Virus record (IMG/VR): IMGVR_UViG_3300033747_000027
Location: 1-54,836 of that record
Strand: one strand, 5' to 3'
DNA length: 54,836 nt
Source of the DNA: a virus
The translations under genes were made by a program, and so were the position numbers. Below, piece by piece: positions 1 through 54,836 of this stretch (its first letter is position 1; each line of letters opens with the position of its first letter). Under the pieces are notes generated by a model that saw only the letters and a program-made list of their open reading frames with translations, was not told the DNA's origin and did no database searches.

Positions 1-165
1 CTATCCATCTTTCTCCTTGTTCTTTTCAAATGTTTCTATGAGCCGATCAGGGATCTTTACCTTAGGCCGCTTATAAAAATAAGCCTCATCCAATAGATCA
101 AACATATCCTCAGGCATTAACCTGAAAAGATCAGTCTGGTAGTATTCGGAAACTGACACTCTCAT
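1..165 (-). CDS. Small hypothetical protein, 54 aa
   Basis: This complete minus-strand frame starts at ATG 165 and stops at the first bases of the window. The protein is charged and probably soluble, with an acidic middle (MPEDMFDLLDE) and a Lys-rich C-terminus; no signal peptide or membrane segment is visible. It follows the lipoprotein gene by 19 nt and is probably the last gene of the repressor operon, so it would be expressed in the lysogen. I recognise no family. The start is uncertain because no clear ribosome-binding site is present. Confidence 0.5.
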   Translation of the reverse strand: MRVSVSEYYQTDLFRLMPEDMFDLLDEAYFYKRPKVKIPDRLIETFEKNKEKDG

Positions 166-184
166 CGCACCCTGATTATAACTT

Positions 185-640
185 CTAATTAATTAATTCA
201 ATGGCCAGACCACTTATTTCAAAGTCTGTAGAGCCACTATGCCCGGTACTTGTCAACCTTATATTAATGACGCCGTCTGCTCCAATTTCTTTAGCTTCGT
301 CGTATAAAAGGTCAAGCACTTCTTGAACCTCCCACTGCTTATATTTTCCCTTCTTAATAGTGTATGAAGAATAAATAGGATTTTCATCCGATCCGACTCC
401 TGGATTATCTATCTGATTTGGAGATTTACCATCTTTGGTTGTATAGCCTGATTCGCATTCAATCATAATATCACCAAGTGCTTTGTATGATTCCCCAATT
501 GTAGTTGTACTCATCAAAAAACCTTGATCAGCATAAGGTCTGAAATCAAGGAGATAAGTATTTTTCGAATAATATTTAGTTGTTGTGCAACTTGTAATAG
601 TTATAAAAACTGTAAAGAAAAATAGTAAAAATAGTTTCAT
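185..640 (-). CDS. Predicted lipoprotein, lysogeny operon
   Basis: A 151-aa protein with a hydrophobic N-terminal signal and a lipobox ending in ITSC, so Cys18 would be lipidated after cleavage. The mature part has no further membrane segment and no family that I recognise. It lies 24 nt downstream of the S24 repressor gene on the same strand and is therefore probably expressed in the lysogen. Lipoproteins in this position in temperate phages often block superinfecting DNA or receptors; superinfection exclusion is an inference from position only. Confidence 0.8.
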   Translation of the reverse strand: MKLFLLFFFTVFITITSCTTTKYYSKNTYLLDFRPYADQGFLMSTTTIGESYKALGDIMIECESGYTTKDGKSPNQIDNPGVGSDENPIYSSYTIKKGKYKQWEVQEVLDLLYDEAKEIGADGVINIRLTSTGHSGSTDFEISGLAIELIN

Positions 641-664
641 AGTAATTTTGGTTATTTATATGTT

Positions 665-1381
665 TTAAAGTTGCTTTCTGGTAATCTTTCCTTTTATTGT
701 ATAAAGGTTAAGAATTGATTCTTTCGGAATAACAGTGTCCCCTTTGAAGTTCGGATTGGATGCTCTAAGGATAATTTTGTCCTCATCATCATGAGGATAA
801 AGCAATTTTACTGTCTTCATATTATTAGCAATCTCGTTTGTGATTATCAAATAAGCTTCACCCCAAAGTATTATATCTGGATTATCTACCTTTTTAACTG
901 CAACAATTTCACCGCTAGCGTAAGTTGGGAACATGCTGTCTCCCCATACAGGGAGGTAGGCAGTACAATCATTAAATGGCTTAAAATCTACGTAAAACTC
1001 TGGCTCTTCCATAACGTCGGTAAAGCTTTCTTTTATTGATGCTGTAATGTCTATATCATAATAGGGAACAGCCTTTATAGTTGTGGTATGCAGAAGTTCA
1101 GGTGGTAGTTTGTCAATATCAGGTAAATAATCTTCATTTATCATTTTACCCTTCCCGGTGACAAGCCAACCTGAATTTAGTTCTTCAAACGCGTTTGATA
1201 TATCCTGAATTATATCATAGGAAGGTTTGGCTCCATCTTTCTTCAACCGATTAATTTTTTCAGGCGAATCATATCCAAGGTTCTTTTTTGCAAATTCAGA
1301 CACATTCTTAATGTTGTAGAATTCAATTATTTGCAAAATTCTTTCAAAGAAGTTTGAGTTATTTTTCAATTTTGTTTGCAT
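665..1381 (-). CDS. S24-family (LexA/CI-like) phage repressor
   Basis: A 238-aa two-domain repressor. The N-terminal part (about residues 10-75) is a helix-rich DNA-binding region of the XRE/bacteriophage CI type. The C-terminal part (about 105-238) is an S24 peptidase fold: WGDSM puts the nucleophile at Ser149, and MKTVKLL offers the general base at Lys192. Family knowledge predicts autocleavage stimulated by RecA filaments during DNA damage, which releases the early promoter. It is transcribed away from the Cro-like gene at 1550 across a shared control region, the classic lysogeny-switch arrangement. The lipoprotein and 54-aa genes follow it. Confidence 0.9.
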   Translation of the reverse strand: MQTKLKNNSNFFERILQIIEFYNIKNVSEFAKKNLGYDSPEKINRLKKDGAKPSYDIIQDISNAFEELNSGWLVTGKGKMINEDYLPDIDKLPPELLHTTTIKAVPYYDIDITASIKESFTDVMEEPEFYVDFKPFNDCTAYLPVWGDSMFPTYASGEIVAVKKVDNPDIILWGEAYLIITNEIANNMKTVKLLYPHDDEDKIILRASNPNFKGDTVIPKESILNLYTIKGKITRKQL

Positions 1382-1407
1382 TTATCAAACTTGTTTGTTT
1401 ATCTTTA
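1371..1407 (+). promoter_or_regulatory. Candidate early promoter (Bacteroidota type)
   Basis: TTTG at 1375-1378 is followed 21 nt later by TATCTTTA at 1400-1407, one base off the Bacteroidota -7 consensus TAnnTTTG. It points toward the Cro-like gene and overlaps the start of the repressor gene. A short palindrome (GAGCG-CAC-CGCTC, 1425-1437) lies just downstream and could be an operator. This rests on motif reading only. Confidence 0.4.
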
Positions 1408-1462
1408 CACCAAGTAAAAACCAAGAGCGCACCGCTCAATAGTTTTTACAAGATCAAAAAAC

Positions 1463-1501
1463 GGGAGGCAATCCACGACGGCAATCTGAAAATTGCCTCC
1501 C
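1463..1501. promoter_or_regulatory. Nested inverted repeats between repressor and Cro-like gene
   Basis: A perfect 10-bp inverted repeat (GGGAGGCAAT at 1463-1472, ATTGCCTCCC at 1492-1501) contains a third copy of part of the arm, GGCAAT at 1480-1485. The right arm can therefore pair either with the outer left arm or with the near copy, leaving a 6-nt loop. This is either a pair of operator half-sites or a leader RNA that can switch between two hairpins. Several ATTCAA words follow before the 1550 start. Confidence 0.5.
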
Positions 1502-1549
1502 TACTTGATTATTCAATCAATAAGATTCAATAACCAATATTCAAATATA

Positions 1550-1828
1550 ATGAATAAACAGAATGTAAATCCAAAAATCCGCCCAAATGTTGAAAATCTA
1601 CCATTTGTGGAGTATTACAATGCGCTAAAGGATGAGCCAAAAACAAACCCCAACAATCCATTAACACCGCTTGACGAGTTTCTTTTTGTTGCTGCTCAAA
1701 AAACAGGGAAACACCCCGGGAGCATTCGTAGGTGGGCATATGGCACAGCTAAACCTAACCTTCTGGAAAAACAGGCAGTGGCCAGGCTCCTCAAGTGTGA
1801 TGTAGAACCTCTTTTCCCTGAAAATTAG
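1550..1828 (+). CDS. Cro-like small DNA-binding protein
   Basis: A 92-aa protein. The start at 1550 follows a typical AT-rich leader; an upstream ATG at 1493 falls inside the inverted repeat and is less likely. The C-terminal half resembles an XRE/Cro helix-turn-helix: an LDEFLFVAAQKTGKHPGSI region, then IRRWAYGTAKP and an ending VEPLFPEN, similar to the usual 'xxLF' end of XRE domains. It is the first gene of the rightward early operon and is divergent from the S24 repressor, which supports a Cro-like role. The family assignment is moderate. Confidence 0.6.
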   Translation: MNKQNVNPKIRPNVENLPFVEYYNALKDEPKTNPNNPLTPLDEFLFVAAQKTGKHPGSIRRWAYGTAKPNLLEKQAVARLLKCDVEPLFPEN

Positions 1829-1833
1829 GCATT

Positions 1834-2013
1834 ATGAAACCACAAAACAGATCAACTGATGCAAGCCTAACCTCTAAAAGGAGTCAATTCATCAAGTCTA
1901 TGGGCGAAGAGGCTTATTTGAAATCGTTCGAAAATCATCTCAAAGAGCAGCAGCTGACCAACGAGCAAAAATTTGAAGAGTACTACAGAACCAGACAAAC
2001 AATCATCAGCTGA
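1834..2013 (+). CDS. Small hypothetical protein, 59 aa
   Basis: This complete frame starts at ATG 1834, 5 nt after the Cro-like stop, and ends 1 nt before the ATG of the LuxR-like gene at 2015. The product is hydrophilic and helix-prone, rich in Glu, Gln and Lys, with no membrane segment. The tight spacing on both sides supports a real translated gene. I recognise no family; a small early regulator is possible but unproven. Confidence 0.55.
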   Translation: MKPQNRSTDASLTSKRSQFIKSMGEEAYLKSFENHLKEQQLTNEQKFEEYYRTRQTIIS

Positions 2014-2014
2014 C

Positions 2015-2566
2015 ATGAAAAACATTGAATTTTACATTACCCCAAAAGGAGACGTTATGATTCACTCTGAGAAAGGCGTTAGACAGCTCAAAGTAAGCGA
2101 TAGGCAGTTCATCTCATCAATGATGAACATTATAGATGAATTCTATCCCCAATCATTAACAGCTTTATCAAAAGTTTATGAGAAGCTGAAGTCAGTACCT
2201 GGGTTTTATGAATTTCACATCGCTCGCAGATTCATCAAATGCAATTTTGGAAAGTATGACAGTATATTGGATATTGACCAGTTCGGGAGCCTGAATTTTG
2301 AGGAAATAGAGTGTCCGCTTAGGGGAGAATGTCCGGTTGAAGGAATCGTTTGTAAGCCGAAGTTCAACTCTAAGCTTACAGATAGAGAACTTGATGTAAT
2401 GCAGCTCTATTATGAAGGAATTAAACCGGAGGAAATAGCTGAACAAACATGCCTCTCAGTATCAACAGTCAAAACCCACAAACGAAATGCATTCCGAAGA
2501 GTGAATGTTCACTCAATAGCTGAATTCTTTTCCTACGCAAAACAGCACAATTTATTCGAACATTAA
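2015..2566 (+). CDS. LuxR-type HTH regulator
   Basis: A 183-aa protein. The start at 2015 directly follows the previous stop; a longer reading from 1973 would overlap that gene. The C-terminal 65 residues form a LuxR/GerE helix-turn-helix: LTDRELDVMQLYYEG, then IAEQTCLSVSTVKTHKRNAF. The N-terminal 115 residues match no sensor domain that I recognise, and no phospho-acceptor or membrane segment is obvious. As an early gene it probably activates or represses phage or host promoters. The DNA-binding call is firm and the signal is unknown. Confidence 0.8.
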   Translation: MKNIEFYITPKGDVMIHSEKGVRQLKVSDRQFISSMMNIIDEFYPQSLTALSKVYEKLKSVPGFYEFHIARRFIKCNFGKYDSILDIDQFGSLNFEEIECPLRGECPVEGIVCKPKFNSKLTDRELDVMQLYYEGIKPEEIAEQTCLSVSTVKTHKRNAFRRVNVHSIAEFFSYAKQHNLFEH

Positions 2567-2574
2567 CAGCACAG

Positions 2575-2649
2575 CCCTGCGAAGCGTCGCAATGGTGTTA
2601 AGAACATATTTTTTCAACTCGCTTATCTCAACTCAAATTAACAGTGCAA
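2575..2649. repeat. Repeated four-box segment, copy A
   Basis: Four boxes occur here in order: CCCTGCG (2575-2581), GTGTTAAGAACA (2595-2606, an imperfect palindrome), CAACTCGCTTA (2615-2625) and CAGTGCAA (2642-2649). The same four boxes recur in the same order and orientation at 54472-54576. The segment fills the gap before the gene at 2651. A regulatory, origin or recombination role cannot be distinguished from sequence alone. Confidence 0.6.
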
Positions 2650-2650
2650 A

Positions 2651-2962
2651 ATGGATGATAAAATTGACAAAAAGGTAGAAAAGGCTTTTGCAATTGGAAT
2701 ACAAGTAGGAGTCATCAATCTAGCCAAAGAGCTTGGGCTCATAGAAGAAAACATTAGTGAAAAACAAGCAAATACAATCTATGGAGAAAAACAAGTGAAA
2801 GAATGGCGCAGAAAGCGCTGGATAGTCGGTTATCCATCCGGCAATAAAACAAGAGCAAAGTATTACTACAAACGATCTGAATTAGAAACCGCAAGCCGGA
2901 TGCTTGACATGCAAAATGTTATACCGGCCACAAAAATCAAGCAAATTATAGAAAACAGATAG
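2651..2962 (+). CDS. Hypothetical protein, possible DNA-binding
   Basis: A 103-aa basic protein. The middle (about residues 40-85) reads like a winged-helix or excisionase-like element: a helix ending KQVKEWRRKRWIVGYPSG, then a basic KTRAKYYYKRSELE strand-helix. This pattern is common in small phage DNA-binding proteins, but I cannot name a family. It lies 28 nt upstream of the Rad50-like ATPase and just downstream of repeat copy A, which it might bind. DNA-binding is inferred. Confidence 0.6.
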   Translation: MDDKIDKKVEKAFAIGIQVGVINLAKELGLIEENISEKQANTIYGEKQVKEWRRKRWIVGYPSGNKTRAKYYYKRSELETASRMLDMQNVIPATKIKQIIENR

Positions 2963-2990
2963 TCTCAGTAAAAATCAAAAGAATCAAATC

Positions 2991-4940
2991 ATGAAACAGG
3001 TAAAAATTAAAAAGCTGATCCTTCACAATTTCAAAGGGATCAAGGATTTCGAGACCGTTTTTAACGGTACCACCAAGATTTTTGGTGACAATGCCACCGG
3101 AAAAACAACCCTTGTTGATGCCTTTACATGGCTTCTATTTGGGAAAGACTCAACAGGGAGGAAAGATTTCTCTATCAAAACATTTGATGCGAACAACCAA
3201 CCGATTCACAAGCTAGACCACGAAGTTGTCTGTGAATTTGATGTAGATGGTGAGGATATGATCCTTAAACGTGTTTATCGCGAGAAATGGGTTACCCGTC
3301 GCGGATCAAGCGAACCGGAGCTCCAAGGCCATGAAACGCTATTCTACTGGAACGATGTGCCAATGCAGGCCGGTGAATTTCAAAAGAAAGTCGATCAGGT
3401 TATTTCGGAGGATACTTTCAAAATGCTTACATCTCCTTTCTACTTTAACACCCTAAAATGGCAGGACAGAAGAAGCATTTTAACGACCATTGCCGGAGAT
3501 GTGTCCGATCAGGATATCGCATCAGGAAACCTTGAGTTTTCGGCTCTCATTGAAAATATGGGAAATAAAACCCTTGACGAATTCAAAAAGGAGCTGGCAG
3601 CCAAAAAGAAAAAGCTGAAAGACGAACTGAAGCAAATTCCTGCTCGAATTGACGAGGTTACCAGAAACACGCCTGAAGCTAAAGACTGGGCTTGGATTGA
3701 GGACGAAATTAAAACGGTTGAGAAAAACATCGCTATCATCGATGAGCAGCTTCAGGATTCATCAAAAATTTTTGACGATTTCTACAAAAAGAAACAGGAG
3801 CGCCAACAAAAGATCCATGTAATAAAATCAAAAATCTCTGACATTGAACATGAAGGCCGGTTGAAATTCAATAATCAGGTCAAAGAGAAAAATGAATCAA
3901 TTGAAAATGCGAAATCAGAAATCCAAAGGATCAACAGAAAAATTGAAACCGGAGCCAAAGAAATCAAAGATCTGCAGGAAAGGATTAAGACCTATCAGGA
4001 TGAGCAGAACCGATTGCGCCAAGAATGGGGAAAAGTAAATGAAGAGGAATTTCCAGGGTTCGGCGATGAAGGCAATTTCAAATGTCCCACATGTCAGCAA
4101 GACCTTCCAACTGAAACTATCGAAAGCAAAAAAGCTGAAATTAAAGTGAACTTCAATGCTGAAAAAGAAAGAAAGCTTGCCGATATATCAGCTCAAGGAG
4201 TAGGCTACAAGATAAAAATTGAGAATACACAAAAGGATATTGGACAGCTTCAGTCTGTAGACTATGAATCACAAATTAAAGCTCATGAGGCTGTCATTAA
4301 AGAATGGCAGGAAAAACACCTTGAGTCTGTTCAAGCATTGATTTCTGGAAATGTTGACTACGAGCGATTGAAGAAGGAACTTGAAGAATTCGAGAAAGAA
4401 CCAGTTGAAGAAGAAGCTCCGAAGGTTGACAACTCAGGCCTGAAAGAAAAAAAGACAGCTCTCAATTCTACTCTTGACGGATTAAAAAAGAACCTAAACT
4501 CAAAGTCACAGATTGAAACCGCTGACAAACGGAAGAAACAGCTTCTGGATGAGGAAAGAAAATACTCTCAGCAGCTGGCAGAATTGGAACAATCCGAATT
4601 CACAATACAGGAGTTCACGAAAGCCAAGGTTGATCTACTTGAAGCAAAAATCAACAGTCTATTTGAAGGTGTGAGATTTCGGATGTTCGACACACAGCTG
4701 AATGGGGGACTGATTGAGTGCTGCGATACGATTATTGATGGCGTGCCTTGGCTTGATGCGAATAACGCTGCAAAGATTAACGCAGGAATAGAAATCATCA
4801 ACGTGCTTTCAAAACACTACGAACAAGTCGCTCCTATATGGATCGACAATGCGGAAAGTATCACCAAAATTACGGACTCAGAGGCTCAAAAGATCGAACT
4901 ATACGTCTCAGAAGCTCACAAAGAATTAGAAGTCGCATAA
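2991..4940 (+). CDS. Rad50/SbcC-like AAA ATPase
   Basis: A 649-aa SMC-type ATPase. The N-terminus has a Walker A (GDNATGKTT, residues 32-40) after LHNFKGI. Long coiled coils run from about 190 to 560 and are interrupted by a zinc-hook-like CPTC at about 364-367. The C-terminal lobe carries PIWIDNAES near 616-624, a Walker B-like strand. Family members hold DNA ends with a nuclease partner (SbcD/Mre11). No SbcD-like calcineurin phosphoesterase is seen here, so the partner may be the MBL-fold protein at 6525 or a host enzyme. It precedes the RecT gene by 16 nt, suggesting phage recombination. Confidence 0.88.
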   Translation: MKQVKIKKLILHNFKGIKDFETVFNGTTKIFGDNATGKTTLVDAFTWLLFGKDSTGRKDFSIKTFDANNQPIHKLDHEVVCEFDVDGEDMILKRVYREKWVTRRGSSEPELQGHETLFYWNDVPMQAGEFQKKVDQVISEDTFKMLTSPFYFNTLKWQDRRSILTTIAGDVSDQDIASGNLEFSALIENMGNKTLDEFKKELAAKKKKLKDELKQIPARIDEVTRNTPEAKDWAWIEDEIKTVEKNIAIIDEQLQDSSKIFDDFYKKKQERQQKIHVIKSKISDIEHEGRLKFNNQVKEKNESIENAKSEIQRINRKIETGAKEIKDLQERIKTYQDEQNRLRQEWGKVNEEEFPGFGDEGNFKCPTCQQDLPTETIESKKAEIKVNFNAEKERKLADISAQGVGYKIKIENTQKDIGQLQSVDYESQIKAHEAVIKEWQEKHLESVQALISGNVDYERLKKELEEFEKEPVEEEAPKVDNSGLKEKKTALNSTLDGLKKNLNSKSQIETADKRKKQLLDEERKYSQQLAELEQSEFTIQEFTKAKVDLLEAKINSLFEGVRFRMFDTQLNGGLIECCDTIIDGVPWLDANNAAKINAGIEIINVLSKHYEQVAPIWIDNAESITKITDSEAQKIELYVSEAHKELEVA

Positions 4941-4956
4941 TTAAAAATCAAATCAA

Positions 4957-5922
4957 ATGAAAGCTGAAAGTAATGAAGTGGCGGTAAGACAACAATCCGC
5001 CCCAGTACAATTTAATTTTTTTGACAATAACCACTTCGCAACAATGCAAAGGGTTTGTGGTATGTTCTCTTCAAGCGAACTGGTACCTAAAATGTATCAA
5101 ACAAGTGAGGTTGGCAAGGAAAAAGCAGTGGCAAATTGCATGATCGCAGTTGAGACCGCTCAACGCATCGGCGCCAGTCCACTAATGGTCATGCAGAATA
5201 TGTATATAGTACATGGCCAGCCAGCATGGAGTGCAAAATTCTTAACGGCTACGGTTAACGGTTGCGGTCGGTACAACTCCATTAAATACAAATGGGAGAA
5301 TCTCGGAAAACTTGGGAAGGTTGAATATACAGATTATGAGTATAAAAACAACCGAAGAGTGCCAGTTACCAAGCATTTTGACGCATCCGGACTGGATAAT
5401 TGGCAATGCATTGCTTATACGACCGAAAAAGGAACCAATGAAAAATTGGATTCAATTCCTGTTTCTCTTGAAATGGCCATTAAAGAAGGTTGGTATACAA
5501 AATCCGGTAGTAAATGGCAAACCATGCCAAAACTGATGCTTCAATATCGGTCTGTTACTTTTTGGACTCGTGCATACGCACCGGAGCTTTCCATGGGAAT
5601 ACGAACAGAAGATGAAGTTAAGGATATTATCGATGTTCCTTATGAAGAAGTCAAGGAAACCGAAAAAAAGAAGAACGCTAACCAAAAGGAGGTTTCTATT
5701 CCTGTAAATGAACCAGAATCCAGTAAGTCTGGAAAGGCGGAAGATACAAAAGAATCTCTCTCTCAAGTCACCGTGAAGTCAATTGATGAAGCGAAAAAAT
5801 TCTTAGTGGATGATTTGGGAGTGTCACAGACTGCAATCGGTGATGAAGCTTCTATTTTATCAATAGCCAAGGAACATGACATTGAGTTAACAATCGAAAA
5901 ACAAACCGGCCCCGGATTTTAA
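4957..5922 (+). CDS. RecT-family single-strand annealing protein
   Basis: A 321-aa protein. The core (about residues 20-220) has the RecT pattern: CMIAVETAQRIGASPLMVMQ, then YIVHGQPAWSAKFL, and late in the core FWTRAYAPELSMGIRTEDEV. Residues 225-321 form an acidic, Lys/Glu-rich linker and a short helical tail. RecT proteins anneal complementary single strands during phage recombination. The gene sits between the Rad50-like ATPase and small unknown genes, with the MBL-fold hydrolase close by, forming a likely recombination cluster. Confidence 0.88.
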   Translation: MKAESNEVAVRQQSAPVQFNFFDNNHFATMQRVCGMFSSSELVPKMYQTSEVGKEKAVANCMIAVETAQRIGASPLMVMQNMYIVHGQPAWSAKFLTATVNGCGRYNSIKYKWENLGKLGKVEYTDYEYKNNRRVPVTKHFDASGLDNWQCIAYTTEKGTNEKLDSIPVSLEMAIKEGWYTKSGSKWQTMPKLMLQYRSVTFWTRAYAPELSMGIRTEDEVKDIIDVPYEEVKETEKKKNANQKEVSIPVNEPESSKSGKAEDTKESLSQVTVKSIDEAKKFLVDDLGVSQTAIGDEASILSIAKEHDIELTIEKQTGPGF

Positions 5923-5925
5923 GCT

Positions 5926-6216
5926 ATGGAATATCATTTTAAAGTTGAAACCAAAGAAGCTGGGCAAAGACGCCCATATGGTGATTCTTATTATCACTAT
6001 ATCGTCAAGAACGAAAGTAAAACCCAATATCATGAATCTATAATTAAGAATTTCTGTGTTGGCTTTTTGAAGCCTGCTATATCAGAAAAACTTAGAAGAG
6101 AGCGTATGGAAAAAGAGGGTTTTGGATCAGCGACATTTGCCTCCTACTGGACTGTTTTTAGACAGATTGATGATAGAACATTTGAATACAAAGTTACTCA
6201 ACCTTCAACGCATTAA
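5926..6216 (+). CDS. Hypothetical protein, 96 aa
   Basis: A 96-aa protein beginning 3 nt after the RecT stop. It contains several aromatic residues (GDSYYHYIVKN) and a basic helix (KLRRERMEKEG) in the middle. No signal peptide, membrane segment or known domain is visible. Tight packing with RecT suggests cotranslation and perhaps a recombination role, which is inferred from position only. Confidence 0.7.
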   Translation: MEYHFKVETKEAGQRRPYGDSYYHYIVKNESKTQYHESIIKNFCVGFLKPAISEKLRRERMEKEGFGSATFASYWTVFRQIDDRTFEYKVTQPSTH

Positions 6217-6222
6217 TAAGCT

Positions 6223-6528
6223 ATGGAAAAGAAGTTTTCACAAGGATTGTGGGAAAGGATTGGAAACACAATAGTTGTCGGTAAAAAGACAATTGCTGTA
6301 GCTACTAAATGTGATCCTAAATCAAATTATGCAAGGGATGGCAAATACCCCTATAATTTCGATGAGGTGGAAGCCAATGCAAAACTACTTTATTCAGCTC
6401 CTGAACTTCTAGAGTGTTGTTTGACTGCCAAAGCAATGTATGAAGCTCAAGGAATAACTGAAGATAGTAGAATTGGTGGATCACAACTCAAAGAATTGAA
6501 TTTAGTCATCAAAAAAGCGACAGAATGA
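6223..6528 (+). CDS. Hypothetical phage protein, 101 aa
   Basis: A 101-aa protein. The stretch EANAKLLYSAPELLECC is typical of a widespread class of small phage early proteins of unknown function, in which an N-terminal strand region leads to a helix beginning EANAxLIAxAPELL. Its stop overlaps the start of the MBL-fold gene by 4 nt (ATGA), so the two are translationally coupled. No catalytic motif is seen. Confidence 0.75.
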   Translation: MEKKFSQGLWERIGNTIVVGKKTIAVATKCDPKSNYARDGKYPYNFDEVEANAKLLYSAPELLECCLTAKAMYEAQGITEDSRIGGSQLKELNLVIKKATE

Positions 6529-7262
6529 AACTCAAAGTACTCGGAAGCTCCAGCAAGGGCAATAGCTATCTACTTGAATCTTCATCTGGTCAAATACTGG
6601 TCCTTGAGGCCGGTATTCGGCTGGCGGAGATAAAAAAGCAAATTGAATTTAAAATCATGGACATTATCGGTTGCCTGATAACTCACGAACACGGCGATCA
6701 TGCCGCATACGCCAATCAGTTCACCGAAGCTGCGATTGATGTTTATTGTTCGAAAGGAACAGCGACCAAATTCAAGCCACATCACAGGATTAATACAATT
6801 ACGGCTTTGGATTCCGTGCGCATAGGAGAGTTCAAGGTAGTCCCTTTTAACGTGATACATGATGCTGCTGAGCCTTTCGGGTACTTAATCAATCACCCGG
6901 AATGTGGTACGACCCTATTCCTTACTGACACTTTCTATTCTGAGTTCACATTCAAGGGCTTAAACAACATCATTCTTGAAGTGAATTACGATGTGGATAT
7001 TCTTGATGCAAATATAGAATCAGGACGCTTAGCTCCATCGATTAAGAGTAGAATAATTACCAGCCACATGAGCATTCAAACAGCTCTGGAATTGCTAGAA
7101 GCAAATGACCTTTCAAAGGTTAACAACATCGTCCTAATCCATCTCTCTGACGGCAACAGCCATGAAATCAACTTCAAAAAAGAAATCGAAGTTGCGACGG
7201 CTAAAACTGTAACTGTTGCTGATACCGGAACTGAAGTATTACTCAATAAGACACCATTTTGA
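6525..7262 (+). CDS. MBL-fold metallohydrolase
   Basis: A 245-aa protein of the YycJ-like metallo-beta-lactamase fold. THEHGDHA supplies the HxHxDH metal site (His54, His56, Asp58, His59), and later His residues (for example in TSHMS and LIHLSD) would complete a two-metal centre. Such proteins are often nucleases or phosphodiesterases. In several phages an MBL-fold gene lies close to RecT, and here it may supply the end-processing nuclease that the annealase needs; that pairing is an inference. The start overlaps the previous stop (ATGA). Confidence 0.85.
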   Translation: MKLKVLGSSSKGNSYLLESSSGQILVLEAGIRLAEIKKQIEFKIMDIIGCLITHEHGDHAAYANQFTEAAIDVYCSKGTATKFKPHHRINTITALDSVRIGEFKVVPFNVIHDAAEPFGYLINHPECGTTLFLTDTFYSEFTFKGLNNIILEVNYDVDILDANIESGRLAPSIKSRIITSHMSIQTALELLEANDLSKVNNIVLIHLSDGNSHEINFKKEIEVATAKTVTVADTGTEVLLNKTPF

Positions 7263-7264
7263 TC

Positions 7265-7540
7265 ATGATGTACAGATTCTCACTAAGAAATCAAGCAAAA
7301 ATTGCAAAGGCTTTGGGTGAAGACTATTTAAAGCTATTACTCGACTCTTTAGAGGCGTACTTCTGTGATAGAACTTCTCCTATTGATGAAGTAGGAGAAG
7401 TAAAAGACAACAAGACAACAGGCCGCATTTACATCTTTATTCCATCTGTTGCAAGCAATTCTGAAATAGAGTTTCAGTTCGCAGTGATACGAAAAACTTT
7501 CGACGTGTATAACCTAGCTTATTATAGTTCAGTGGGCTAA
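7265..7540 (+). CDS. Hypothetical protein, 91 aa
   Basis: This small soluble protein starts at ATG 7265, with a second ATG directly after it, 2 nt past the MBL-fold stop. It has a mixed helix-strand pattern, an N-terminal helix (QAKIAKALGEDYLKLLLDSL) and a C-terminal strand pair. No domain is recognised. It is a co-transcribed member of the early operon. Confidence 0.65.
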   Translation: MMYRFSLRNQAKIAKALGEDYLKLLLDSLEAYFCDRTSPIDEVGEVKDNKTTGRIYIFIPSVASNSEIEFQFAVIRKTFDVYNLAYYSSVG

Positions 7541-7552
7541 ACCAAATATATT

Positions 7553-7723
7553 ATGGACAAACTTATCAAATTACAAAGCAGAATATTCTCATTACTATTC
7601 TTAGTTCTAGGTATCGCCGAGTTTATCGGATTCCTTTTAGAGGGGAAAAAGCATTGCCTATATGCCTTCTTGTTCATGATGATGCTGGCACTAATATTAC
7701 ATATTGACTACAAAAGAAATTAA
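7553..7723 (+). CDS. Small two-helix membrane protein, 56 aa
   Basis: This complete frame starts at ATG 7553 and stops at 7721-7723. It encodes two hydrophobic helices, about residues 11-29 (IFSLLFLVLG) and 35-51 (LYAFLFMMMLAL), joined by a short charged turn with a basic C-terminus. It lies 12 nt after the previous gene in the same operon. The topology could fit an inhibitor of a host membrane process or an accessory holin. I recognise no family. Confidence 0.6.
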   Translation: MDKLIKLQSRIFSLLFLVLGIAEFIGFLLEGKKHCLYAFLFMMMLALILHIDYKRN

Positions 7724-7815
7724 TAAATGCCCACGGACGGCTCAAACCCGGAGTTCTAACAATTCATAGCTAATGTACTTTACGGTTGTTAAGTCATTGG
7801 CATATCGACAAGACA

Positions 7816-7837
7816 GCCTCCCAGGACCATGGGAGGC
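7816..7837 (+). promoter_or_regulatory. 7-bp hairpin upstream of tRNA-like element
   Basis: GCCTCCC (7816-7822) and GGGAGGC (7831-7837) form a perfect stem with an 8-nt loop, ending 4 nt before the 5' end of the tRNA-like element. There is no T-run, so it is not a standard terminator. It could be a processing signal for the tRNA-like RNA. The rest of the 7724-7815 gap holds no gene that I can support. Confidence 0.4.
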
Positions 7838-7841
7838 AAAC

Positions 7842-7967
7842 GGAGTGGTGGCGAAATTGGTAGCCGCTGAAGCAATATGCTGCAATCACCCATGATGAGA
7901 GGGGAACTTGTTTGGGACTTTCATAAGTAGAACAACCCTCGTGCTGGTTCAAGTCCAGCCCACTCCA
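7842..7967 (+). tRNA. tRNA-like element, 126 nt, isotype undetermined
   Basis: The ends are fully tRNA-like. The acceptor GGAGTGG (7842-7848) pairs with CCACTCC (7960-7966), followed by discriminator A7967. The D arm is GCG (7851-7853) with CGC (7865-7867) around a loop containing TTGGTAG. The T arm is GCTGG (7943-7947) with CCAGC (7955-7959) around TTCAAGT. CCA is not fully encoded. The middle is about 35-40 nt longer than in a normal class II tRNA. One fold gives an anticodon stem 7868-7872/7880-7884 with one mismatch and loop CAATATG lacking U33, followed by a large hairpin (GAGGG with CCCTC, TTGTT with AACAA). It may be a degenerate tRNA, one with an expanded variable arm, or a tRNA mimic. 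Confidence 0.55.
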
Positions 7968-7989
7968 CAATCACATTAACCAAAAAACT

Positions 7990-8214
7990 ATGAGCAATTT
8001 CAAAACTATTGATGTGCACGGCAAAAAGCACGTGGTAAAGAACGCGAAAAGGGTTACATCACATTTCACAAGTAACGGTGAAAAGACTGAGTTAATACCC
8101 GAGGCCAATTACAGAGGAACCGGCATGTGTCTTTGTGGTATTCTAGGCGCAAAGCAAAAACTATCCGACTTCATATACAACTACAAATACAAAGGGAAAA
8201 AGCAGATAGTATGA
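7990..8214 (+). CDS. Hypothetical protein, 74 aa
   Basis: A 74-aa basic protein just downstream of the tRNA-like element. It has two Cys residues close together (GMCLCG) and a Lys/Tyr-rich tail. No domain is recognised. Its stop overlaps the start of the next gene (ATGA), which supports expression. Confidence 0.65.
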   Translation: MSNFKTIDVHGKKHVVKNAKRVTSHFTSNGEKTELIPEANYRGTGMCLCGILGAKQKLSDFIYNYKYKGKKQIV

Positions 8215-8618
8215 AGCTAACAATTACACCTCCACAGCAAATCATTGAAGAGCTCACATCTATTGACAGCTTTCTTAACATCACTCAAAGTGAGGATGCT
8301 GAAGAAGCACAGGAAAGAGGTAATCAACTGTCTACCTACATGGCCAGAACAGGCAAACTATTGGCCGATGCGAAACATCATTTGAATACAGCCTTAAAAA
8401 GTGACTTGATGGAAGTTCTACGCGATAATGCAAAACGGGCTAACGTCAGCCATAAGGCAACAAACACGCTCATTGACTGCCTGTGTAAGGATCAGCGATA
8501 TCTCGTTGACTGGGCAGAAAGAAACAACCGCTCAGCAACACATCAGCTCGACTGGTGTCGGACAGTAATCAGTAAAGCAAAAGAAGAAATGCGCCTTGCA
8601 GGAATGCAACGGACTTAA
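8211..8618 (+). CDS. Hypothetical phage protein, 135 aa
   Basis: The start at 8211 overlaps the previous stop (ATGA); a longer frame reaching back to 8127 lies inside the upstream gene and is rejected. The product is almost wholly helical and soluble, with a repeated charged pattern and a conserved-looking KDQRYLVDWAERNNRSATHQLDW segment. It resembles helical early proteins of unknown role in Bacteroidota phages, but I cannot name a family. Confidence 0.7.
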   Translation: MKLTITPPQQIIEELTSIDSFLNITQSEDAEEAQERGNQLSTYMARTGKLLADAKHHLNTALKSDLMEVLRDNAKRANVSHKATNTLIDCLCKDQRYLVDWAERNNRSATHQLDWCRTVISKAKEEMRLAGMQRT

Positions 8619-8629
8619 TACTAAAATTT

Positions 8630-8854
8630 ATGATACGAGTAAAGAAAGTGATCCTTCGCAATACTTCTATTATGCTGAAGGACGAAAAAAACTTAGAAGA
8701 ATTCAGGGGGCAGCTGGCGGAGTTGCTTGATGTTGATTTAACTCAAGTAACATTCACTCACGATGAACTGGCAGGATACCTGGAGGAAGATGATCCTTGT
8801 TTGAAAACAATCAAAAAGCTTAAAGAAGCGCCTGTTAATAAAAATGTCTCATAA
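8630..8854 (+). CDS. Hypothetical protein, 74 aa
   Basis: A 74-aa acidic protein starting 11 nt after the previous gene. It has a short basic N-terminal strand (IRVKKVILRN) and an acidic helical remainder (LEEFRGQLAELLDVDL). No membrane segment or catalytic motif is seen, and the function is unknown. Confidence 0.6.
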   Translation: MIRVKKVILRNTSIMLKDEKNLEEFRGQLAELLDVDLTQVTFTHDELAGYLEEDDPCLKTIKKLKEAPVNKNVS

Positions 8855-8873
8855 TCAATTAATAGAAATTAAT

Positions 8874-9425
8874 ATGGAAAACGTACGTAACGAAATTAAA
8901 AAAGTAAGCCTCAAGAATGAGAGGCTTGATGTCACCTTCTCGCAAGAGTTTTTGGAAGATAACTATTCCGATGAAGTCACCAGAAAATGCAGCCAAATAG
9001 TGCATGCTGACTTTAAAGCGGCACTAGACACGCTTAAAAAGCACCTTGTAATAATCTGTGAGCAGCCAGAGGCTAACGATATTCTTGATGCTGGAGTCGA
9101 TAACTACGATGTCGAAAAGCTGGATAATTATGTTGTTACAGGTTATTCAACCGGCGGATCTGATGAAGATGCCGGAGTTACTATCATCGGACAAAAGCTC
9201 CTTAAATCCGGCAAAGTAGTAAATATCAATGCTCCATTCACTAAATATGAGGACTTTGACACATACAAACACGGAACTGAATTGAGTGGGGATATTTATT
9301 CCTGTAACAATGAAGTTGTCGAATATCTTTTCAAAGGGAAATGGGGAATTAAACAGCAGGAGTTTGACTTTGACGTTCCCGATGAAGCCATGACCGAAAC
9401 GACTTCAGATACAGAAGCTGCCTAA
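8874..9425 (+). CDS. Hypothetical phage protein, 183 aa
   Basis: A 183-aa acidic protein. I chose the ATG at 8874, which has an AT-rich leader; an in-frame ATG at 8844 overlaps the upstream gene by 11 nt and is possible. The central region (YVVTGYSTGGSDEDAGVTIIGQ) and the acidic C-terminus (FDFDVPDEAM) are notable, and a GKWGIKQQEFDF strand precedes the tail. The same pattern occurs in uncharacterised proteins next to SNF2 helicases in Bacteroidota phages, as I recall, and this one lies 11 nt upstream of such a helicase. Confidence 0.65.
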   Translation: MENVRNEIKKVSLKNERLDVTFSQEFLEDNYSDEVTRKCSQIVHADFKAALDTLKKHLVIICEQPEANDILDAGVDNYDVEKLDNYVVTGYSTGGSDEDAGVTIIGQKLLKSGKVVNINAPFTKYEDFDTYKHGTELSGDIYSCNNEVVEYLFKGKWGIKQQEFDFDVPDEAMTETTSDTEAA

Positions 9426-9436
9426 ATCAAAAAATC

Positions 9437-11107
9437 ATGGATATTAAACTCGAATCAACAGGCAACTATACAGTCAGCTTTAATTATAAGCCAGGATTGG
9501 TTAATATGGTTAAACAGATTCCGGGAAGATCTTTCAATCCAAAAACTAAAAATTGGATTGTACCAAGAACTTCAAAACCTCACTTAGAGGCCATGGCAAA
9601 CCGGATAGTAAGCTTCGAGAGAGTAAGGTGGGTGAATGGTAGGGTCGTGGAGCAATTGCCAGGAAGGGATCTCAAGATTCCAGAAATGCCAAAACTGAAT
9701 ATTGACCATGGGCTTAAAATTGAGCCCTATCCTTATCAACTAGAAGGAATAGCCCGAGGACTTGAGTTAAAAAGGTTCATGAATACTGATGAACCAGGCT
9801 TGGGAAAGACTTTGCAGAGTATTGCAACGGTAAACATAGCAGATGCTTTCCCCTGCCTGGTTATTTGTCCAAGCTCTTTAAAGATAAACTGGGAACGCGA
9901 GTGGCATAAATTCACAGACAAAAAAGCGATGGTGCTGACAGATAAGGTCCGTGATAACTGGCCTTTCTTCTGGAAGACAGGATTACACCAAGTGTTTATC
10001 GTAAACTATGAAAGTTTGAAAAAATATTTCGTTAGTTATATCAAACCATCAAAGCGGTTCACCCTGCGCGATGTTGTGTTCAACGAGTCAGTAAAGCTAT
10101 TCAATTCTGTTGTTATCGATGAGAGCCATCGCTGCAAATCTACTTCCACCCAACAAGCGAAGTTTGTCAAAGGTATAACGAAAGACAAAGAGATGGTCAT
10201 CGAATTAACGGGCACCCCTGTTGTAAACAAACCTAAGGATCTAGTATCACAATTATCGATCTTAAACAAATTGGAAGAGTTTGGCGGATATAGATACTTC
10301 GTACAACGTTATTGCTCCGGGCCAAACGAGGCATCAAATCTCAAAGAGCTTAACGCTCTGCTTTGGCAAAAATGCTTCTTTCGCAGAGAAAAGTCAGCTG
10401 TATTGAAAGACCTCCCGGATAAGATCAGACAAGTGCTTACGAATGACATAACAAACCGAAGAGAATATAAGGAGGCTGAACGCGACCTTATTCAATACCT
10501 CAGGAAATATAAGGAGGCTGATGATGACAAAATCCAGAAAGCGCTCAAGGGTGAGGTTATGGTTCGAATTAACATCCTCCGTCAAATTTCTGCCAGAGGA
10601 AAGGTTAAAGCTGTTTCCGAATTCGTGAAGGACTTCATGGAAGAAGGACAAAAAATTGTACTATTCGCGTCACTACATGAGGTGGTTGATCAACTGAAGA
10701 GTATTTTCCCAAGTGCAGTATCTGTAACAGGCCGAGAGACATCAGAACAGAAGCAAATGGCTGTAGACGCATTTCAGCGCAATCCAAAAACAAATATCAT
10801 TATTTGCTCCATTCGTGCAGCCGGTGTTGGCTTAACTCTTACGGCTGCTTCAAACGTCGCTTTTGTTGAATTCCCTTGGACTTATGCCGACTGCTGTCAA
10901 TGTGAGGATAGATGTCATCGGATCGGCCAGAAAGATAGTGTTACCGCTTATTATTTCCTTGGAAAGAATACTATTGATGAAAAGGTCTACAAGATTATCC
11001 AGATAAAGAAAAACATTGCAAATGCTGTAATGGGAGCGACAGACAACATTGATGAAAACATTGTTGACATGGTCGCCAATATGTTTAATGACGAAATTGA
11101 GGAATAA
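9437..11107 (+). CDS. SNF2-family DEAD/DEAH helicase
   Basis: A 556-aa SNF2/SMARCAL1-like ATPase. A short N-terminal HARP-like strand region (residues 1-90) leads into the helicase lobes. Motif I is DEPGLGKT (about 117-124), motif II DESH (about 228-231), motif III TGTPVVNKP, and motif VI EDRCHRIGQ (about 489-497). Relatives remodel protein-DNA complexes or anneal and reverse forks by ATP-driven translocation. In phage early operons they are thought to assist replication or recombination. All core motifs are intact, so activity is expected. Confidence 0.92.
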   Translation: MDIKLESTGNYTVSFNYKPGLVNMVKQIPGRSFNPKTKNWIVPRTSKPHLEAMANRIVSFERVRWVNGRVVEQLPGRDLKIPEMPKLNIDHGLKIEPYPYQLEGIARGLELKRFMNTDEPGLGKTLQSIATVNIADAFPCLVICPSSLKINWEREWHKFTDKKAMVLTDKVRDNWPFFWKTGLHQVFIVNYESLKKYFVSYIKPSKRFTLRDVVFNESVKLFNSVVIDESHRCKSTSTQQAKFVKGITKDKEMVIELTGTPVVNKPKDLVSQLSILNKLEEFGGYRYFVQRYCSGPNEASNLKELNALLWQKCFFRREKSAVLKDLPDKIRQVLTNDITNRREYKEAERDLIQYLRKYKEADDDKIQKALKGEVMVRINILRQISARGKVKAVSEFVKDFMEEGQKIVLFASLHEVVDQLKSIFPSAVSVTGRETSEQKQMAVDAFQRNPKTNIIICSIRAAGVGLTLTAASNVAFVEFPWTYADCCQCEDRCHRIGQKDSVTAYYFLGKNTIDEKVYKIIQIKKNIANAVMGATDNIDENIVDMVANMFNDEIEE

Positions 11108-11109
11108 AA

Positions 11110-11670
11110 ATGGATAAAAAACAAAACACAGATCATATTACTGTCTCCATCCACATGAAAGTAGATGGAAAACTCATGAATATGAAGGAAGTCACCTACG
11201 AACGTGGCCGTGAAACAGGTGGCTTTACCCTTGATAGTTTAGCGAGGCTGCTATTTATGTGGGAGCATAGATTTAGTTCAGGATCAACCTACCTAATGGA
11301 TGGGCTACTACAGGAAGCAGAAAAAAAGCTTCCCAAGGAGGATAACGAAACAGCCCAGTCCGTATTTGAAAAATACTGGATTAATTGGGAAAAGACAATG
11401 AATGAAGAATTTGAAAAACTAAATCAAGGCGATAATGAATCTGAATTTCCCTTATGGCCAGAAAAGAACGATTTTCTAATATTTGAGATTTGGCAGCTAC
11501 TACACAACTTCTCTCGTAATACAATGCCTGTGAAATATGGTTTCCTCTATTGGTTTCACAAATATATCATGCACTCTGACATCAATGAGTATTTATCCGA
11601 CTTAAACAATATACCCGACTTTATAAAAGAAATTGTGGATGAAAAAATCATAGATCAAAAAAAGAAATGA
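11110..11670 (+). CDS. Hypothetical protein, 186 aa
   Basis: A 186-aa soluble protein starting 2 nt after the helicase stop. It is rich in Trp, Phe and Glu, with a helical C-terminal half. No signal peptide or recognised domain is present. Its stop overlaps the start of the zinc-finger gene (ATGA), so the two are probably translated together. Confidence 0.7.
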   Translation: MDKKQNTDHITVSIHMKVDGKLMNMKEVTYERGRETGGFTLDSLARLLFMWEHRFSSGSTYLMDGLLQEAEKKLPKEDNETAQSVFEKYWINWEKTMNEEFEKLNQGDNESEFPLWPEKNDFLIFEIWQLLHNFSRNTMPVKYGFLYWFHKYIMHSDINEYLSDLNNIPDFIKEIVDEKIIDQKKK

Positions 11671-12326
11671 AATCAATCTACATCAATATCCTCTCTTGGC
11701 TCTTATTTCATGCAAACCAGAAGCCGAGTCCAGAGTTCTACGAAATCAAAAACAGGATCCTGTCTAAGTATGGAAAGCACATCTGCTACGATGTTCAATT
11801 TATTGAAGGCAAAGAATGCTGGTCTTGTGGAGGTACCGGAATCCACAAACATTACAGCTGGTACGATGGAAAAGTAACAGACATTGATGCTTGCTGGAAC
11901 TGTAACGATGGATGGTATAAACTTCCCGTTTGGAATATCCTTTCCCGGGTTCAATTTGGAAAATACGACAGCTTTCATCAACCATGGAAACGAGTATATG
12001 AAAAGCCTGATATCACTAATCAAATCATTGAAGGCTACATCGAGAAAACTCCCGACAAATACAGTTCGTTTGCATTAACAATCCTCTTTCTGACCTATGA
12101 AAAAGGATATCTGAAACGATGGTATAAGTCGCAAGGATTAGGCTATTACAGCAGCTGGAAATCTCCGTCCAAATTCATTAATAACATCATTCACATCTTA
12201 AAGAAAAAAGGCGATGCTATCCCATTCATGGACAGGAGACGAAATATTGAGCGACGCCGGATTGAAAGGCAAATAAAGCACCCGAACTATTATCCGAATA
12301 CAGAAACAGATGACTTACCATTCTAA
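11667..12326 (+). CDS. Zinc-finger protein with SSB-like C-terminal tip
   Basis: A 219-aa protein. Two Cys pairs (CWSCGGTG near residues 51-58 and CWNC near 76-79) resemble a DnaJ-type zinc ribbon. The C-terminal part is basic (DRRRNIERRRIERQIK), which suggests nucleic-acid binding. The last residues, ETDDLPF, match the acidic tip of bacterial SSB proteins (DDxPF), the peptide that docks RecQ, RecO, PriA and exonuclease I. By inference it could recruit or block host SSB-interacting enzymes. No SSB gene is recognised in the window. The domain assignment is moderate. Confidence 0.7.
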   Translation: MKSIYINILSWLLFHANQKPSPEFYEIKNRILSKYGKHICYDVQFIEGKECWSCGGTGIHKHYSWYDGKVTDIDACWNCNDGWYKLPVWNILSRVQFGKYDSFHQPWKRVYEKPDITNQIIEGYIEKTPDKYSSFALTILFLTYEKGYLKRWYKSQGLGYYSSWKSPSKFINNIIHILKKKGDAIPFMDRRRNIERRRIERQIKHPNYYPNTETDDLPF

Positions 12327-12336
12327 AAATCAAATC

Positions 12337-12693
12337 ATGAGTAAAACAGTGAACACCGTGAACGTGGGTGATCAGATTTATCATCCAATAGTCGACGAAA
12401 TTGAAGAAATACCTATCTCTGAAATCAGAAAAACTTCTGAAGGTATATTGATTGGGACTAAAACGTATGGATTAAAAATTAATGACTCCTCATCTAATGC
12501 GGCAATATCCCGAGAGGTGAAATTCGAATCCTATAAGAGCGGGCGATACTTTTTGAATATAGAAGATGCTAAAAAGTACCAGAAACACCTCCAAGAAAGG
12601 CGTCTAAAATATCTGCAAGAAGAGGCAAATAAAGCTTTGCAAACATTGAACGAATTCACACTTAAATATTTTACAAATGAAAACAATCATTAA
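12337..12693 (+). CDS. Hypothetical protein, 118 aa
   Basis: The start at 12337 follows the recurrent leader AAATCAAATCATG; an in-frame ATG at 12310 lies inside the previous gene. The N-terminal half is strand-rich and begins with a VGDQIYHPIVDEIEEI segment, and the C-terminal half is a charged helix (KKYQKHLQERRLKYLQEEA). The pattern resembles small SH3-like plus helix phage proteins, but no family is assigned. It overlaps the next gene by 17 nt. Confidence 0.65.
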   Translation: MSKTVNTVNVGDQIYHPIVDEIEEIPISEIRKTSEGILIGTKTYGLKINDSSSNAAISREVKFESYKSGRYFLNIEDAKKYQKHLQERRLKYLQEEANKALQTLNEFTLKYFTNENNH

Positions 12694-13153
12694 ATGTCCT
12701 AACTGTACAAAAGTGCAAGCAGTTAAACCCGGAATGGTTAACTGCTCAACATGTAATTTCCGTTTCAATACGGAGAGTCGACAACCTCTTAGAGCGCTTT
12801 CAATTCAACAGCCTTGGGCTTGGGCAATCCTTAACGGGTTGAAAGATATAGAAAACCGGAAATGGACAACAACATTCACTGGTCAAATACTCATCCATGC
12901 CGGCCAGAAATTCGACAATGAAGGCCTTAAGTTCATTAAAGATATGAATCCGGATATTGAGATCCCGACAGAAAAAGAGTTCAAAAAAATGATGGGTGGC
13001 ATTGTTGGCAAGGCTGTTATTACAGGATGCGTCGAAGAAAGCGATTCTCCCTGGTTTTTTGGTCCTTTTGGATTTACGCTGGCTAATGCTAAAGCGATCG
13101 ATCTGATTCCCTGCAAAGGACAGCTTAAATTTTTCACACCTAAAATCGACTAA
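12677..13153 (+). CDS. ASCH-domain protein with N-terminal zinc ribbon
   Basis: A 158-aa protein. An N-terminal zinc ribbon (CPNC near residues 8-11 and CSTC near 23-26) is fused to an ASCH domain starting at about 38, with the hallmark LSIQQPWAWAIL and ENRKW. ASCH domains are PUA-like and bind RNA; some members act as nucleases or amidohydrolases, and phages often carry them. The fusion suggests a nucleic-acid role in the early program. It overlaps the upstream gene by 17 nt and is followed by a gene 2 nt away. Confidence 0.82.
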   Translation: MKTIIKCPNCTKVQAVKPGMVNCSTCNFRFNTESRQPLRALSIQQPWAWAILNGLKDIENRKWTTTFTGQILIHAGQKFDNEGLKFIKDMNPDIEIPTEKEFKKMMGGIVGKAVITGCVEESDSPWFFGPFGFTLANAKAIDLIPCKGQLKFFTPKID

Positions 13154-13155
13154 CC

Positions 13156-13677
13156 ATGTGTGACGGAAATTTAGCTATGGCAAATGTGCTCGAATATGAT
13201 AATGACTATCTAGAATCAATATTTGAAAATAAACTAATGAAACGAAGTGAAATAATAGACAACTATAAAGCATTCTTCGGGCTTGAGGATATGCCCTTAG
13301 GAGAAAACGACAATCTAATGATTGCTTGGGCTGAAAACCTATTGGCTGATGTCAAAAAAGACAGAGGTGTAATGATCTTAGGTGACCACATGGACTACGA
13401 AGCATTAAAACGAACCATTGAAATACTCGACATCCAAAAAGAAGATGGAAAAGGAATTGCAATCGTTGGTAGTCGTCAGGTTTATTCGAAGGCCATTGAG
13501 TTGGCACAAGATGAAGCTCATAGAGCTTTTAAAGAATCCAAACCAGAAGTTATGGAATTGCTACCGCGATTGATTGAACCAACAGTTTATGACTTAGAAC
13601 GCCCAAGCAAACGTGAGAATAAAAACAAAAAAGGCCGTAACTCTCACCGCTATGGCCGCAGACCAAGTAAATTTTGA
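13156..13677 (+). CDS. Hypothetical protein, 173 aa
   Basis: A 173-aa protein with an acidic helical N-terminal two-thirds and a strongly basic tail (KRENKNKKGRNSHRYGRRP). ATG 13156 follows the ASCH stop by 2 nt; a second ATG at 13177 is possible. The basic tail suggests RNA or DNA contact. I recognise no family. Confidence 0.65.
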   Translation: MCDGNLAMANVLEYDNDYLESIFENKLMKRSEIIDNYKAFFGLEDMPLGENDNLMIAWAENLLADVKKDRGVMILGDHMDYEALKRTIEILDIQKEDGKGIAIVGSRQVYSKAIELAQDEAHRAFKESKPEVMELLPRLIEPTVYDLERPSKRENKNKKGRNSHRYGRRPSKF

Positions 13678-13680
13678 GCT

Positions 13681-14388
13681 ATGCCACTAAATAAATCAAA
13701 AGGAAACATGTACGAATGGATTACCCACACTTGGAATCCATTAGCTGGTGAATGTCCTCACAGATGTAGTTACTGCAGTACTAATAAATTAATGCGATAT
13801 CCAGCTATATTAGAAAAATACAGTGGAGATCCTCGCTTGTCCGGACACGAACTTCTATGCAGCCTGGGAGAGGGAAACTTTATATTTGTGGCTGCTCAAA
13901 ACGATCTGTTTGCTGAAGCTATTCCGGACACCATAATCAAGAGGATTCTAAACCATTGCCGGAAGTTTAATAACAAGTACCTATTCCAGACAAAAAACCC
14001 AAGAAGATTATTCGACTTCGAATTTGAGCTTGCCGGGCTTGATTTTGTCCTGTGTACTACCATTGAGACAAACCGATTCGATCCAGAAATAATGAATAAC
14101 TGCCCCGATCCAGAAATAAGAGCTGATATGATGAACGAGCTTTGGCATGAGTTCAGAGGGATTGAATTAAAAAACTATGTCACCATTGAACCGATAATGG
14201 ATTTTGATATGGAAGAAATGGTTGAAATGATTGAAACCTGTTTGCCAGAACAAGTAAACATCGGCGCGGACAGCGGAAACAATAACCTTCCTGAGCCATC
14301 AAAGGAGAAGATTCAGGCACTTACAAAGAGGCTTGAGGTATTCACTACTGTGAAACTGAAAAGTAACCTTAAAAGGATAATGGATTAA
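13681..14388 (+). CDS. DUF5131 (phage Gp37/Gp68) radical-SAM-like protein
   Basis: A 235-aa protein matching the phage Gp37/Gp68 family (DUF5131): WITHTWNPLAGECPHRCSYC near the start, LFQTKNPRRL, and later YVTIEPIMDFD. The Cys spacing CxxxCxxC (Cys25, Cys29, Cys32) is that of a radical SAM iron-sulfur site. The substrate is unknown to me. Its stop overlaps the start of the PD-(D/E)XK gene by 1 nt, hinting at a two-gene unit. The family call is firm and the enzymatic role is inferred. Confidence 0.85.
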   Translation: MPLNKSKGNMYEWITHTWNPLAGECPHRCSYCSTNKLMRYPAILEKYSGDPRLSGHELLCSLGEGNFIFVAAQNDLFAEAIPDTIIKRILNHCRKFNNKYLFQTKNPRRLFDFEFELAGLDFVLCTTIETNRFDPEIMNNCPDPEIRADMMNELWHEFRGIELKNYVTIEPIMDFDMEEMVEMIETCLPEQVNIGADSGNNNLPEPSKEKIQALTKRLEVFTTVKLKSNLKRIMD

Positions 14389-14912
14389 TGCCACTACTAA
14401 ACGATTTTAGAGGGAATTACAGCCTTGGTTATTGCGAAGATACCATGCAAGCCAATGTTGAAAAATGGCTGTTGGATTATACTTTCTGGAGGTCAACGGA
14501 AGGGGGGTATTCCCGGGAGAAAGTTAACCCAAAAACATACAGAGAGGTGCATATTCCTGAAATCGGGCGACGATCGGATTTGATAGTATATTTTTCAAGT
14601 AGAAAAGTCTTCAATATTGAATGCAAATTGTTCAATGTCGAAGAAGTCGTTAAGCAGGCCAAAGATCATCTCTACTGGGCTGATTACTCATACATCTGTT
14701 TTCCTCACAATGTTTACATGCCAAACTATCAAAAAAAACAAATACTTGAGCACGGGATTGGTCTTCTGTATTGGATCCCTGAATTTGGATTGGTTGAATC
14801 TATCATGGCAGAGCATAATAAGAGTAAAAAAGACAAGCTGATACGCAAAAATGTACTTAGAAAGCTCAAAAAAATAGATATGCAAAATAGTCAACAACAC
14901 ATTAATTTTTAA
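14388..14912 (+). CDS. PD-(D/E)XK nuclease-like protein
   Basis: A 174-aa protein with a PD-(D/E)XK pattern: RRSDLIVYF puts Asp64, and VFNIECKL gives Glu78 and Lys80. An upstream Glu lies in the N-terminal helix (MQANVEKWL). The C-terminal half is basic. Such small phage nucleases may resolve branched DNA, degrade host DNA or act as exonucleases. Close coupling with the DUF5131 gene is noteworthy. The specific role is unproven. Confidence 0.7.
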   Translation: MPLLNDFRGNYSLGYCEDTMQANVEKWLLDYTFWRSTEGGYSREKVNPKTYREVHIPEIGRRSDLIVYFSSRKVFNIECKLFNVEEVVKQAKDHLYWADYSYICFPHNVYMPNYQKKQILEHGIGLLYWIPEFGLVESIMAEHNKSKKDKLIRKNVLRKLKKIDMQNSQQHINF

Positions 14913-14915
14913 TTT

Positions 14916-15383
14916 ATGAAAGCAAGAAAATTTAATGAAGCCAATACAGTAATTGGTTTCGGACAAGATGAGTATCAAGGAATTCCAGCACGTAAGGAAA
15001 CACATCCTGAATTCAAAGGAATGGATGTATTTACCATGTGCTTTGAACTGGATGAAGAAGAGCGGAAACAAGTGGCAGAAACAGGCTGTATATGGCTTAA
15101 AAGGCTTCAGCCTAAAAACGTTGGATTTCACCCAATCGGTCCTGACGTATTGAAGCCAGAAAACTTTCAAAACGTTGATGAGGCCAACAAAGGAGAAGGA
15201 TTCGACCCTGAAACATTCGATATCAAAACGCTCGATTTGGATAAGGTTAATTACTTCTATAAAAGACAAGCAGCTGCCCATTTGGAACTCAAGCCAAAGG
15301 GGAAAAAAGAGGAGGATTACGATGCTATTCTCATGGAAGCTAAAGAAGCTGCAATGTCAGGAACTTCTAGCCCTGGATTTTAA
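14916..15383 (+). CDS. Hypothetical phage protein, 155 aa
   Basis: A 155-aa acidic soluble protein, probably the last gene of the native early operon before the cassette module. It has a strand-rich N-terminal half and a helical tail. A VGFHPIGPDVLKPENF segment in the middle recalls uncharacterised Bacteroidota phage proteins. No catalytic motif is visible. Confidence 0.7.
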   Translation: MKARKFNEANTVIGFGQDEYQGIPARKETHPEFKGMDVFTMCFELDEEERKQVAETGCIWLKRLQPKNVGFHPIGPDVLKPENFQNVDEANKGEGFDPETFDIKTLDLDKVNYFYKRQAAAHLELKPKGKKEEDYDAILMEAKEAAMSGTSSPGF

Positions 15384-15466
15384 ATCTGACAGCGGTATAT
15401 TGTCGGTTTCCGATTGAACTTCCGGCTGATTTTATACGAGTAAATAACGTTGAGTGTTTGTGGAGT

Positions 15467-15496
15467 GCGTGAAATATCTACTACTGTTGATTAGAA
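15467..15496 (+). repeat. Conserved 30-nt cassette leader, copy 1
   Basis: This block matches 15914-15943 at 25 of 30 positions: GCGTGAAATAT, two variable bases, ACTAC, then GTT, ATT and GAA at fixed spacing. It begins 17 nt after an ATAACG boundary and ends 25 nt before the HTH start. It contains TACTGTTG, one base from the -7 word TAnnTTTG, so it may carry the cassette promoter. Confidence 0.6.
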
Positions 15497-15521
15497 AGAA
15501 TAACTTTAAAATACATAAGTA

Positions 15522-15893
15522 ATGAGCGAATTTGAAAAAGAACATTTAGAACTTATACAAAGTAATTGCTTTTGGGCTGGTTACTTGATTGATTTACCGA
15601 AAGATGAAGCGTGGAGATTAGCTAATGGAATAGTGGATGAAATAAAGTTTGCAATACAGCAAGCGAATGGGGCTGAACAAAGCACCGACCAAGCATTACA
15701 TAAACATAGTGTTATGCCCTCGTTGCATCTTTTTAAAGAGCGTAGGGATAAATTGAACTTAACACTAAGACAAGTTGCTGAACAAACAAAAGTGAGTGCT
15801 GCCACTATAAGTAGAATTGAGAGAGGGGAGGGAGAATGTAGCTACCATAATGTAGTACAGTTAGATGATTATTATTGCCGCAACGGGGCATAA
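15522..15893 (+). CDS. XRE-type HTH protein in cassette 1
   Basis: A 123-aa protein. Residues 68-115 form an XRE helix-turn-helix (LRQVAEQTKVSAATISRIERGEG). The N-terminal 64 residues (GYLIDLPKDEAWRLANG) are helical and unassigned. The HTH part lies wholly inside a long inverted repeat (15711-15894), and the last codons (Arg-Asn-Gly-Ala, stop) are written by its right arm. An internal ATG at 15715 would give the HTH alone, so the gene may be a fusion made by cassette recombination or may have a second start. Confidence 0.75.
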   Translation: MSEFEKEHLELIQSNCFWAGYLIDLPKDEAWRLANGIVDEIKFAIQQANGAEQSTDQALHKHSVMPSLHLFKERRDKLNLTLRQVAEQTKVSAATISRIERGEGECSYHNVVQLDDYYCRNGA

Positions 15894-15894
15894 C
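15711..15894. repeat. Inverted repeat around HTH coding sequence
   Basis: The left arm GTTATGCCCTCGTTGC (15711-15726) pairs with the right arm GCAACGGGGCATAAC (15880-15894) along 15 bp with one bulged T. The left end with its flank, ACATAGTGTTATGCC, matches the left end of the 16640 element at 13 of 15 positions. The right end matches the other right end as SCGCAAYGRGGYATAACG. It behaves as a boundary element of the cassette module. Confidence 0.65.
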
Positions 15895-15913
15895 GAAAAA
15901 TGTATGTTTTGTA

Positions 15914-15943
15914 GCGTGAAATATGCACTACCGTTTATTCGAA
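15914..15943 (+). repeat. Conserved 30-nt cassette leader, copy 2
   Basis: The second copy of the block at 15467-15496, beginning 18 nt after the ATAACG boundary and placed upstream of the Ntn-hydrolase gene. It contains TACCGTTT where copy 1 has TACTGTTG. The remainder of the 15896-15990 gap is AT-rich and holds no gene. Confidence 0.6.
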
Positions 15944-15990
15944 GCACAAAATAAAAAACAGAAGGGAAGGAATTTTTAAATTTTAAATAT

Positions 15991-16536
15991 ATGACTTGTA
16001 TAGTAGGTTTAATTGATAACAAAAATAAAAGTGTTTTGATTGGTGGCGATTCAGCCGCTGTTTCTGATTCAAATATTTTTATAAGAAAAGATGCGAAAGT
16101 ATTTAAAAACTGTGATTTTGTGATTGGATGCACTTCTTCATTTAGAATGATTCAACTTCTAAGGTATTCATTTAAGCCACCAAAAGTTGAATCGAAAGAC
16201 GTTTATGAATATATGTGTACCGATTTTATAAATGCAGTTAGAGAATGCTTTAAAGAAGGTGGATATTTGCAAAAATATACCGATGGAGACGAAAGGGGAG
16301 GAACTTTTTTAGTTGGCTATAAGAATAGACTATTTAAGGTTGAAAATGATTTTCAAGTTGCTGAAAATATGAACGGTATTGATGCTTGCGGATGTGGTCA
16401 AGATTTTGCTCTTGGTGCTTTGTATTCATTAGTAAAACACAATATTTCGACAAATGATAAAATATTAAAAGCATTGGAAGCGGCTGAGTTTTTAGGCAAT
16501 GGTGTACGAAGACCATTTACGCTACTTGGAACTTAA
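15991..16536 (+). CDS. Proteasome-like Ntn hydrolase, cassette 2
   Basis: A 181-aa protein with the pattern of the 20S proteasome beta/HslV family. After Met removal the N-terminal Thr would be the nucleophile (MTCIVG). This is followed by LIGGDSAAVS and a Lys in IRKDAKVFK at the position of the usual catalytic Lys. A later GIDACGCGQDFALGALYS matches the family's GxGxxxALGAL segment. HslV partners with the HslU unfoldase; none is encoded here. It may be a stand-alone peptidase, a processing enzyme or a cassette passenger. The fold call is fair and the function unknown. Confidence 0.7.
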   Translation: MTCIVGLIDNKNKSVLIGGDSAAVSDSNIFIRKDAKVFKNCDFVIGCTSSFRMIQLLRYSFKPPKVESKDVYEYMCTDFINAVRECFKEGGYLQKYTDGDERGGTFLVGYKNRLFKVENDFQVAENMNGIDACGCGQDFALGALYSLVKHNISTNDKILKALEAAEFLGNGVRRPFTLLGT

Positions 16537-16639
16537 CAAAACGGTTTTGAAAAAACCGAAGTGCGCAGGGGTTTTTTATTTCCTCAATTACGCAGAAACG
16601 TTGATTAAATGAACGATACAGCTATAAAATATACATGGT

Positions 16640-16736
16640 GTTATACCAACAAAACCTTTTTCGGTTTTGTGTGCGTTGCGCCATGTATTTAGCTTTCAAA
16701 TTTATTTACAATTGTTTTGGCGCAATGAGGTATAAC
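16640..16736. repeat. attC-like folded element, 97 nt
   Basis: Three nested perfect 8-bp pairings occur here: GTTATACC (16640-16647) with GGTATAAC (16729-16736), TTGCGCCA (16676-16683) with TGGCGCAA (16718-16725), and a side hairpin ACAAAACC (16649-16656) with GGTTTTGT (16663-16670). No gene lies inside. The size and folded shape recall integron attC sites. The 16537-16639 stretch before it holds a hairpin (CGGTTTT 16542-16548, AAAACCG 16552-16558) and a later T6 run, possibly the Ntn gene's terminator. Confidence 0.65.
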
Positions 16737-16786
16737 GTGTGCGTATAAAAATCTAGCTTGAAAATCAATCATTTAAATCAAATATA

Positions 16787-17599
16787 ATGAATAAATTTTT
16801 ACAGAAATATGAAATGGAGTTACGGCTTCGAAATTACAGTCAAAACACGATTAACAGCTACATGAGCGAGGCTAAACTGTTTTTGAGGCATTTCAACCAT
16901 CCGCCTGGAGAAATATCCGAAACGGAAATCAAGAAATACCTGAAAGCTTCTAAGTCAACCTCGCAATTAAAACAGCGAATCGGAGCGCTTAAACGCTTCT
17001 ATCAGTTAGTCGTTAAACAACCTCTAAAGTTTAAGTACATCGACTATCCGCGTAGGGAGGAGCATTTGCCGGTTGTACTTTCACAGGATGAAGTAAGGCG
17101 GCTGTTTACCGTTTGTAAATACCCAAAGCACAGGGCAATTTTGTTTCTATTTTACTCAACGGGGATGCGCGAAGGAGAGCTGATCAATCTGAAGATCACC
17201 GACATTGACAGCGACCGGATGGTGATTCACATCCGGCAAGGCAAAGGCAATAAAGACCGACTGGTACCGCTTTCCGAAAAGACGCTCGACGCGCTTCGGA
17301 AATACTACAAAAAGGACTGTCCGACCAACTATTTATTTAACGGGCAATTCCGGGATCAATACTCCGCCACCTCAATTTACAATATGGTGAAAGACTATGC
17401 CCGCAAAGCAGGCATAAAAAAGCGCGTTTACCCGCACCTGATACGCCACTGCGCCGGCACACACCTTTACGAAGAGGGCACGGATATGTCGAAAATTCAG
17501 GAAATTTTTGGACATAAGCAACAAAAGACAACCAGGCGTTACGCCCGCATGTCCACTCGCATGATTTCTCAAGTTAAGACACCAGATTCATATTTATAA
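16787..17599 (+). CDS. Tyrosine recombinase of the cassette module
   Basis: A 270-aa Xer-like tyrosine recombinase with an N-terminal SAM-like core-binding domain (residues 1-85) and a catalytic domain. The residues are Arg128 (TGMREGEL), His217 and Arg220 (HLIRH), His243 (IFGHKQ) and Tyr252 (TTRRYARM); all are present, so it should be active. It is shorter than integron IntI (about 320-340 aa) and shows no IntI-specific extra segment. Its second half looks clearly more GC-rich than neighbouring genes, a sign of separate origin. It lies 50 nt after the last cassette boundary and probably acts on those sites. Confidence 0.88.
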   Translation: MNKFLQKYEMELRLRNYSQNTINSYMSEAKLFLRHFNHPPGEISETEIKKYLKASKSTSQLKQRIGALKRFYQLVVKQPLKFKYIDYPRREEHLPVVLSQDEVRRLFTVCKYPKHRAILFLFYSTGMREGELINLKITDIDSDRMVIHIRQGKGNKDRLVPLSEKTLDALRKYYKKDCPTNYLFNGQFRDQYSATSIYNMVKDYARKAGIKKRVYPHLIRHCAGTHLYEEGTDMSKIQEIFGHKQQKTTRRYARMSTRMISQVKTPDSYL

Positions 17600-17602
17600 A
17601 AA

Positions 17603-17627
17603 CCCCGGATCAACACGTGATCCGGGG
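17603..17627 (-). terminator. Terminator of the leftward late region
   Basis: CCCCGGATCA (17603-17612) and TGATCCGGGG (17618-17627) form a perfect 10-bp stem with a 5-nt loop. On the minus strand it is followed by TTTTTATAAATA, so it ends the late transcript after the last gene (17650). On the plus strand no T-run follows, so it may only weakly stop transcription from the recombinase gene. Confidence 0.85.
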
Positions 17628-17649
17628 CAACTAACCTTAATCCATAAAA

Positions 17650-18063
17650 CTAAACTGAAGTATCTGACCTAATCCTAATCTGGCCGACTAATTCTTTATT
17701 TTTTGGTAATAAATTCACTTCTTTTGTTCGGAATCTATGCCTATCATACTTCCGATTTTGACAATGAACATAGGCGCTTTCTGTAGTATTCATCACTCCA
17801 ACTCTATTAAAGTATAATGGCTGTTCTGCAACCGCTGATTGCGTATGAACTCCACCTCCTTCCTTTTGAATGAATTGCGGTTCAACACAACTAACTACTA
17901 CATACTGTACATCTACAGCCTGAATGGCAGCAAATGACAATGTTGGTCCATTGTCGGCTACAAAGCATACCTGATCGGCAGCTGTAGCCTGAACCTGGCT
18001 CCCGGGCGGCATGGCCACGAGTAACCCAATCGCGAGAGCAAATAATGCTAGAAAAATTTTCAT
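17650..18063 (-). CDS. Secreted hypothetical protein, last late gene
   Basis: A 137-aa protein with an N-terminal signal peptide (IFLALFALAIGLLVAMPPGS, likely cleavage near AxA at 27-29). The mature part contains four Cys residues that could form disulfides and a basic C-terminus. No domain is recognised. It follows the spanin-like gene and precedes the late terminator, so an accessory role in lysis or the periplasm is possible but inferred. Confidence 0.7.
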   Translation of the reverse strand: MKIFLALFALAIGLLVAMPPGSQVQATAADQVCFVADNGPTLSFAAIQAVDVQYVVVSCVEPQFIQKEGGGVHTQSAVAEQPLYFNRVGVMNTTESAYVHCQNRKYDRHRFRTKEVNLLPKNKELVGQIRIRSDTSV

Positions 18064-18105
18064 TTGATTGAATTTAAGTTAAACATATATACAACAGGCA
18101 AAAGC

Positions 18106-18666
18106 CTATCTCTTCAATATTAATTTCAGGATATTAATTATTGGGCTCCTGAATCGATAAACAAAGGCCAGCACAACTAACAGGATAAGAATATAAAAGA
18201 CATATTTTATCCTTGATGGTCTGGTCTTCTCAATTTCCTTTTTATCGGTATCAGCAGTTTCCTTTATATCTTCATGAACCTGCTTTTCTTCCGTTTTTTC
18301 TACCTTAATTTCTGCCTTGCTTTCGGACTTCTTTCGAACGGTATAGGTTTCAATAGATTTGATATTGCCAGATTTCCGGGATGATTTTGGAGTACTTGAA
18401 ATTTCTAATGAATCTGATTTGATACCTGTCATGGTTGAGTCATATTCATTAGAAATTGGGGCGAAATACTCGATCTTAGTATATGTGATCTCTGTGTCTG
18501 AAGTCTTGGAAGTATCGATTGTGATAGCTGACTTCACAGCGCTTACCTCTTCGTGCTCAATCCACTTTTTTGTAGTTGTCTGCTCCGTTGTGATCTTCTT
18601 AGTTGAAGAACATGAGAATGAAAATACGACCAATACCAGGCTCAGGAATTTTAAAAATGGTTTCAT
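18106..18666 (-). CDS. Candidate unimolecular spanin
   Basis: A 186-aa protein combining an N-terminal lipoprotein signal with lipobox FSFSC (Cys19) and a C-terminal transmembrane helix (about residues 153-172, YVFYILILLVVLAFVY) followed by a short basic end. Between them is a charged, Lys/Glu/Thr-rich linker. This is the layout of u-spanins, which tether outer and inner membranes and fuse them at the last step of lysis. Its place with the amidase and holin-like genes supports the call. No sequence family is claimed. Confidence 0.65.
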   Translation of the reverse strand: MKPFLKFLSLVLVVFSFSCSSTKKITTEQTTTKKWIEHEEVSAVKSAITIDTSKTSDTEITYTKIEYFAPISNEYDSTMTGIKSDSLEISSTPKSSRKSGNIKSIETYTVRKKSESKAEIKVEKTEEKQVHEDIKETADTDKKEIEKTRPSRIKYVFYILILLVVLAFVYRFRSPIINILKLILKR

Positions 18667-18667
18667 A

Positions 18668-18874
18668 TTATGGTTTCTGTATGTCTTTGTTTAATACTTT
18701 GTCGATCAATTCCCGGGCTGCATCCTCCTTAAACCAAATGAGCACCATTGCTGCAAATGACATAAGTAGAAAATCCCAGGCGCAAAATGTTTCTTTTACA
18801 TAGACCAGGTATGCTGCATAAGGAATGATGATCAATCCCATCAATGTTGTCGTTAGGTTGACGATGGCTTTCAT
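18668..18874 (-). CDS. Small membrane protein, holin-like
   Basis: A 68-aa protein with two predicted transmembrane helices (about residues 5-24 and 30-48) and a charged C-terminus. The start ATG at 18872-18874 overlaps the stop of the 29-aa frame upstream (ATGA). Its position between amidase and spanin-like genes fits a holin or antiholin of the lysis cassette. No holin family is recognised. Confidence 0.6.
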   Translation of the reverse strand: MKAIVNLTTTLMGLIIIPYAAYLVYVKETFCAWDFLLMSFAAMVLIWFKEDAARELIDKVLNKDIQKP

Positions 18875-18960
18875 GCATAAATCTTAACTGCATATCCTGA
18901 CCATTTCCAACCTGATAATATAATTAAGCCAATACAAATGATAGATGTGATTGTGATCAT
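18871..18960 (-). CDS. 29-aa membrane peptide between lysis genes
   Basis: A very short frame from ATG 18960 to a stop at 18871-18873. Its start overlaps the amidase stop (ATGA) and its stop overlaps the start of the next gene (ATGA), so ribosomes could reinitiate through all three. The peptide is a single hydrophobic helix (ITSIICIGLIIL) with a WKWSGY turn. It could be a holin partner, or merely a coupling bridge. Confidence 0.5.
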   Translation of the reverse strand: MITITSIICIGLIILSGWKWSGYAVKIYA

Positions 18961-19361
18961 GACAATTCATTTTGAACATTGAAGCAGGGGCAGGCTTTTT
19001 GTTTATTTAGTTGGTTGTGGCCAACTACTGCAGCAGACGGGTAGCGTTCGCGAAGCTCGGCAACTAGGCTAATGATAGCTGCTTTCTGTTCTATTGTTCG
19101 GTTATCTTCAGGGGTATTATTGTCTCCCTTGCCTCCAGCATAGCAGATACCAATTGAAGTATCATTGTGCCCGTACGCATGAGCTCCAATTACCGTTTCC
19201 GGACGACCCTTTTCAATGATTCCATTTCTACGAATCACGTAGTGATATCCGATGCCATCCCATCCACGTTGTTTGTGCCATTCATCAATTTCCCTTACTC
19301 CAATATCCATCCGAGAATAGGTATCGGCGCAATGAATAACGATTAATTCAATCTTCCTCAT
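18957..19361 (-). CDS. N-acetylmuramoyl-L-alanine amidase (endolysin)
   Basis: A 134-aa amidase_2/PGRP-type enzyme. Zinc ligands are visible: His10 in LIVIHC, a late His in VVGHNQ and the Cys of KACPCF. The YHYVIRRNG and IGAHAYGHN segments are also typical. It cleaves the amide bond between MurNAc and L-Ala in peptidoglycan. I chose ATG 19361, which overlaps the upstream gene by 14 nt; ATG 19388 is a longer alternative. There is no signal peptide, so a holin is needed for release. Confidence 0.9.
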   Translation of the reverse strand: MRKIELIVIHCADTYSRMDIGVREIDEWHKQRGWDGIGYHYVIRRNGIIEKGRPETVIGAHAYGHNDTSIGICYAGGKGDNNTPEDNRTIEQKAAIISLVAELRERYPSAAVVGHNQLNKQKACPCFNVQNELS

Positions 19362-19533
19362 TTCGTTTGTTTTTGTGAAATCTTGCATAAATTCGGTTGT
19401 GCAAGGCCTTCCCGGCTGCGGCTAATAATCCACCGAAAAAGGCGATTAGTAAGCTGACGAAAATATTTTCCCACGTTTCCCAGCTAGCTATTGAGAGGAC
19501 AAATCCAATTACGAATTCTTTAGCGTGTTGCAT
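19348..19533 (-). CDS. Holin-like small membrane protein, 61 aa
   Basis: A 61-aa protein with one or two hydrophobic helices (about 7-17 and 23-41, FVSLLIAFFGGLLAAAGKAL) and a very basic C-terminal tail (RFHKNKRNEED). It sits directly upstream of and overlaps the amidase, the usual place for a holin. It is the first gene after the terminator at 19548-19583, so it probably has its own promoter. Confidence 0.65.
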   Translation of the reverse strand: MQHAKEFVIGFVLSIASWETWENIFVSLLIAFFGGLLAAAGKALHNRIYARFHKNKRNEED

Positions 19534-19547
19534 ATTGGTTTTCTGTT

Positions 19548-19583
19548 AAAAAAAAACTGGTGCAATCACTCGGACTGCACCAG
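19548..19583 (-). terminator. Rho-independent terminator before lysis genes
   Basis: On the minus strand a stem of CTGGTGCA (19557-19564) and TGCACCAG (19576-19583) with an 11-nt loop is followed by nine T residues (19556 down to 19548). It separates the tail genes from the lysis genes. The 19584-19670 stretch between this and the next hairpin has no gene, but contains TTAAAATATAG at 19621, a near copy of the late-region word. Confidence 0.8.
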
Positions 19584-19670
19584 CTAAAAATCAAATCATT
19601 CTCAAATTACAGTCTCTGAATTAAAATATAGGAAGACTGAAATATTTACTACTTATTGTAATTGCAAACA

Positions 19671-19703
19671 TTAGCCGGGGGCTTCTTTCATCCCCACGGC
19701 TAA
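19671..19703 (-). terminator. Hairpin after tail-fibre-like gene
   Basis: TTAGCCG (19671-19677) pairs with CGGCTAA (19697-19703), extended by GGG with CCC, just beyond the stop of the gene at 19712. No T-run follows on the minus strand. It may be a weak terminator or an RNA-stabilising 3' end. Confidence 0.5.
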
Positions 19704-19711
19704 TAAAAAAA

Positions 19712-20176
19712 TCAGTCTATCGTAAACGTCAAACTTCCTGCTGAAATTCGAAAAGTCTTTCCTGCGACCATCGTTATCGTTTGGCTAAGTTGACAGTGCG
19801 AAATGCGTTTGCTTTCAGTACTCGAACTGTTATCAAGCCATAATTCGGCAAACTTTACGTCTTCAGATCCACCATAACCTGCATCAGCGACTACCTCAAT
19901 GTTGTTTGCATTTGAAACAACATTGGTGGTAACGTCTAGGTCGTTCCCTGATCCGCGAGCCAAGGCAATCCCTCCCGACGTATATCCAGTAAATGCGCAC
20001 TCGGTGCCAATTGTATCATCGTCGACTACGACCGCATCGGTGCAAAGTCGCAGGTATAAATTGCCTTCCGCTGCGGATGGTTGCAACCCGCTTGCATCTC
20101 CAAATCCTGCTATTGCCTCATTGTGTGCCAATAGCTTTGCCAATTCGTTTTTAAATGTTGTGGATAGTTGTGTCAT
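19712..20176 (-). CDS. Tail-fibre-like phage protein, 154 aa
   Basis: A 154-aa protein resembling short phage tail-fibre-associated proteins. It has an N-terminal helix (STTFKNELAKLLAHN), then LYLRLCTDA, then CAFTGYTSGGIALARG, matching the 'LYLALFT ... gYaR' pattern of that group, followed by strand-rich segments. It follows the tail-tip gene, consistent with a distal tail structure. There is no signal or membrane segment. Confidence 0.6.
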   Translation of the reverse strand: MTQLSTTFKNELAKLLAHNEAIAGFGDASGLQPSAAEGNLYLRLCTDAVVVDDDTIGTECAFTGYTSGGIALARGSGNDLDVTTNVVSNANNIEVVADAGYGGSEDVKFAELWLDNSSSTESKRISHCQLSQTITMVAGKTFRISAGSLTFTID

Positions 20177-20189
20177 AATTTATAAAATT

Positions 20190-23100
20190 TTACCAGCATT
20201 TTCCTTCATTATAGTCGCATACAGCTTCTTCGTCGTTTATTGCATGATCGTATATCTTCAAGTCGTCAATGTAGAATTCCTGAAAATCATGGTATGCCCC
20301 AGAATAATATCTGCAACCAATATTTAAAAATTTAGCCCATGCATTAGCCTGAAAAGAAGATGAATAATCATAAACTAAAAGATAACTGTCAACAAATTTA
20401 GCCCCATTTCTGTACGCTGAAACATAGATAGTTGATTTATCAACTCCATTGTCAACTCTTGTATATGTAGCTGCAATTCTATGCCATGTGTCAAAATTAA
20501 ATGGATCAGAATATACAGATGCTCCATACGTGCCAGTGCCAACTCCAAGGTCAAAATCGCCAGCACCACCAGGAGGAGTTATTGTTATAACAGGGCCATA
20601 CTCAACCGGATAGCCATCATGGTGAACTCCAAAAATGTATTTAAATTCTGCAAGTGACGCACCACTTGGTATCATTACCCAAAATGCTATCGTAAATTCA
20701 TCTCCGGCAAAAGTGTCAAATGGCAACTGTGCCCGTGCGTTCGAGCCATTGAAGTAGTATGAATAACTGCAATCCGCTACTGATGCTTGCTCTTTTGTTA
20801 CATTTATTTCTGTGCCGTTATTTGAATTTTCTTCAACCAGAGAGCCGGAAATATTATCATCCATCTTAAACCAACGATCAAGCGAGTTAAGCATTGAAAC
20901 AAAATCACAGCTCTCCACCTCCTCCGCTTCTGCACCCATTCCAACACCGATACCCATAACTGCGAAGGTATCTTCAACGAGCGTACCCGCAGCACTCATG
21001 TCGACGCCTAATCCCATTTGCCCAGTTGTTGCCTCTGCACGTTGAGCCAACACACATCTTTCAAAGCAAAAGTGAATGCGCTTAGCATCAGAGGCGGTTT
21101 CTACGGTCGCATATAGTCTTTTACTGGCATCGATGCCAAGTACAAGCGTTGTGATTGCCTCGGTGATAATGTCGTTTTGAATGCTTAGCTCAGCTGCGGG
21201 GTCGGTGTAGTCGAAAGAAAGTACAGACATGACCGTGTGCATCGTGTCGTCATCTTTATCTCGCACGGTGACGGTTGCCTTGTATTCGCCCATCAGCTCG
21301 TTATAGGCAATTACCGACCAGCTAGATAGCTGTGTCTCTGCGGCATTTGTGGTGTGCTCGATTATAAAGCTCTCTTTGTAACCACCCTTACTATTATTAA
21401 TTAGGTTCGTGATCGCCTCAATGATCGTAGTGTTATTTTCAACCTGATCAACGATTTCCTTTTGCACCTGAGACATCGAAGGTGTTCGGGTATTACCCCA
21501 AAGCATCGCCGCATAGCGGGGTGAGGCTTTGTCGCTGATATGCCCTAGCTTATATTTGATGTACCCGGTTTCAACCTGGAGTTTTACCTCTTTGTGATCT
21601 TCATACACTTCAAGAGTGCACTCGCTCGAACCATCGGCCATGTTCAATTTGGCGTAAATCCAGTATCCTGAGGCTGTTGGTAGGTTGAACTCTGTTTGTT
21701 CAATTACCCACGTTCGGGTTGGGTCGTAATCGATCAGCTGATCCTTTAGCTTTTTAATACCAAAACGGTCGCGTGTATTATCAGCATAATTGTGCATGAC
21801 CAGGTGGCCTGCGCCCACCACTACCTTATCTGGGTCATCGTCCACGTTTGTCTCAACAAGTGCATTTCTTAAAGAGAACTGAGGCACTCCGGCATCGTAG
21901 GAAAGCATGCGCGGATCAATACTCTCATCACGCACATTGCGATCTGCATTAAACTTATCGTCGGTTGGGTCAAGCAGGCGGTTGCGAAGTTCGTTGGTGG
22001 TTTCTTTTTCCTTCCGCATGCTCTCAACGGTGTCCTTTTTCGTGTCAGCCACAGCGCGCTCAACAGCTGCCAGTCGTGCCTCTGTTTTCTTTCGGTTCGA
22101 TAAGATCACAACATCCGACAAGGTAAACTCATACCGCTGTTTGTATACGTCGTACACCAGCGCACTGATCCGAAACAAGCCACTAATATTGTAATCTGTA
22201 TCGACAACCGTAAGTCGGTCGCCTACTTCGAAGCCTGTCGGGTTGGCTTTCAGGTATGCCGGATCGGTAACCACCCGATATGGAAACTTGGGCGACGAAA
22301 ACTCATTGATGTAATCGGTCGCTGCGGCCTCCAGTGCGGTTTCAGCTGTGGTAACATATGTACCGGGCTGGTCGATATCAACAAGCGTGTACTCGTCTCC
22401 AATGGCAGGCTGAAAGGTGTCGTTTGGCCACAATCTGCCACGCTCATCCTTGTAAGGTATCAGGTAAATCTGCTTTGTGTCGTCGTAATATCGGGCTATT
22501 TCAAGTTCAACACCCGCCAAGTCGCCTGTCTTTATTCTTATTTTAGCCGTCAGACCGCCCATAAGGTAGTCGTTTAGGTCAAAGTCGAGTGTTGAGTCGG
22601 TTATGATGTATAAGCCTTCGGGGGTCGATGCTTTTTCAGCAACGCTTAGCTCATCTGGCAATTTCTGGTAGTAGTCGGTAACGGTAGCTGTGCGGTTTGG
22701 GTAAATCTCGTCGAAGTACACGGTCTTTTCGCGCACTCCCCACTCGCCATCAGCGTATGTGAAACCATAATTTTTAGTTAGTGGGTTGTTGGTAAACGAA
22801 AGGCGTTTCAATCCACCACGATAGTCGGGTTTTAAGTTACGAGCTGCTCCATAGGCATGGAGCACGGTACACAACTCATCCTTGAGCATGGCACCCCTTG
22901 TAATTTCGTACAGGCCATTGCCTTTGCCATATTGCAAGGTAATTGCCTTGTCGTTTGCTACCTGGTCTTTGATGTTGATATCGAACAAGAAAATCAGCCC
23001 ATCGTGAAACTGAAATTCGTATTCCAGCTCGTATTCTTGACAGATACGGCGTAATACACTCAGGCAGTTCTCGCCTGAAAACTTATGATTTCTCCTTTCT

Positions 23101-23933
23101 GTTGCCGCGATCGAACCTTTAAAAAAAGTCTGCCCCGGGTACTTGCGGTTATGATTCCACAGTATTAAATCAAAAATCTCCTCTAAATTGGCGAAATAAT
23201 AAAAGTCGGCCTCTTTATTCAGATTTAAAAACTGAGAGTGGGAAAACCAATTACTGATGTGCTCGGCGCGAATATTATAAACATACTTATTGGTCGACAC
23301 TTTCTTGAACTCAGGCTCGGTCTCCAGATAATAACGCTCAATGCCTACTCCGTTTGAGTTGATATCTATCTCATCAAAAAATTGAATGTCGAGCTTCTTG
23401 TTAGACTCAAAACTAAAAGTGGCGTAGAAGTCGCCTTGCAGGGTTTTACTGATTTTTAAATCCCGCGTTAGCACCGTTGCAATGGTGTTGTAGGTGTAGT
23501 ATCGGTTGATATTTAGGCTTAGAAAGTCTGGATCGCCCGGAACTGTAAGAGTTAGAATAAACACCCCCGCTTGCTTGCTCCCAATGTACCTTGTTTTACG
23601 ATCAAGACTGATTCCTTTTTCTAGATAACATTCAATGTTTGAAGTTGTATAAGGAGTTGAAAGCAACCTCTTGTTCTCTGACATCAACGCGTCATAGAAA
23701 GATTTTATCTGGGTGATAAAGCCGGCATAAGTATCGTTAAGAATGAAGCAGTTGAGATTTATAATTTGTTTATCATACTTCTGATCCGTAATGTCATGCC
23801 AATAATCTTCTCCATCTTCGTCCAACCACTTGTTTGGTTCATTTAGAACTCTAGGAAGATCAAATAAACCTGAGGCCTTTGATACATAAACGCCGTAAGT
23901 AGAAAAATCAATATTATCTAGTTTCCAACTCAT
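20190..23933 (-). CDS. Tail tip protein (Dit/Tal-like) with C-terminal LamG
   Basis: A 1247-aa protein. Residues 1-150 look like a distal tail (Dit) domain. Residues 150-600 are Tal/gp27-like hub material, with a WGVREKTVYF and a later VVTDPAYLKANPTGFEVGD segment. A helical linker spans about 615-650. The C-terminal 180 residues form a LamG/concanavalin-like fold (EFTIAFWVMIPSG, then WHRIAATYT), likely for glycan binding. It therefore probably joins the tube to host recognition. The N-terminus resembles that of the next gene upstream. Confidence 0.75.
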   Translation of the reverse strand: MSWKLDNIDFSTYGVYVSKASGLFDLPRVLNEPNKWLDEDGEDYWHDITDQKYDKQIINLNCFILNDTYAGFITQIKSFYDALMSENKRLLSTPYTTSNIECYLEKGISLDRKTRYIGSKQAGVFILTLTVPGDPDFLSLNINRYYTYNTIATVLTRDLKISKTLQGDFYATFSFESNKKLDIQFFDEIDINSNGVGIERYYLETEPEFKKVSTNKYVYNIRAEHISNWFSHSQFLNLNKEADFYYFANLEEIFDLILWNHNRKYPGQTFFKGSIAATERRNHKFSGENCLSVLRRICQEYELEYEFQFHDGLIFLFDINIKDQVANDKAITLQYGKGNGLYEITRGAMLKDELCTVLHAYGAARNLKPDYRGGLKRLSFTNNPLTKNYGFTYADGEWGVREKTVYFDEIYPNRTATVTDYYQKLPDELSVAEKASTPEGLYIITDSTLDFDLNDYLMGGLTAKIRIKTGDLAGVELEIARYYDDTKQIYLIPYKDERGRLWPNDTFQPAIGDEYTLVDIDQPGTYVTTAETALEAAATDYINEFSSPKFPYRVVTDPAYLKANPTGFEVGDRLTVVDTDYNISGLFRISALVYDVYKQRYEFTLSDVVILSNRKKTEARLAAVERAVADTKKDTVESMRKEKETTNELRNRLLDPTDDKFNADRNVRDESIDPRMLSYDAGVPQFSLRNALVETNVDDDPDKVVVGAGHLVMHNYADNTRDRFGIKKLKDQLIDYDPTRTWVIEQTEFNLPTASGYWIYAKLNMADGSSECTLEVYEDHKEVKLQVETGYIKYKLGHISDKASPRYAAMLWGNTRTPSMSQVQKEIVDQVENNTTIIEAITNLINNSKGGYKESFIIEHTTNAAETQLSSWSVIAYNELMGEYKATVTVRDKDDDTMHTVMSVLSFDYTDPAAELSIQNDIITEAITTLVLGIDASKRLYATVETASDAKRIHFCFERCVLAQRAEATTGQMGLGVDMSAAGTLVEDTFAVMGIGVGMGAEAEEVESCDFVSMLNSLDRWFKMDDNISGSLVEENSNNGTEINVTKEQASVADCSYSYYFNGSNARAQLPFDTFAGDEFTIAFWVMIPSGASLAEFKYIFGVHHDGYPVEYGPVITITPPGGAGDFDLGVGTGTYGASVYSDPFNFDTWHRIAATYTRVDNGVDKSTIYVSAYRNGAKFVDSYLLVYDYSSSFQANAWAKFLNIGCRYYSGAYHDFQEFYIDDLKIYDHAINDEEAVCDYNEGKCW

Positions 23934-23934
23934 C

Positions 23935-24312
23935 TCAACTTGCTACCCATTTAGAATTTGCAACTGTTATTTTCATCGTTATTTCTGCAACTGTTCGGAT
24001 TACTTGAACTTTATACCCATCCTTGAAAGTTGCCTCGCTAAAAGCTGGCAAATTATACTCATCAAGCTCAATAGTGTGTTTCACACTGCTATTTATCAAT
24101 GCTTGTAGGTTATTCAGCCCAATCTCAAGCTCTGCAGGAGTTGCCCAATCTCCAAAGAGCACAATTGTTCCTTTAGCGGAGTCGTATTTAGCATCATTAG
24201 TAGTAAACTTTTGTACATCAAGTATGTCCTTCCGTTTTGGAAAATCTAAAAAACCCGTTGCTTTCAAGAGGATAAGACCATACACATTGATATTTACGCC
24301 GTCTATAATCAT
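23935..24312 (-). CDS. Tail protein similar to N-terminus of tail tip protein
   Basis: A 125-aa protein whose start (DGVNINVYGLILLKATGFLD) aligns with the start of the 1247-aa protein (DNIDFSTYGVYVSKASGLFD). This suggests a duplicated Dit-type fold, possibly forming a ring between tube and hub. It overlaps the tape measure gene by 4 nt and abuts the tip gene. No other domain is seen. Confidence 0.65.
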   Translation of the reverse strand: MIIDGVNINVYGLILLKATGFLDFPKRKDILDVQKFTTNDAKYDSAKGTIVLFGDWATPAELEIGLNNLQALINSSVKHTIELDEYNLPAFSEATFKDGYKVQVIRTVAEITMKITVANSKWVAS

Positions 24313-27300
24313 AGAACTTCTTTTAGGTTTCTGTTCATCGTTTGCAACTCTTCATAAATTGGCTTCAGGTTTTTGTTGTAAGATGTATTATCAGCTATCT
24401 GCTGCTGAATAGCCACGCTTTGCATTAGATAGTCAGTTGACTGAGTTGTGTTCTCATCTATTGATTTCAGATCAACTCTCATGGCAGTGAATTGCCCGGC
24501 AATTAGGCTTCCTGTTTCTTCTGTAATTCCACGGATTGCACCGGTCAATCCCTGACTATCCGCTGCACTCCCGAAATCAAAACCATATTCTGAAAAAGAA
24601 TCGATCATGACTTGAAAGGCGGGTTTAGCGGTGTCGTAAATATCCTGTATTGATTCTCTAAAGTTCGCAGCCTCTTCAGGGGTTAATCCAATGTTTATCT
24701 CTTCTGAAGAACCTCCTCTCCCTGTTTTCTCTCCGTCGCTACTATCTTTTACGAGCTGCTTCACGGCATTTTGGATTGGCGCTGTAAGCAGATCGGCAGT
24801 AAGCTGTTTTATAATGACATTTTTTATTATACCATCAATCTTTTCTCCCCAAGCCACAGCTGCATCTTCACCAGCCAAAAAAGCATCAGCTAATGATTCT
24901 GATAAATCTTTTACTGTAGTACCAGTTACCTCCTGTGTTATCGTATCTATTTGAGCCATTAACTCATTATAGCTTGACAAAACGGCCTCTATTGCTTCGC
25001 GTTGTTCATCTGATAAATTACCACCTAACAGCCGTTCTCCCAATTTCTCAATTTCTTCGTTTAAAGAAACTGCTTTATCGACCATATCTCCATAGTATTG
25101 TATATAACTGGGAGAACGACGCCTACCGTATGAAGATCCTCCCAACTCATCGTTTAACCGCTTGGCTTCATCTCCTAAATCAGACATACGACGCTGTATG
25201 GAAAATAACGATTGAGATACGGCACTGCTCCCCATGTTAGCTAACGACTGGGTGGCAATGTCAATTGAGGAAAGCATGGTGTCGATTTGTTCCTGCACAT
25301 TTTTGAAATGTTCACTTAGTTTTTCTGGTGCTTGCAAAAACAGGCTTAGTGATGCATCCAGCAACTTTGCCGCTCCCTGTATTACATTACCGCTTGCTAT
25401 ATCTGCAATCCCGCTCATGGCCTGCAATCCATCCTGCAAAAGCTGACCCTGTTCCTCTGTTAAACCTAATTGTTCAGCATATTTGTCTGTAATGCCCTGA
25501 ACATGAAAAAGAATCTCCTGAGTGACTTCAAGTGTCTTCTTGAACTTCTCAGCATCAATGGCGTTTTGCATTTGCTCAGCCTTTTTCTTTGCCTGTTCAA
25601 TCTTTTTATTTAGCTTATCAAATTCAGCATTGACTTTTTTGATAGGATCTATGTTCCCTTCAAAGATATTCTGCTGAATAGGTTTGGTTTTCCCGGGAAC
25701 AAATTCATTTCGCACCGCTTTCACCGCTGTTTCTGCAATTTTCTCCCGGAGCAATAATTCCTGCTGGAGTACTAAAATCCTTGCAGCTATAATCTGCCTG
25801 TCTGATTCATCAGCAGTTTCGAGGTCTTTATACAGCTTGTCAATTTGCTGTTTCAGGTCATCGACTTCTTTGGATGATTTCTTCTTAACACCTGTTAATA
25901 GTTCAAGCTTTTTGGTCAGTTCTTCAACAACCTTTTTCTGATCTTCAATGTCTTTTTCTGCACTTCCTGATCTACGGGAAGGATCCATTAATTCATCCAG
26001 CTTCTTTTGAGCTTCGGAAATGTCTTTTATTAATTTTTCAATCTTTTCCTTATTTGTTGGCTCTCCTAACTGTGCAGCAATGTCATCTATTTGCTCCTTA
26101 ATCTTGGTTTCAGCATCTACCCCCAACCCTTCACCTAATAGCCCCGTCAGCTTGGCCTTGGTGTCATATAACTGCTTTGTAGTGTATTCGCTTAAATCTT
26201 TAAAAAGCTCTTTGTATGGCTTTAATGCTTCCTCTGCGGTAACAGACCCGAGTTCGAGTAATTTCCTTTGACTTTCGGTTAACTTTGAGGCAAGTCCGTC
26301 AATATCTTTGATGACACTATCAAGATCTTCTTTGTTTTGTGAAAGCTCTGTTTTGTTCAGCTCTACGGTCTTTTTAGTAGTCCCTCCTGCCAAGCCGCCT
26401 GTTCCATAGCTCCGCTCTCCGTATCCTGTATTGATTTCCTTAACAAGCCTGTCCCTTGTTGATATAAGTTCATTTAGCTTTTTCTGAGCCTCATCAATTT
26501 CTTGCTTGGTTGAATTTTCAAGAAACTTTTGCAATTCGGCGTTGCTGCCAACGAGTTTTTCCCTCACAACATCAACGGCCTTCCCGTATTGATCGATCCT
26601 GCTAATCGCCTCCGGAAATATAGTTGACAACTGCCTGATTGTATCATTCAGTTCTTTTTGCTCGTCATCGGTAAGTTTGGTCTTACCTTTCAGTTCATCA
26701 TACTTCTTGATAAGTCCATTGATCTCTTGCTGCTTTCCAATTTGAGATATGGAGTCGTTCAAGTCATCAGCCATTTCCTGTGCTGTTTTTGCCTTTTTTG
26801 TGAATGCCACTAAAGCGGTCACTAAGGCAGTCAGTCCAAGTGCAACCAAAACATAAGGATTGTTGAGCATCGTTTTGTTCAGGAAGCTTTGAGCCCGTGC
26901 TGCTCTGATTTCTGCCGCAGTTGCCGTTTGTGATGAAATAAGCTTTTTCCTGTCTGCGGCTATCCCAGCTTGCTTGGCAGCTACTTTTTCAGCTTCTGAT
27001 TTGGCGACGGCTTGAGATTCCAATCTTGCATTGATAACTGTTTCTGCAGTGATTGTCTTTTCCACTGTTGCATTTGCTTTTGAAGCTGTTACCCGTGCTT
27101 TTTCAACTACTGCCAGATCCTTCTTAAGATCCGATGCTTGCTTAGTTGTCAAAGCCCCGGCCATGTATGCAGCATTGGTTTCTGTTACAGTAATTGCATA
27201 GGCTTTCTCTGCGGCTATAAGTTCTGCATTTGCAACAGTAGCTGCCTGTTTAGCAGCTACTGTTTTGGCGGCGGCGGCTTGTTTGGTGGCTGCGTTTGTT

Positions 27301-28349
27301 GCCGCCATGGAGGCGGCGGCTTGTTCCTTTTTTGCTGCGGCTGCGGCTGCGGCTGTTGCGGCTTCTTCAGCAATAATGGCCTGCTTAATGGCAGCTACCT
27401 TTGATTCTATGATTCCGGTCCTGATAGCTTCATTTTTCGCCGCAATCGATTCAGATATAGTGACCGCAATTGTTGCGGCTTTGTAAGTTCCAAGTCCAAC
27501 AGCAAGATATTTCAATACCTCCAATACTTCTTCGTAATTCGCTACCAGGTTACTTAATCCTGATATACCCCCATAAATCACCCCTTCATTAGCTTCTCCG
27601 ATAGAATTCAGCATCACTTGAATCTTATCCTGAAGGTTTGATATCTGCCCGGTAACAGAGGCATTCTGTTTTTCCATGAGGTTGTAAAACTTGCCACCCT
27701 CACTAGCCATGCTTTGGAATGCTTTTTCAACAGCTGGGAATCCAATTTGTCCAGCTTCAACCATATCTTGAATTTCAGCTGATGTTTTACCAAATTGAGT
27801 TGCGAGTTGTTCTACAATTGGGATACCTGCCATCGCAAAATCTCTAATCTCTCGCTGTTGCAATCTACCTAGTGCAGCAACTTGACCGTAGTTAATCGCT
27901 ATCCTTGAAATTGGTACTGAAACGCCTGCAGCAACATCACCCAGCGATTTCATTGTATCCATGACCTTTTCAGTCTCGATACCCATAGCCATCAACTGCT
28001 TGACATTTGATGCAACATCGGTAAGAGTGAAGGGTGTTTTCTGAGCAAATACAATAGCCTCTTGCATTAATCGGTCAGCTCTGGCTTTGCTGCCCAACAT
28101 CGTTTCAAATGCAATTCCAAGCTGTTGGAATTCGCCCCTGACCGATATAATCTCTTTACCAATCTGACTTGCAAAACGCAATGATACGTATGCGGCAGCA
28201 GCCTCCGTAACCCTCCGAAAAGTACGTTCTACTGTCATTCCGCTCTTTTCGGCATTTCTTGCCCATTCAGAAACGGTTTGATTAGAACGTCTTAATCCTG
28301 AAGTTAATTTACTATCGTTGTATGTTGATTCGAAATGTATGGCACTCAT
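24309..28349 (-). CDS. Tape measure protein
   Basis: A 1346-aa protein with the tape measure layout. The N-terminal region (about residues 60-240) has the conserved pattern ending in TLTDVASNVKQLMAMGIE and FAMAGIPIVEQLA. A very Ala-rich coiled stretch follows at about 300-480, hydrophobic segments lie near 505-525 (YVLVALGLTALVTALVAF), and long helices fill about 530-1190. It sets tail length and is ejected with the DNA. Its start overlaps the frameshift chaperone stop (ATGA). Alanine codons make a long GCN-rich tract at 27265-27480. Confidence 0.92.
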   Translation of the reverse strand: MSAIHFESTYNDSKLTSGLRRSNQTVSEWARNAEKSGMTVERTFRRVTEAAAAYVSLRFASQIGKEIISVRGEFQQLGIAFETMLGSKARADRLMQEAIVFAQKTPFTLTDVASNVKQLMAMGIETEKVMDTMKSLGDVAAGVSVPISRIAINYGQVAALGRLQQREIRDFAMAGIPIVEQLATQFGKTSAEIQDMVEAGQIGFPAVEKAFQSMASEGGKFYNLMEKQNASVTGQISNLQDKIQVMLNSIGEANEGVIYGGISGLSNLVANYEEVLEVLKYLAVGLGTYKAATIAVTISESIAAKNEAIRTGIIESKVAAIKQAIIAEEAATAAAAAAAKKEQAAASMAATNAATKQAAAAKTVAAKQAATVANAELIAAEKAYAITVTETNAAYMAGALTTKQASDLKKDLAVVEKARVTASKANATVEKTITAETVINARLESQAVAKSEAEKVAAKQAGIAADRKKLISSQTATAAEIRAARAQSFLNKTMLNNPYVLVALGLTALVTALVAFTKKAKTAQEMADDLNDSISQIGKQQEINGLIKKYDELKGKTKLTDDEQKELNDTIRQLSTIFPEAISRIDQYGKAVDVVREKLVGSNAELQKFLENSTKQEIDEAQKKLNELISTRDRLVKEINTGYGERSYGTGGLAGGTTKKTVELNKTELSQNKEDLDSVIKDIDGLASKLTESQRKLLELGSVTAEEALKPYKELFKDLSEYTTKQLYDTKAKLTGLLGEGLGVDAETKIKEQIDDIAAQLGEPTNKEKIEKLIKDISEAQKKLDELMDPSRRSGSAEKDIEDQKKVVEELTKKLELLTGVKKKSSKEVDDLKQQIDKLYKDLETADESDRQIIAARILVLQQELLLREKIAETAVKAVRNEFVPGKTKPIQQNIFEGNIDPIKKVNAEFDKLNKKIEQAKKKAEQMQNAIDAEKFKKTLEVTQEILFHVQGITDKYAEQLGLTEEQGQLLQDGLQAMSGIADIASGNVIQGAAKLLDASLSLFLQAPEKLSEHFKNVQEQIDTMLSSIDIATQSLANMGSSAVSQSLFSIQRRMSDLGDEAKRLNDELGGSSYGRRRSPSYIQYYGDMVDKAVSLNEEIEKLGERLLGGNLSDEQREAIEAVLSSYNELMAQIDTITQEVTGTTVKDLSESLADAFLAGEDAAVAWGEKIDGIIKNVIIKQLTADLLTAPIQNAVKQLVKDSSDGEKTGRGGSSEEINIGLTPEEAANFRESIQDIYDTAKPAFQVMIDSFSEYGFDFGSAADSQGLTGAIRGITEETGSLIAGQFTAMRVDLKSIDENTTQSTDYLMQSVAIQQQIADNTSYNKNLKPIYEELQTMNRNLKEVL

Positions 28350-28989
28350 TTCTTTTTCTTCTTAAATTTGTTCAGGATAGATCTTGCTTGCTCTCTATCA
28401 GTAACCTTAATTACTTCTTCTTCAGCCTTATTATCATAGTCCCACCAGGGCAAATCACCCATTTTTAGATTCAGGCTTATCCAAGGTTCTGACATTGCTT
28501 CTTTGGTGGAAATACCAAGTGTTTTCTGGATTACAGCTATGCGTCCCCAGATGGTTTCGCCGCCGACAAGTTTTCCCTTGGTTTTAGTTTGTCTAGCCCC
28601 TTGGCCAACTTTATACCTAAAAAAAAAGCCTCCGGATCGGACTTCTCTTTTATAATTTCAAGTAATTGCCTTATGTCTTTTGGTTTTCCTTTGCCAATTA
28701 ATCTGCTTAAAAATGGGAACCAGGATCCAGTTGCAATTGCAATAGCCCTACATTCAAATTTTAAATTTTTAGCTGTACGCATCATTTCAGTAAACATATC
28801 AGCGTCAACATTCGGACTCTCGACTTTTGACAGTTCTCTGGATATCCGAACAATGGTATTGGCATCTAAATAGGGTATCGATAAGTTCAATTTTAAATAT
28901 TTCCAGAATCTAACCTGAAACTTATCGGATTCTCCTGTTTCGCCCAAAATGAGATTTGCGGCTTCAATAGAAATATTATTTTTTTTCAT
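28346..28989 (-). CDS. Frameshifted tail assembly chaperone (GT-type product)
   Basis: If ribosomes slip -1 on the T9 run at 28619-28627, the G frame continues through a T-like domain containing GGETIWGRIAVIQKTLGIS, then EAMSEPWISLNLKMGDLP and a Lys-rich end. The total is 214 aa. The extension has no start of its own, and its stop overlaps the tape measure ATG (ATGA). Lambda-type G/GT proteins bind the tape measure protein and tube subunits during tail assembly. The frame arithmetic and the gene order both agree. Confidence 0.8.
28537..28989 (-). CDS. Tail assembly chaperone, unshifted G-type product
   Basis: A 150-aa helical protein between the tail tube gene and the tape measure gene. The N-terminus reads NNISIEAANLILGETGESD, a typical chaperone opening. 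Without slippage translation ends at 28537. The major product is expected to be this short form, with the GT form a minority. No other domain is present. Confidence 0.85.
   Translation of the reverse strand: MKKNNISIEAANLILGETGESDKFQVRFWKYLKLNLSIPYLDANTIVRISRELSKVESPNVDADMFTEMMRTAKNLKFECRAIAIATGSWFPFLSRLIGKGKPKDIRQLLEIIKEKSDPEAFFLGIKLAKGLDKLKPRENLSAAKPSGDA
28619..28627 (-). other. Slippery T9 run for -1 frameshift
   Basis: On the minus strand the zero-frame codons GCT TTT TTT TTA contain T TTT TTT, allowing both tRNA-Phe to re-pair after a -1 slip. The -1 frame is then open to 28346. No strong downstream stem was searched for in detail. Confidence 0.75.
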
Positions 28990-29026
28990 AGAAATAAAAA
29001 TTCCCCGGAGAATCCCGGGGAGTTTA

Positions 29027-29554
29027 TTATGCTGGAATATCTACATCTTTAATTTCATAATCTCCTGACAAATCAGCTGCTAATTGAGCTGTCGCCTTCA
29101 TTTCTACAGCAATCATTCCGTCGCGGCTTCCGCTACCGTTGATTTTTGTTTCAATGTAAGCATTGTACATCAGTATTTTTTGTCCTGAATCAAGCTCCAA
29201 TTCAAGGGCTTTTTCGATGTCCTCAAATGATGCTCCATTTTGCCAAGCTGCAGGAGAAGTGGCTGGAACAGCAGCAACTGATGTTCCCCCCTTAATGGCT
29301 TCAAGAACATCATAGGTCATGTCATAAAACTGCATTGTTACTGAAAACTCACCATCTTCTGTTTTTACAACTCGGATTGGTGCTTTCTTCTGATCAGTGC
29401 GAAATTTTGACACTTGTGGATCACTCTCGTTTAGAGATACGGATCCCTTTACGGTATCTGGCAGTGCTGTCATACTACCAGCATCTGGCATTGTGTTTAA
29501 CCCCGTAGGAGCACCGTACTTTGTGCTTTTCAGCGAAAATAAGTATTTAGCCAT
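29027..29554 (-). CDS. Major tail tube protein
   Basis: A 175-aa strand-rich protein in the position of the tube subunit, between the tail terminator-like gene and the chaperone. It begins MAKYLFSLKSTKYG and contains a DGEFSVTMQFYDMTYDVL segment with a beta-sandwich pattern. It would form the hexameric rings of the tail. The assignment rests mainly on position, size and strand content. Confidence 0.75.
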   Translation of the reverse strand: MAKYLFSLKSTKYGAPTGLNTMPDAGSMTALPDTVKGSVSLNESDPQVSKFRTDQKKAPIRVVKTEDGEFSVTMQFYDMTYDVLEAIKGGTSVAAVPATSPAAWQNGASFEDIEKALELELDSGQKILMYNAYIETKINGSGSRDGMIAVEMKATAQLAADLSGDYEIKDVDIPA

Positions 29555-29565
29555 TTTAATTCTTT

Positions 29566-29949
29566 TTAATAGTTGATAATGTTTACTTTAAATCTCAAAT
29601 TCATATAATGCTCATCAAATTGTTCTTCTCTGAATAACTCAGATTTCTCAAAGTCAACGAGCATATCAGTTAATGTTACCTTCTCAAGAATGGACAAAGC
29701 AGCGTTGGCCATTGCATCGATTTTAGACCTGTTAGGAATACCTGTCATATTTGTGGCCCGTATATCCTTCGCATGGCAGTTGACATTCACATAAGTCCCT
29801 TGCATTACTCCAGCTGGTACAGGTAGAGAATTAACAACAATGTATTCGTCCTGTTCTAAACCTGTTGGTTTGCTGTGTAAATGCTTTGGTGTCTCAATTC
29901 CTTCAAGCAATGAATAAACCTGATCAGCCGAATAAGTTGATAACTTCAT
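29566..29949 (-). CDS. Tail completion/terminator-like protein
   Basis: A 127-aa protein between the head-tail connectors and the tube gene, the usual place of the tail terminator. It has a helical start (YSADQVYSLLEG), a strand-rich centre with GTYVNVNCHAKDIR, and a late NLRFKVNIINY strand. Its start overlaps the upstream gene by 4 nt. It is assigned by context. Confidence 0.6.
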   Translation of the reverse strand: MKLSTYSADQVYSLLEGIETPKHLHSKPTGLEQDEYIVVNSLPVPAGVMQGTYVNVNCHAKDIRATNMTGIPNRSKIDAMANAALSILEKVTLTDMLVDFEKSELFREEQFDEHYMNLRFKVNIINY

Positions 29950-30389
29950 TTGTTCTTCCTTTCAATTGCATTGAAAAAACTTGTCAGATCAACGATAGCA
30001 GCATCAGCTTGAAACGAGATAACATTATACCCTCTGCTTTCAACTGCAGAAGCATAGTTCATTCCAGCAACCCCGATAAGCTTCAATTCAGAGCTTGATC
30101 CAACTAAATTCAAAACAGCCATAGCAGCTTCTTTTGCTATTTGGCGCTGATCTTCAAATTTCTGTTCAACTATTCGACCATTCTTCATGATGAAGTAGCC
30201 AATGCTTGCCCGGAGATTTCCTGTGACATCTCCAAATCCTCCAGCTTCCTTTGTCATTGATCTGGCATCGGTAACAAACTTTTCACCAGCATATCGCATC
30301 GCTTGTATGACATCGTTCTCAATTCGCTGAACAACTTTCATCTGCTCAGCTATCGAAGCGTTTTTATCAAATCTTGCTTTTAAAGCCAT
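29946..30389 (-). CDS. HK97 gp10-like head-tail connector
   Basis: A 147-aa protein with a helical N-terminus (IAEQMKVVQRIENDVIQAMRYA), then FVTDARSMTKE and a GNLRASIGYFI segment, the pattern of the HK97 gp10/tail-completion family. Members sit at the neck where head and tail join. It overlaps both neighbours by a few nt, in a tightly packed late operon. Confidence 0.75.
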   Translation of the reverse strand: MALKARFDKNASIAEQMKVVQRIENDVIQAMRYAGEKFVTDARSMTKEAGGFGDVTGNLRASIGYFIMKNGRIVEQKFEDQRQIAKEAAMAVLNLVGSSSELKLIGVAGMNYASAVESRGYNVISFQADAAIVDLTSFFNAIERKNK

Positions 30390-30679
30390 ATTCTGGAATT
30401 TAATTGTCCGTTGTTTGCACCTTTAACCTTGCCCTTATGACTGCCATTTAACTCGTAATCGGCACCGTATGGTATTCCAACAGTAGTAAGGGGCATGTAC
30501 ACCAAGTAAGAATAGTAAATCATCGATCCATCAGCTCCGGGTATTGTTCTGGCCTTAGTATTGGCCTCTTTGCGACACTTAAACGTGTGACTTACGTCTT
30601 CACCTGGTGTCCATTGGCCACCTGCTCCTTTTACCGGATCAGTTTTCCATCTGACAATTATTGAATCCGGATATTGCAT
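30380..30679 (-). CDS. Head closure-like protein
   Basis: A 99-aa strand-rich protein beginning MQYPDSIIVRWKTD, with a Gly/Pro-rich loop and a YGADYELNGSHKG segment. Its size, beta content and position between two connector genes fit a head-closure or stopper protein (SPP1 gp16/HK97 gp7-like). No motif is decisive. Confidence 0.6.
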   Translation of the reverse strand: MQYPDSIIVRWKTDPVKGAGGQWTPGEDVSHTFKCRKEANTKARTIPGADGSMIYYSYLVYMPLTTVGIPYGADYELNGSHKGKVKGANNGQLNSRIWL

Positions 30680-30680
30680 A

Positions 30681-31007
30681 CTACCAACTTTTTGAAGCTC
30701 TACCTCTTGGGACTTTTATCTGACCGACAACGGGTTCATTATACTTTCGATAAATATCGTTAGCGAGCTTTCTAAGCTCTTTTTTCTCAGTTATAGAGAT
30801 TCGATATCCACCCTCAGAAATATTCGGAACAGTGATAAGAGTTATATAAACATCAGCTTTAGCGAGCTCAAACTCTTCAGAAGAATCGCCATAGTCAGCC
30901 GCAGCAGAAAGCCCTCGATCTGTTAGAATACGTTCAAATGTGTTCGCATCCAAATGATCTTGCAAGTGCTTTGCTACGGTTGACTTTATGGCTTCAAGTA
31001 CTGTCAT
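30681..31007 (-). CDS. Head-tail adaptor-like protein
   Basis: A 108-aa helical protein starting at ATG 31007 (TTG 31016 is in frame but unlikely). It contains MTVLEAIKSTVAKHLQDHL and a KKELRKLANDIYRKY helix, consistent with an HK97 gp6/SPP1 gp15-type adaptor that binds below the portal. It follows the capsid gene by 16 nt. The call is by context and helix pattern. Confidence 0.6.
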   Translation of the reverse strand: MTVLEAIKSTVAKHLQDHLDANTFERILTDRGLSAAADYGDSSEEFELAKADVYITLITVPNISEGGYRISITEKKELRKLANDIYRKYNEPVVGQIKVPRGRASKSW

Positions 31008-31023
31008 GTTCTGCAAACTTCGC

Positions 31024-32172
31024 CTACTCCTCTGTTACCTCTTCTCCTAAGAAGTATGCAGGAACATTATCAGTACCTTCTGTATCTTCGGTTCCACTCC
31101 ATGCTACACCATCAGCCTTGATGATCCACATGGATTCTGGATCATTGATCACCGGAATCGCATTAGCTTCAGCCATGGTCCATTCTTTGAACGGATCCAG
31201 TGTTGACCACTTCTGAAGAAAAACAAAGTCTCTCTTAGTGGTAATAGCTTTCTTCTTAACAGCCTCGGAAGTTTCCGCGGCAATAGGACCATGCTGCACA
31301 TCGCCAATACTCAAGTCAGGAACCAGAGTAACCCTACGAGATTCCCAAGGATTAACGGTAGTACGCTTGTGGCTCTTGTCCTCAATGCGAACGGAAGGTC
31401 TAACGATCACAATTGTTGGTAGCCCCTCAGCTTCCAGGTATTGATTGATCGTTTCCTTGTTGGCAACTACATTACTGGTAAGCTGCTTCCAGCCCTTAAT
31501 TCGTGCGATAGTTGCTGCTTGCTTTTTGAGTTTCAAAAACTCATCATTACGCATGATGGCGTATTTCAGCTCAATACCTTTTGCATCAGCAGCTTCAACA
31601 GCAGCTTCAATATCAGCAATACCATCTGCGGTTGCAGAAGTATCCCAGTTAGTATCAGCAACCAACTTATTCTCTGATGGCATTCCACATCCTACAAACT
31701 CAGCAGTAACAACACCGGCGTTATTGGCGGCATTCAACAAGAAACCACCACGGCTCATCAACTGCATTGACCACCACTCGAAACGACCTCGAACAGCGTT
31801 ATAAACGAAGTCCTGATCTTTGAATGCCAGGTTAAGGATTTCCAATTGATCAGAATCATTCTGAGCATCACGTACCAACTGCTTATATTCGTTGTACTCA
31901 CTTTCGTTCATACCACGCTTCACAGCTGTTTTAGGGATATCCCCAGACATTTTAGAGATTACTTCGCGGGTTTTTTGAGGAGCTGAAGCGTCAAAGCTGA
32001 TCACATCAGCAATAACAGGAGCACCTTTTTCACCAACAAGAGTTTCCCATTTCAGGGAAGTCTTTTTCTTCATACCAAAGAAGTTTGGGTAGTACACAGG
32101 CTTAACCTTATTGGTTCTAAGCCGTGCTGTCATATTCTTTTGGTTTACTTGTTTGATTAACGATCTTTCCAT
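31024..32172 (-). CDS. Major capsid protein (gpE-like)
   Basis: A 382-aa protein matching the major capsid protein E family: an early YYPNFFGMKKKTSLKWETL, then VISFDASAPQKTREVI, then AVRGRFEWWSMQLMSRG and a C-terminal PVINDPESMWIIKADG with a PNPDxxW-like feel. It would form the HK97-fold shell. Upstream are a small surface-protein gene and the scaffold gene; downstream are the connectors, all in the usual order. Confidence 0.88.
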   Translation of the reverse strand: MERSLIKQVNQKNMTARLRTNKVKPVYYPNFFGMKKKTSLKWETLVGEKGAPVIADVISFDASAPQKTREVISKMSGDIPKTAVKRGMNESEYNEYKQLVRDAQNDSDQLEILNLAFKDQDFVYNAVRGRFEWWSMQLMSRGGFLLNAANNAGVVTAEFVGCGMPSENKLVADTNWDTSATADGIADIEAAVEAADAKGIELKYAIMRNDEFLKLKKQAATIARIKGWKQLTSNVVANKETINQYLEAEGLPTIVIVRPSVRIEDKSHKRTTVNPWESRRVTLVPDLSIGDVQHGPIAAETSEAVKKKAITTKRDFVFLQKWSTLDPFKEWTMAEANAIPVINDPESMWIIKADGVAWSGTEDTEGTDNVPAYFLGEEVTEE

Positions 32173-32191
32173 TTATCTAAGAATTAATAGA

Positions 32192-32791
32192 TTACACAAA
32201 GCGAATTCCATCGAGTTTAGCTTTCAAGGCCGTATCGATTGGAAAGGGCATTACTGACTCATTAACCTTTCCGGCTTCCAGCAACCCTGATTGCTGATTG
32301 GCAACGGTAAGATCAACCTTGTTCATCGTGATACACTCTGGAGTGTATTTGTAGGCAGCACTTCCTGCAGCAGCATCAGCATTGGCAAGAACAAGAACAT
32401 CACCTTCTGAAACAGCATCAAGAGTAGAAGCAACCGTAATTACATCGTAATCAGCATTGCTTTTGTCGATAGCCGAAATTGTGTTAGCAATCTCTGCCAA
32501 TCCAGAAGCGGTAATTTTATCACCGACTTTAAAAAGGTGGTTCTTCTTCACCGGATAGTCCGTATCAGCGTCAGCAGCATCAGCATGAACCTTTGCTGTT
32601 TTCACGACATGGTAGACACCAGTACCGGAGTCCTTGCCAACAATTGTCAGAGGTGGAAGCTCCTTCAACTGTACTCCTAAAAATGATACATCAAGATCTG
32701 AACGATCGATAGTACCACCACCAATTACATCCATCAAGACTTTTTCGATCCCGGGATGGTATTGGAATTCCTTTTCAGTTTTTCTGTACAT
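32192..32791 (-). CDS. Head decoration or head-fibre-like protein
   Basis: A 199-aa protein between scaffold and capsid. The central part (VKKNHLFKVGDKITASG, ending in EGDVLVLANADAAAG) resembles small beta-barrel domains of phage head-fibre or decoration proteins. The C-terminus (PFPIDTALKAKLDGIRFV) is probably capsid-binding. There is no signal peptide. The assignment is from context and pattern. Confidence 0.6.
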   Translation of the reverse strand: MYRKTEKEFQYHPGIEKVLMDVIGGGTIDRSDLDVSFLGVQLKELPPLTIVGKDSGTGVYHVVKTAKVHADAADADTDYPVKKNHLFKVGDKITASGLAEIANTISAIDKSNADYDVITVASTLDAVSEGDVLVLANADAAAGSAAYKYTPECITMNKVDLTVANQQSGLLEAGKVNESVMPFPIDTALKAKLDGIRFV

Positions 32792-32810
32792 AACTTACTA
32801 TTTTTGATTA

Positions 32811-33500
32811 TTACTTAATTCCCAAGTCAACCACACCCGGGTCGCTTGATTCTTCGCTCTCGTCCATTAATTTGGCCCATTCTTCTTCAGAGCGTTCCTT
32901 TGGCTGCTGGAAACTTGGCGAATATTCACCTGATTCAACCTTGGCATTGATTGCTGTTTGTTGGATTTCGGTGTATTCAGTTTTCAGAGCCTCGACTTGA
33001 TCTTCCAGAGGTGTCTCAGAAGTCAGATCAACACGACCAACCCATGATTCTGGAAGCTTTGCACCACCGATCAACTTAACTGCTTCAGATTTTCTTTCAG
33101 CAGTGACAGCTTCTGTCTTGCCGGTTTTGATTTCTTTCTTCAGATCTTCAATCTCCTGATCCTTTTGCTCACGATAAGTCTTAAACCAAGACGGTTCATC
33201 TTCGCCTGGCTTTGGATCTTCTTTTTTCACCGGCTTTCCATCCTCTTCAAGACCATGTTTTTCTCTCCAAGCTTTTACAGCTTCTTTTGATGCTGTCTTT
33301 TTAGCTTCTTTTTCAGCATCCTTCTTTGCAGTAGCCTCAGCTTCTTCAATCACCGGGAGAATATTTTCTTTGAAATTGTCGACAGCAGTTTCAACGTCTT
33401 CGGCCTTTGTGACCTTCAATGTTTTTTCAATCCTCGCGGCGTGTTTAGCATCTACACCTTTGGTTTTGCAGTTCTTTTGGAGTAATTCAAGTATTGTCAT
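32811..33500 (-). CDS. Capsid scaffolding protein
   Basis: A 229-aa highly charged, helical protein beginning MTILELLQKNCKTKG. The start at 33500 is chosen because the longer frame runs back through a gap with regulatory signals. Residues 40-175 are Lys/Glu/Ala-rich coiled coil, and the C-terminus (DPGVVDLGIK) is short and acidic. The composition and its place directly before the capsid genes fit a scaffold that guides procapsid assembly and then leaves. A late-region word lies 27 nt upstream. Confidence 0.8.
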   Translation of the reverse strand: MTILELLQKNCKTKGVDAKHAARIEKTLKVTKAEDVETAVDNFKENILPVIEEAEATAKKDAEKEAKKTASKEAVKAWREKHGLEEDGKPVKKEDPKPGEDEPSWFKTYREQKDQEIEDLKKEIKTGKTEAVTAERKSEAVKLIGGAKLPESWVGRVDLTSETPLEDQVEALKTEYTEIQQTAINAKVESGEYSPSFQQPKERSEEEWAKLMDESEESSDPGVVDLGIK

Positions 33501-33526
33501 TCTTAAAAGTTTTAATTTGACTTTAC

Positions 33527-33537
33527 TTAAAATATAA
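33527..33537 (-). promoter_or_regulatory. Late-region word TTATATTTTAA, copy 1
   Basis: An exact copy of the 11-nt word TTATATTTTAA (minus strand), 27 nt upstream of the scaffold start. It is one of five exact copies, all in gene gaps of the late region. It is proposed as a -10-like late promoter element. Confidence 0.5.
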
Positions 33538-33558
33538 AGTGGAGGTATTTTTACCGAT

Positions 33559-33590
33559 TTTGATAATTGGCAGGGAATATTGTATCTTTG
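33559..33590 (+). promoter_or_regulatory. Strong promoter match for small RNA
   Basis: TTTG (33559-33562), 20 nt, then TATCTTTG (33583-33590): an exact match to the Bacteroidota -33/-7 consensus, pointing rightward against the late genes. No plus-strand gene follows, only a short stretch ending in a terminator hairpin. Confidence 0.7.
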
Positions 33591-33595
33591 TGGTC

Positions 33596-33655
33596 TCGAT
33601 GCTACGGCTTCGATGAACCACAGGGCTTGACACATTGTGCCAGGCTTCTGTTTTT
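33596..33655 (+). ncRNA. Candidate antisense small RNA, about 60 nt
   Basis: Transcription from the promoter at 33559-33590 would begin near 33596-33600 and reach a terminator: a stem GCTTG-A-CAC with GTG-C-CAGGC (33625-33645), then TTCTGTTTTT. A 5' pairing TGTGGT (33589-33594) with ACCACA (33617-33622) is partly outside the likely start. The RNA would be antisense to the late message between the MuF and scaffold genes, with its T-run on the MuF stop codon. There is no open frame of note. The exact start is unknown. Confidence 0.6.
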
Positions 33656-35126
33656 AATAGACCTTGTTTAATTCACCCTTCGCAGACAAAAGCCATACTT
33701 CATCTATTTTCTGTCCACTCTTAATCCTGGCTATAATATTGTTTTTCATATAGCGCGTAGATATACCACAATCTTCTATGACTATCCGTGAACTTTGCTT
33801 TAATCCTCGATTCATCATGTTACTGTAGTTCCTTTTGGGATTCTTAGTTCTAAAGCCTTCGTGCTCAAAAAATTTCCCATCAACGGTGAAGTCAGGGCTT
33901 TTACCTTGATACTTTGTACCATTTAATTTTCCAAATATTTGCTGGTACCGTTTATCTTTCGGATGGACTCGCGGTAGTATCTCAACAGACCTACCTGACT
34001 CGGAAAACCCTTTACATGCTTTTAACACGCTATTGTAATCCGGAGATGATTTGTCCACACCATGAAGAATATTGAGAGAACCGTTACCCTTGATGGGTAT
34101 TGCATTATCGAAATACTTAGCATTGTCAACAAACAGATATGACTTTGTTGAAACGTTTTTCTTTGCAAGCATATCCTCGAGATAGCTCCTCGGTCCTTTT
34201 GGTATGTCCTGAATATATTGTGCTGAAGAAAAATCATCATTAACAAGCGAATCGATAAATGCATCTTCCTCCATCAAAATTGGAGTGGCGATACAGATAC
34301 ACCAGGGGTGCCAACCTTTAAAAAGGAAGCTTTTAGGGTATTTACCAACCATTGCATCACAGATAGGACATGCTCCTCTATTTGATGGAGATCGGCGTAT
34401 ATCTACCCCCTTAATAAATGGCATGTTTTGCCACCGTTCATGATCAGTAATGCGATATATTTCGTTAGTATTGGTTACAGCAAGTCGCAAGGCGTTTTTG
34501 TAACTCGATCGGTAAATTCCCCGCCCCGGCTTGTATGCTTCCATAGGAGCAGAAGGAACGAGCTTACCATCTGCATTCCTTATTCTGTGGAATCTTCTGT
34601 CAGGCTCTTTCAAAAGCTGCCTTACATCCTGACTAATTAATGTTGCTGGCCGACCGGTTGATAATCCTGAAGAAAGATAATGTTCAATGTTATCTTTTGC
34701 AGTTCCAGTGATATTCCAGATTCGATCAGAAAGGCTTAATCCTTCAACCTTCCGATTTAGAAAGGTTTTAAGCACCTCTTCATTTCTGGCAAACATACCC
34801 TTCCTTGCTACCTCTCCAATGGATAAGTCCTTAATGAATGAAGTTACGAGATCATCAGCTTTGACATTACTTCTGTTCCATGCGTCCGAAGAAAATCTAT
34901 TTACGTTTTCAATAATATCATCGCGCAATTGAGAAAGCTCTTCTTCAATTGCTTTTTCAACATTAGCATTCCTTATCCAAACACCTTCACTGCCCGAATC
35001 AGACCATCCGGTCATGTGCACCCCAATTCTACGAACAAAAGCATCGAATATATATTTGATGCTTGATTGTTGCTGGAGGAGCTTCTCCAAGTGTTTACGT
35101 TCATGGAATGATAGGCTTGATTTCAT
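33654..35126 (-). CDS. MuF/SPP1 gp7-like head protein with toxin-like C-terminus
   Basis: A 490-aa protein. The N-terminal 290 residues match the SPP1 gp7/Mu gpF head morphogenesis family, including the Cys-His cluster CPICDAMVG (about 250) and HPWCIC (about 273). The C-terminal 170 residues depart from it and resemble the tRNA-nuclease domain of CdiA-type toxins: SPDFTVDGKFFEHEGF, then a KQSSRIVIEDC strand and KIDEVWLLSAKGEL. MuF proteins carrying polymorphic toxin domains are known from temperate phages. No obvious immunity gene follows. Head protein: firm; toxin activity: inferred. Confidence 0.82.
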   Translation of the reverse strand: MKSSLSFHERKHLEKLLQQQSSIKYIFDAFVRRIGVHMTGWSDSGSEGVWIRNANVEKAIEEELSQLRDDIIENVNRFSSDAWNRSNVKADDLVTSFIKDLSIGEVARKGMFARNEEVLKTFLNRKVEGLSLSDRIWNITGTAKDNIEHYLSSGLSTGRPATLISQDVRQLLKEPDRRFHRIRNADGKLVPSAPMEAYKPGRGIYRSSYKNALRLAVTNTNEIYRITDHERWQNMPFIKGVDIRRSPSNRGACPICDAMVGKYPKSFLFKGWHPWCICIATPILMEEDAFIDSLVNDDFSSAQYIQDIPKGPRSYLEDMLAKKNVSTKSYLFVDNAKYFDNAIPIKGNGSLNILHGVDKSSPDYNSVLKACKGFSESGRSVEILPRVHPKDKRYQQIFGKLNGTKYQGKSPDFTVDGKFFEHEGFRTKNPKRNYSNMMNRGLKQSSRIVIEDCGISTRYMKNNIIARIKSGQKIDEVWLLSAKGELNKVY

Positions 35127-35350
35127 TTTTCAAGCTTCTTTTGGTTGTATAGAAAGAAGAATGTAGGACCTGATATCGTTGTAAATAATCCGCCAGTAAC
35201 CCCAAGTATACCGACTGCTTTGTCTGCGTGGATAAAGCAAAAAAAGACCATAGCGAACACCACTACCAAAGCTGAAAAAATAACAACCACGGCTATTAAC
35301 CGACTTATACTTGTTTTACCTTGATGATCTTGTAATGCTGTTGTTTTCAT
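35123..35350 (-). CDS. Small two-helix membrane protein, 75 aa
   Basis: A 75-aa protein with two strongly hydrophobic helices (about 18-40, IAVVVIFSALVVVFAMVFFCF, and 46-66) and a short basic tail. It overlaps the MuF gene by 4 nt. The topology is holin-like, but it lies in the head genes far from the lysis cassette. It could also be an immunity factor for the MuF toxin domain or an unrelated membrane protein; neither is demonstrated. Confidence 0.6.
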   Translation of the reverse strand: MKTTALQDHQGKTSISRLIAVVVIFSALVVVFAMVFFCFIHADKAVGILGVTGGLFTTISGPTFFFLYNQKKLEK

Positions 35351-35380
35351 TTTACTCTTTTTTACTTAGCAGCACGAACA

Positions 35381-35402
35381 ACCGGGGGTCAACACCCCCG
35401 GT
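35381..35402. terminator. 9-bp GC-rich hairpin
   Basis: ACCGGGGGT (35381-35389) and ACCCCCGGT (35394-35402) form a perfect stem with a 4-nt loop between two late genes. No T-run follows on either strand, so it may be a pause, processing or weak termination site. Confidence 0.5.
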
Positions 35403-35439
35403 CTCCGTACTACTTTATCGTGAAATTGAACGTGTGTGC

Positions 35440-35937
35440 TTATTTTCCTAACCACGGATTATCCCACATTCGTTTGCGGGATGAATCTTTAAATAGTAAT
35501 TTCTTTCGCTGAGGCACGTTTTTAACGCCTTTTAGATTGACTGTAAGTGATCCTGCAAATGCAAAAACTTCATTGACCTTGCAATATCCATAAAGCTTGT
35601 TATCCCACATCTTGATGCGTATAATTCCGGAATCATTAACAGAAATTAAATCCCCTTGAATATTCGCAATCTGTATCCCGTTCTTTTTATAAGAGAAAAA
35701 ATTCAAACGGATCTGAAATCCATTTGCAGCTGATTCTAAAGTATCCTTGCCTTCGACCAGTGTTGCATTGTCAAACAAATTCAATAAAAACACATCTGTA
35801 GTATACACTCGGCCTGTTTTTATCGAGTAAAACTCTGCATATACATTTTCATTATTTCCTCCTCGAAAATCATACGACTGCGAAAAGCATACAGCCGAAG
35901 TAGTAATCAATATCAATGTGAACAAGAGTTTTTTCAT
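35440..35937 (-). CDS. Secreted hypothetical protein, 165 aa
   Basis: A 165-aa protein with a clear signal peptide (KKLLFTLILITTSAVCFSQS, likely cut after FS or SQ). The mature part is beta-rich, with alternating Asn, Lys and aromatic residues and a basic C-terminus (PQRKKLLFKDSSRKRMW). No domain is recognised. A secreted host-type protein inside a head gene block suggests a cargo or moron gene. Confidence 0.7.
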   Translation of the reverse strand: MKKLLFTLILITTSAVCFSQSYDFRGGNNENVYAEFYSIKTGRVYTTDVFLLNLFDNATLVEGKDTLESAANGFQIRLNFFSYKKNGIQIANIQGDLISVNDSGIIRIKMWDNKLYGYCKVNEVFAFAGSLTVNLKGVKNVPQRKKLLFKDSSRKRMWDNPWLGK

Positions 35938-35959
35938 GCTAATTTCTAGTTTTTATAAA

Positions 35960-36025
35960 TTGAGGTGTGTTCGTCCCTTCATCATTCTGCTCTAATCAAC
36001 AACATCGTTCAACACCACACCTCAA
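35960..36025. repeat. Inverted repeat in gap before SGNH gene
   Basis: TTGAGGTGTG (35960-35969) and CACACCTCAA (36016-36025) form a perfect 10-bp pair around a 46-nt loop in the gap 35938-36090. On the minus strand a TTTATAAAAAC stretch follows, so it could act as a terminator or a structured leader for the secreted-protein gene. Confidence 0.5.
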
Positions 36026-36090
36026 ATTATTATTTTTAGTTTTAAAAAAAATAGAATAGTTCAACAAGCCCCAAATGAAAACTATTTCAA

Positions 36091-37506
36091 TTAGACGTTC
36101 AGTAGATTTATTTTGCCTAAAGCCAATTGGGCGGAAACTAAATCTCCCCCATCAGGAGTAAGATGCAATCCATCTGAATAATAGGTTGTGTTTGTAGGAT
36201 CGTCTAACTCTGAAACAGTGTCTGTGTCTAAAATATAAACCCCATTAAGCAATGATAAATCATCCCGTAAATTATCATTGAAGATATGGCGTTCAACTGT
36301 TTCAAACTGACTTCCAGCACCACGTCCACTAAGAGTTGCTGGGGTGCATGTATATACTAAGATTTTATCCCAACCTGCCGTTAAACGAGCTTGGATATAA
36401 GGTTTAAGTGCATCGTATGCCGCTTGTCCGCTACCAACTGTGTTGTCAATCTCGTTTACGCCCAGCCACACAACCAAATAGTTATCGTGACTAGCATCAA
36501 GCATAGCATCAAGTGCAGCCGAGCGCGAAACAGCCCCTGCTATTGTGCTACCATTGACGGCGTTATTGTTATTTTGAACAATATTAAGAGAATCAGCTAT
36601 TTTATGTCCTATCCTAGTATAAGAATTGCTGATGGTCATAAAAGAATGTCCCTCTATTGCTAAGTTAATTCGAGGAGTTGCTACTAAACCTGTTCCAACA
36701 GCTTGCAAATACTCTTCCATTATGTCCATCACAGCACGAACCTCAGCTGGCGTTAAATAACTACAGACTATTGCATACCGCAAATGCTTATTGTTATAAT
36801 TTGACGGGCTACCTAGATATCCAAACGCACAAGCATACATGTCTGTTCCAAGTCCAGAACTGACTGTATTTGTAGCGTGCTCTACATTAAACTTAGAACG
36901 ATTTATATAAATATCATAATTAGCACCATTGTTTCTAGAAATAGCATAATGTTTTTTTGTGTTTGAGTTCCAATTACCATTTGTATAGAACTCTGACAAG
37001 CTTGTCTCATAACCATTTACTGAAGTCTTTTTTGCATTAATTCTGAATCGTGTAGAGCCAAAATCTACAGCATTTTCTTCATCTAAATCATCCCCAACTC
37101 CAATGATAGCGCAAGCGTCATCTTGCCCAACTTTCGTAGCCTGTGTTGAAGGATTAAAATTTAATTTCAAACATGAGTTAGTTGCCGAAACACCTTTGAA
37201 CCCCTCATAAGCATCGAATACAGGAGTATTTACTTCGGTAGGATCGAATGTACCTGGGTTTACCCAATTTAGTTTTGCTGATTGCCTATCGTGCGTAGCC
37301 CAAACATCCACAAATTCACATCTGGATAAAACATTTAAACTATCCAAACCAGACATCATTTTATTTTGTGCAACTTGATCAGATTCAGAAGGCTTAACGG
37401 TCATTGCTTCCAGCACTGCTGCATATGCTGGCAAAATTGGAAGTTGGTAGTTCAACACTGCCGCTTTTCGAACCTTCCCAATTCCTATATTCAGTCCTAA
37501 TCTCAT
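36091..37506 (-). CDS. SGNH hydrolase with N-terminal lectin-like domain
   Basis: A 471-aa protein. The C-terminal half has SGNH hydrolase blocks: GHSF near 284-287 (Ser in a GDS-like block), VVWLGVNE near 344-351 (block III) and YSDGLHLTPDG near 443-453 (Asp and His of block V). The N-terminal half is strand-rich, with a FGSTRFRINAKKTS and FGYLGSPSNYNNKHL pattern like a LamG-type carbohydrate-binding fold. It probably removes acyl groups from surface glycans at infection. It lies between portal-side genes and a secreted gene. Catalytic role inferred. Confidence 0.75.
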   Translation of the reverse strand: MRLGLNIGIGKVRKAAVLNYQLPILPAYAAVLEAMTVKPSESDQVAQNKMMSGLDSLNVLSRCEFVDVWATHDRQSAKLNWVNPGTFDPTEVNTPVFDAYEGFKGVSATNSCLKLNFNPSTQATKVGQDDACAIIGVGDDLDEENAVDFGSTRFRINAKKTSVNGYETSLSEFYTNGNWNSNTKKHYAISRNNGANYDIYINRSKFNVEHATNTVSSGLGTDMYACAFGYLGSPSNYNNKHLRYAIVCSYLTPAEVRAVMDIMEEYLQAVGTGLVATPRINLAIEGHSFMTISNSYTRIGHKIADSLNIVQNNNNAVNGSTIAGAVSRSAALDAMLDASHDNYLVVWLGVNEIDNTVGSGQAAYDALKPYIQARLTAGWDKILVYTCTPATLSGRGAGSQFETVERHIFNDNLRDDLSLLNGVYILDTDTVSELDDPTNTTYYSDGLHLTPDGGDLVSAQLALGKINLLNV

Positions 37507-37509
37507 AGC

Positions 37510-37848
37510 TTATGATTCTTGAACATTAACAGGAGCTCCCCAGTAGACATCATAAGTAGTCAAGTCGATTGCGTCCGCTGATATCTCTTGAATAGCGGCT
37601 TCGGTCCATTGATTAAATAGTACTGGAAAATCAGAACTATCATCGTCCTGATATAACTTGCAATCGACCATCAAACCGGCATTATCCGGAACGCCAATTA
37701 CTCCGGCCGTTACATTTGCCTTCGGTACAATAAACAGAGTAAAATGTGTTCCATTTTCCAACTTAAAACCATTTGTCAGGTCTGTAATTTTTTTATGAGA
37801 CGATATGCGCCCTGCGGCCATTTCTGATGATACAAATCCTTTATTCAT
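37510..37848 (-). CDS. Hypothetical structural protein, 112 aa
   Basis: A 112-aa strand-rich protein between portal and SGNH genes, 3 nt upstream of the latter. It begins MNKGFVSSEMAAGRISSHK and contains FTLFIVPKANVTAG followed by NAGLMVDCKLYQDD. The compact beta pattern suggests a base or connector for the hydrolase, perhaps a small spike-base-like protein. This is an inference from position. Confidence 0.6.
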   Translation of the reverse strand: MNKGFVSSEMAAGRISSHKKITDLTNGFKLENGTHFTLFIVPKANVTAGVIGVPDNAGLMVDCKLYQDDDSSDFPVLFNQWTEAAIQEISADAIDLTTYDVYWGAPVNVQES

Positions 37849-37867
37849 AATATTTTTGCTTTAGTTA

Positions 37868-39343
37868 CTACTCTCCTCCAAATGCATTCAATCCAATCTG
37901 ATTATTCCGATCAGATTCCTTCTTTTCATCTTCCTCTATTCTTTTGATCTCATCTTCAACATCACCTGCGGCAGTAAGTGGTGACTTAGCAACAATTGTT
38001 TCTCGAGAGTTGAAAGCCTTGCCGCCACCTGCGATATTGAGCACATGAGCGTCTTCAACAGGATCTTTAGGAAGAATAGAATCGAAGGTTACTGATATCC
38101 AATTGTTAACAAGCTGGCTTCTGTACTTGATATTTGTGATGTTTGAGATTCCGGCCATAACAACTGAAACGCATCGTTGTACTGCCGGCTCAAAGGTTTC
38201 TAAGTTCTCAGATGCCTTAATTTGAGCATCAAGCGTCATGAATCTACGGGCAACACCGGATAGATTACCCATACCTTTTAAGTTATCAAATGAAAGGTCG
38301 GGAGTTGAAGAACCACTGAACAGCTCGTTCTTAGTCTCCTCAAGCTCTTTCTTAACTGAATCAATAGATTGTTGCCAGTCTAGAAAATCAGCATCACCAT
38401 GAATCGGTTTGCCTGTGTCCTCATCATATTCAACCGGGAATTGTAATTCTTTTCCCACCGTCCCCTTGCTTGGCAAATTAGATTCACCGAACACCTTCAT
38501 AATCGGCTCAGCAAAATAATCATTGGTATCAGCTGTTCTTGAAAGTCTCATTTCCCGGGCATCCATTACCGGGGCAACTTCATCCCATTCCGGAGCAAGG
38601 ATATCGGCATAGACAACAGGTATTAATCCAAACGGATTTACAGATTCAGTGATTTGCCAATCTGAATAGCTTTTCAAAGCTATTATCATCTTTTCCCTGG
38701 TCCAAATGACAATCTTATCTCTAAGGATATTATCAATTCGGATTTGGGTTTTATGAATAAAACCATCCATGTCCTCATTGTCATCGAAGTGAGGGAAGAA
38801 ATCAGACTCAATATCTTGCTGTTCGGGGAGCTTGAGGAGTTTAGCACTAAGCGTTATTGTTTTTGTTCCAGACCAATGCACTGATGCTCTTGGATAAAAG
38901 ACAATAGCTGCTTTTGTTTCGGAGAGAACAGTCCTGGCAAACTGTTTTAACAAGGAGTGCATTTTTAGTTTCTTTTCCCATAGCTCCTTGAATTCTTCCA
39001 CGCCATCATTGAGATCATCTGCGTTGATGTGCATTCGACCTCCAAACATGAATGCCACAGAGGTACGAACTATCTTCTTGGGAAAGTTGGTGATAATCTT
39101 AGCTACTTCAACAACCTTATCTTCAAGCTTTAAAGCATTACCATCCTTATCAGTAAGTGTGTCAGAGAATACCTCCATTTTTTTCGGCTCCCGCCAACCA
39201 ACAGAAGTAGTTCTCCTGGTCCGTTCACCTTTGTATTCGTCAAGATATTCGCGAGGCTCCCGTCCTTCTATCGTATCAACACACAACTCAGTAACAACCT
39301 GATTGAAGTCTTCATTTTCGAGAATAGAATATATATCCGGCAT
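37868..39343 (-). CDS. Portal protein
   Basis: A 491-aa portal-type protein following the terminase genes. Typical features are the helical entry (VVEVAKIITNFPKKIVRTSVAF), the NPFGLIPVVYAD core, a DNxEMRLSR-like helix (MDAREMRLSRTADTND) and an SGVARRFMTLDAQIKASEN clip/crown region. Twelve copies would form the ring for DNA passage. The C-terminus is acidic. The first late-region words lie just upstream. Confidence 0.88.
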   Translation of the reverse strand: MPDIYSILENEDFNQVVTELCVDTIEGREPREYLDEYKGERTRRTTSVGWREPKKMEVFSDTLTDKDGNALKLEDKVVEVAKIITNFPKKIVRTSVAFMFGGRMHINADDLNDGVEEFKELWEKKLKMHSLLKQFARTVLSETKAAIVFYPRASVHWSGTKTITLSAKLLKLPEQQDIESDFFPHFDDNEDMDGFIHKTQIRIDNILRDKIVIWTREKMIIALKSYSDWQITESVNPFGLIPVVYADILAPEWDEVAPVMDAREMRLSRTADTNDYFAEPIMKVFGESNLPSKGTVGKELQFPVEYDEDTGKPIHGDADFLDWQQSIDSVKKELEETKNELFSGSSTPDLSFDNLKGMGNLSGVARRFMTLDAQIKASENLETFEPAVQRCVSVVMAGISNITNIKYRSQLVNNWISVTFDSILPKDPVEDAHVLNIAGGGKAFNSRETIVAKSPLTAAGDVEDEIKRIEEDEKKESDRNNQIGLNAFGGE

Positions 39344-39353
39344 ATTCTTTCTC

Positions 39354-39364
39354 TTAAAATATAA
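39354..39364 (-). promoter_or_regulatory. Late-region word TTATATTTTAA, copy 2
   Basis: An exact minus-strand copy 11 nt before the portal start. A third copy lies 28 nt further upstream, and the two share the surrounding AT-rich context. Confidence 0.5.
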
Positions 39365-39381
39365 GAGATTTCAAATAGTTA

Positions 39382-39392
39382 TTAAAATATAA
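39382..39392 (-). promoter_or_regulatory. Late-region word TTATATTTTAA, copy 3
   Basis: An exact minus-strand copy directly after the hairpin at 39395-39412, whose T-run it overlaps. A terminator followed by this word would fit an end-and-restart of late transcription before the portal gene. Confidence 0.5.
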
Positions 39393-39394
39393 AA

Positions 39395-39412
39395 GCCCCA
39401 CTAAAGTGAGGC
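39395..39412 (-). terminator. Hairpin with T-rich tail before portal gene
   Basis: GCCCCAC (39395-39401) pairs with GTGAGGC (39406-39412) with one mismatch and loop TAAA; on the minus strand TTTTATATTTTAA follows. It is a probable partial terminator between the 102-aa gene and the portal gene. Confidence 0.55.
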
Positions 39413-39437
39413 CTATTTCTTTTGGTACAATGCGTTT

Positions 39438-39746
39438 CTAATGGGGTCTTCGATGTCTAGCGATCTTGTCATAATAGCCTAAAATACGCTTAGCAGTATC
39501 TCTTGCTTCTTCATCTGACATTCGCTTAATTGTTGCATGTATTTTACCTTCTTCCCCATCAGGATTCCCACTTGTTAAATCTTCGATTAATGACATAACA
39601 TCATCCTTTACATCCTCAGGGATTGTTTGATGTTTCAGCGCAATGATAGACTGTGCTGCATATTCCAAACGAGCCCTTAATGGTAATTCACCTACCAATG
39701 ACATCATCGCGCCAAAGAACTTTTCCCAAACATAACTGTATTCCAT
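39438..39746 (-). CDS. Hypothetical protein, 102 aa
   Basis: A 102-aa helical protein between terminase and portal genes, preceded by the leader ATTAAAAATCAAAT. It starts MEYSYVWEKFFGAMMSLVG and ends in a basic ARHRRPH. No domain is recognised. It may be an accessory packaging factor, by position only. Confidence 0.65.
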   Translation of the reverse strand: MEYSYVWEKFFGAMMSLVGELPLRARLEYAAQSIIALKHQTIPEDVKDDVMSLIEDLTSGNPDGEEGKIHATIKRMSDEEARDTAKRILGYYDKIARHRRPH

Positions 39747-39820
39747 AAAATTTGATTTTTAATTAAACAGAATGCAATTTACGCTATTGGTATAATTAAT
39801 GAAAGACATCGGGATAGAAT

Positions 39821-41140
39821 TTAACGTGCACCTGTAGACTTTGCCACTTGACGTTTTTTCTTTTTACCAGTTCGTCCCAATATATTGTACCAAACCCAAT
39901 ATCGGATAGCATCCATAGCGTGGTTCCAGTCATCAATTGGTTCATTTATGTACTTTCCATCTTTATCAGTATCCCATGTGTAATGTTTACGCTCCTTAAG
40001 TATGTTGTTTGAGTTTTCGGTTATCTTAAGATTTAACTCAAGCATCTTATCAATACCGGCTTTTACCGAACCTTTGGGCTTGTCTACAGGATGTATTTTA
40101 ATACCACCATTTCGAATTTCAGTTATCAACCTAGGATCGGCGCTTTCAGATATAACCTTAAAGTGGTTATGTGGCTTCAGTTCCTTAATAATGTCCTTGC
40201 CTAACATCTGTGTGCGATAGGCTAGCTCATCAACATACAGGTCATTATTCAGAGGATCGTAAGCACATTCTATAATAGCTGTAGGGTCGATTGTGAATCC
40301 AAAATCCATACCCAAACCACGCTTTTTAACCCAGTCCGGAATGCATGGTACTATTTCATAAGAAGTGAATATTACTCCTTCGCTATTCTCGGCCCATCTA
40401 CCAATAATCTTTTGAGCATACTTCGATTTGTTGAACTTGTGCTTATCAATAGTGCCATCGGCTTTTGTAGAATCTTTAATGGCTTTGTCTCGAATCTGCT
40501 TAACTTCTGATTTGAACTCTTCTGATAAGTGTTCTTCATTGTCGAAGTAGGTTGTATGAATATGCAAGACATTCGGGTGAGTACTTACCTGGACTTCAAC
40601 TCCATCAATCTCAACAATCTTATGCGTGTCCTTGAGATATTTTTCATAAATGAAGTGGTTAACATCTGACGGGTTCATAATAATAACCACCCGGTTCTGG
40701 ATACCTTTCTTACGAATGGATAGAACTATCTTATCATAGTCCTCTTCATTAACCCATTCCTCACCTTCATCTACAACAAATGTTGTTAATCCCTGTATCG
40801 ATTTAAGATTCGCGGTTTGGTTCCCGGAAGATGTTTTTATTCCCCGGAACATGATCTCGCTGCCTGAGAATTTATTTACAATGTCTTTTTTGTTAATTGC
40901 AAAATGTTCCTCGGCTCCGTCTAGAATTATCTTCTCATTAAATTCGGGAATAATAGAAACCTCGGCAGAAGTAAGCGTATACCTTGAGAATAGAATTTTA
41001 TGTAGTTCTTCAAATGAAAGTCTTTCCAGAAAAGTAGAGGCATTAAACGACTTCCCGGAACCACGGCCCCCGGTTACAAGTATGATGAATTTATCCTTGT
41101 TCTCATACAGAGGTTCGTAGACCGGTTGAACTTCTATCAT
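39821..41140 (-). CDS. Terminase large subunit
   Basis: A 439-aa terminase. The ATPase half has Walker A GGRGSGKS (residues 24-31) and a Walker B-like TFVVDEGEEW (about 125-134). The nuclease half has an RNase H-like set: MDFGFTIDPTAII, an ISESADPRLITEI strand-helix and a late WNHAMDAIRYW. It would cut concatemers and pump DNA into the procapsid. It overlaps the small-subunit gene by 4 nt. The PBSX-type architecture is complete. Confidence 0.93.
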   Translation of the reverse strand: MIEVQPVYEPLYENKDKFIILVTGGRGSGKSFNASTFLERLSFEELHKILFSRYTLTSAEVSIIPEFNEKIILDGAEEHFAINKKDIVNKFSGSEIMFRGIKTSSGNQTANLKSIQGLTTFVVDEGEEWVNEEDYDKIVLSIRKKGIQNRVVIIMNPSDVNHFIYEKYLKDTHKIVEIDGVEVQVSTHPNVLHIHTTYFDNEEHLSEEFKSEVKQIRDKAIKDSTKADGTIDKHKFNKSKYAQKIIGRWAENSEGVIFTSYEIVPCIPDWVKKRGLGMDFGFTIDPTAIIECAYDPLNNDLYVDELAYRTQMLGKDIIKELKPHNHFKVISESADPRLITEIRNGGIKIHPVDKPKGSVKAGIDKMLELNLKITENSNNILKERKHYTWDTDKDGKYINEPIDDWNHAMDAIRYWVWYNILGRTGKKKKRQVAKSTGAR

Positions 41141-41667
41141 TCTTCATCTGAGTTGGGTGATTTGTTTTTCTTCAGCCAGGCAGTGATTGGAACAGACCCT
41201 TTTTCTGATACTTGAAGCTGATCTGGCTCATCGTAGCCAAGCATTTTACAAATCCTCTCAATTGTCCAGGATTTGCCGTGTAACTTTAATTCAATCCCGT
41301 GAGCATTCTGTTTAATGCCCTCAATAGCCTTTGCTTGCTTGTCAGTTAGCTTACTAAAATCCTTGAATGTTATTTTTGTTCCATCAAAATCAACGTAATC
41401 CCGAATGTCAGAAAATGCGACACATGAAAGTTCTTCTAAAATGTCCTCTTTTCGTATATCAGAGTTTTTTTTTAATTCAGAACGCAGTAGCCGTATAGTT
41501 GCCGAAATCTTATTATGATCGATTAGTTCTTTTGCTTTTCGCTTTATCGTGTTAGGTTTCATTTTGGCGCATGAATAAGCATGACGATAAGCTTCAGATG
41601 CATTACCGGCCTCAATGTATTTATGACAAAAAGCCTCTTGTTTAGGTGTTAATTTAACTATGGCCAT
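41137..41667 (-). CDS. Terminase small subunit
   Basis: A 176-aa protein with an N-terminal helix-turn-helix typical of terminase_2 small subunits (LTPKQEAFCHKYIEAGNAS, then AYRHAYSC), a helical oligomerisation centre (RKEDILEELSCVAFSDIRDYVD) and a C-terminal tail. It would recognise the packaging site and recruit the large subunit. The gene lies just upstream of and overlaps the large-subunit gene. Confidence 0.9.
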   Translation of the reverse strand: MAIVKLTPKQEAFCHKYIEAGNASEAYRHAYSCAKMKPNTIKRKAKELIDHNKISATIRLLRSELKKNSDIRKEDILEELSCVAFSDIRDYVDFDGTKITFKDFSKLTDKQAKAIEGIKQNAHGIELKLHGKSWTIERICKMLGYDEPDQLQVSEKGSVPITAWLKKNKSPNSDEE

Positions 41668-41670
41668 GCT

Positions 41671-41681
41671 TTAAAATATAA
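41671..41681 (-). promoter_or_regulatory. Late-region word TTATATTTTAA, copy 4
   Basis: An exact minus-strand copy 4 nt before the terminase small-subunit start. At this distance it cannot be a promoter for a leadered message of that gene, so it is either a leaderless-type start or an RNA or translation signal. Confidence 0.45.
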
Positions 41682-41738
41682 AACGACGAAATATTTTTAT
41701 AGTAACACCCACCCGTCTCTTTGCCACTATTAATAGCT

Positions 41739-42515
41739 CTAGGCCAATTTTTGTGAATTTAAAAACTTATTCACAAAATATATCTGACCTTTTCCGGTCA
41801 CTTTCGATGTTGTACTAATCAACACAGTACCATCTGGTTTATTGATCGTGGTTTTTTTCATTTCAAATAAACCTAATTCCATTGCTTTTTGTGTTGGCTG
41901 GTTGTAATATTCGCCTCTTGATCCAAGATATCCCTTTGCCCGAAGCCACTTAAACATACGATTTTGCCCCATATCAATGCCATTTTGCTTTAAAACTTTT
42001 GCTAGTTCTCCAACCAAGCAGCTTCTATCGCTGGTAGCAACTGCATCTGCAAATAAAGCTTTGGGTTTCATTTTACGGTTATGTTCCGCTAAAACGAGTG
42101 CTTTCTCTTCGGCTTCAATGCGTTTTTCCTGTTCTTCCTTCCAGTTCTGGGCAAGTCTTAGAACAGTTGTAGGGTCTGAGAAATCAACCTCTTTAGCTGA
42201 AATTGCCTTGGCCTTCATTTCCATGTCAATAAAGTACCTCCGAGCCTGACGTCCTTTATCATTATTCTCAACCATGCATAATTCTTTGGCCATATCTAGG
42301 GTGAGGCCGTATTCTTTAGAGGGTCTACCTCCTTGGGGTTTTACTAAATTTTCAGTAAAACATATAAAGTCCTGATTTTCTTCGAACCCAAACTTATCGA
42401 TTCGATTTATAACCCAATCGTTGAACCGTGTTTGTACTTCCAAAAACTCGTGAAGTTCACGTGCATCTACAAGCTGCCGGCCTTGGTGTTGTTTTATTTT
42501 AATAATTTCATTCAT
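41739..42515 (-). CDS. Antirepressor with AntA/AntB and KilAC domains
   Basis: A 258-aa protein. The N-terminal region (about 1-100) is an AntA/AntB antirepressor domain (LVDARELHEFLEVQTRFNDW, then GLTLDMAKELCMVE). The C-terminal region (about 150-255) is a KilAC DNA-binding domain (VGELAKVLKQNGIDMGQNRM, then FKWLRAKGYLG). Antirepressors bind the repressor and allow induction without RecA. It heads the packaging genes and lies behind a long leader with a terminator, suggesting tight control. Confidence 0.9.
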   Translation of the reverse strand: MNEIIKIKQHQGRQLVDARELHEFLEVQTRFNDWVINRIDKFGFEENQDFICFTENLVKPQGGRPSKEYGLTLDMAKELCMVENNDKGRQARRYFIDMEMKAKAISAKEVDFSDPTTVLRLAQNWKEEQEKRIEAEEKALVLAEHNRKMKPKALFADAVATSDRSCLVGELAKVLKQNGIDMGQNRMFKWLRAKGYLGSRGEYYNQPTQKAMELGLFEMKKTTINKPDGTVLISTTSKVTGKGQIYFVNKFLNSQKLA

Positions 42516-42535
42516 GATTTTTAATTTAGGTGAAT

Positions 42536-42623
42536 AAAAAAAGCGGTAAAGTTTCGGAAGCCTAATATGGACGACAGCTTCTTACTCCTTTCCGCTTAAA
42601 TTCTTTTTTTACCGGGCGTCCAT
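42536..42623 (-). terminator. Terminator/attenuator leader before antirepressor
   Basis: On the minus strand AAGCGG (from 42597) and CCGCTT (down to 42541) close a structured loop followed by a T-run, a terminator between the 67-aa gene and the antirepressor. The loop contains CGTCCAT (minus strand of 42567-42573). An upstream ATGGACG (minus strand of 42617-42623) is a perfect 7-nt complement and could pair with it, competing with the terminator. This looks like an attenuator or a pseudoknot. Confidence 0.55.
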
Positions 42624-42647
42624 TCCACGGGTTGAAACGTTTCAGGA

Positions 42648-42658
42648 TTAAAATATAA
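42648..42658 (-). promoter_or_regulatory. Late-region word TTATATTTTAA, copy 5
   Basis: An exact minus-strand copy just after the stop of the 67-aa gene and upstream of the attenuator-like leader, well placed to start a transcript that carries that leader into the antirepressor. Confidence 0.5.
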
Positions 42659-42665
42659 ACCGCTT

Positions 42666-42869
42666 TCAGTTTTCTGAGAATTCAGGCTTGTAGCTACTAA
42701 ACTCAGACATTAACCCCTTATCTACCAGATAGAAATAAGCCTTATTTTTTAAATTTATCTCGCTATAAAGCAAGCGTATAAGATCATCTTTGCTACTGTT
42801 TAGCATTCTTACTAATGCATCTGGGCCCGAACGTTTTGTAAATTCTTTAATTTCTGCATCTGTTAACAT
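42666..42869 (-). CDS. Small hypothetical protein, 67 aa
   Basis: A 67-aa charged helical protein (EIKEFTKRSGPDALVRML) lying 11 nt downstream of another small gene. No domain is recognised. Both probably belong to the transcript started at the switch region 43133-43221. Confidence 0.65.
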   Translation of the reverse strand: MLTDAEIKEFTKRSGPDALVRMLNSSKDDLIRLLYSEINLKNKAYFYLVDKGLMSEFSSYKPEFSEN

Positions 42870-42880
42870 GGTATTTATTT

Positions 42881-43102
42881 TTAGTTGTATTTATAATTCT
42901 TCTGCATTTCGTAAATGGTGCTCCAGCGTACCCGATTCATTTCTTTCTGAATTTCGTGGTGTCTTAACCATTGGGTGTTTAAATAGCACTCGTACGAGTT
43001 TAAATACTCTTGTAAACCTTCTTCGTTTACTATCCGCATTTTGGCTGCATTTAAATTTTTGCCGCTTCGTTCTGGGAATTCTGATGTGAGTATGTCTTTC
43101 AT
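42881..43102 (-). CDS. Small hypothetical protein, 73 aa
   Basis: A 73-aa basic protein, the first gene of the leftward region. It has a helical C-terminus rich in Tyr, Asn and Arg (HHEIQKEMNRVRWSTIYEMQ). A frame starting at 43109 in another phase covers the same DNA and is rejected. The function is unknown. It is preceded by a candidate promoter at 43133-43140. Confidence 0.65.
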   Translation of the reverse strand: MKDILTSEFPERSGKNLNAAKMRIVNEEGLQEYLNSYECYLNTQWLRHHEIQKEMNRVRWSTIYEMQKNYKYN

Positions 43103-43132
43103 GATTCAAGTATTAACTGAATTATTATACAA

Positions 43133-43221
43133 CAAATATAAGCAGAACCTAAATACCATACAAGCAAAACCTAAATTATTTTTATTTTTATTCAACTTAA
43201 ACCTAAATTTTAGTATATTTG
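43133..43221. promoter_or_regulatory. Divergent promoters with three operator-like repeats
   Basis: Two exact -7 words face away from each other: TATATTTG on the minus strand (43133-43140) toward the small genes and antirepressor, and TATATTTG on the plus strand (43214-43221) toward the XRE gene. Between them are three AACCTAAAT repeats (43146-43154, 43168-43176, 43200-43208); the first two share the longer AAGCARAACCTAAAT. They are probable operators for the XRE protein. Confidence 0.65.
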
Positions 43222-43240
43222 CTTCATAAAATTTTAAAAT

Positions 43241-43507
43241 ATGGGAGTACTAAGATTAAAAGAACTGTTACAGGACAAAGGTGTGACAGGAAAGGATTTA
43301 GCAGGAAAAGTAGGAATTTCAACAACTGGGATGTCAGCAATTGTCAGCGGAAAAACATTCCCGAGACAGGAAGTATTAATAGAGATAGCGAATGTTTTGG
43401 ATGTAGATATCCGAGATTTGTTTGAGCCAACGAAAGAAGGGGCAAGCGATTTTGATTTCACTTGCCCCAATTGTGGGGTTAAACTAAAGGTTGATAAAAA
43501 AGGTTAG
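43241..43507 (+). CDS. XRE-family regulator, 88 aa
   Basis: An 88-aa protein with an XRE helix-turn-helix (LKELLQDKGVTGKDLAGKVG, then ISTTGMSAIVSGKTFP) ending VDIRDLFEP. A short CPNCGVKLKV stretch at the end has two Cys that could be half of a metal site. It is transcribed alone, divergent from the late region, next to three repeats that it may bind. It probably regulates itself and the leftward genes. Confidence 0.88.
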   Translation: MGVLRLKELLQDKGVTGKDLAGKVGISTTGMSAIVSGKTFPRQEVLIEIANVLDVDIRDLFEPTKEGASDFDFTCPNCGVKLKVDKKG

Positions 43508-43538
43508 ATGTATGTGCCTATTAATGAAGGCAAGTACA

Positions 43539-43850
43539 TCAATAGTCGTCGTTTACTTTTTTAATCTCATATCCTTCGTGCTCGGATTTCTGCTCTGCTA
43601 TTTTTCTCATAAACAGAAGATGTTCCAGCGCCTTAGATACCACCAGAAACATCAACAACCACAGAATACTCATAATAAGTATTTTAAAAGCGTCTAAAAC
43701 GATTTCATCCCTGTGCCAACTTTCGGTACTAAAAATAAAGAATAAGTCGCCAATAACACCAAAGACGAAAAACAGCCAACCAATAACTTTTGTTGTTTTA
43801 ACTAGGCTTCCAGAATAATCTACATTGATTTTTTTTAAATTTTCACTCAT
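43539..43850 (-). CDS. Membrane protein with two helices, 103 aa
   Basis: A 103-aa protein starting at ATG 43850 (a TTG at 43862 is less likely). Two hydrophobic segments lie at about residues 22-42 (VIGWLFFVFGVIGDLFFIF) and 55-77 (ILIMSILWLLMFLVV), with a charged C-terminal tail. It is convergent with the XRE gene. A role in membrane exclusion of other phages is possible, but I recognise no family. Confidence 0.65.
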   Translation of the reverse strand: MSENLKKINVDYSGSLVKTTKVIGWLFFVFGVIGDLFFIFSTESWHRDEIVLDAFKILIMSILWLLMFLVVSKALEHLLFMRKIAEQKSEHEGYEIKKVNDDY

Positions 43851-43942
43851 AACTATATTCAAGGGTTAAAGATTAAAGCCTTGAATATAAAAATTTTCAG
43901 CTACATATATGTTTATTGTTCTTTGTTTATTTATACTACTAA

Positions 43943-44050
43943 TGCTTTATCATGTGCTTTATACTATGCTTTGTACCGTGCTTTGTTAAAATTTGACAGG
44001 GCAGATTATTTGCTCTATCAAGTGCTTTATTAAAATTTGATAGAGCAAAA
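43943..44050. repeat. Iteron-like array, candidate replication origin
   Basis: Four TGCTTTRT words repeat at exactly 12-nt spacing (43943, 43955, 43967, 43979). A 25-nt unit (TGCTTTRTTAAAATTTGAYA then GRGCA) occurs at 43979 and again at 44023, 44 nt apart. TTTGCTCTATCAA (44009-44021) pairs perfectly over 13 bp with TTGATAGAGCAAA (44037-44049). The surrounding gap 43851-44206 is very AT-rich and without genes. The array borders the replication operon, as an iteron origin would. Confidence 0.6.
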
Positions 44051-44180
44051 TTAATAATTACCTCTTTAGGCTAATTTGCAAAATTGATTTTAAGGCTGTT
44101 TTTAGCCACTTAAATTTTGCGCATGATAGTTTTGTCATCTTTGAGATAAAAATTGAAATACGGTCAATTATGGGCTACCA

Positions 44181-44203
44181 AAATGCAAATAACGTTTGCA
44201 TTT
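44181..44203 (-). terminator. Terminator hairpin of the replication operon
   Basis: AAATGCAAA (44181-44189) and TTTGCATTT (44195-44203) form a perfect 9-bp stem with a 5-nt loop, 3 nt beyond the last gene's stop. The AT-rich stem extends into TTTTGG on the minus strand. It is a weak terminator by sequence. Confidence 0.55.
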
Positions 44204-44206
44204 CTA

Positions 44207-44770
44207 TCATATCAATGTCTTCCCGTTCAATTTTTGCTTAATCAGGTTTACAACCTTGTTATAGGTTTCATAAAGCTCTTTCTTCTGTTCCGGACCATCC
44301 CACTCACTTAAAGGCAACCCAAGTATAAACCGGTGTTTAAATATCCGCTTAGCCTTATCAGAAAGGTTCAATTCATCGGCAATAGTCCTGACCTGATTTA
44401 TTTGATCAAATATTCTAGCCGGTTTGTCATCATCATCATCATCATCATCAAAATCAACAAGCTTAATACAAGAAAGCTCAACCTCTTCTTTTGGGATAGG
44501 CTTATATCGATTCTGGTAAGGAGATGTCGGAGAGTAGATGTTCAACTTGATCATCCGAAGCACATAAAAATCGAGTTCGCGATATTGTCCTTTTTTAGTG
44601 TTATAGAGCGTCAGTAGCTTGCATTCATTCTTCTCAAGAAGATACAAAACCACCTCATTAAGAACGTCACTGGCCTCATCAGATATCCCAGCCTGCGTGC
44701 AATGGAAAAGAGAATAATCGAGCCACCTGGCGTATCGATGTTCGATGTATCTGGTAATTTCTTTGTCCAT
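44207..44770 (-). CDS. Sigma-factor-like phage regulator
   Basis: A 187-aa protein, last gene of the replication operon. The N-terminal part (DEASDVLNEVVLYLLEKN, then FYVLRMIKLNIYSPTSPYQN) resembles sigma-70 region 2 of small Bacteroidota phage sigma-like proteins. A run of aspartates (GAT codons, 44428-44453) is a linker, and the end (AKRIFKHRFILGLPLSEW) has a region-4-like helix. It could direct late transcription, perhaps from the repeated TTATATTTTAA word. The assignment is tentative. Confidence 0.5.
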   Translation of the reverse strand: MDKEITRYIEHRYARWLDYSLFHCTQAGISDEASDVLNEVVLYLLEKNECKLLTLYNTKKGQYRELDFYVLRMIKLNIYSPTSPYQNRYKPIPKEEVELSCIKLVDFDDDDDDDDKPARIFDQINQVRTIADELNLSDKAKRIFKHRFILGLPLSEWDGPEQKKELYETYNKVVNLIKQKLNGKTLI

Positions 44771-44773
44771 ATA

Positions 44774-45082
44774 TTAAAATAGATCAGCTGAGAATAATTC
44801 CATCTGTTGTTTTTCCAATCCACATCCTCCACAGGCCATCCCAAGCATGCTGAAGCCGAACATCGGATTAACGGTACATGGAAGGCCAAAATCCTTACAC
44901 CAGGCATTGTCCAAATCCAAATGGATACATCCATGACATGCTTGCGTGTCTATCCAGTACTTCACAGTGCTTTGCGAGTTGGCTTTTTTCCACTGCTCCC
45001 ATCGTTCTTTTCTTTCTTCTTCAGTATAGGCGTTTGAATAATCGCCGAATATTTCCTCAAATGTTGATTTGGCTGTTATCAT
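44774..45082 (-). CDS. Cys-rich hypothetical protein, 102 aa
   Basis: A 102-aa protein with a Trp/Glu-rich N-terminal helix (EEERKERWEQWKKANSQS) followed by clustered Cys (CHGC, WCKDFGLPC, CGGC) that could bind zinc or an iron-sulfur centre. The neighbours are DnaB and the sigma-like gene. The C-terminus (MELFSADLF) is acidic and aromatic. No family is recognised. Confidence 0.65.
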   Translation of the reverse strand: MITAKSTFEEIFGDYSNAYTEEERKERWEQWKKANSQSTVKYWIDTQACHGCIHLDLDNAWCKDFGLPCTVNPMFGFSMLGMACGGCGLEKQQMELFSADLF

Positions 45083-45091
45083 GGTTCTATT

Positions 45092-46516
45092 TTAAAAGGG
45101 TTGATCATCTTTACCGTTTGAAAAATCTTCATTTGCTGGCACAAGATCAAAAGGTAATTCTTCAGCTGGGTTCTTATCTGAAAACTTGGTCTTTTCTGAG
45201 TTTGCCCAGAATTCCGGATGACCTTTTTTGCCTCTTCTGTTTTTTGATATCTTCAGTTTAATCTCACCAGAAATTTCATAAAGGAAAATAACCACGTCTG
45301 AATCCTGTTCGATTGCTCCGGATTCTCGTAAATCAGAAAGATTAGGCTCTTTGTCTGTTCGTTTATCAATGTCTCTATTCAATTGCGATAGTTCGAGAAT
45401 TGGTATCTCTTCACGCAAAGCTGCCTGCTTCAACTTTCTGGTAATATCTGCTATTTGTTGCTCCCTGATAGCCTTTTTATCGGATGGAGCTGCAAGCTGC
45501 AAATAATCAATAATGATCATATCACACTTACCGGCTTTTCTGTTTCGACGTGTATTTGCAACAATTTGATTGATATTCATATCTGGGTTATCATTCCAAA
45601 GAATAGGTAGCGTTTCTAGTTCCCCAACAGCAATATTGATCTTTGCCCAATCTGGTTCCTCAATCCTTCCATCCCTGATATCGGAGCGATCGATATCAGT
45701 TTCACCTGATAGTAGAATCCTGAATAGATCTGAACTTTTCATTTCTAATCCGTAAAAATTAACCCACTTGCCTTGCCTTGCAGCTGTAACTGCCAGGTGC
45801 AATGCAAACGACGTTTTCCCAACGCCAGGGCGGGCAGCTATGGTGATAAGATTTGTATCCCTCCAGCCTCCGGTGGCAGCATCCAATGTGGGGATTCCGG
45901 TCGTAATACCAGGAGACAATCCATTTTTGAACGCTTCAACATCTGCCTCAAGCTCATCAACGGCCTCTTTTGCAACTATTTTTGTTGTTTTGCCCGGGTT
46001 GCTACCAGCCATAAAATTGTCGATATCACTCAGCTTACCTCTCGCTTCCGATAGTAAATCTTCAATGTCGATATTATCATCATATGCGCTGGTCTGGATT
46101 TCAGAAGACACCCGAATCAATTCACGTTGAATATATTTCTGAGCAATGATACGTGCGTGAAATTCGATATGAGCTGCCGAGGCCACCCGACTTGTCAACT
46201 GCGTAATATAAAGTGGACCTCCCACTGCGTCCAGTGTTTCAATATCTTTCAGTTGCTGAGTCACCATCATCAGATCGACAGGTTTCTCATGTGTGGAAAG
46301 GTATTTTATTGCTTCAAATATCTTACGGTGCTCTTGCTTATAGAAACTCTCGGTATCAACAATAGCTGAAACAATTTGGTAAGCATCACGCTCTAACATC
46401 AAGGCGCCCAAAACAGCCTCTTCAACATCAATAGCCTGAGGAGGCAATTTCCCGTATTTGGAATTTATATCCTCTGTTTTATCGCGTTGATTTCTATTAT
46501 TTTTCTTGTCTACCAT
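45092..46516 (-). CDS. dnaB: Replicative DNA helicase (DnaB-like)
   Basis: A 474-aa DnaB-type helicase. The N-terminal domain (EEAVLGALMLERDAYQIV) is followed by the RecA-like motor: Walker A ARPGVGKTS, Walker B MIIIDYLQL, then ELSQLNRDIDKR and a DLRESGAIEQDSDVV arginine-finger region. It unwinds the fork ahead of the polymerase. The last residues GKDDQPF resemble the acidic tip of SSB. Its start overlaps the DUF4373 gene by 7 nt, so loader and helicase genes are coupled. Confidence 0.95.
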   Translation of the reverse strand: MVDKKNNRNQRDKTEDINSKYGKLPPQAIDVEEAVLGALMLERDAYQIVSAIVDTESFYKQEHRKIFEAIKYLSTHEKPVDLMMVTQQLKDIETLDAVGGPLYITQLTSRVASAAHIEFHARIIAQKYIQRELIRVSSEIQTSAYDDNIDIEDLLSEARGKLSDIDNFMAGSNPGKTTKIVAKEAVDELEADVEAFKNGLSPGITTGIPTLDAATGGWRDTNLITIAARPGVGKTSFALHLAVTAARQGKWVNFYGLEMKSSDLFRILLSGETDIDRSDIRDGRIEEPDWAKINIAVGELETLPILWNDNPDMNINQIVANTRRNRKAGKCDMIIIDYLQLAAPSDKKAIREQQIADITRKLKQAALREEIPILELSQLNRDIDKRTDKEPNLSDLRESGAIEQDSDVVIFLYEISGEIKLKISKNRRGKKGHPEFWANSEKTKFSDKNPAEELPFDLVPANEDFSNGKDDQPF

Positions 46517-47322
46517 TTGTCTGGTTTGTAGGGTTCTTTACTTGCTGTAACCTCACCATCTTTTGGCTTATAAACCTTATTCATGTCGATCGCATTGGTC
46601 AGCGTGGTTTTCCAATTAATGTCCTTGGATCGCTTTTTCTTTTTGTGCGTCCACCCGGCATCAGTCGCCCAAAAATTAGTGCAAGCTTTTTCAAGTGAAA
46701 GTTTGATGTCTACATTCGGGTGAAATTTTTCCTGTGTCCGGATATACTCAGGATCTTCAATCAACTTCCGATAAGCAATTCGTAATTCTTTCAAATAGAT
46801 TTTGATATCTTTCTTCCAAGAAACATCACCACCATCAGGTTCCCCCTTGGGGGGTAAGGGGGTATTATTCTTTACTTTACTTTCCTTTACTTTACTTGTT
46901 ATCGGAATTTTGTCTTTTGTTATAACATTGCTATCCGTTTTTGTAACATTGTTATCTTTTTTACCATTCCACCGTTTTTCCATCCCTTTTTTTCCAGCGT
47001 CTGAACGTCTTTTGGTTTTTTCATCTTTCAATTTCATCCTTTCCATGAAGCTTTCGGAGTAGAATCGCTTACCGTCATCGGTAAATGAAAATAGCCCGAA
47101 GTCCTGGACAACAGATTTAACCTTTTCAGCACTAACACGAAGGTCAAAAGCTATCATATTGTAATCTTTGACGCTCGTATAATCGGCTTCATCGCGAAGA
47201 CGTTCAATCAGCATGAAATAAACTCCATACCCTTCAGCACCGTGTCTCATCCGCATGGCGAGAATCTTCTCATCATTGCGAGCGTTACTATCGTGACTGA
47301 AGTATGAGGTCTTTTTACTCAT
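46510..47322 (-). CDS. DUF4373 (Lin1244/Lin1753) replication protein
   Basis: A 270-aa protein. The N-terminal 95 residues match the DUF4373/Lin1244 domain (SYFSHDSNARNDEKILAMRM, then GAEGYGVYFMLIERLRDE), common in phage replication initiators of low-GC and Bacteroidota phages. The C-terminal half is basic and ends KPYKPDKW. It probably binds the origin and loads DnaB, whose gene overlaps it. The exact activity is inferred from family context. Confidence 0.82.
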   Translation of the reverse strand: MSKKTSYFSHDSNARNDEKILAMRMRHGAEGYGVYFMLIERLRDEADYTSVKDYNMIAFDLRVSAEKVKSVVQDFGLFSFTDDGKRFYSESFMERMKLKDEKTKRRSDAGKKGMEKRWNGKKDNNVTKTDSNVITKDKIPITSKVKESKVKNNTPLPPKGEPDGGDVSWKKDIKIYLKELRIAYRKLIEDPEYIRTQEKFHPNVDIKLSLEKACTNFWATDAGWTHKKKKRSKDINWKTTLTNAIDMNKVYKPKDGEVTASKEPYKPDKW

Positions 47323-48095
47323 ACCTTAATTGCATTTACATTCATAGATTCTAAGTTTAAATATGCCCCATGGTGATCAATGGAACCGGAGCTAAGAAGC
47401 TTCCAGAGGATTGCACACCCAATTTGCGCCAAGGTTGAGTTAATGAACAGATCTTGTTTGGTTAAAGCTTCAGCCAGAGAGCAGCTGGGCCCAGAATCTT
47501 TATCCTTCACATTTGAAAGATCATGAAGCTCTCCAATAGTCTTGAGCGTTGAAACTGTTTCGACATCTTGAATATTTGGCTGCTTAATTTGTCTTATAGA
47601 GCCAAGAACAACCTGTCCGGTCTTTTGAGTGTTCCCAAAGTCCATCCAGTATATAGGTCTGTTTTCGGTGCTTTGATGGGTATTTGATTCGTTTAACGCT
47701 TGATACAGATCAATTCTGGACTGAAGAGTATCGACGCAGGTGATTGTGATATTGGCCAACTCGTGACAGATAGAATCGTTCAACTGAGCTTTCTCCGGAA
47801 TTGCTTCCCAGGATAGACCAAAGAACCTATTGACACGGGTTACGAAAACATCGGCTTTATTTACGCCTAGATCAGATTCACTAAAAAGCTGACGACCAAG
47901 ATTACTCTCAGCAACAATATCCGGATCATACGCTCTCACGTGTAATCCGGGGTGCCCTAATTTGTATAGTGCGTGATCAATTCTGGCCAATGCTGTCAAC
48001 ACCTGACTTCCGGTACCACCAACACCGATCAGATTGACTGTCACAGGGTGTGACGGATTGAGAAGGTATTTGTCTGTGTAGTGCACTCTTTTCAT
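47319..48095 (-). CDS. PRTRC-type ThiF/E1-like protein
   Basis: A 258-aa ThiF-family protein: nucleotide-binding GVGGTGS (residues 24-30), then YDPDIVAESNLGRQLF with the conserved Asn and Arg, a TCVDTLQSR segment and a Cys near 204 (GPSCSLAEAL) in the region of the E1 catalytic Cys. E1-like proteins adenylate ubiquitin-like or sulfur-carrier C-termini. The neighbours are the other PRTRC genes, so protein C is the natural candidate substrate. The gene overlaps both neighbours by 4 nt. Confidence 0.88.
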   Translation of the reverse strand: MKRVHYTDKYLLNPSHPVTVNLIGVGGTGSQVLTALARIDHALYKLGHPGLHVRAYDPDIVAESNLGRQLFSESDLGVNKADVFVTRVNRFFGLSWEAIPEKAQLNDSICHELANITITCVDTLQSRIDLYQALNESNTHQSTENRPIYWMDFGNTQKTGQVVLGSIRQIKQPNIQDVETVSTLKTIGELHDLSNVKDKDSGPSCSLAEALTKQDLFINSTLAQIGCAILWKLLSSGSIDHHGAYLNLESMNVNAIKV

Positions 48096-48784
48096 TTCAA
48101 TAGAGATTTGAGGGTTAATTTTTCCAATGGCTTTAACTCGTCCAATGGGAAGTCACAACCGGTTTTAATACAGCGCTTGGTAATGGTGCTTAGATTTCCT
48201 TTTATTGGGTTACTACCCAAGATATGATCGAATTCAGAAAGCCAAAATTTATCTTCCCAGTACTGGATAATTCTATCATAAGTAAGCTCTTCCGGCCATT
48301 TCATTTTTGCATTTCCCATGCAGACTTTCGCGTTGTTACTAACGTTGAAGAATGGAGCAGAATACAGTCTAGTGCTCATTCCCACCCTGGCCTTACTTTT
48401 TACTGCAAATACAGATAGAGTTTTACCTTCGACCATGTACACAAGACCCGGGAGCTTGATCTCTCCATTTGGAATATTTAATGCCTTAGTAAAGTACATC
48501 TGTCGTTTTTCAGGCTTCCGGTACCAGATGTATTTTTCATTACCAGGCCTTGGATCAGCGTAAAGCATATAAGATGGGATAAGGCCATGAATCATTTTCA
48601 CAGATGTATGTGAAATCACTTCTGATATATCGCTCAGGCAATCCTCTGTCAATGGAACTCCAGCTGTCATCTTTCCATTGATGATATCCCGACGTTCAAG
48701 GTAGTAATCACCAACACCTTCATAGACAATAATCGCCATTTTAGGCTCGACATTGGCTGTTAGTTTTTCAGTTATGCTGTTCAT
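48092..48784 (-). CDS. PRTRC system protein B
   Basis: A 230-aa protein matching PRTRC protein B by order and by pattern: MIHGLIPSYMLYADPRPGNE, then YIWYRKPEKRQMYF, then LPGLVYMVEGKTLSVFAV and SAPFFNVSNNAKVCMGN. The family has been proposed to carry an E2-like fold, and the Cys in NNAKVCMGN would be the candidate acceptor. It overlaps protein F by 17 nt and the ThiF gene by 4 nt. The biochemical role of the family is unknown. Confidence 0.8.
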   Translation of the reverse strand: MNSITEKLTANVEPKMAIIVYEGVGDYYLERRDIINGKMTAGVPLTEDCLSDISEVISHTSVKMIHGLIPSYMLYADPRPGNEKYIWYRKPEKRQMYFTKALNIPNGEIKLPGLVYMVEGKTLSVFAVKSKARVGMSTRLYSAPFFNVSNNAKVCMGNAKMKWPEELTYDRIIQYWEDKFWLSEFDHILGSNPIKGNLSTITKRCIKTGCDFPLDELKPLEKLTLKSLLK

Positions 48785-49901
48785 AAGCTTCTAATTTTTC
48801 ATATAATTCACAAAACCATTTATGAAACTGCATAGGATATTCTGATACTGACAGGGTTTCTTTTGTCTCCGGAGAAAGGATAATATATTGAGTTGGACCA
48901 CTACACCCGAACTCTCCAATGTCACAATTGATGAATTCCTGTAAATTTTGGCCGATGAAATCATCATCATCCCAAAGCACCGCAAGGGTACGGTCAAACT
49001 CAACCATAGCCCTACCGTCATATTCAAATTCACCTAAAGAGTCTCTATCCTCCGAATAGTCAAATCTCCCAAGAGAATTGTTTTCCATTAATGAAATGCC
49101 ACTAACGATTACTGATAGAAGCTCTTTATCCTTGTTATTTAATGATTTATTGGGAGTCATACACTTCTCAAGGAGTCGTTTTGAATCGACTTCAATATTG
49201 TTTATCTCTCTGAACAACTCTGGTATTCTCCCGTCTGTGTACTCTTTAGCTAAATCCTTGCACTGTTCATCGAGTTCATCATTGTATAATTCCTCGGGGA
49301 GCCAACATTCAACTATATAATCATAGTCTTCGTTATCTCCAGGCACATTGATATACTGAGATTGAGAAAATAAAGCCACAAACTCTTTGAATATCCCAGC
49401 CATTGTAGAAGACATATGGTCGATAAATTTCAAAGGCAGAAATACAAACTGATCCGGAAATTTGGATGTAGCATAAACAGTAAAAAATAAATGTCCTCCA
49501 TCTCCTTCGCAAGCATCAATATTCAGTTCGTGCGTAGATGGAATCGAAGCATCTAGTTCTTGATAGATCCTGAAAATGTCAGTATAATGATTTCCGGTAA
49601 GTGTGGTTTTAAAATCCTTATTCAGCAACTGACAATAGTTTTTTGCTGAATTGAACAGGTATTTTACACTGTCTTCCAATTTAAGGTTGTGTTCACGGAA
49701 CATCCTAACTCTTTCGCTCGACGAATGAATGATTGAATTGAAAGTTTCATTCAGAATACTGGATCCAATACTACAGCCGGAGGAGAACGCCTCTTTTGAC
49801 GTTCTCTGACTCCGTGTTGTATCTGTGACCTGTTTTTTTCTTGCAAGAATACTCGCCCTAAAGCCCGGTGAAATTCTTCTATGTTTCGTTTCGATTTGCA
49901 T
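48768..49901 (-). CDS. PRTRC system protein F-like
   Basis: A 377-aa protein. ATG 49901 lies just after protein C; longer frames reach back over gene C and are rejected. It is acidic with several Cys, has no membrane segment, and includes a SEYPMQFHKWFCELYEKLEAY helix at the end. Its place between C and B fits PRTRC protein F, although I rely more on position than on motif. The function is unknown. Confidence 0.65.
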   Translation of the reverse strand: MQIETKHRRISPGFRASILARKKQVTDTTRSQRTSKEAFSSGCSIGSSILNETFNSIIHSSSERVRMFREHNLKLEDSVKYLFNSAKNYCQLLNKDFKTTLTGNHYTDIFRIYQELDASIPSTHELNIDACEGDGGHLFFTVYATSKFPDQFVFLPLKFIDHMSSTMAGIFKEFVALFSQSQYINVPGDNEDYDYIVECWLPEELYNDELDEQCKDLAKEYTDGRIPELFREINNIEVDSKRLLEKCMTPNKSLNNKDKELLSVIVSGISLMENNSLGRFDYSEDRDSLGEFEYDGRAMVEFDRTLAVLWDDDDFIGQNLQEFINCDIGEFGCSGPTQYIILSPETKETLSVSEYPMQFHKWFCELYEKLEAYEQHN

Positions 49902-49908
49902 TTCTTCA

Positions 49909-50118
49909 TTATCCTTTCGTTCCAACTGTGGTTTTAAACTCATACACTGCCTTTTCATCATCGATTTCCGGGCCATGAACAGTTGATGTCGTCAACTCTG
50001 GATAGGTATTCGAATAGAAGTTCATCACTTCATCAGGAGAGAAGTTTTTATTTGGATCGGACAGCTGATTGCCGTCATATTTAAATACTCGCGTTAAACT
50101 TTTAATATCTAGTGCCAT
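49909..50118 (-). CDS. PRTRC system protein C
   Basis: A 69-aa protein that closely fits PRTRC protein C: SLTRVFKYDGNQLSDPNKNF, then SPDEVMNFYSNTYPELTTS, then VHGPEIDDEKAVYEFKTTVG and the end GTKG. The family has been suggested to be ubiquitin-like; a C-terminal Gly next to an E1-like gene would suit that. It lies between proteins E and F with only a few nt on each side. Confidence 0.9.
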   Translation of the reverse strand: MALDIKSLTRVFKYDGNQLSDPNKNFSPDEVMNFYSNTYPELTTSTVHGPEIDDEKAVYEFKTTVGTKG

Positions 50119-50123
50119 AATTA

Positions 50124-50642
50124 TTACTCCCCGCCAAATAGGCTATTTTGATTCAACTTCTCTTTTAATTCAGTAATCCTTGTTTGGATTTTTTGAGTGT
50201 CTGAAGTGACTTCCAAAACAGCAGTTAATGTTTTGACTGCACCGCGATAATCTTCTTCATTTTCCTGCTCATCGGCCTTTTCAAACAGCTTTTTTTCTTT
50301 CTTCTGTCGAGCTTCAGCCTCTTTCTTTTCCTTATCCTTTTTATCCTTTTCAGCCTTGCTATTGGCCGCGGCTTCTTTTACTGATTTTTCATGTTCAGCC
50401 ATGTTAGCTAATAGTCCTGTTGATTGTGAAAGAGGTGACTTAATCGCAGCAACGAATTCATTATCTAGTTCTTCAGGAGTGCCGGTGATTATCAAGGGCT
50501 GAATTTTAAACTGAGCTGGATCATCGACTTTTTTAGATTTTGGCATCAAGCTGACTGTAACTTCAGCGCCTTTCTTCCTAATGGTTAAGCTTAAATCAAC
50601 ACCATCTGGAAGCATGTTTGATAATTCTGTAAATAGATTCAT
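50124..50642 (-). CDS. PRTRC system protein E
   Basis: A 172-aa protein; start 50642 follows the recurrent leader TAAAAATCAAATCATG, while a longer frame to 50672 overlaps the clamp gene. It begins MNLFTELSNMLPDGVDLSLT and has IQPLIITGTPEELDNEF, the hallmark of PRTRC protein E. A long charged helix (Lys/Glu-rich, about 95-135) and a C-terminal repeat-like part follow. The function of the family is not established. Confidence 0.88.
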   Translation of the reverse strand: MNLFTELSNMLPDGVDLSLTIRKKGAEVTVSLMPKSKKVDDPAQFKIQPLIITGTPEELDNEFVAAIKSPLSQSTGLLANMAEHEKSVKEAAANSKAEKDKKDKEKKEAEARQKKEKKLFEKADEQENEEDYRGAVKTLTAVLEVTSDTQKIQTRITELKEKLNQNSLFGGE

Positions 50643-50661
50643 GATTTGATTTTTATAGTGA

Positions 50662-51807
50662 TTAAACGGCAATCATCATTGGCATAATTAGGATTGTAAG
50701 AGAGTGATATTCATCTCCTTCATCGTAAACTGGTGAAATAAGAGCAGCTGTGTTTGATTCTCGCATTGTGATTCTAACTTCTGGAGTATCAATAGCATTT
50801 AGACATTGGAGTAGAAACTCGCTCTTAAAACCGATCTCAATTAATTCAGTGGACGAATACTCAACAGACATTTGCTCTTGAGCTGACATTTGGAAATCAT
50901 CATCTTTTCCACTTACTGTTAAGTTTTGATCTGAAATCGAAAGGCTAACAAGAAGTGAGCTCTTATTGGCAAAAATGGATGTCCTTTTCAATGCTCCATT
51001 AAAGCTCTTTACATCTGCTTTAACTTCCTTGTCATTGTCTCGTGGAATTACCGCTCTGAAGTTTGGATAATTGCCTTCTATCAAACGGTACACTATTTTA
51101 GTATCGCCAAACATGGCCGTCAAATTTCGACTTCCTATTTGTAATTCTATAGTATCTATTCCATCTGCGAGTTCGGAAATAATCTTACCAAACTTCAACG
51201 GCAAAACAATATTGAAATCATCTAAGTCAGTATTGAATACTTCGTAAATACCCATCATATTGGAGTTGGTAGAAGTAAAGGTCAATTTACCTTCCTTACT
51301 CTCCATAAGCACGCTATTCATGATAGGCCTCAATTCATCGTGACCTGCAAATCCGATAACCTTTTTTATACCATCAACCAAAACATGACTTTCAAGTGTA
51401 ATTGGTCGAATCGTTTCTCCTGCCTTTTGCTGAATAACAGAAAAGTCATCGTTTGATATTACTGGGATTCTGTAGATTCCGCTTTCATGCTTCAACGTTG
51501 CATTTCCAGAGCTTCCTTTTATTTCTACATCAATTATTAACGGTTGTTCAGGGAGAACCTTTAAACCATCAAGCATTATCTTGTGCTCGATTTGGAACTT
51601 ACAATTTTCCATCGACTGAGAAACACACTCGATCGTTTTAGTAATATTACCCTCTCTGTCCGCACCAGTGACCGATAAAACTCCATCATTAATTTCAAAC
51701 AAAAAGTTGTCGTGACAAGGTATTAAGCTTTTATTGCTTACGACCTTTCCCACTGCTGTCAGCTTATTCAGCAGTTCATTTCTTGATACTGTAATTTGTC
51801 CATTCAT
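50662..51807 (-). CDS. dnaN: DNA polymerase sliding clamp (beta/DnaN-like)
   Basis: A 381-aa beta clamp with the three-domain pattern: an N-terminal ITVSRNELLNKLTAVGKVVS, then DNFLFEINDGVLSVTGAD, then YPNFRAVIPRD in domain 2-3, and a C-terminal end LTILIMPMMI, which resembles the beta end 'VIMPMRL'. It would encircle DNA and tether the polymerase. No phage polymerase is seen in the window, so it probably works with the host enzyme. It lies between the fusion gene and PRTRC E. Confidence 0.92.
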   Translation of the reverse strand: MNGQITVSRNELLNKLTAVGKVVSNKSLIPCHDNFLFEINDGVLSVTGADREGNITKTIECVSQSMENCKFQIEHKIMLDGLKVLPEQPLIIDVEIKGSSGNATLKHESGIYRIPVISNDDFSVIQQKAGETIRPITLESHVLVDGIKKVIGFAGHDELRPIMNSVLMESKEGKLTFTSTNSNMMGIYEVFNTDLDDFNIVLPLKFGKIISELADGIDTIELQIGSRNLTAMFGDTKIVYRLIEGNYPNFRAVIPRDNDKEVKADVKSFNGALKRTSIFANKSSLLVSLSISDQNLTVSGKDDDFQMSAQEQMSVEYSSTELIEIGFKSEFLLQCLNAIDTPEVRITMRESNTAALISPVYDEGDEYHSLTILIMPMMIAV

Positions 51808-51832
51808 ATTAAATTGATTTTTAGAATTATAT

Positions 51833-54454
51833 TTAAATTGCTATTTTATCGATTGCATCAAAAAGTGTAGGCATATCCACGTTTTGTTCAGCTCCTCGGC
51901 AATATGAAACGCCGTCAAGGAAATAACCAGGAGCTAGTTCTATTCCATAACCTATTCGCCCTTTTAGAATAGCTCTGTAAGGAGTGGTTCCAATACCCAT
52001 AAATGGATCCAAAACTATTTCTCCGGGATTGCTCATCTGCTCGATCACACGATCAGCTATATCGAATTGCATAGGACATAGATGCATCTCTTTTCCTTTG
52101 CTCCATTGTGATCCGTTCAAGGTCAGCATTCGGGTAATGTCTGTCCAGACTTCATCAGACCAGCTCTGAGGTTGCAGCAACATGAATCCGGATGGAAGCT
52201 TGCCATGAAGCTCCAGTGTTTCCGCAATGGTCACCACCTCTTCAAAGTCCCAAATCTCGTTCAAAGTGTATTTTCGGAACCACTTGAAAATCTTATCAGG
52301 CTCCATGGATGCGATCTTTTGAATTTCTTCGGGTTTCATTCCACGGTTACCGGAAGATCTTGTGTAACCAGCTGCATCCATCTGCCATCGAGCCCGGGAA
52401 TATCCGTTTGGGTTTTCGGTACCTTCTTTCCTGATGGTCTTCTTTTCCTTCACGACAGGAATGTCAGCGTAGGCGTTTGCCGTGTCGGTTGCCGGCTTAC
52501 GGAAGTATAATAAATACTCCGGCATACCTACTCCCATTTTAGTACCGTCTTTACATTGTTCAGTCCATCCTAAACGGTAGGTTTGATTATTCTCACGTAC
52601 AACATCTGTGACAATTGTTTTCATTCCCATGAAAGCAAAACCATGATTGATATAATGCCTGATGCAATCAGCGTGAAAAGGATAAACCGTCTGAACTCCC
52701 ATGCCGCTCAATCCCATCGGGACAATCCGATCCTTTACATGAATAGCTGCTATTCGCCCAGGCATTAGTTTTTTGTACAGATTAGGTGTTAGAAAGTCCA
52801 TTTGTTTAAAAAATTCCTCATTACTCTCTGAATGGCCGAAATCGGAATAATTTGGAGAGTATTCATACTGTGTTGAGAAAGGAATTGAAGTCAATATCAA
52901 CCCAACTGAATCATCTTTGATCTTGTTGTGACTTGACAATTCTTCTACATTATCGTTATTGATTACCAGAAACTTTCGACCTTCAATAACAACTCTTTCA
53001 ACTCCGATCTTTCGGGTAAGTGCCTTTGACATATCAGAATGTGAGAGGCCATATTTTTTAATTATTTCTGTCATTTTTTGCACCATTTTGTTGTGATTCT
53101 TCCATTTTGTTTCGAGAGATTTACGAACGCCCCTTTCGGCTTCTGTGTAGATCAGATCAACCCTGACCTTGTTCTTTTGCAGAAATCGTTGAAGTCGGTG
53201 AACGGATTGAATAAAGTCATTAAACTTGAAACCAATTCCGAGGTATATTGCCCAAGAACAATGCCTTTGAAAGTTACATCCTGAACCTGCAATTACCGGC
53301 TTTGCTGCAAGCTCTCGAAACCGACCATAGGTAAAGTCTAAAATTGCCTGTTCGCGCTTTTCGTAGTCCTGAGAACCGTAAATTGAAACTACATCCAGTA
53401 TGGCCTTTTCAATTTCATGGCGTTCTTTTTCTAAGTCGTGCCAGATTATACGGTGTGCGTTGATGTCCTCTTCACGAAGCTCCATCATCTTTGCAATCCG
53501 ATCATTTAGGCTCTCCCGCTTTTCCTTTGCAGCTCCTTGCAGTCCTCCAGCCGAAACATCATTGAACATCTTAAATTGACGGCCGTCTTTACCGGTACCG
53601 GCTTTTGTGTGATCGGATGGAATTTCGTGCCACCTTAAATCCAACTCAGGGAGAATGTAGCCTTTGTCATCTTCTGGGTTCATGGTTATATCGGATGGCC
53701 GATTGACGAATATCGCCCAGCTGCTCACCCATAGCCAAAATTCCTCTTCTTTGTGAGCGTGAAGTGTTAATTTGTCAGCTTTGGTTGAATCACGTTTAAA
53801 GAACCTAGTTTTAGCTTGACTTACATCCATTACCCCGAGAAAATCAGCATAGGCCAATAATTCAATGTAATCATTTGGGGAAGGGGTAGCAGTGGCAACA
53901 AAACGATATTTCACCTGATCCTCTCCACGACGGCAACCCATAGGCCCTCCGTCTCCTGTAAACAATCGCATGAACTCCCGGAATGTCTTTGAACCGCCCA
54001 AGCCTCTTAGTATGGATGCTTCATCCAATGAGGCAACATTGAATAATGACGGGTTCAACTTCCCGTCTCTAATGCTTTCGTAATTGGTCAGGTAAATACC
54101 ATCTCCTTCAAGCTCTGAATTTCGCCTGATGAATTTTGGCAAGACTTCCCATCCTAAAATATTCCGGGAATCTTGAACAAATTCCTGCCGGATATTAAGA
54201 GGGCAAACAATCAACCCCTTCCCACCTCCTGTCTTTTCCAGGGTTATTCTGACCGCTTCCAGTTGTGTAACGGTCTTATGCAAACCAAAAGAGGCAAAAC
54301 AAGCCCTTCTACCGCCTTCGACCAGCCACTTCACCATGATCTTGTTATGTGGCTTCAGTCTCGTGTTGATCAGATCAATATCCAAATCAAACCCCTGTTT
54401 CGGTGCAATCTTAATCTTGTTATGTAAAAATTGATTATACTCTGTAATTTGCAT
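51833..54454 (-). CDS. SNF2-like helicase fused to N6/N4 DNA methyltransferase
   Basis: An 873-aa fusion. The N-terminal half (1-470) is a SNF2-like ATPase with a changed Walker A, GLHKT at 57-61 in place of GLGKT, motif II DEAS near 143 and VATATPSPNDY as motif III. The C-terminal half is an amino-methyltransferase of the D12/N6-N4 class: TSIPFSTQYEY as motif IV and DPFMGIGTT (about 812-820) as the SAM-binding FxGxG. Such proteins in phages are thought to modify phage DNA against restriction. The altered P-loop may weaken ATPase activity. Confidence 0.85.
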   Translation of the reverse strand: MQITEYNQFLHNKIKIAPKQGFDLDIDLINTRLKPHNKIMVKWLVEGGRRACFASFGLHKTVTQLEAVRITLEKTGGGKGLIVCPLNIRQEFVQDSRNILGWEVLPKFIRRNSELEGDGIYLTNYESIRDGKLNPSLFNVASLDEASILRGLGGSKTFREFMRLFTGDGGPMGCRRGEDQVKYRFVATATPSPNDYIELLAYADFLGVMDVSQAKTRFFKRDSTKADKLTLHAHKEEEFWLWVSSWAIFVNRPSDITMNPEDDKGYILPELDLRWHEIPSDHTKAGTGKDGRQFKMFNDVSAGGLQGAAKEKRESLNDRIAKMMELREEDINAHRIIWHDLEKERHEIEKAILDVVSIYGSQDYEKREQAILDFTYGRFRELAAKPVIAGSGCNFQRHCSWAIYLGIGFKFNDFIQSVHRLQRFLQKNKVRVDLIYTEAERGVRKSLETKWKNHNKMVQKMTEIIKKYGLSHSDMSKALTRKIGVERVVIEGRKFLVINNDNVEELSSHNKIKDDSVGLILTSIPFSTQYEYSPNYSDFGHSESNEEFFKQMDFLTPNLYKKLMPGRIAAIHVKDRIVPMGLSGMGVQTVYPFHADCIRHYINHGFAFMGMKTIVTDVVRENNQTYRLGWTEQCKDGTKMGVGMPEYLLYFRKPATDTANAYADIPVVKEKKTIRKEGTENPNGYSRARWQMDAAGYTRSSGNRGMKPEEIQKIASMEPDKIFKWFRKYTLNEIWDFEEVVTIAETLELHGKLPSGFMLLQPQSWSDEVWTDITRMLTLNGSQWSKGKEMHLCPMQFDIADRVIEQMSNPGEIVLDPFMGIGTTPYRAILKGRIGYGIELAPGYFLDGVSYCRGAEQNVDMPTLFDAIDKIAI

Positions 54455-54471
54455 AGCGTCTGATTTTGACG

Positions 54472-54576
54472 CCCTGCGTTGCGAAGAAAAGTGTTAAGAA
54501 CAGTAGTGAAAATTTGGCATAAAAAAAGCCGGAGCACGAACTTTCGTTCATGTCCAACTCGCTTAACTCAGTGCAA
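54472..54576. repeat. Repeated four-box segment, copy B
   Basis: The boxes CCCTGCG (54472-54478), GTGTTAAGAACA (54491-54502), CAACTCGCTTA (54555-54565) and CAGTGCAA (54569-54576) match copy A at 2575-2649 in order and orientation. Copy B carries about 45 extra nt between boxes 2 and 3, holding the terminator hairpin at 54521-54555. Confidence 0.6.
54521..54555 (-). terminator. Terminator in leader of helicase-methyltransferase
   Basis: On the minus strand a hairpin (GGA...TCC outer, ACGAA with TTCGT inner, 54531-54555) is followed by seven T residues (54527 down to 54521). It ends the integrase transcript or attenuates the replication operon, whose first gene starts 67 nt further on. Confidence 0.65.
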
Positions 54577-54620
54577 TAATAAAAGCATTTTTTTAAAATT
54601 GCAACTTATACCGAAATTAT

Positions 54621-54836
54621 TTATTTCAATAAGTCCAAAACCTTTCTGTTAACTTCGTCATATATAGAGTAATCAATCTCAATATAAATATCTGCCATTT
54701 TATAATCGTTGTTGACGTGTCCAAGGCAAAAGTCAATATCAGCTTTCGAAATTCCGGCTTTGTTCCTTGCCAGGCTTGCCCATGTATGACGAGCCCAATT
54801 TGTGGTGATCTTTGGATACTCCAACGTTTTGCAAAT
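54621..54836 (-). CDS. Phage integrase (tyrosine recombinase), C-terminal part
   Basis: The frame is open to the right edge, so the 5' part is outside the window. The visible 71 residues contain the recombinase end: TNWARHTWASLAR with the second catalytic Arg, IDFCLGHVNNDYK with the late His, and MADIYIEIDY with the catalytic Tyr. An Asn stands where many relatives have the first His of HxxR. It differs from the recombinase at 16787 and is the likely phage integrase. The stop is at 54621-54623. Confidence 0.85.
   Translation of the reverse strand: MCKTLEYPKITTNWARHTWASLARNKAGISKADIDFCLGHVNNDYKMADIYIEIDYSIYDEVNRKVLDLLK

Follow-up and report, generated by a model that had tools for sequence, protein, structure and literature searches.

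Bacterial tRNA-Leu is a class II tRNA covered by the Rfam model RF00005. In E. coli, LeuRS needs A73, A15-U48, G18G19 and A20a of its substrate and can do without the anticodon arm, and tRNA-Leu variants deprived of both the anticodon and variable arms remain active with LeuRS (PMC9976931). As summarised in the same source, the minimal LeuRS substrates of Larkin 2002 are laboratory constructs that keep A73 and the D/T-loop contacts and drop the anticodon arm. The pseudo-tRNA of Bacillus cereus known as tRNA-Other is a tRNA-like RNA outside translation with a link to mobile DNA, which has a Trp anticodon, is embedded in a larger RNA and accepts lysine only poorly (PMC3399842). tmRNA combines tRNA-like ends with a structured, sometimes pseudoknotted middle, and in the engineered tRNA scaffold for RNA expression (e.g. 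PMC3753655) an RNA replaces the anticodon arm of a tRNA.

Here we report on a tRNA-like element at positions 7842-7967 (plus strand) of a viral DNA of 54,836 nt, analysed over its whole length and hereafter called the window (IMG/VR record IMGVR_UViG_3300033747_000027). The element seems to belong to a class of non-decoding tRNA mimics that is widespread but has been overlooked, and in which the same leucine-tRNA-like shell surrounds unrelated inserts. It has the acceptor stem, D-arm, T-arm, A15-U48, G18G19, A20a and A73 of bacterial tRNA-Leu, but is 126 nt long, compared with about 85 nt, and has a 75-nt middle with no canonical anticodon arm. Unlike tRNA-Other, the class described here lacks the anticodon arm, is phage-borne and comes in over 100 versions. 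Unlike tmRNA, the window element has a true D-stem and, within its 126 nt, no tag reading frame was found; ARAGORN in tmRNA mode (-m) reported nothing for it, and no tmRNA family of Rfam matched. The elements also differ from the minimal LeuRS substrates, as far as the summary describes these, in being natural and in holding a large insert, and from the engineered scaffold in not being artificial. No description of such a class was found in the open-access literature, in a search that covered few subscription papers.

The window is a temperate siphovirus of the Bacteroides type, whose genes include an S24 repressor, a LuxR-type regulator, an integrase (16787-17599), an SbcC-like protein, RecT, a metal-dependent hydrolase, a helicase, a sliding clamp, and capsid and tail genes. 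The clamp gene (50662-51807, minus strand) encodes a DNA polymerase III beta subunit of the phage's own. The element is present in a single copy in the record, between genes of the early operon, and no open reading frame of at least 60 aa overlaps it. A 7-bp hairpin without a U tract, GCCTCCC-aggaccat-GGGAGGC (7816-7837, plus strand), ends 4 nt on its 5' side and is possibly a leader or processing hairpin. By its helicase, the phage is closest to a human-gut contig (70%), followed by the Bacteroides phages BS-TP3 and BKO1-TP3 (about 54%). The nearest relative by this measure (L002) is without the element, and BS-TP3 and BS-TP4 encode different oversized tRNA-like elements in their early regions, both unannotated in their records: one of 111 nt in BS-TP3 (L003:7766-7876), with a stem GTATTC/GAATAC and a 44-nt loop, and one of 88 nt in BS-TP4 (L007:5809-5896). 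Close homologues of the window element were found neither by blastn in phages nor by exact patterns or via protein neighbours in viral contigs. The sequence GGTAGCCGC is common to the window and to one contig (L261), whose 107-nt element has an unrelated insert. Searching named phages with one Leu-like element returned only ordinary tRNA fragments.

The preliminary description held that the acceptor, D and T arms pair as in a tRNA, and this was borne out in full. The acceptor strands GGAGTGG (7842-7848) and CCACTCC (7960-7966) form 7/7 pairs, their pairing being further supported by covariation in the class, the D-arm GCG-AAATTGGTAGC-CGC (7851-7867) forms 3/3 and the T-arm GCTGG-TTCAAGT-CCAGC (7943-7959) 5/5. 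The D-arm carries A14, A15, G18, G19 and A20a as in tRNA-Leu, U8 is present, and a discriminator A stands at 7967 with no encoded CCA, so that the element contains the whole LeuRS-required set as well as U8-A14. A local search with RF00005 matched it at 31.9 bits (gathering score 29, E=6e-5), the middle 55 nt being unmodelled. Of the checks proposed at the outset, the local covariance-model search and the intron mode of ARAGORN accepted the element, while default ARAGORN called no tRNA there and a whole-window Rfam scan with fast filters did not report it. The intron mode forces the element into a tRNA-Pro(ggg) with a 39-nt intron, a call that misfits because the D-arm is leucine-type. Since default ARAGORN and fast-filter Rfam both miss an element of this kind, phage genomes carry unlisted tRNA-shaped genes. 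The 126-nt RNA as a whole folds better than its dinucleotide shuffles (z -2.0). Of the features of a functional decoding tRNA it has the consensus arms and loops, and it lacks a 5-bp anticodon stem with a 7-nt loop and U33.

The anticodon arm and variable region are replaced by the 75-nt insert (7868-7942), whose last letter is U48 (7942), able to pair with A15. The anticodon arm with loop CAATATG that had been suggested for it (TGAAG-CAATATG-CTGCA, 7868-7884; 4/5 pairs, no U33) is at chance level, because about 7 of 100 shuffled inserts form a canonical stem with at least 4/5 pairs. The idea of a giant variable arm was partly right: a helix of GAGGG-GAAC-TTGTT (7899-7912) with AACAA-CCCTC (7931-7940), predicted in both the MFE and the centroid structure, is followed by the spacer GU (7941-7942) and so ends 2 nt before the T-stem, a recurrent and enriched feature of the class. 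The strand TGAAG (7868-7872), formerly regarded as part of a fold competing with this arm, has its partner TTTCA (7919-7923) inside the variable-helix loop. The two pairings need not compete and, as a hypothesis only, could coexist as a pseudoknot of a topology found in relatives; for the window alone, the TGAAG/TTTCA pairing is not significant, and the nested fold of the isolated insert is no better than shuffled (z -0.4). With TGAAG/TTTCA taken as an anticodon stem around an intron, the remaining 19 nt contain no variable-arm hairpin. A comparison with group I introns was negative, given the 75 nt of the insert against at least about 200 nt and no match to an Rfam intron. The window element combines the four features that define the oversized class, namely a Leu-type shell, U48, an insert of 58-88 nt and a helix 2 nt before the T-stem.

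Members of this class were collected with a pattern that placed a Leu D-arm and a T-arm 65-95 nt apart, too far for a normal tRNA-Leu, and left the acceptor free. Because the pattern fixed the D-loop letters A14, A15, G18G19 and A20a, together with part of the T-loop, conservation of the D-loop is not independent evidence; the only independent features are U8, U48, acceptor pairing, A73 and those of the insert. At least 119 viral contigs matched. Among the viral matches listed, 107 distinct oversized Leu-like elements were scored, and 94 of them form at least 6/7 acceptor and at least 4/5 T-stem pairs, at a chance rate for acceptor pairing that we estimate at about 1%. Together with matches from cellular genomes, these elements number 116, of 105-139 nt, and fall into 100 insert families; these counts are lower bounds, and the lengths are bounded by the searched range. 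Such elements are rare in cells: the same kind of pattern gave 44 matches in 84,980 cellular genomes, about 15 of which are ordinary tRNA-Leu genes in a rearranged context, and many of the others belong to Bacteroidota. A second shell type, with a class I D-arm, was detected in 47 further viral contigs.

The 100 insert families from the matches listed use 60 different acceptor stems, every acceptor position showing each of the four types of Watson-Crick pair, and both U8 and U48, neither required by the pattern, are present in 100/100. Of the class I shells, 26/28 have C at position 48, the partner of G15. The 15-48 pair thus switches as a unit between the shell types, which shows that the tRNA elbow forms in both. 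The discriminator is A73 in 75/100 families; the other 25 should be charged poorly with leucine. Judging from these comparisons, strong selection acts on the shell around some 100 inserts that are independent of one another, in support of the tRNA mimic named as one option in the preliminary description. Its alternative of a decayed copy is contradicted by the covarying acceptor stems and the invariant U8 and U48. A decaying tRNA copy or the remnant of an attachment site would agree with a window insert that has no homologue, with a nearest relative that lacks the element and with a phage that has an integrase; such an origin is nevertheless very improbable in view of the intact shell stems and elbow contacts, the covariation across the class and, for an attachment site, the 8.8 kb that separate the integrase from the element.

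The Leu-like set lacks the anticodon arm. Stems of the canonical kind, with at least 4/5 pairs and a 7-nt loop, occurred in 3/100 of its members against 7 in shuffles, that is, at or below chance, and the CAATATG candidate of the window is one of the near misses. A helix that stops exactly 2 nt short of the T-stem was found in 37/100 families compared with 10 expected, while spacers of 5 to 8 nt were near chance. The 2-nt spacing is the variable-arm geometry of tRNA-Leu. In several members the variable helix starts 5-12 nt past the D-arm, so no anticodon arm is possible there. These features bear on the proposal that the element is a true tRNA whose anticodon loop contains a short intron, excised by a bacterial or phage splicing route not yet known. 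The acceptance of the window by ARAGORN intron mode speaks for it, as do the class I members and a few Leu-like elements (e.g. L152) that retain both the canonical anticodon stem and the variable region, with a giant loop enclosed. The intron-like insert suspected earlier is not supported, however, by the Leu-like set, where a suitable stem is present in 31 real against 29.4 shuffled inserts; the anticodons predicted in these Leu bodies do not agree (Pro, Ile, Thr, Asn and others), the early variable helices leave no room for an anticodon stem, and no RNA ligase or splicing endonuclease was recognised among the window genes tested. We regard both an ordinary intron and decay as unlikely.

Between families the inserts are hypervariable. 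No motif is common to the middles of the 100 families, and, measured against mononucleotide shuffles, the inserts fold better by a small margin only (mean z -0.86). Within families they are kept, one insert being common to the 17 contigs of the L028 family. In the related elements L052 and L105, a pseudoknot is preserved by changes on both strands (GATAAC/GTTATC and AATAAC/GTTATT), as is the variable helix, and in L057, L083 and L111 the pairing GTCAAC/GTTGAC is replaced by AATAAC/GTTATT and ACCAAC/GTTGGT. Such conservation and compensation among close relatives suggests a role for the insert as well. L028, L093, L099 and L052/L105 show an evident pseudoknot, in which the strand that follows the D-arm pairs with the variable-helix loop. 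A universal pseudoknot was considered and rejected, as shuffles were beaten at p<0.05 in only 5 of the 43 elements whose variable helix is strong, and we claim it neither for the class nor for the window.

Elements of abnormal size also occur together. A Bacteroides sp. contig (L235; G002:C126:44000-57000) carries an array of six tRNA-likes of 81, 132, 149, 110, 105 and 78 nt in about 2 kb (minus strand, 4714-6680 in reverse-complement coordinates), of which default ARAGORN calls only one as a tRNA, and another Bacteroides contig (L236) has a cluster with members of 120, 71, 106, 127 and 97 nt. On a Bacteroidaceae chromosome (L258; G299:C1:3626000-3642000) a 104-nt orthologue stands beside tRNA-likes with 3- and 4-nt anticodon loops. 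The undersized tRNA-likes, 70-71 nt long with anticodon loops of 3-4 nt (L258 minus 6680 and 8077, L236 minus 7139), share their arrays with oversized ones. Since these arrays of Bacteroides phages or prophages mix oversized (78-149 nt) and undersized members, what the members have in common is a shell that offers no usable anticodon. The 105- and 106-nt orthologues differ in shell and stem and keep a 26-nt loop (CTGAAATAGGGATGTCAGCCCTTAGA and its variant). Separately, the anticodon loop of two homologous elements (L235 minus 5548, 132 nt; L236 minus 5200, 120 nt) holds a second T-arm-like hairpin, GAGAG-TTCGAGT-CTCTC. The viral class I shells (L172-L218) have a canonical anticodon stem, a 5-nt variable loop and a giant anticodon loop, often with a hairpin (e.g. 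L184, L192), and three of them with different shells (L180, L186, L209) have the insert core CTTGCCAWTGCTGCA in common.

The elements are intergenic and mostly on the strand of the flanking genes, in the early operon in the window and downstream of capsid genes elsewhere; neighbours vary, and no neighbour gene shared by the class was found. A link with tRNA clusters was rejected, a normal tRNA lying within 1 kb of only 27 of 94 elements among the matches listed. The intergenic, co-directional placement is what would be expected of a processing signal (tRNA punctuation), with RNase P and RNase Z cuts in the operon separating or stabilising phage mRNAs. An ordinary tRNA would suffice for that role, which leaves the conserved and compensated inserts and the loss of the anticodon arm unexplained, and we give this explanation little credence.

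The reading that we prefer, with a probability of roughly 45%, is that the phage encodes a tRNA mimic with a leucine-type shell that does not decode, and in which a long, family-specific structured insert takes the place of the missing anticodon arm. The shell with its covariation, the 2-nt geometry and the absence of the anticodon arm were established by sequence comparison over about 100 insert families; the function, as a decoy or sink or as a stable scaffold for variable RNA, is what we infer. In the proposed scheme, the leucine-type shell forms its elbow contacts (U8-A14, A15-U48, G18G19), the insert would usually be closed by the helix 2 nt before the T-stem, and RNase P and RNase Z would cut the element from the operon transcript, after which it would receive CCA. 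It could possibly be charged with leucine, given that A73 and the elbow are required by LeuRS and the anticodon arm is dispensable. The mature RNA would be a tRNA unable to decode, and may act as a decoy or sink for host factors that act on tRNA, such as nucleases, tRNA-modifying toxins, LeuRS or EF-Tu, or alternatively as a leucyl carrier outside translation. The shell would be the working part, and the middle would mainly bar ribosome entry and the access of anticodon enzymes.

We favour a mimic that acts as a decoy or leucyl carrier, since it is the shell that stays constant and since undersized members exist too. Several observations count against it: the fold of the window insert is no better than shuffled and the window element has no close homologue, A73 is present in only 75/100 families, the closest helicase relative lacks the element, and inserts are conserved, and in some families compensated, among close relatives. 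This conservation of inserts in families makes a natural tRNA scaffold the main rival, in which the shell would serve only to mature the RNA, protect its ends and stabilise it, and the phage-specific effector (such as an antisense, protein-binding or anti-defence RNA) would be the variable insert. The insert shared by the 17 contigs of the L028 family, the two-sided changes of L052/L105, the compensated pairs of L057/L083/L111 and the 26-nt loop kept by the 105/106-nt orthologues through shell and stem changes would all fit a scaffold. It accounts poorly for the missing common motif and the slight folding advantage of the inserts, and the undersized members have almost no insert, so that we consider it doubtful.

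For the non-decoding mimic, we advance a broader proposal tentatively: phages, and those of Bacteroidota in particular, may encode many unannotated tRNA-shell RNAs that can be aminoacylated but cannot decode; with their hypervariable cores, these would form a large class acting as leucyl-RNAs or decoys in phage-host conflict. The BS-TP3 and BS-TP4 elements, which belong to isolated Bacteroides phages, are convenient for bench work. If the elements are charged, phages would make non-decoding leucyl-RNAs, a natural counterpart of the minimal LeuRS substrates that lack an anticodon; a decoy role would point to host defences for which the tRNA body is the recognised target; and if they are scaffolds, the laboratory 'tRNA scaffold' would have been invented by nature.
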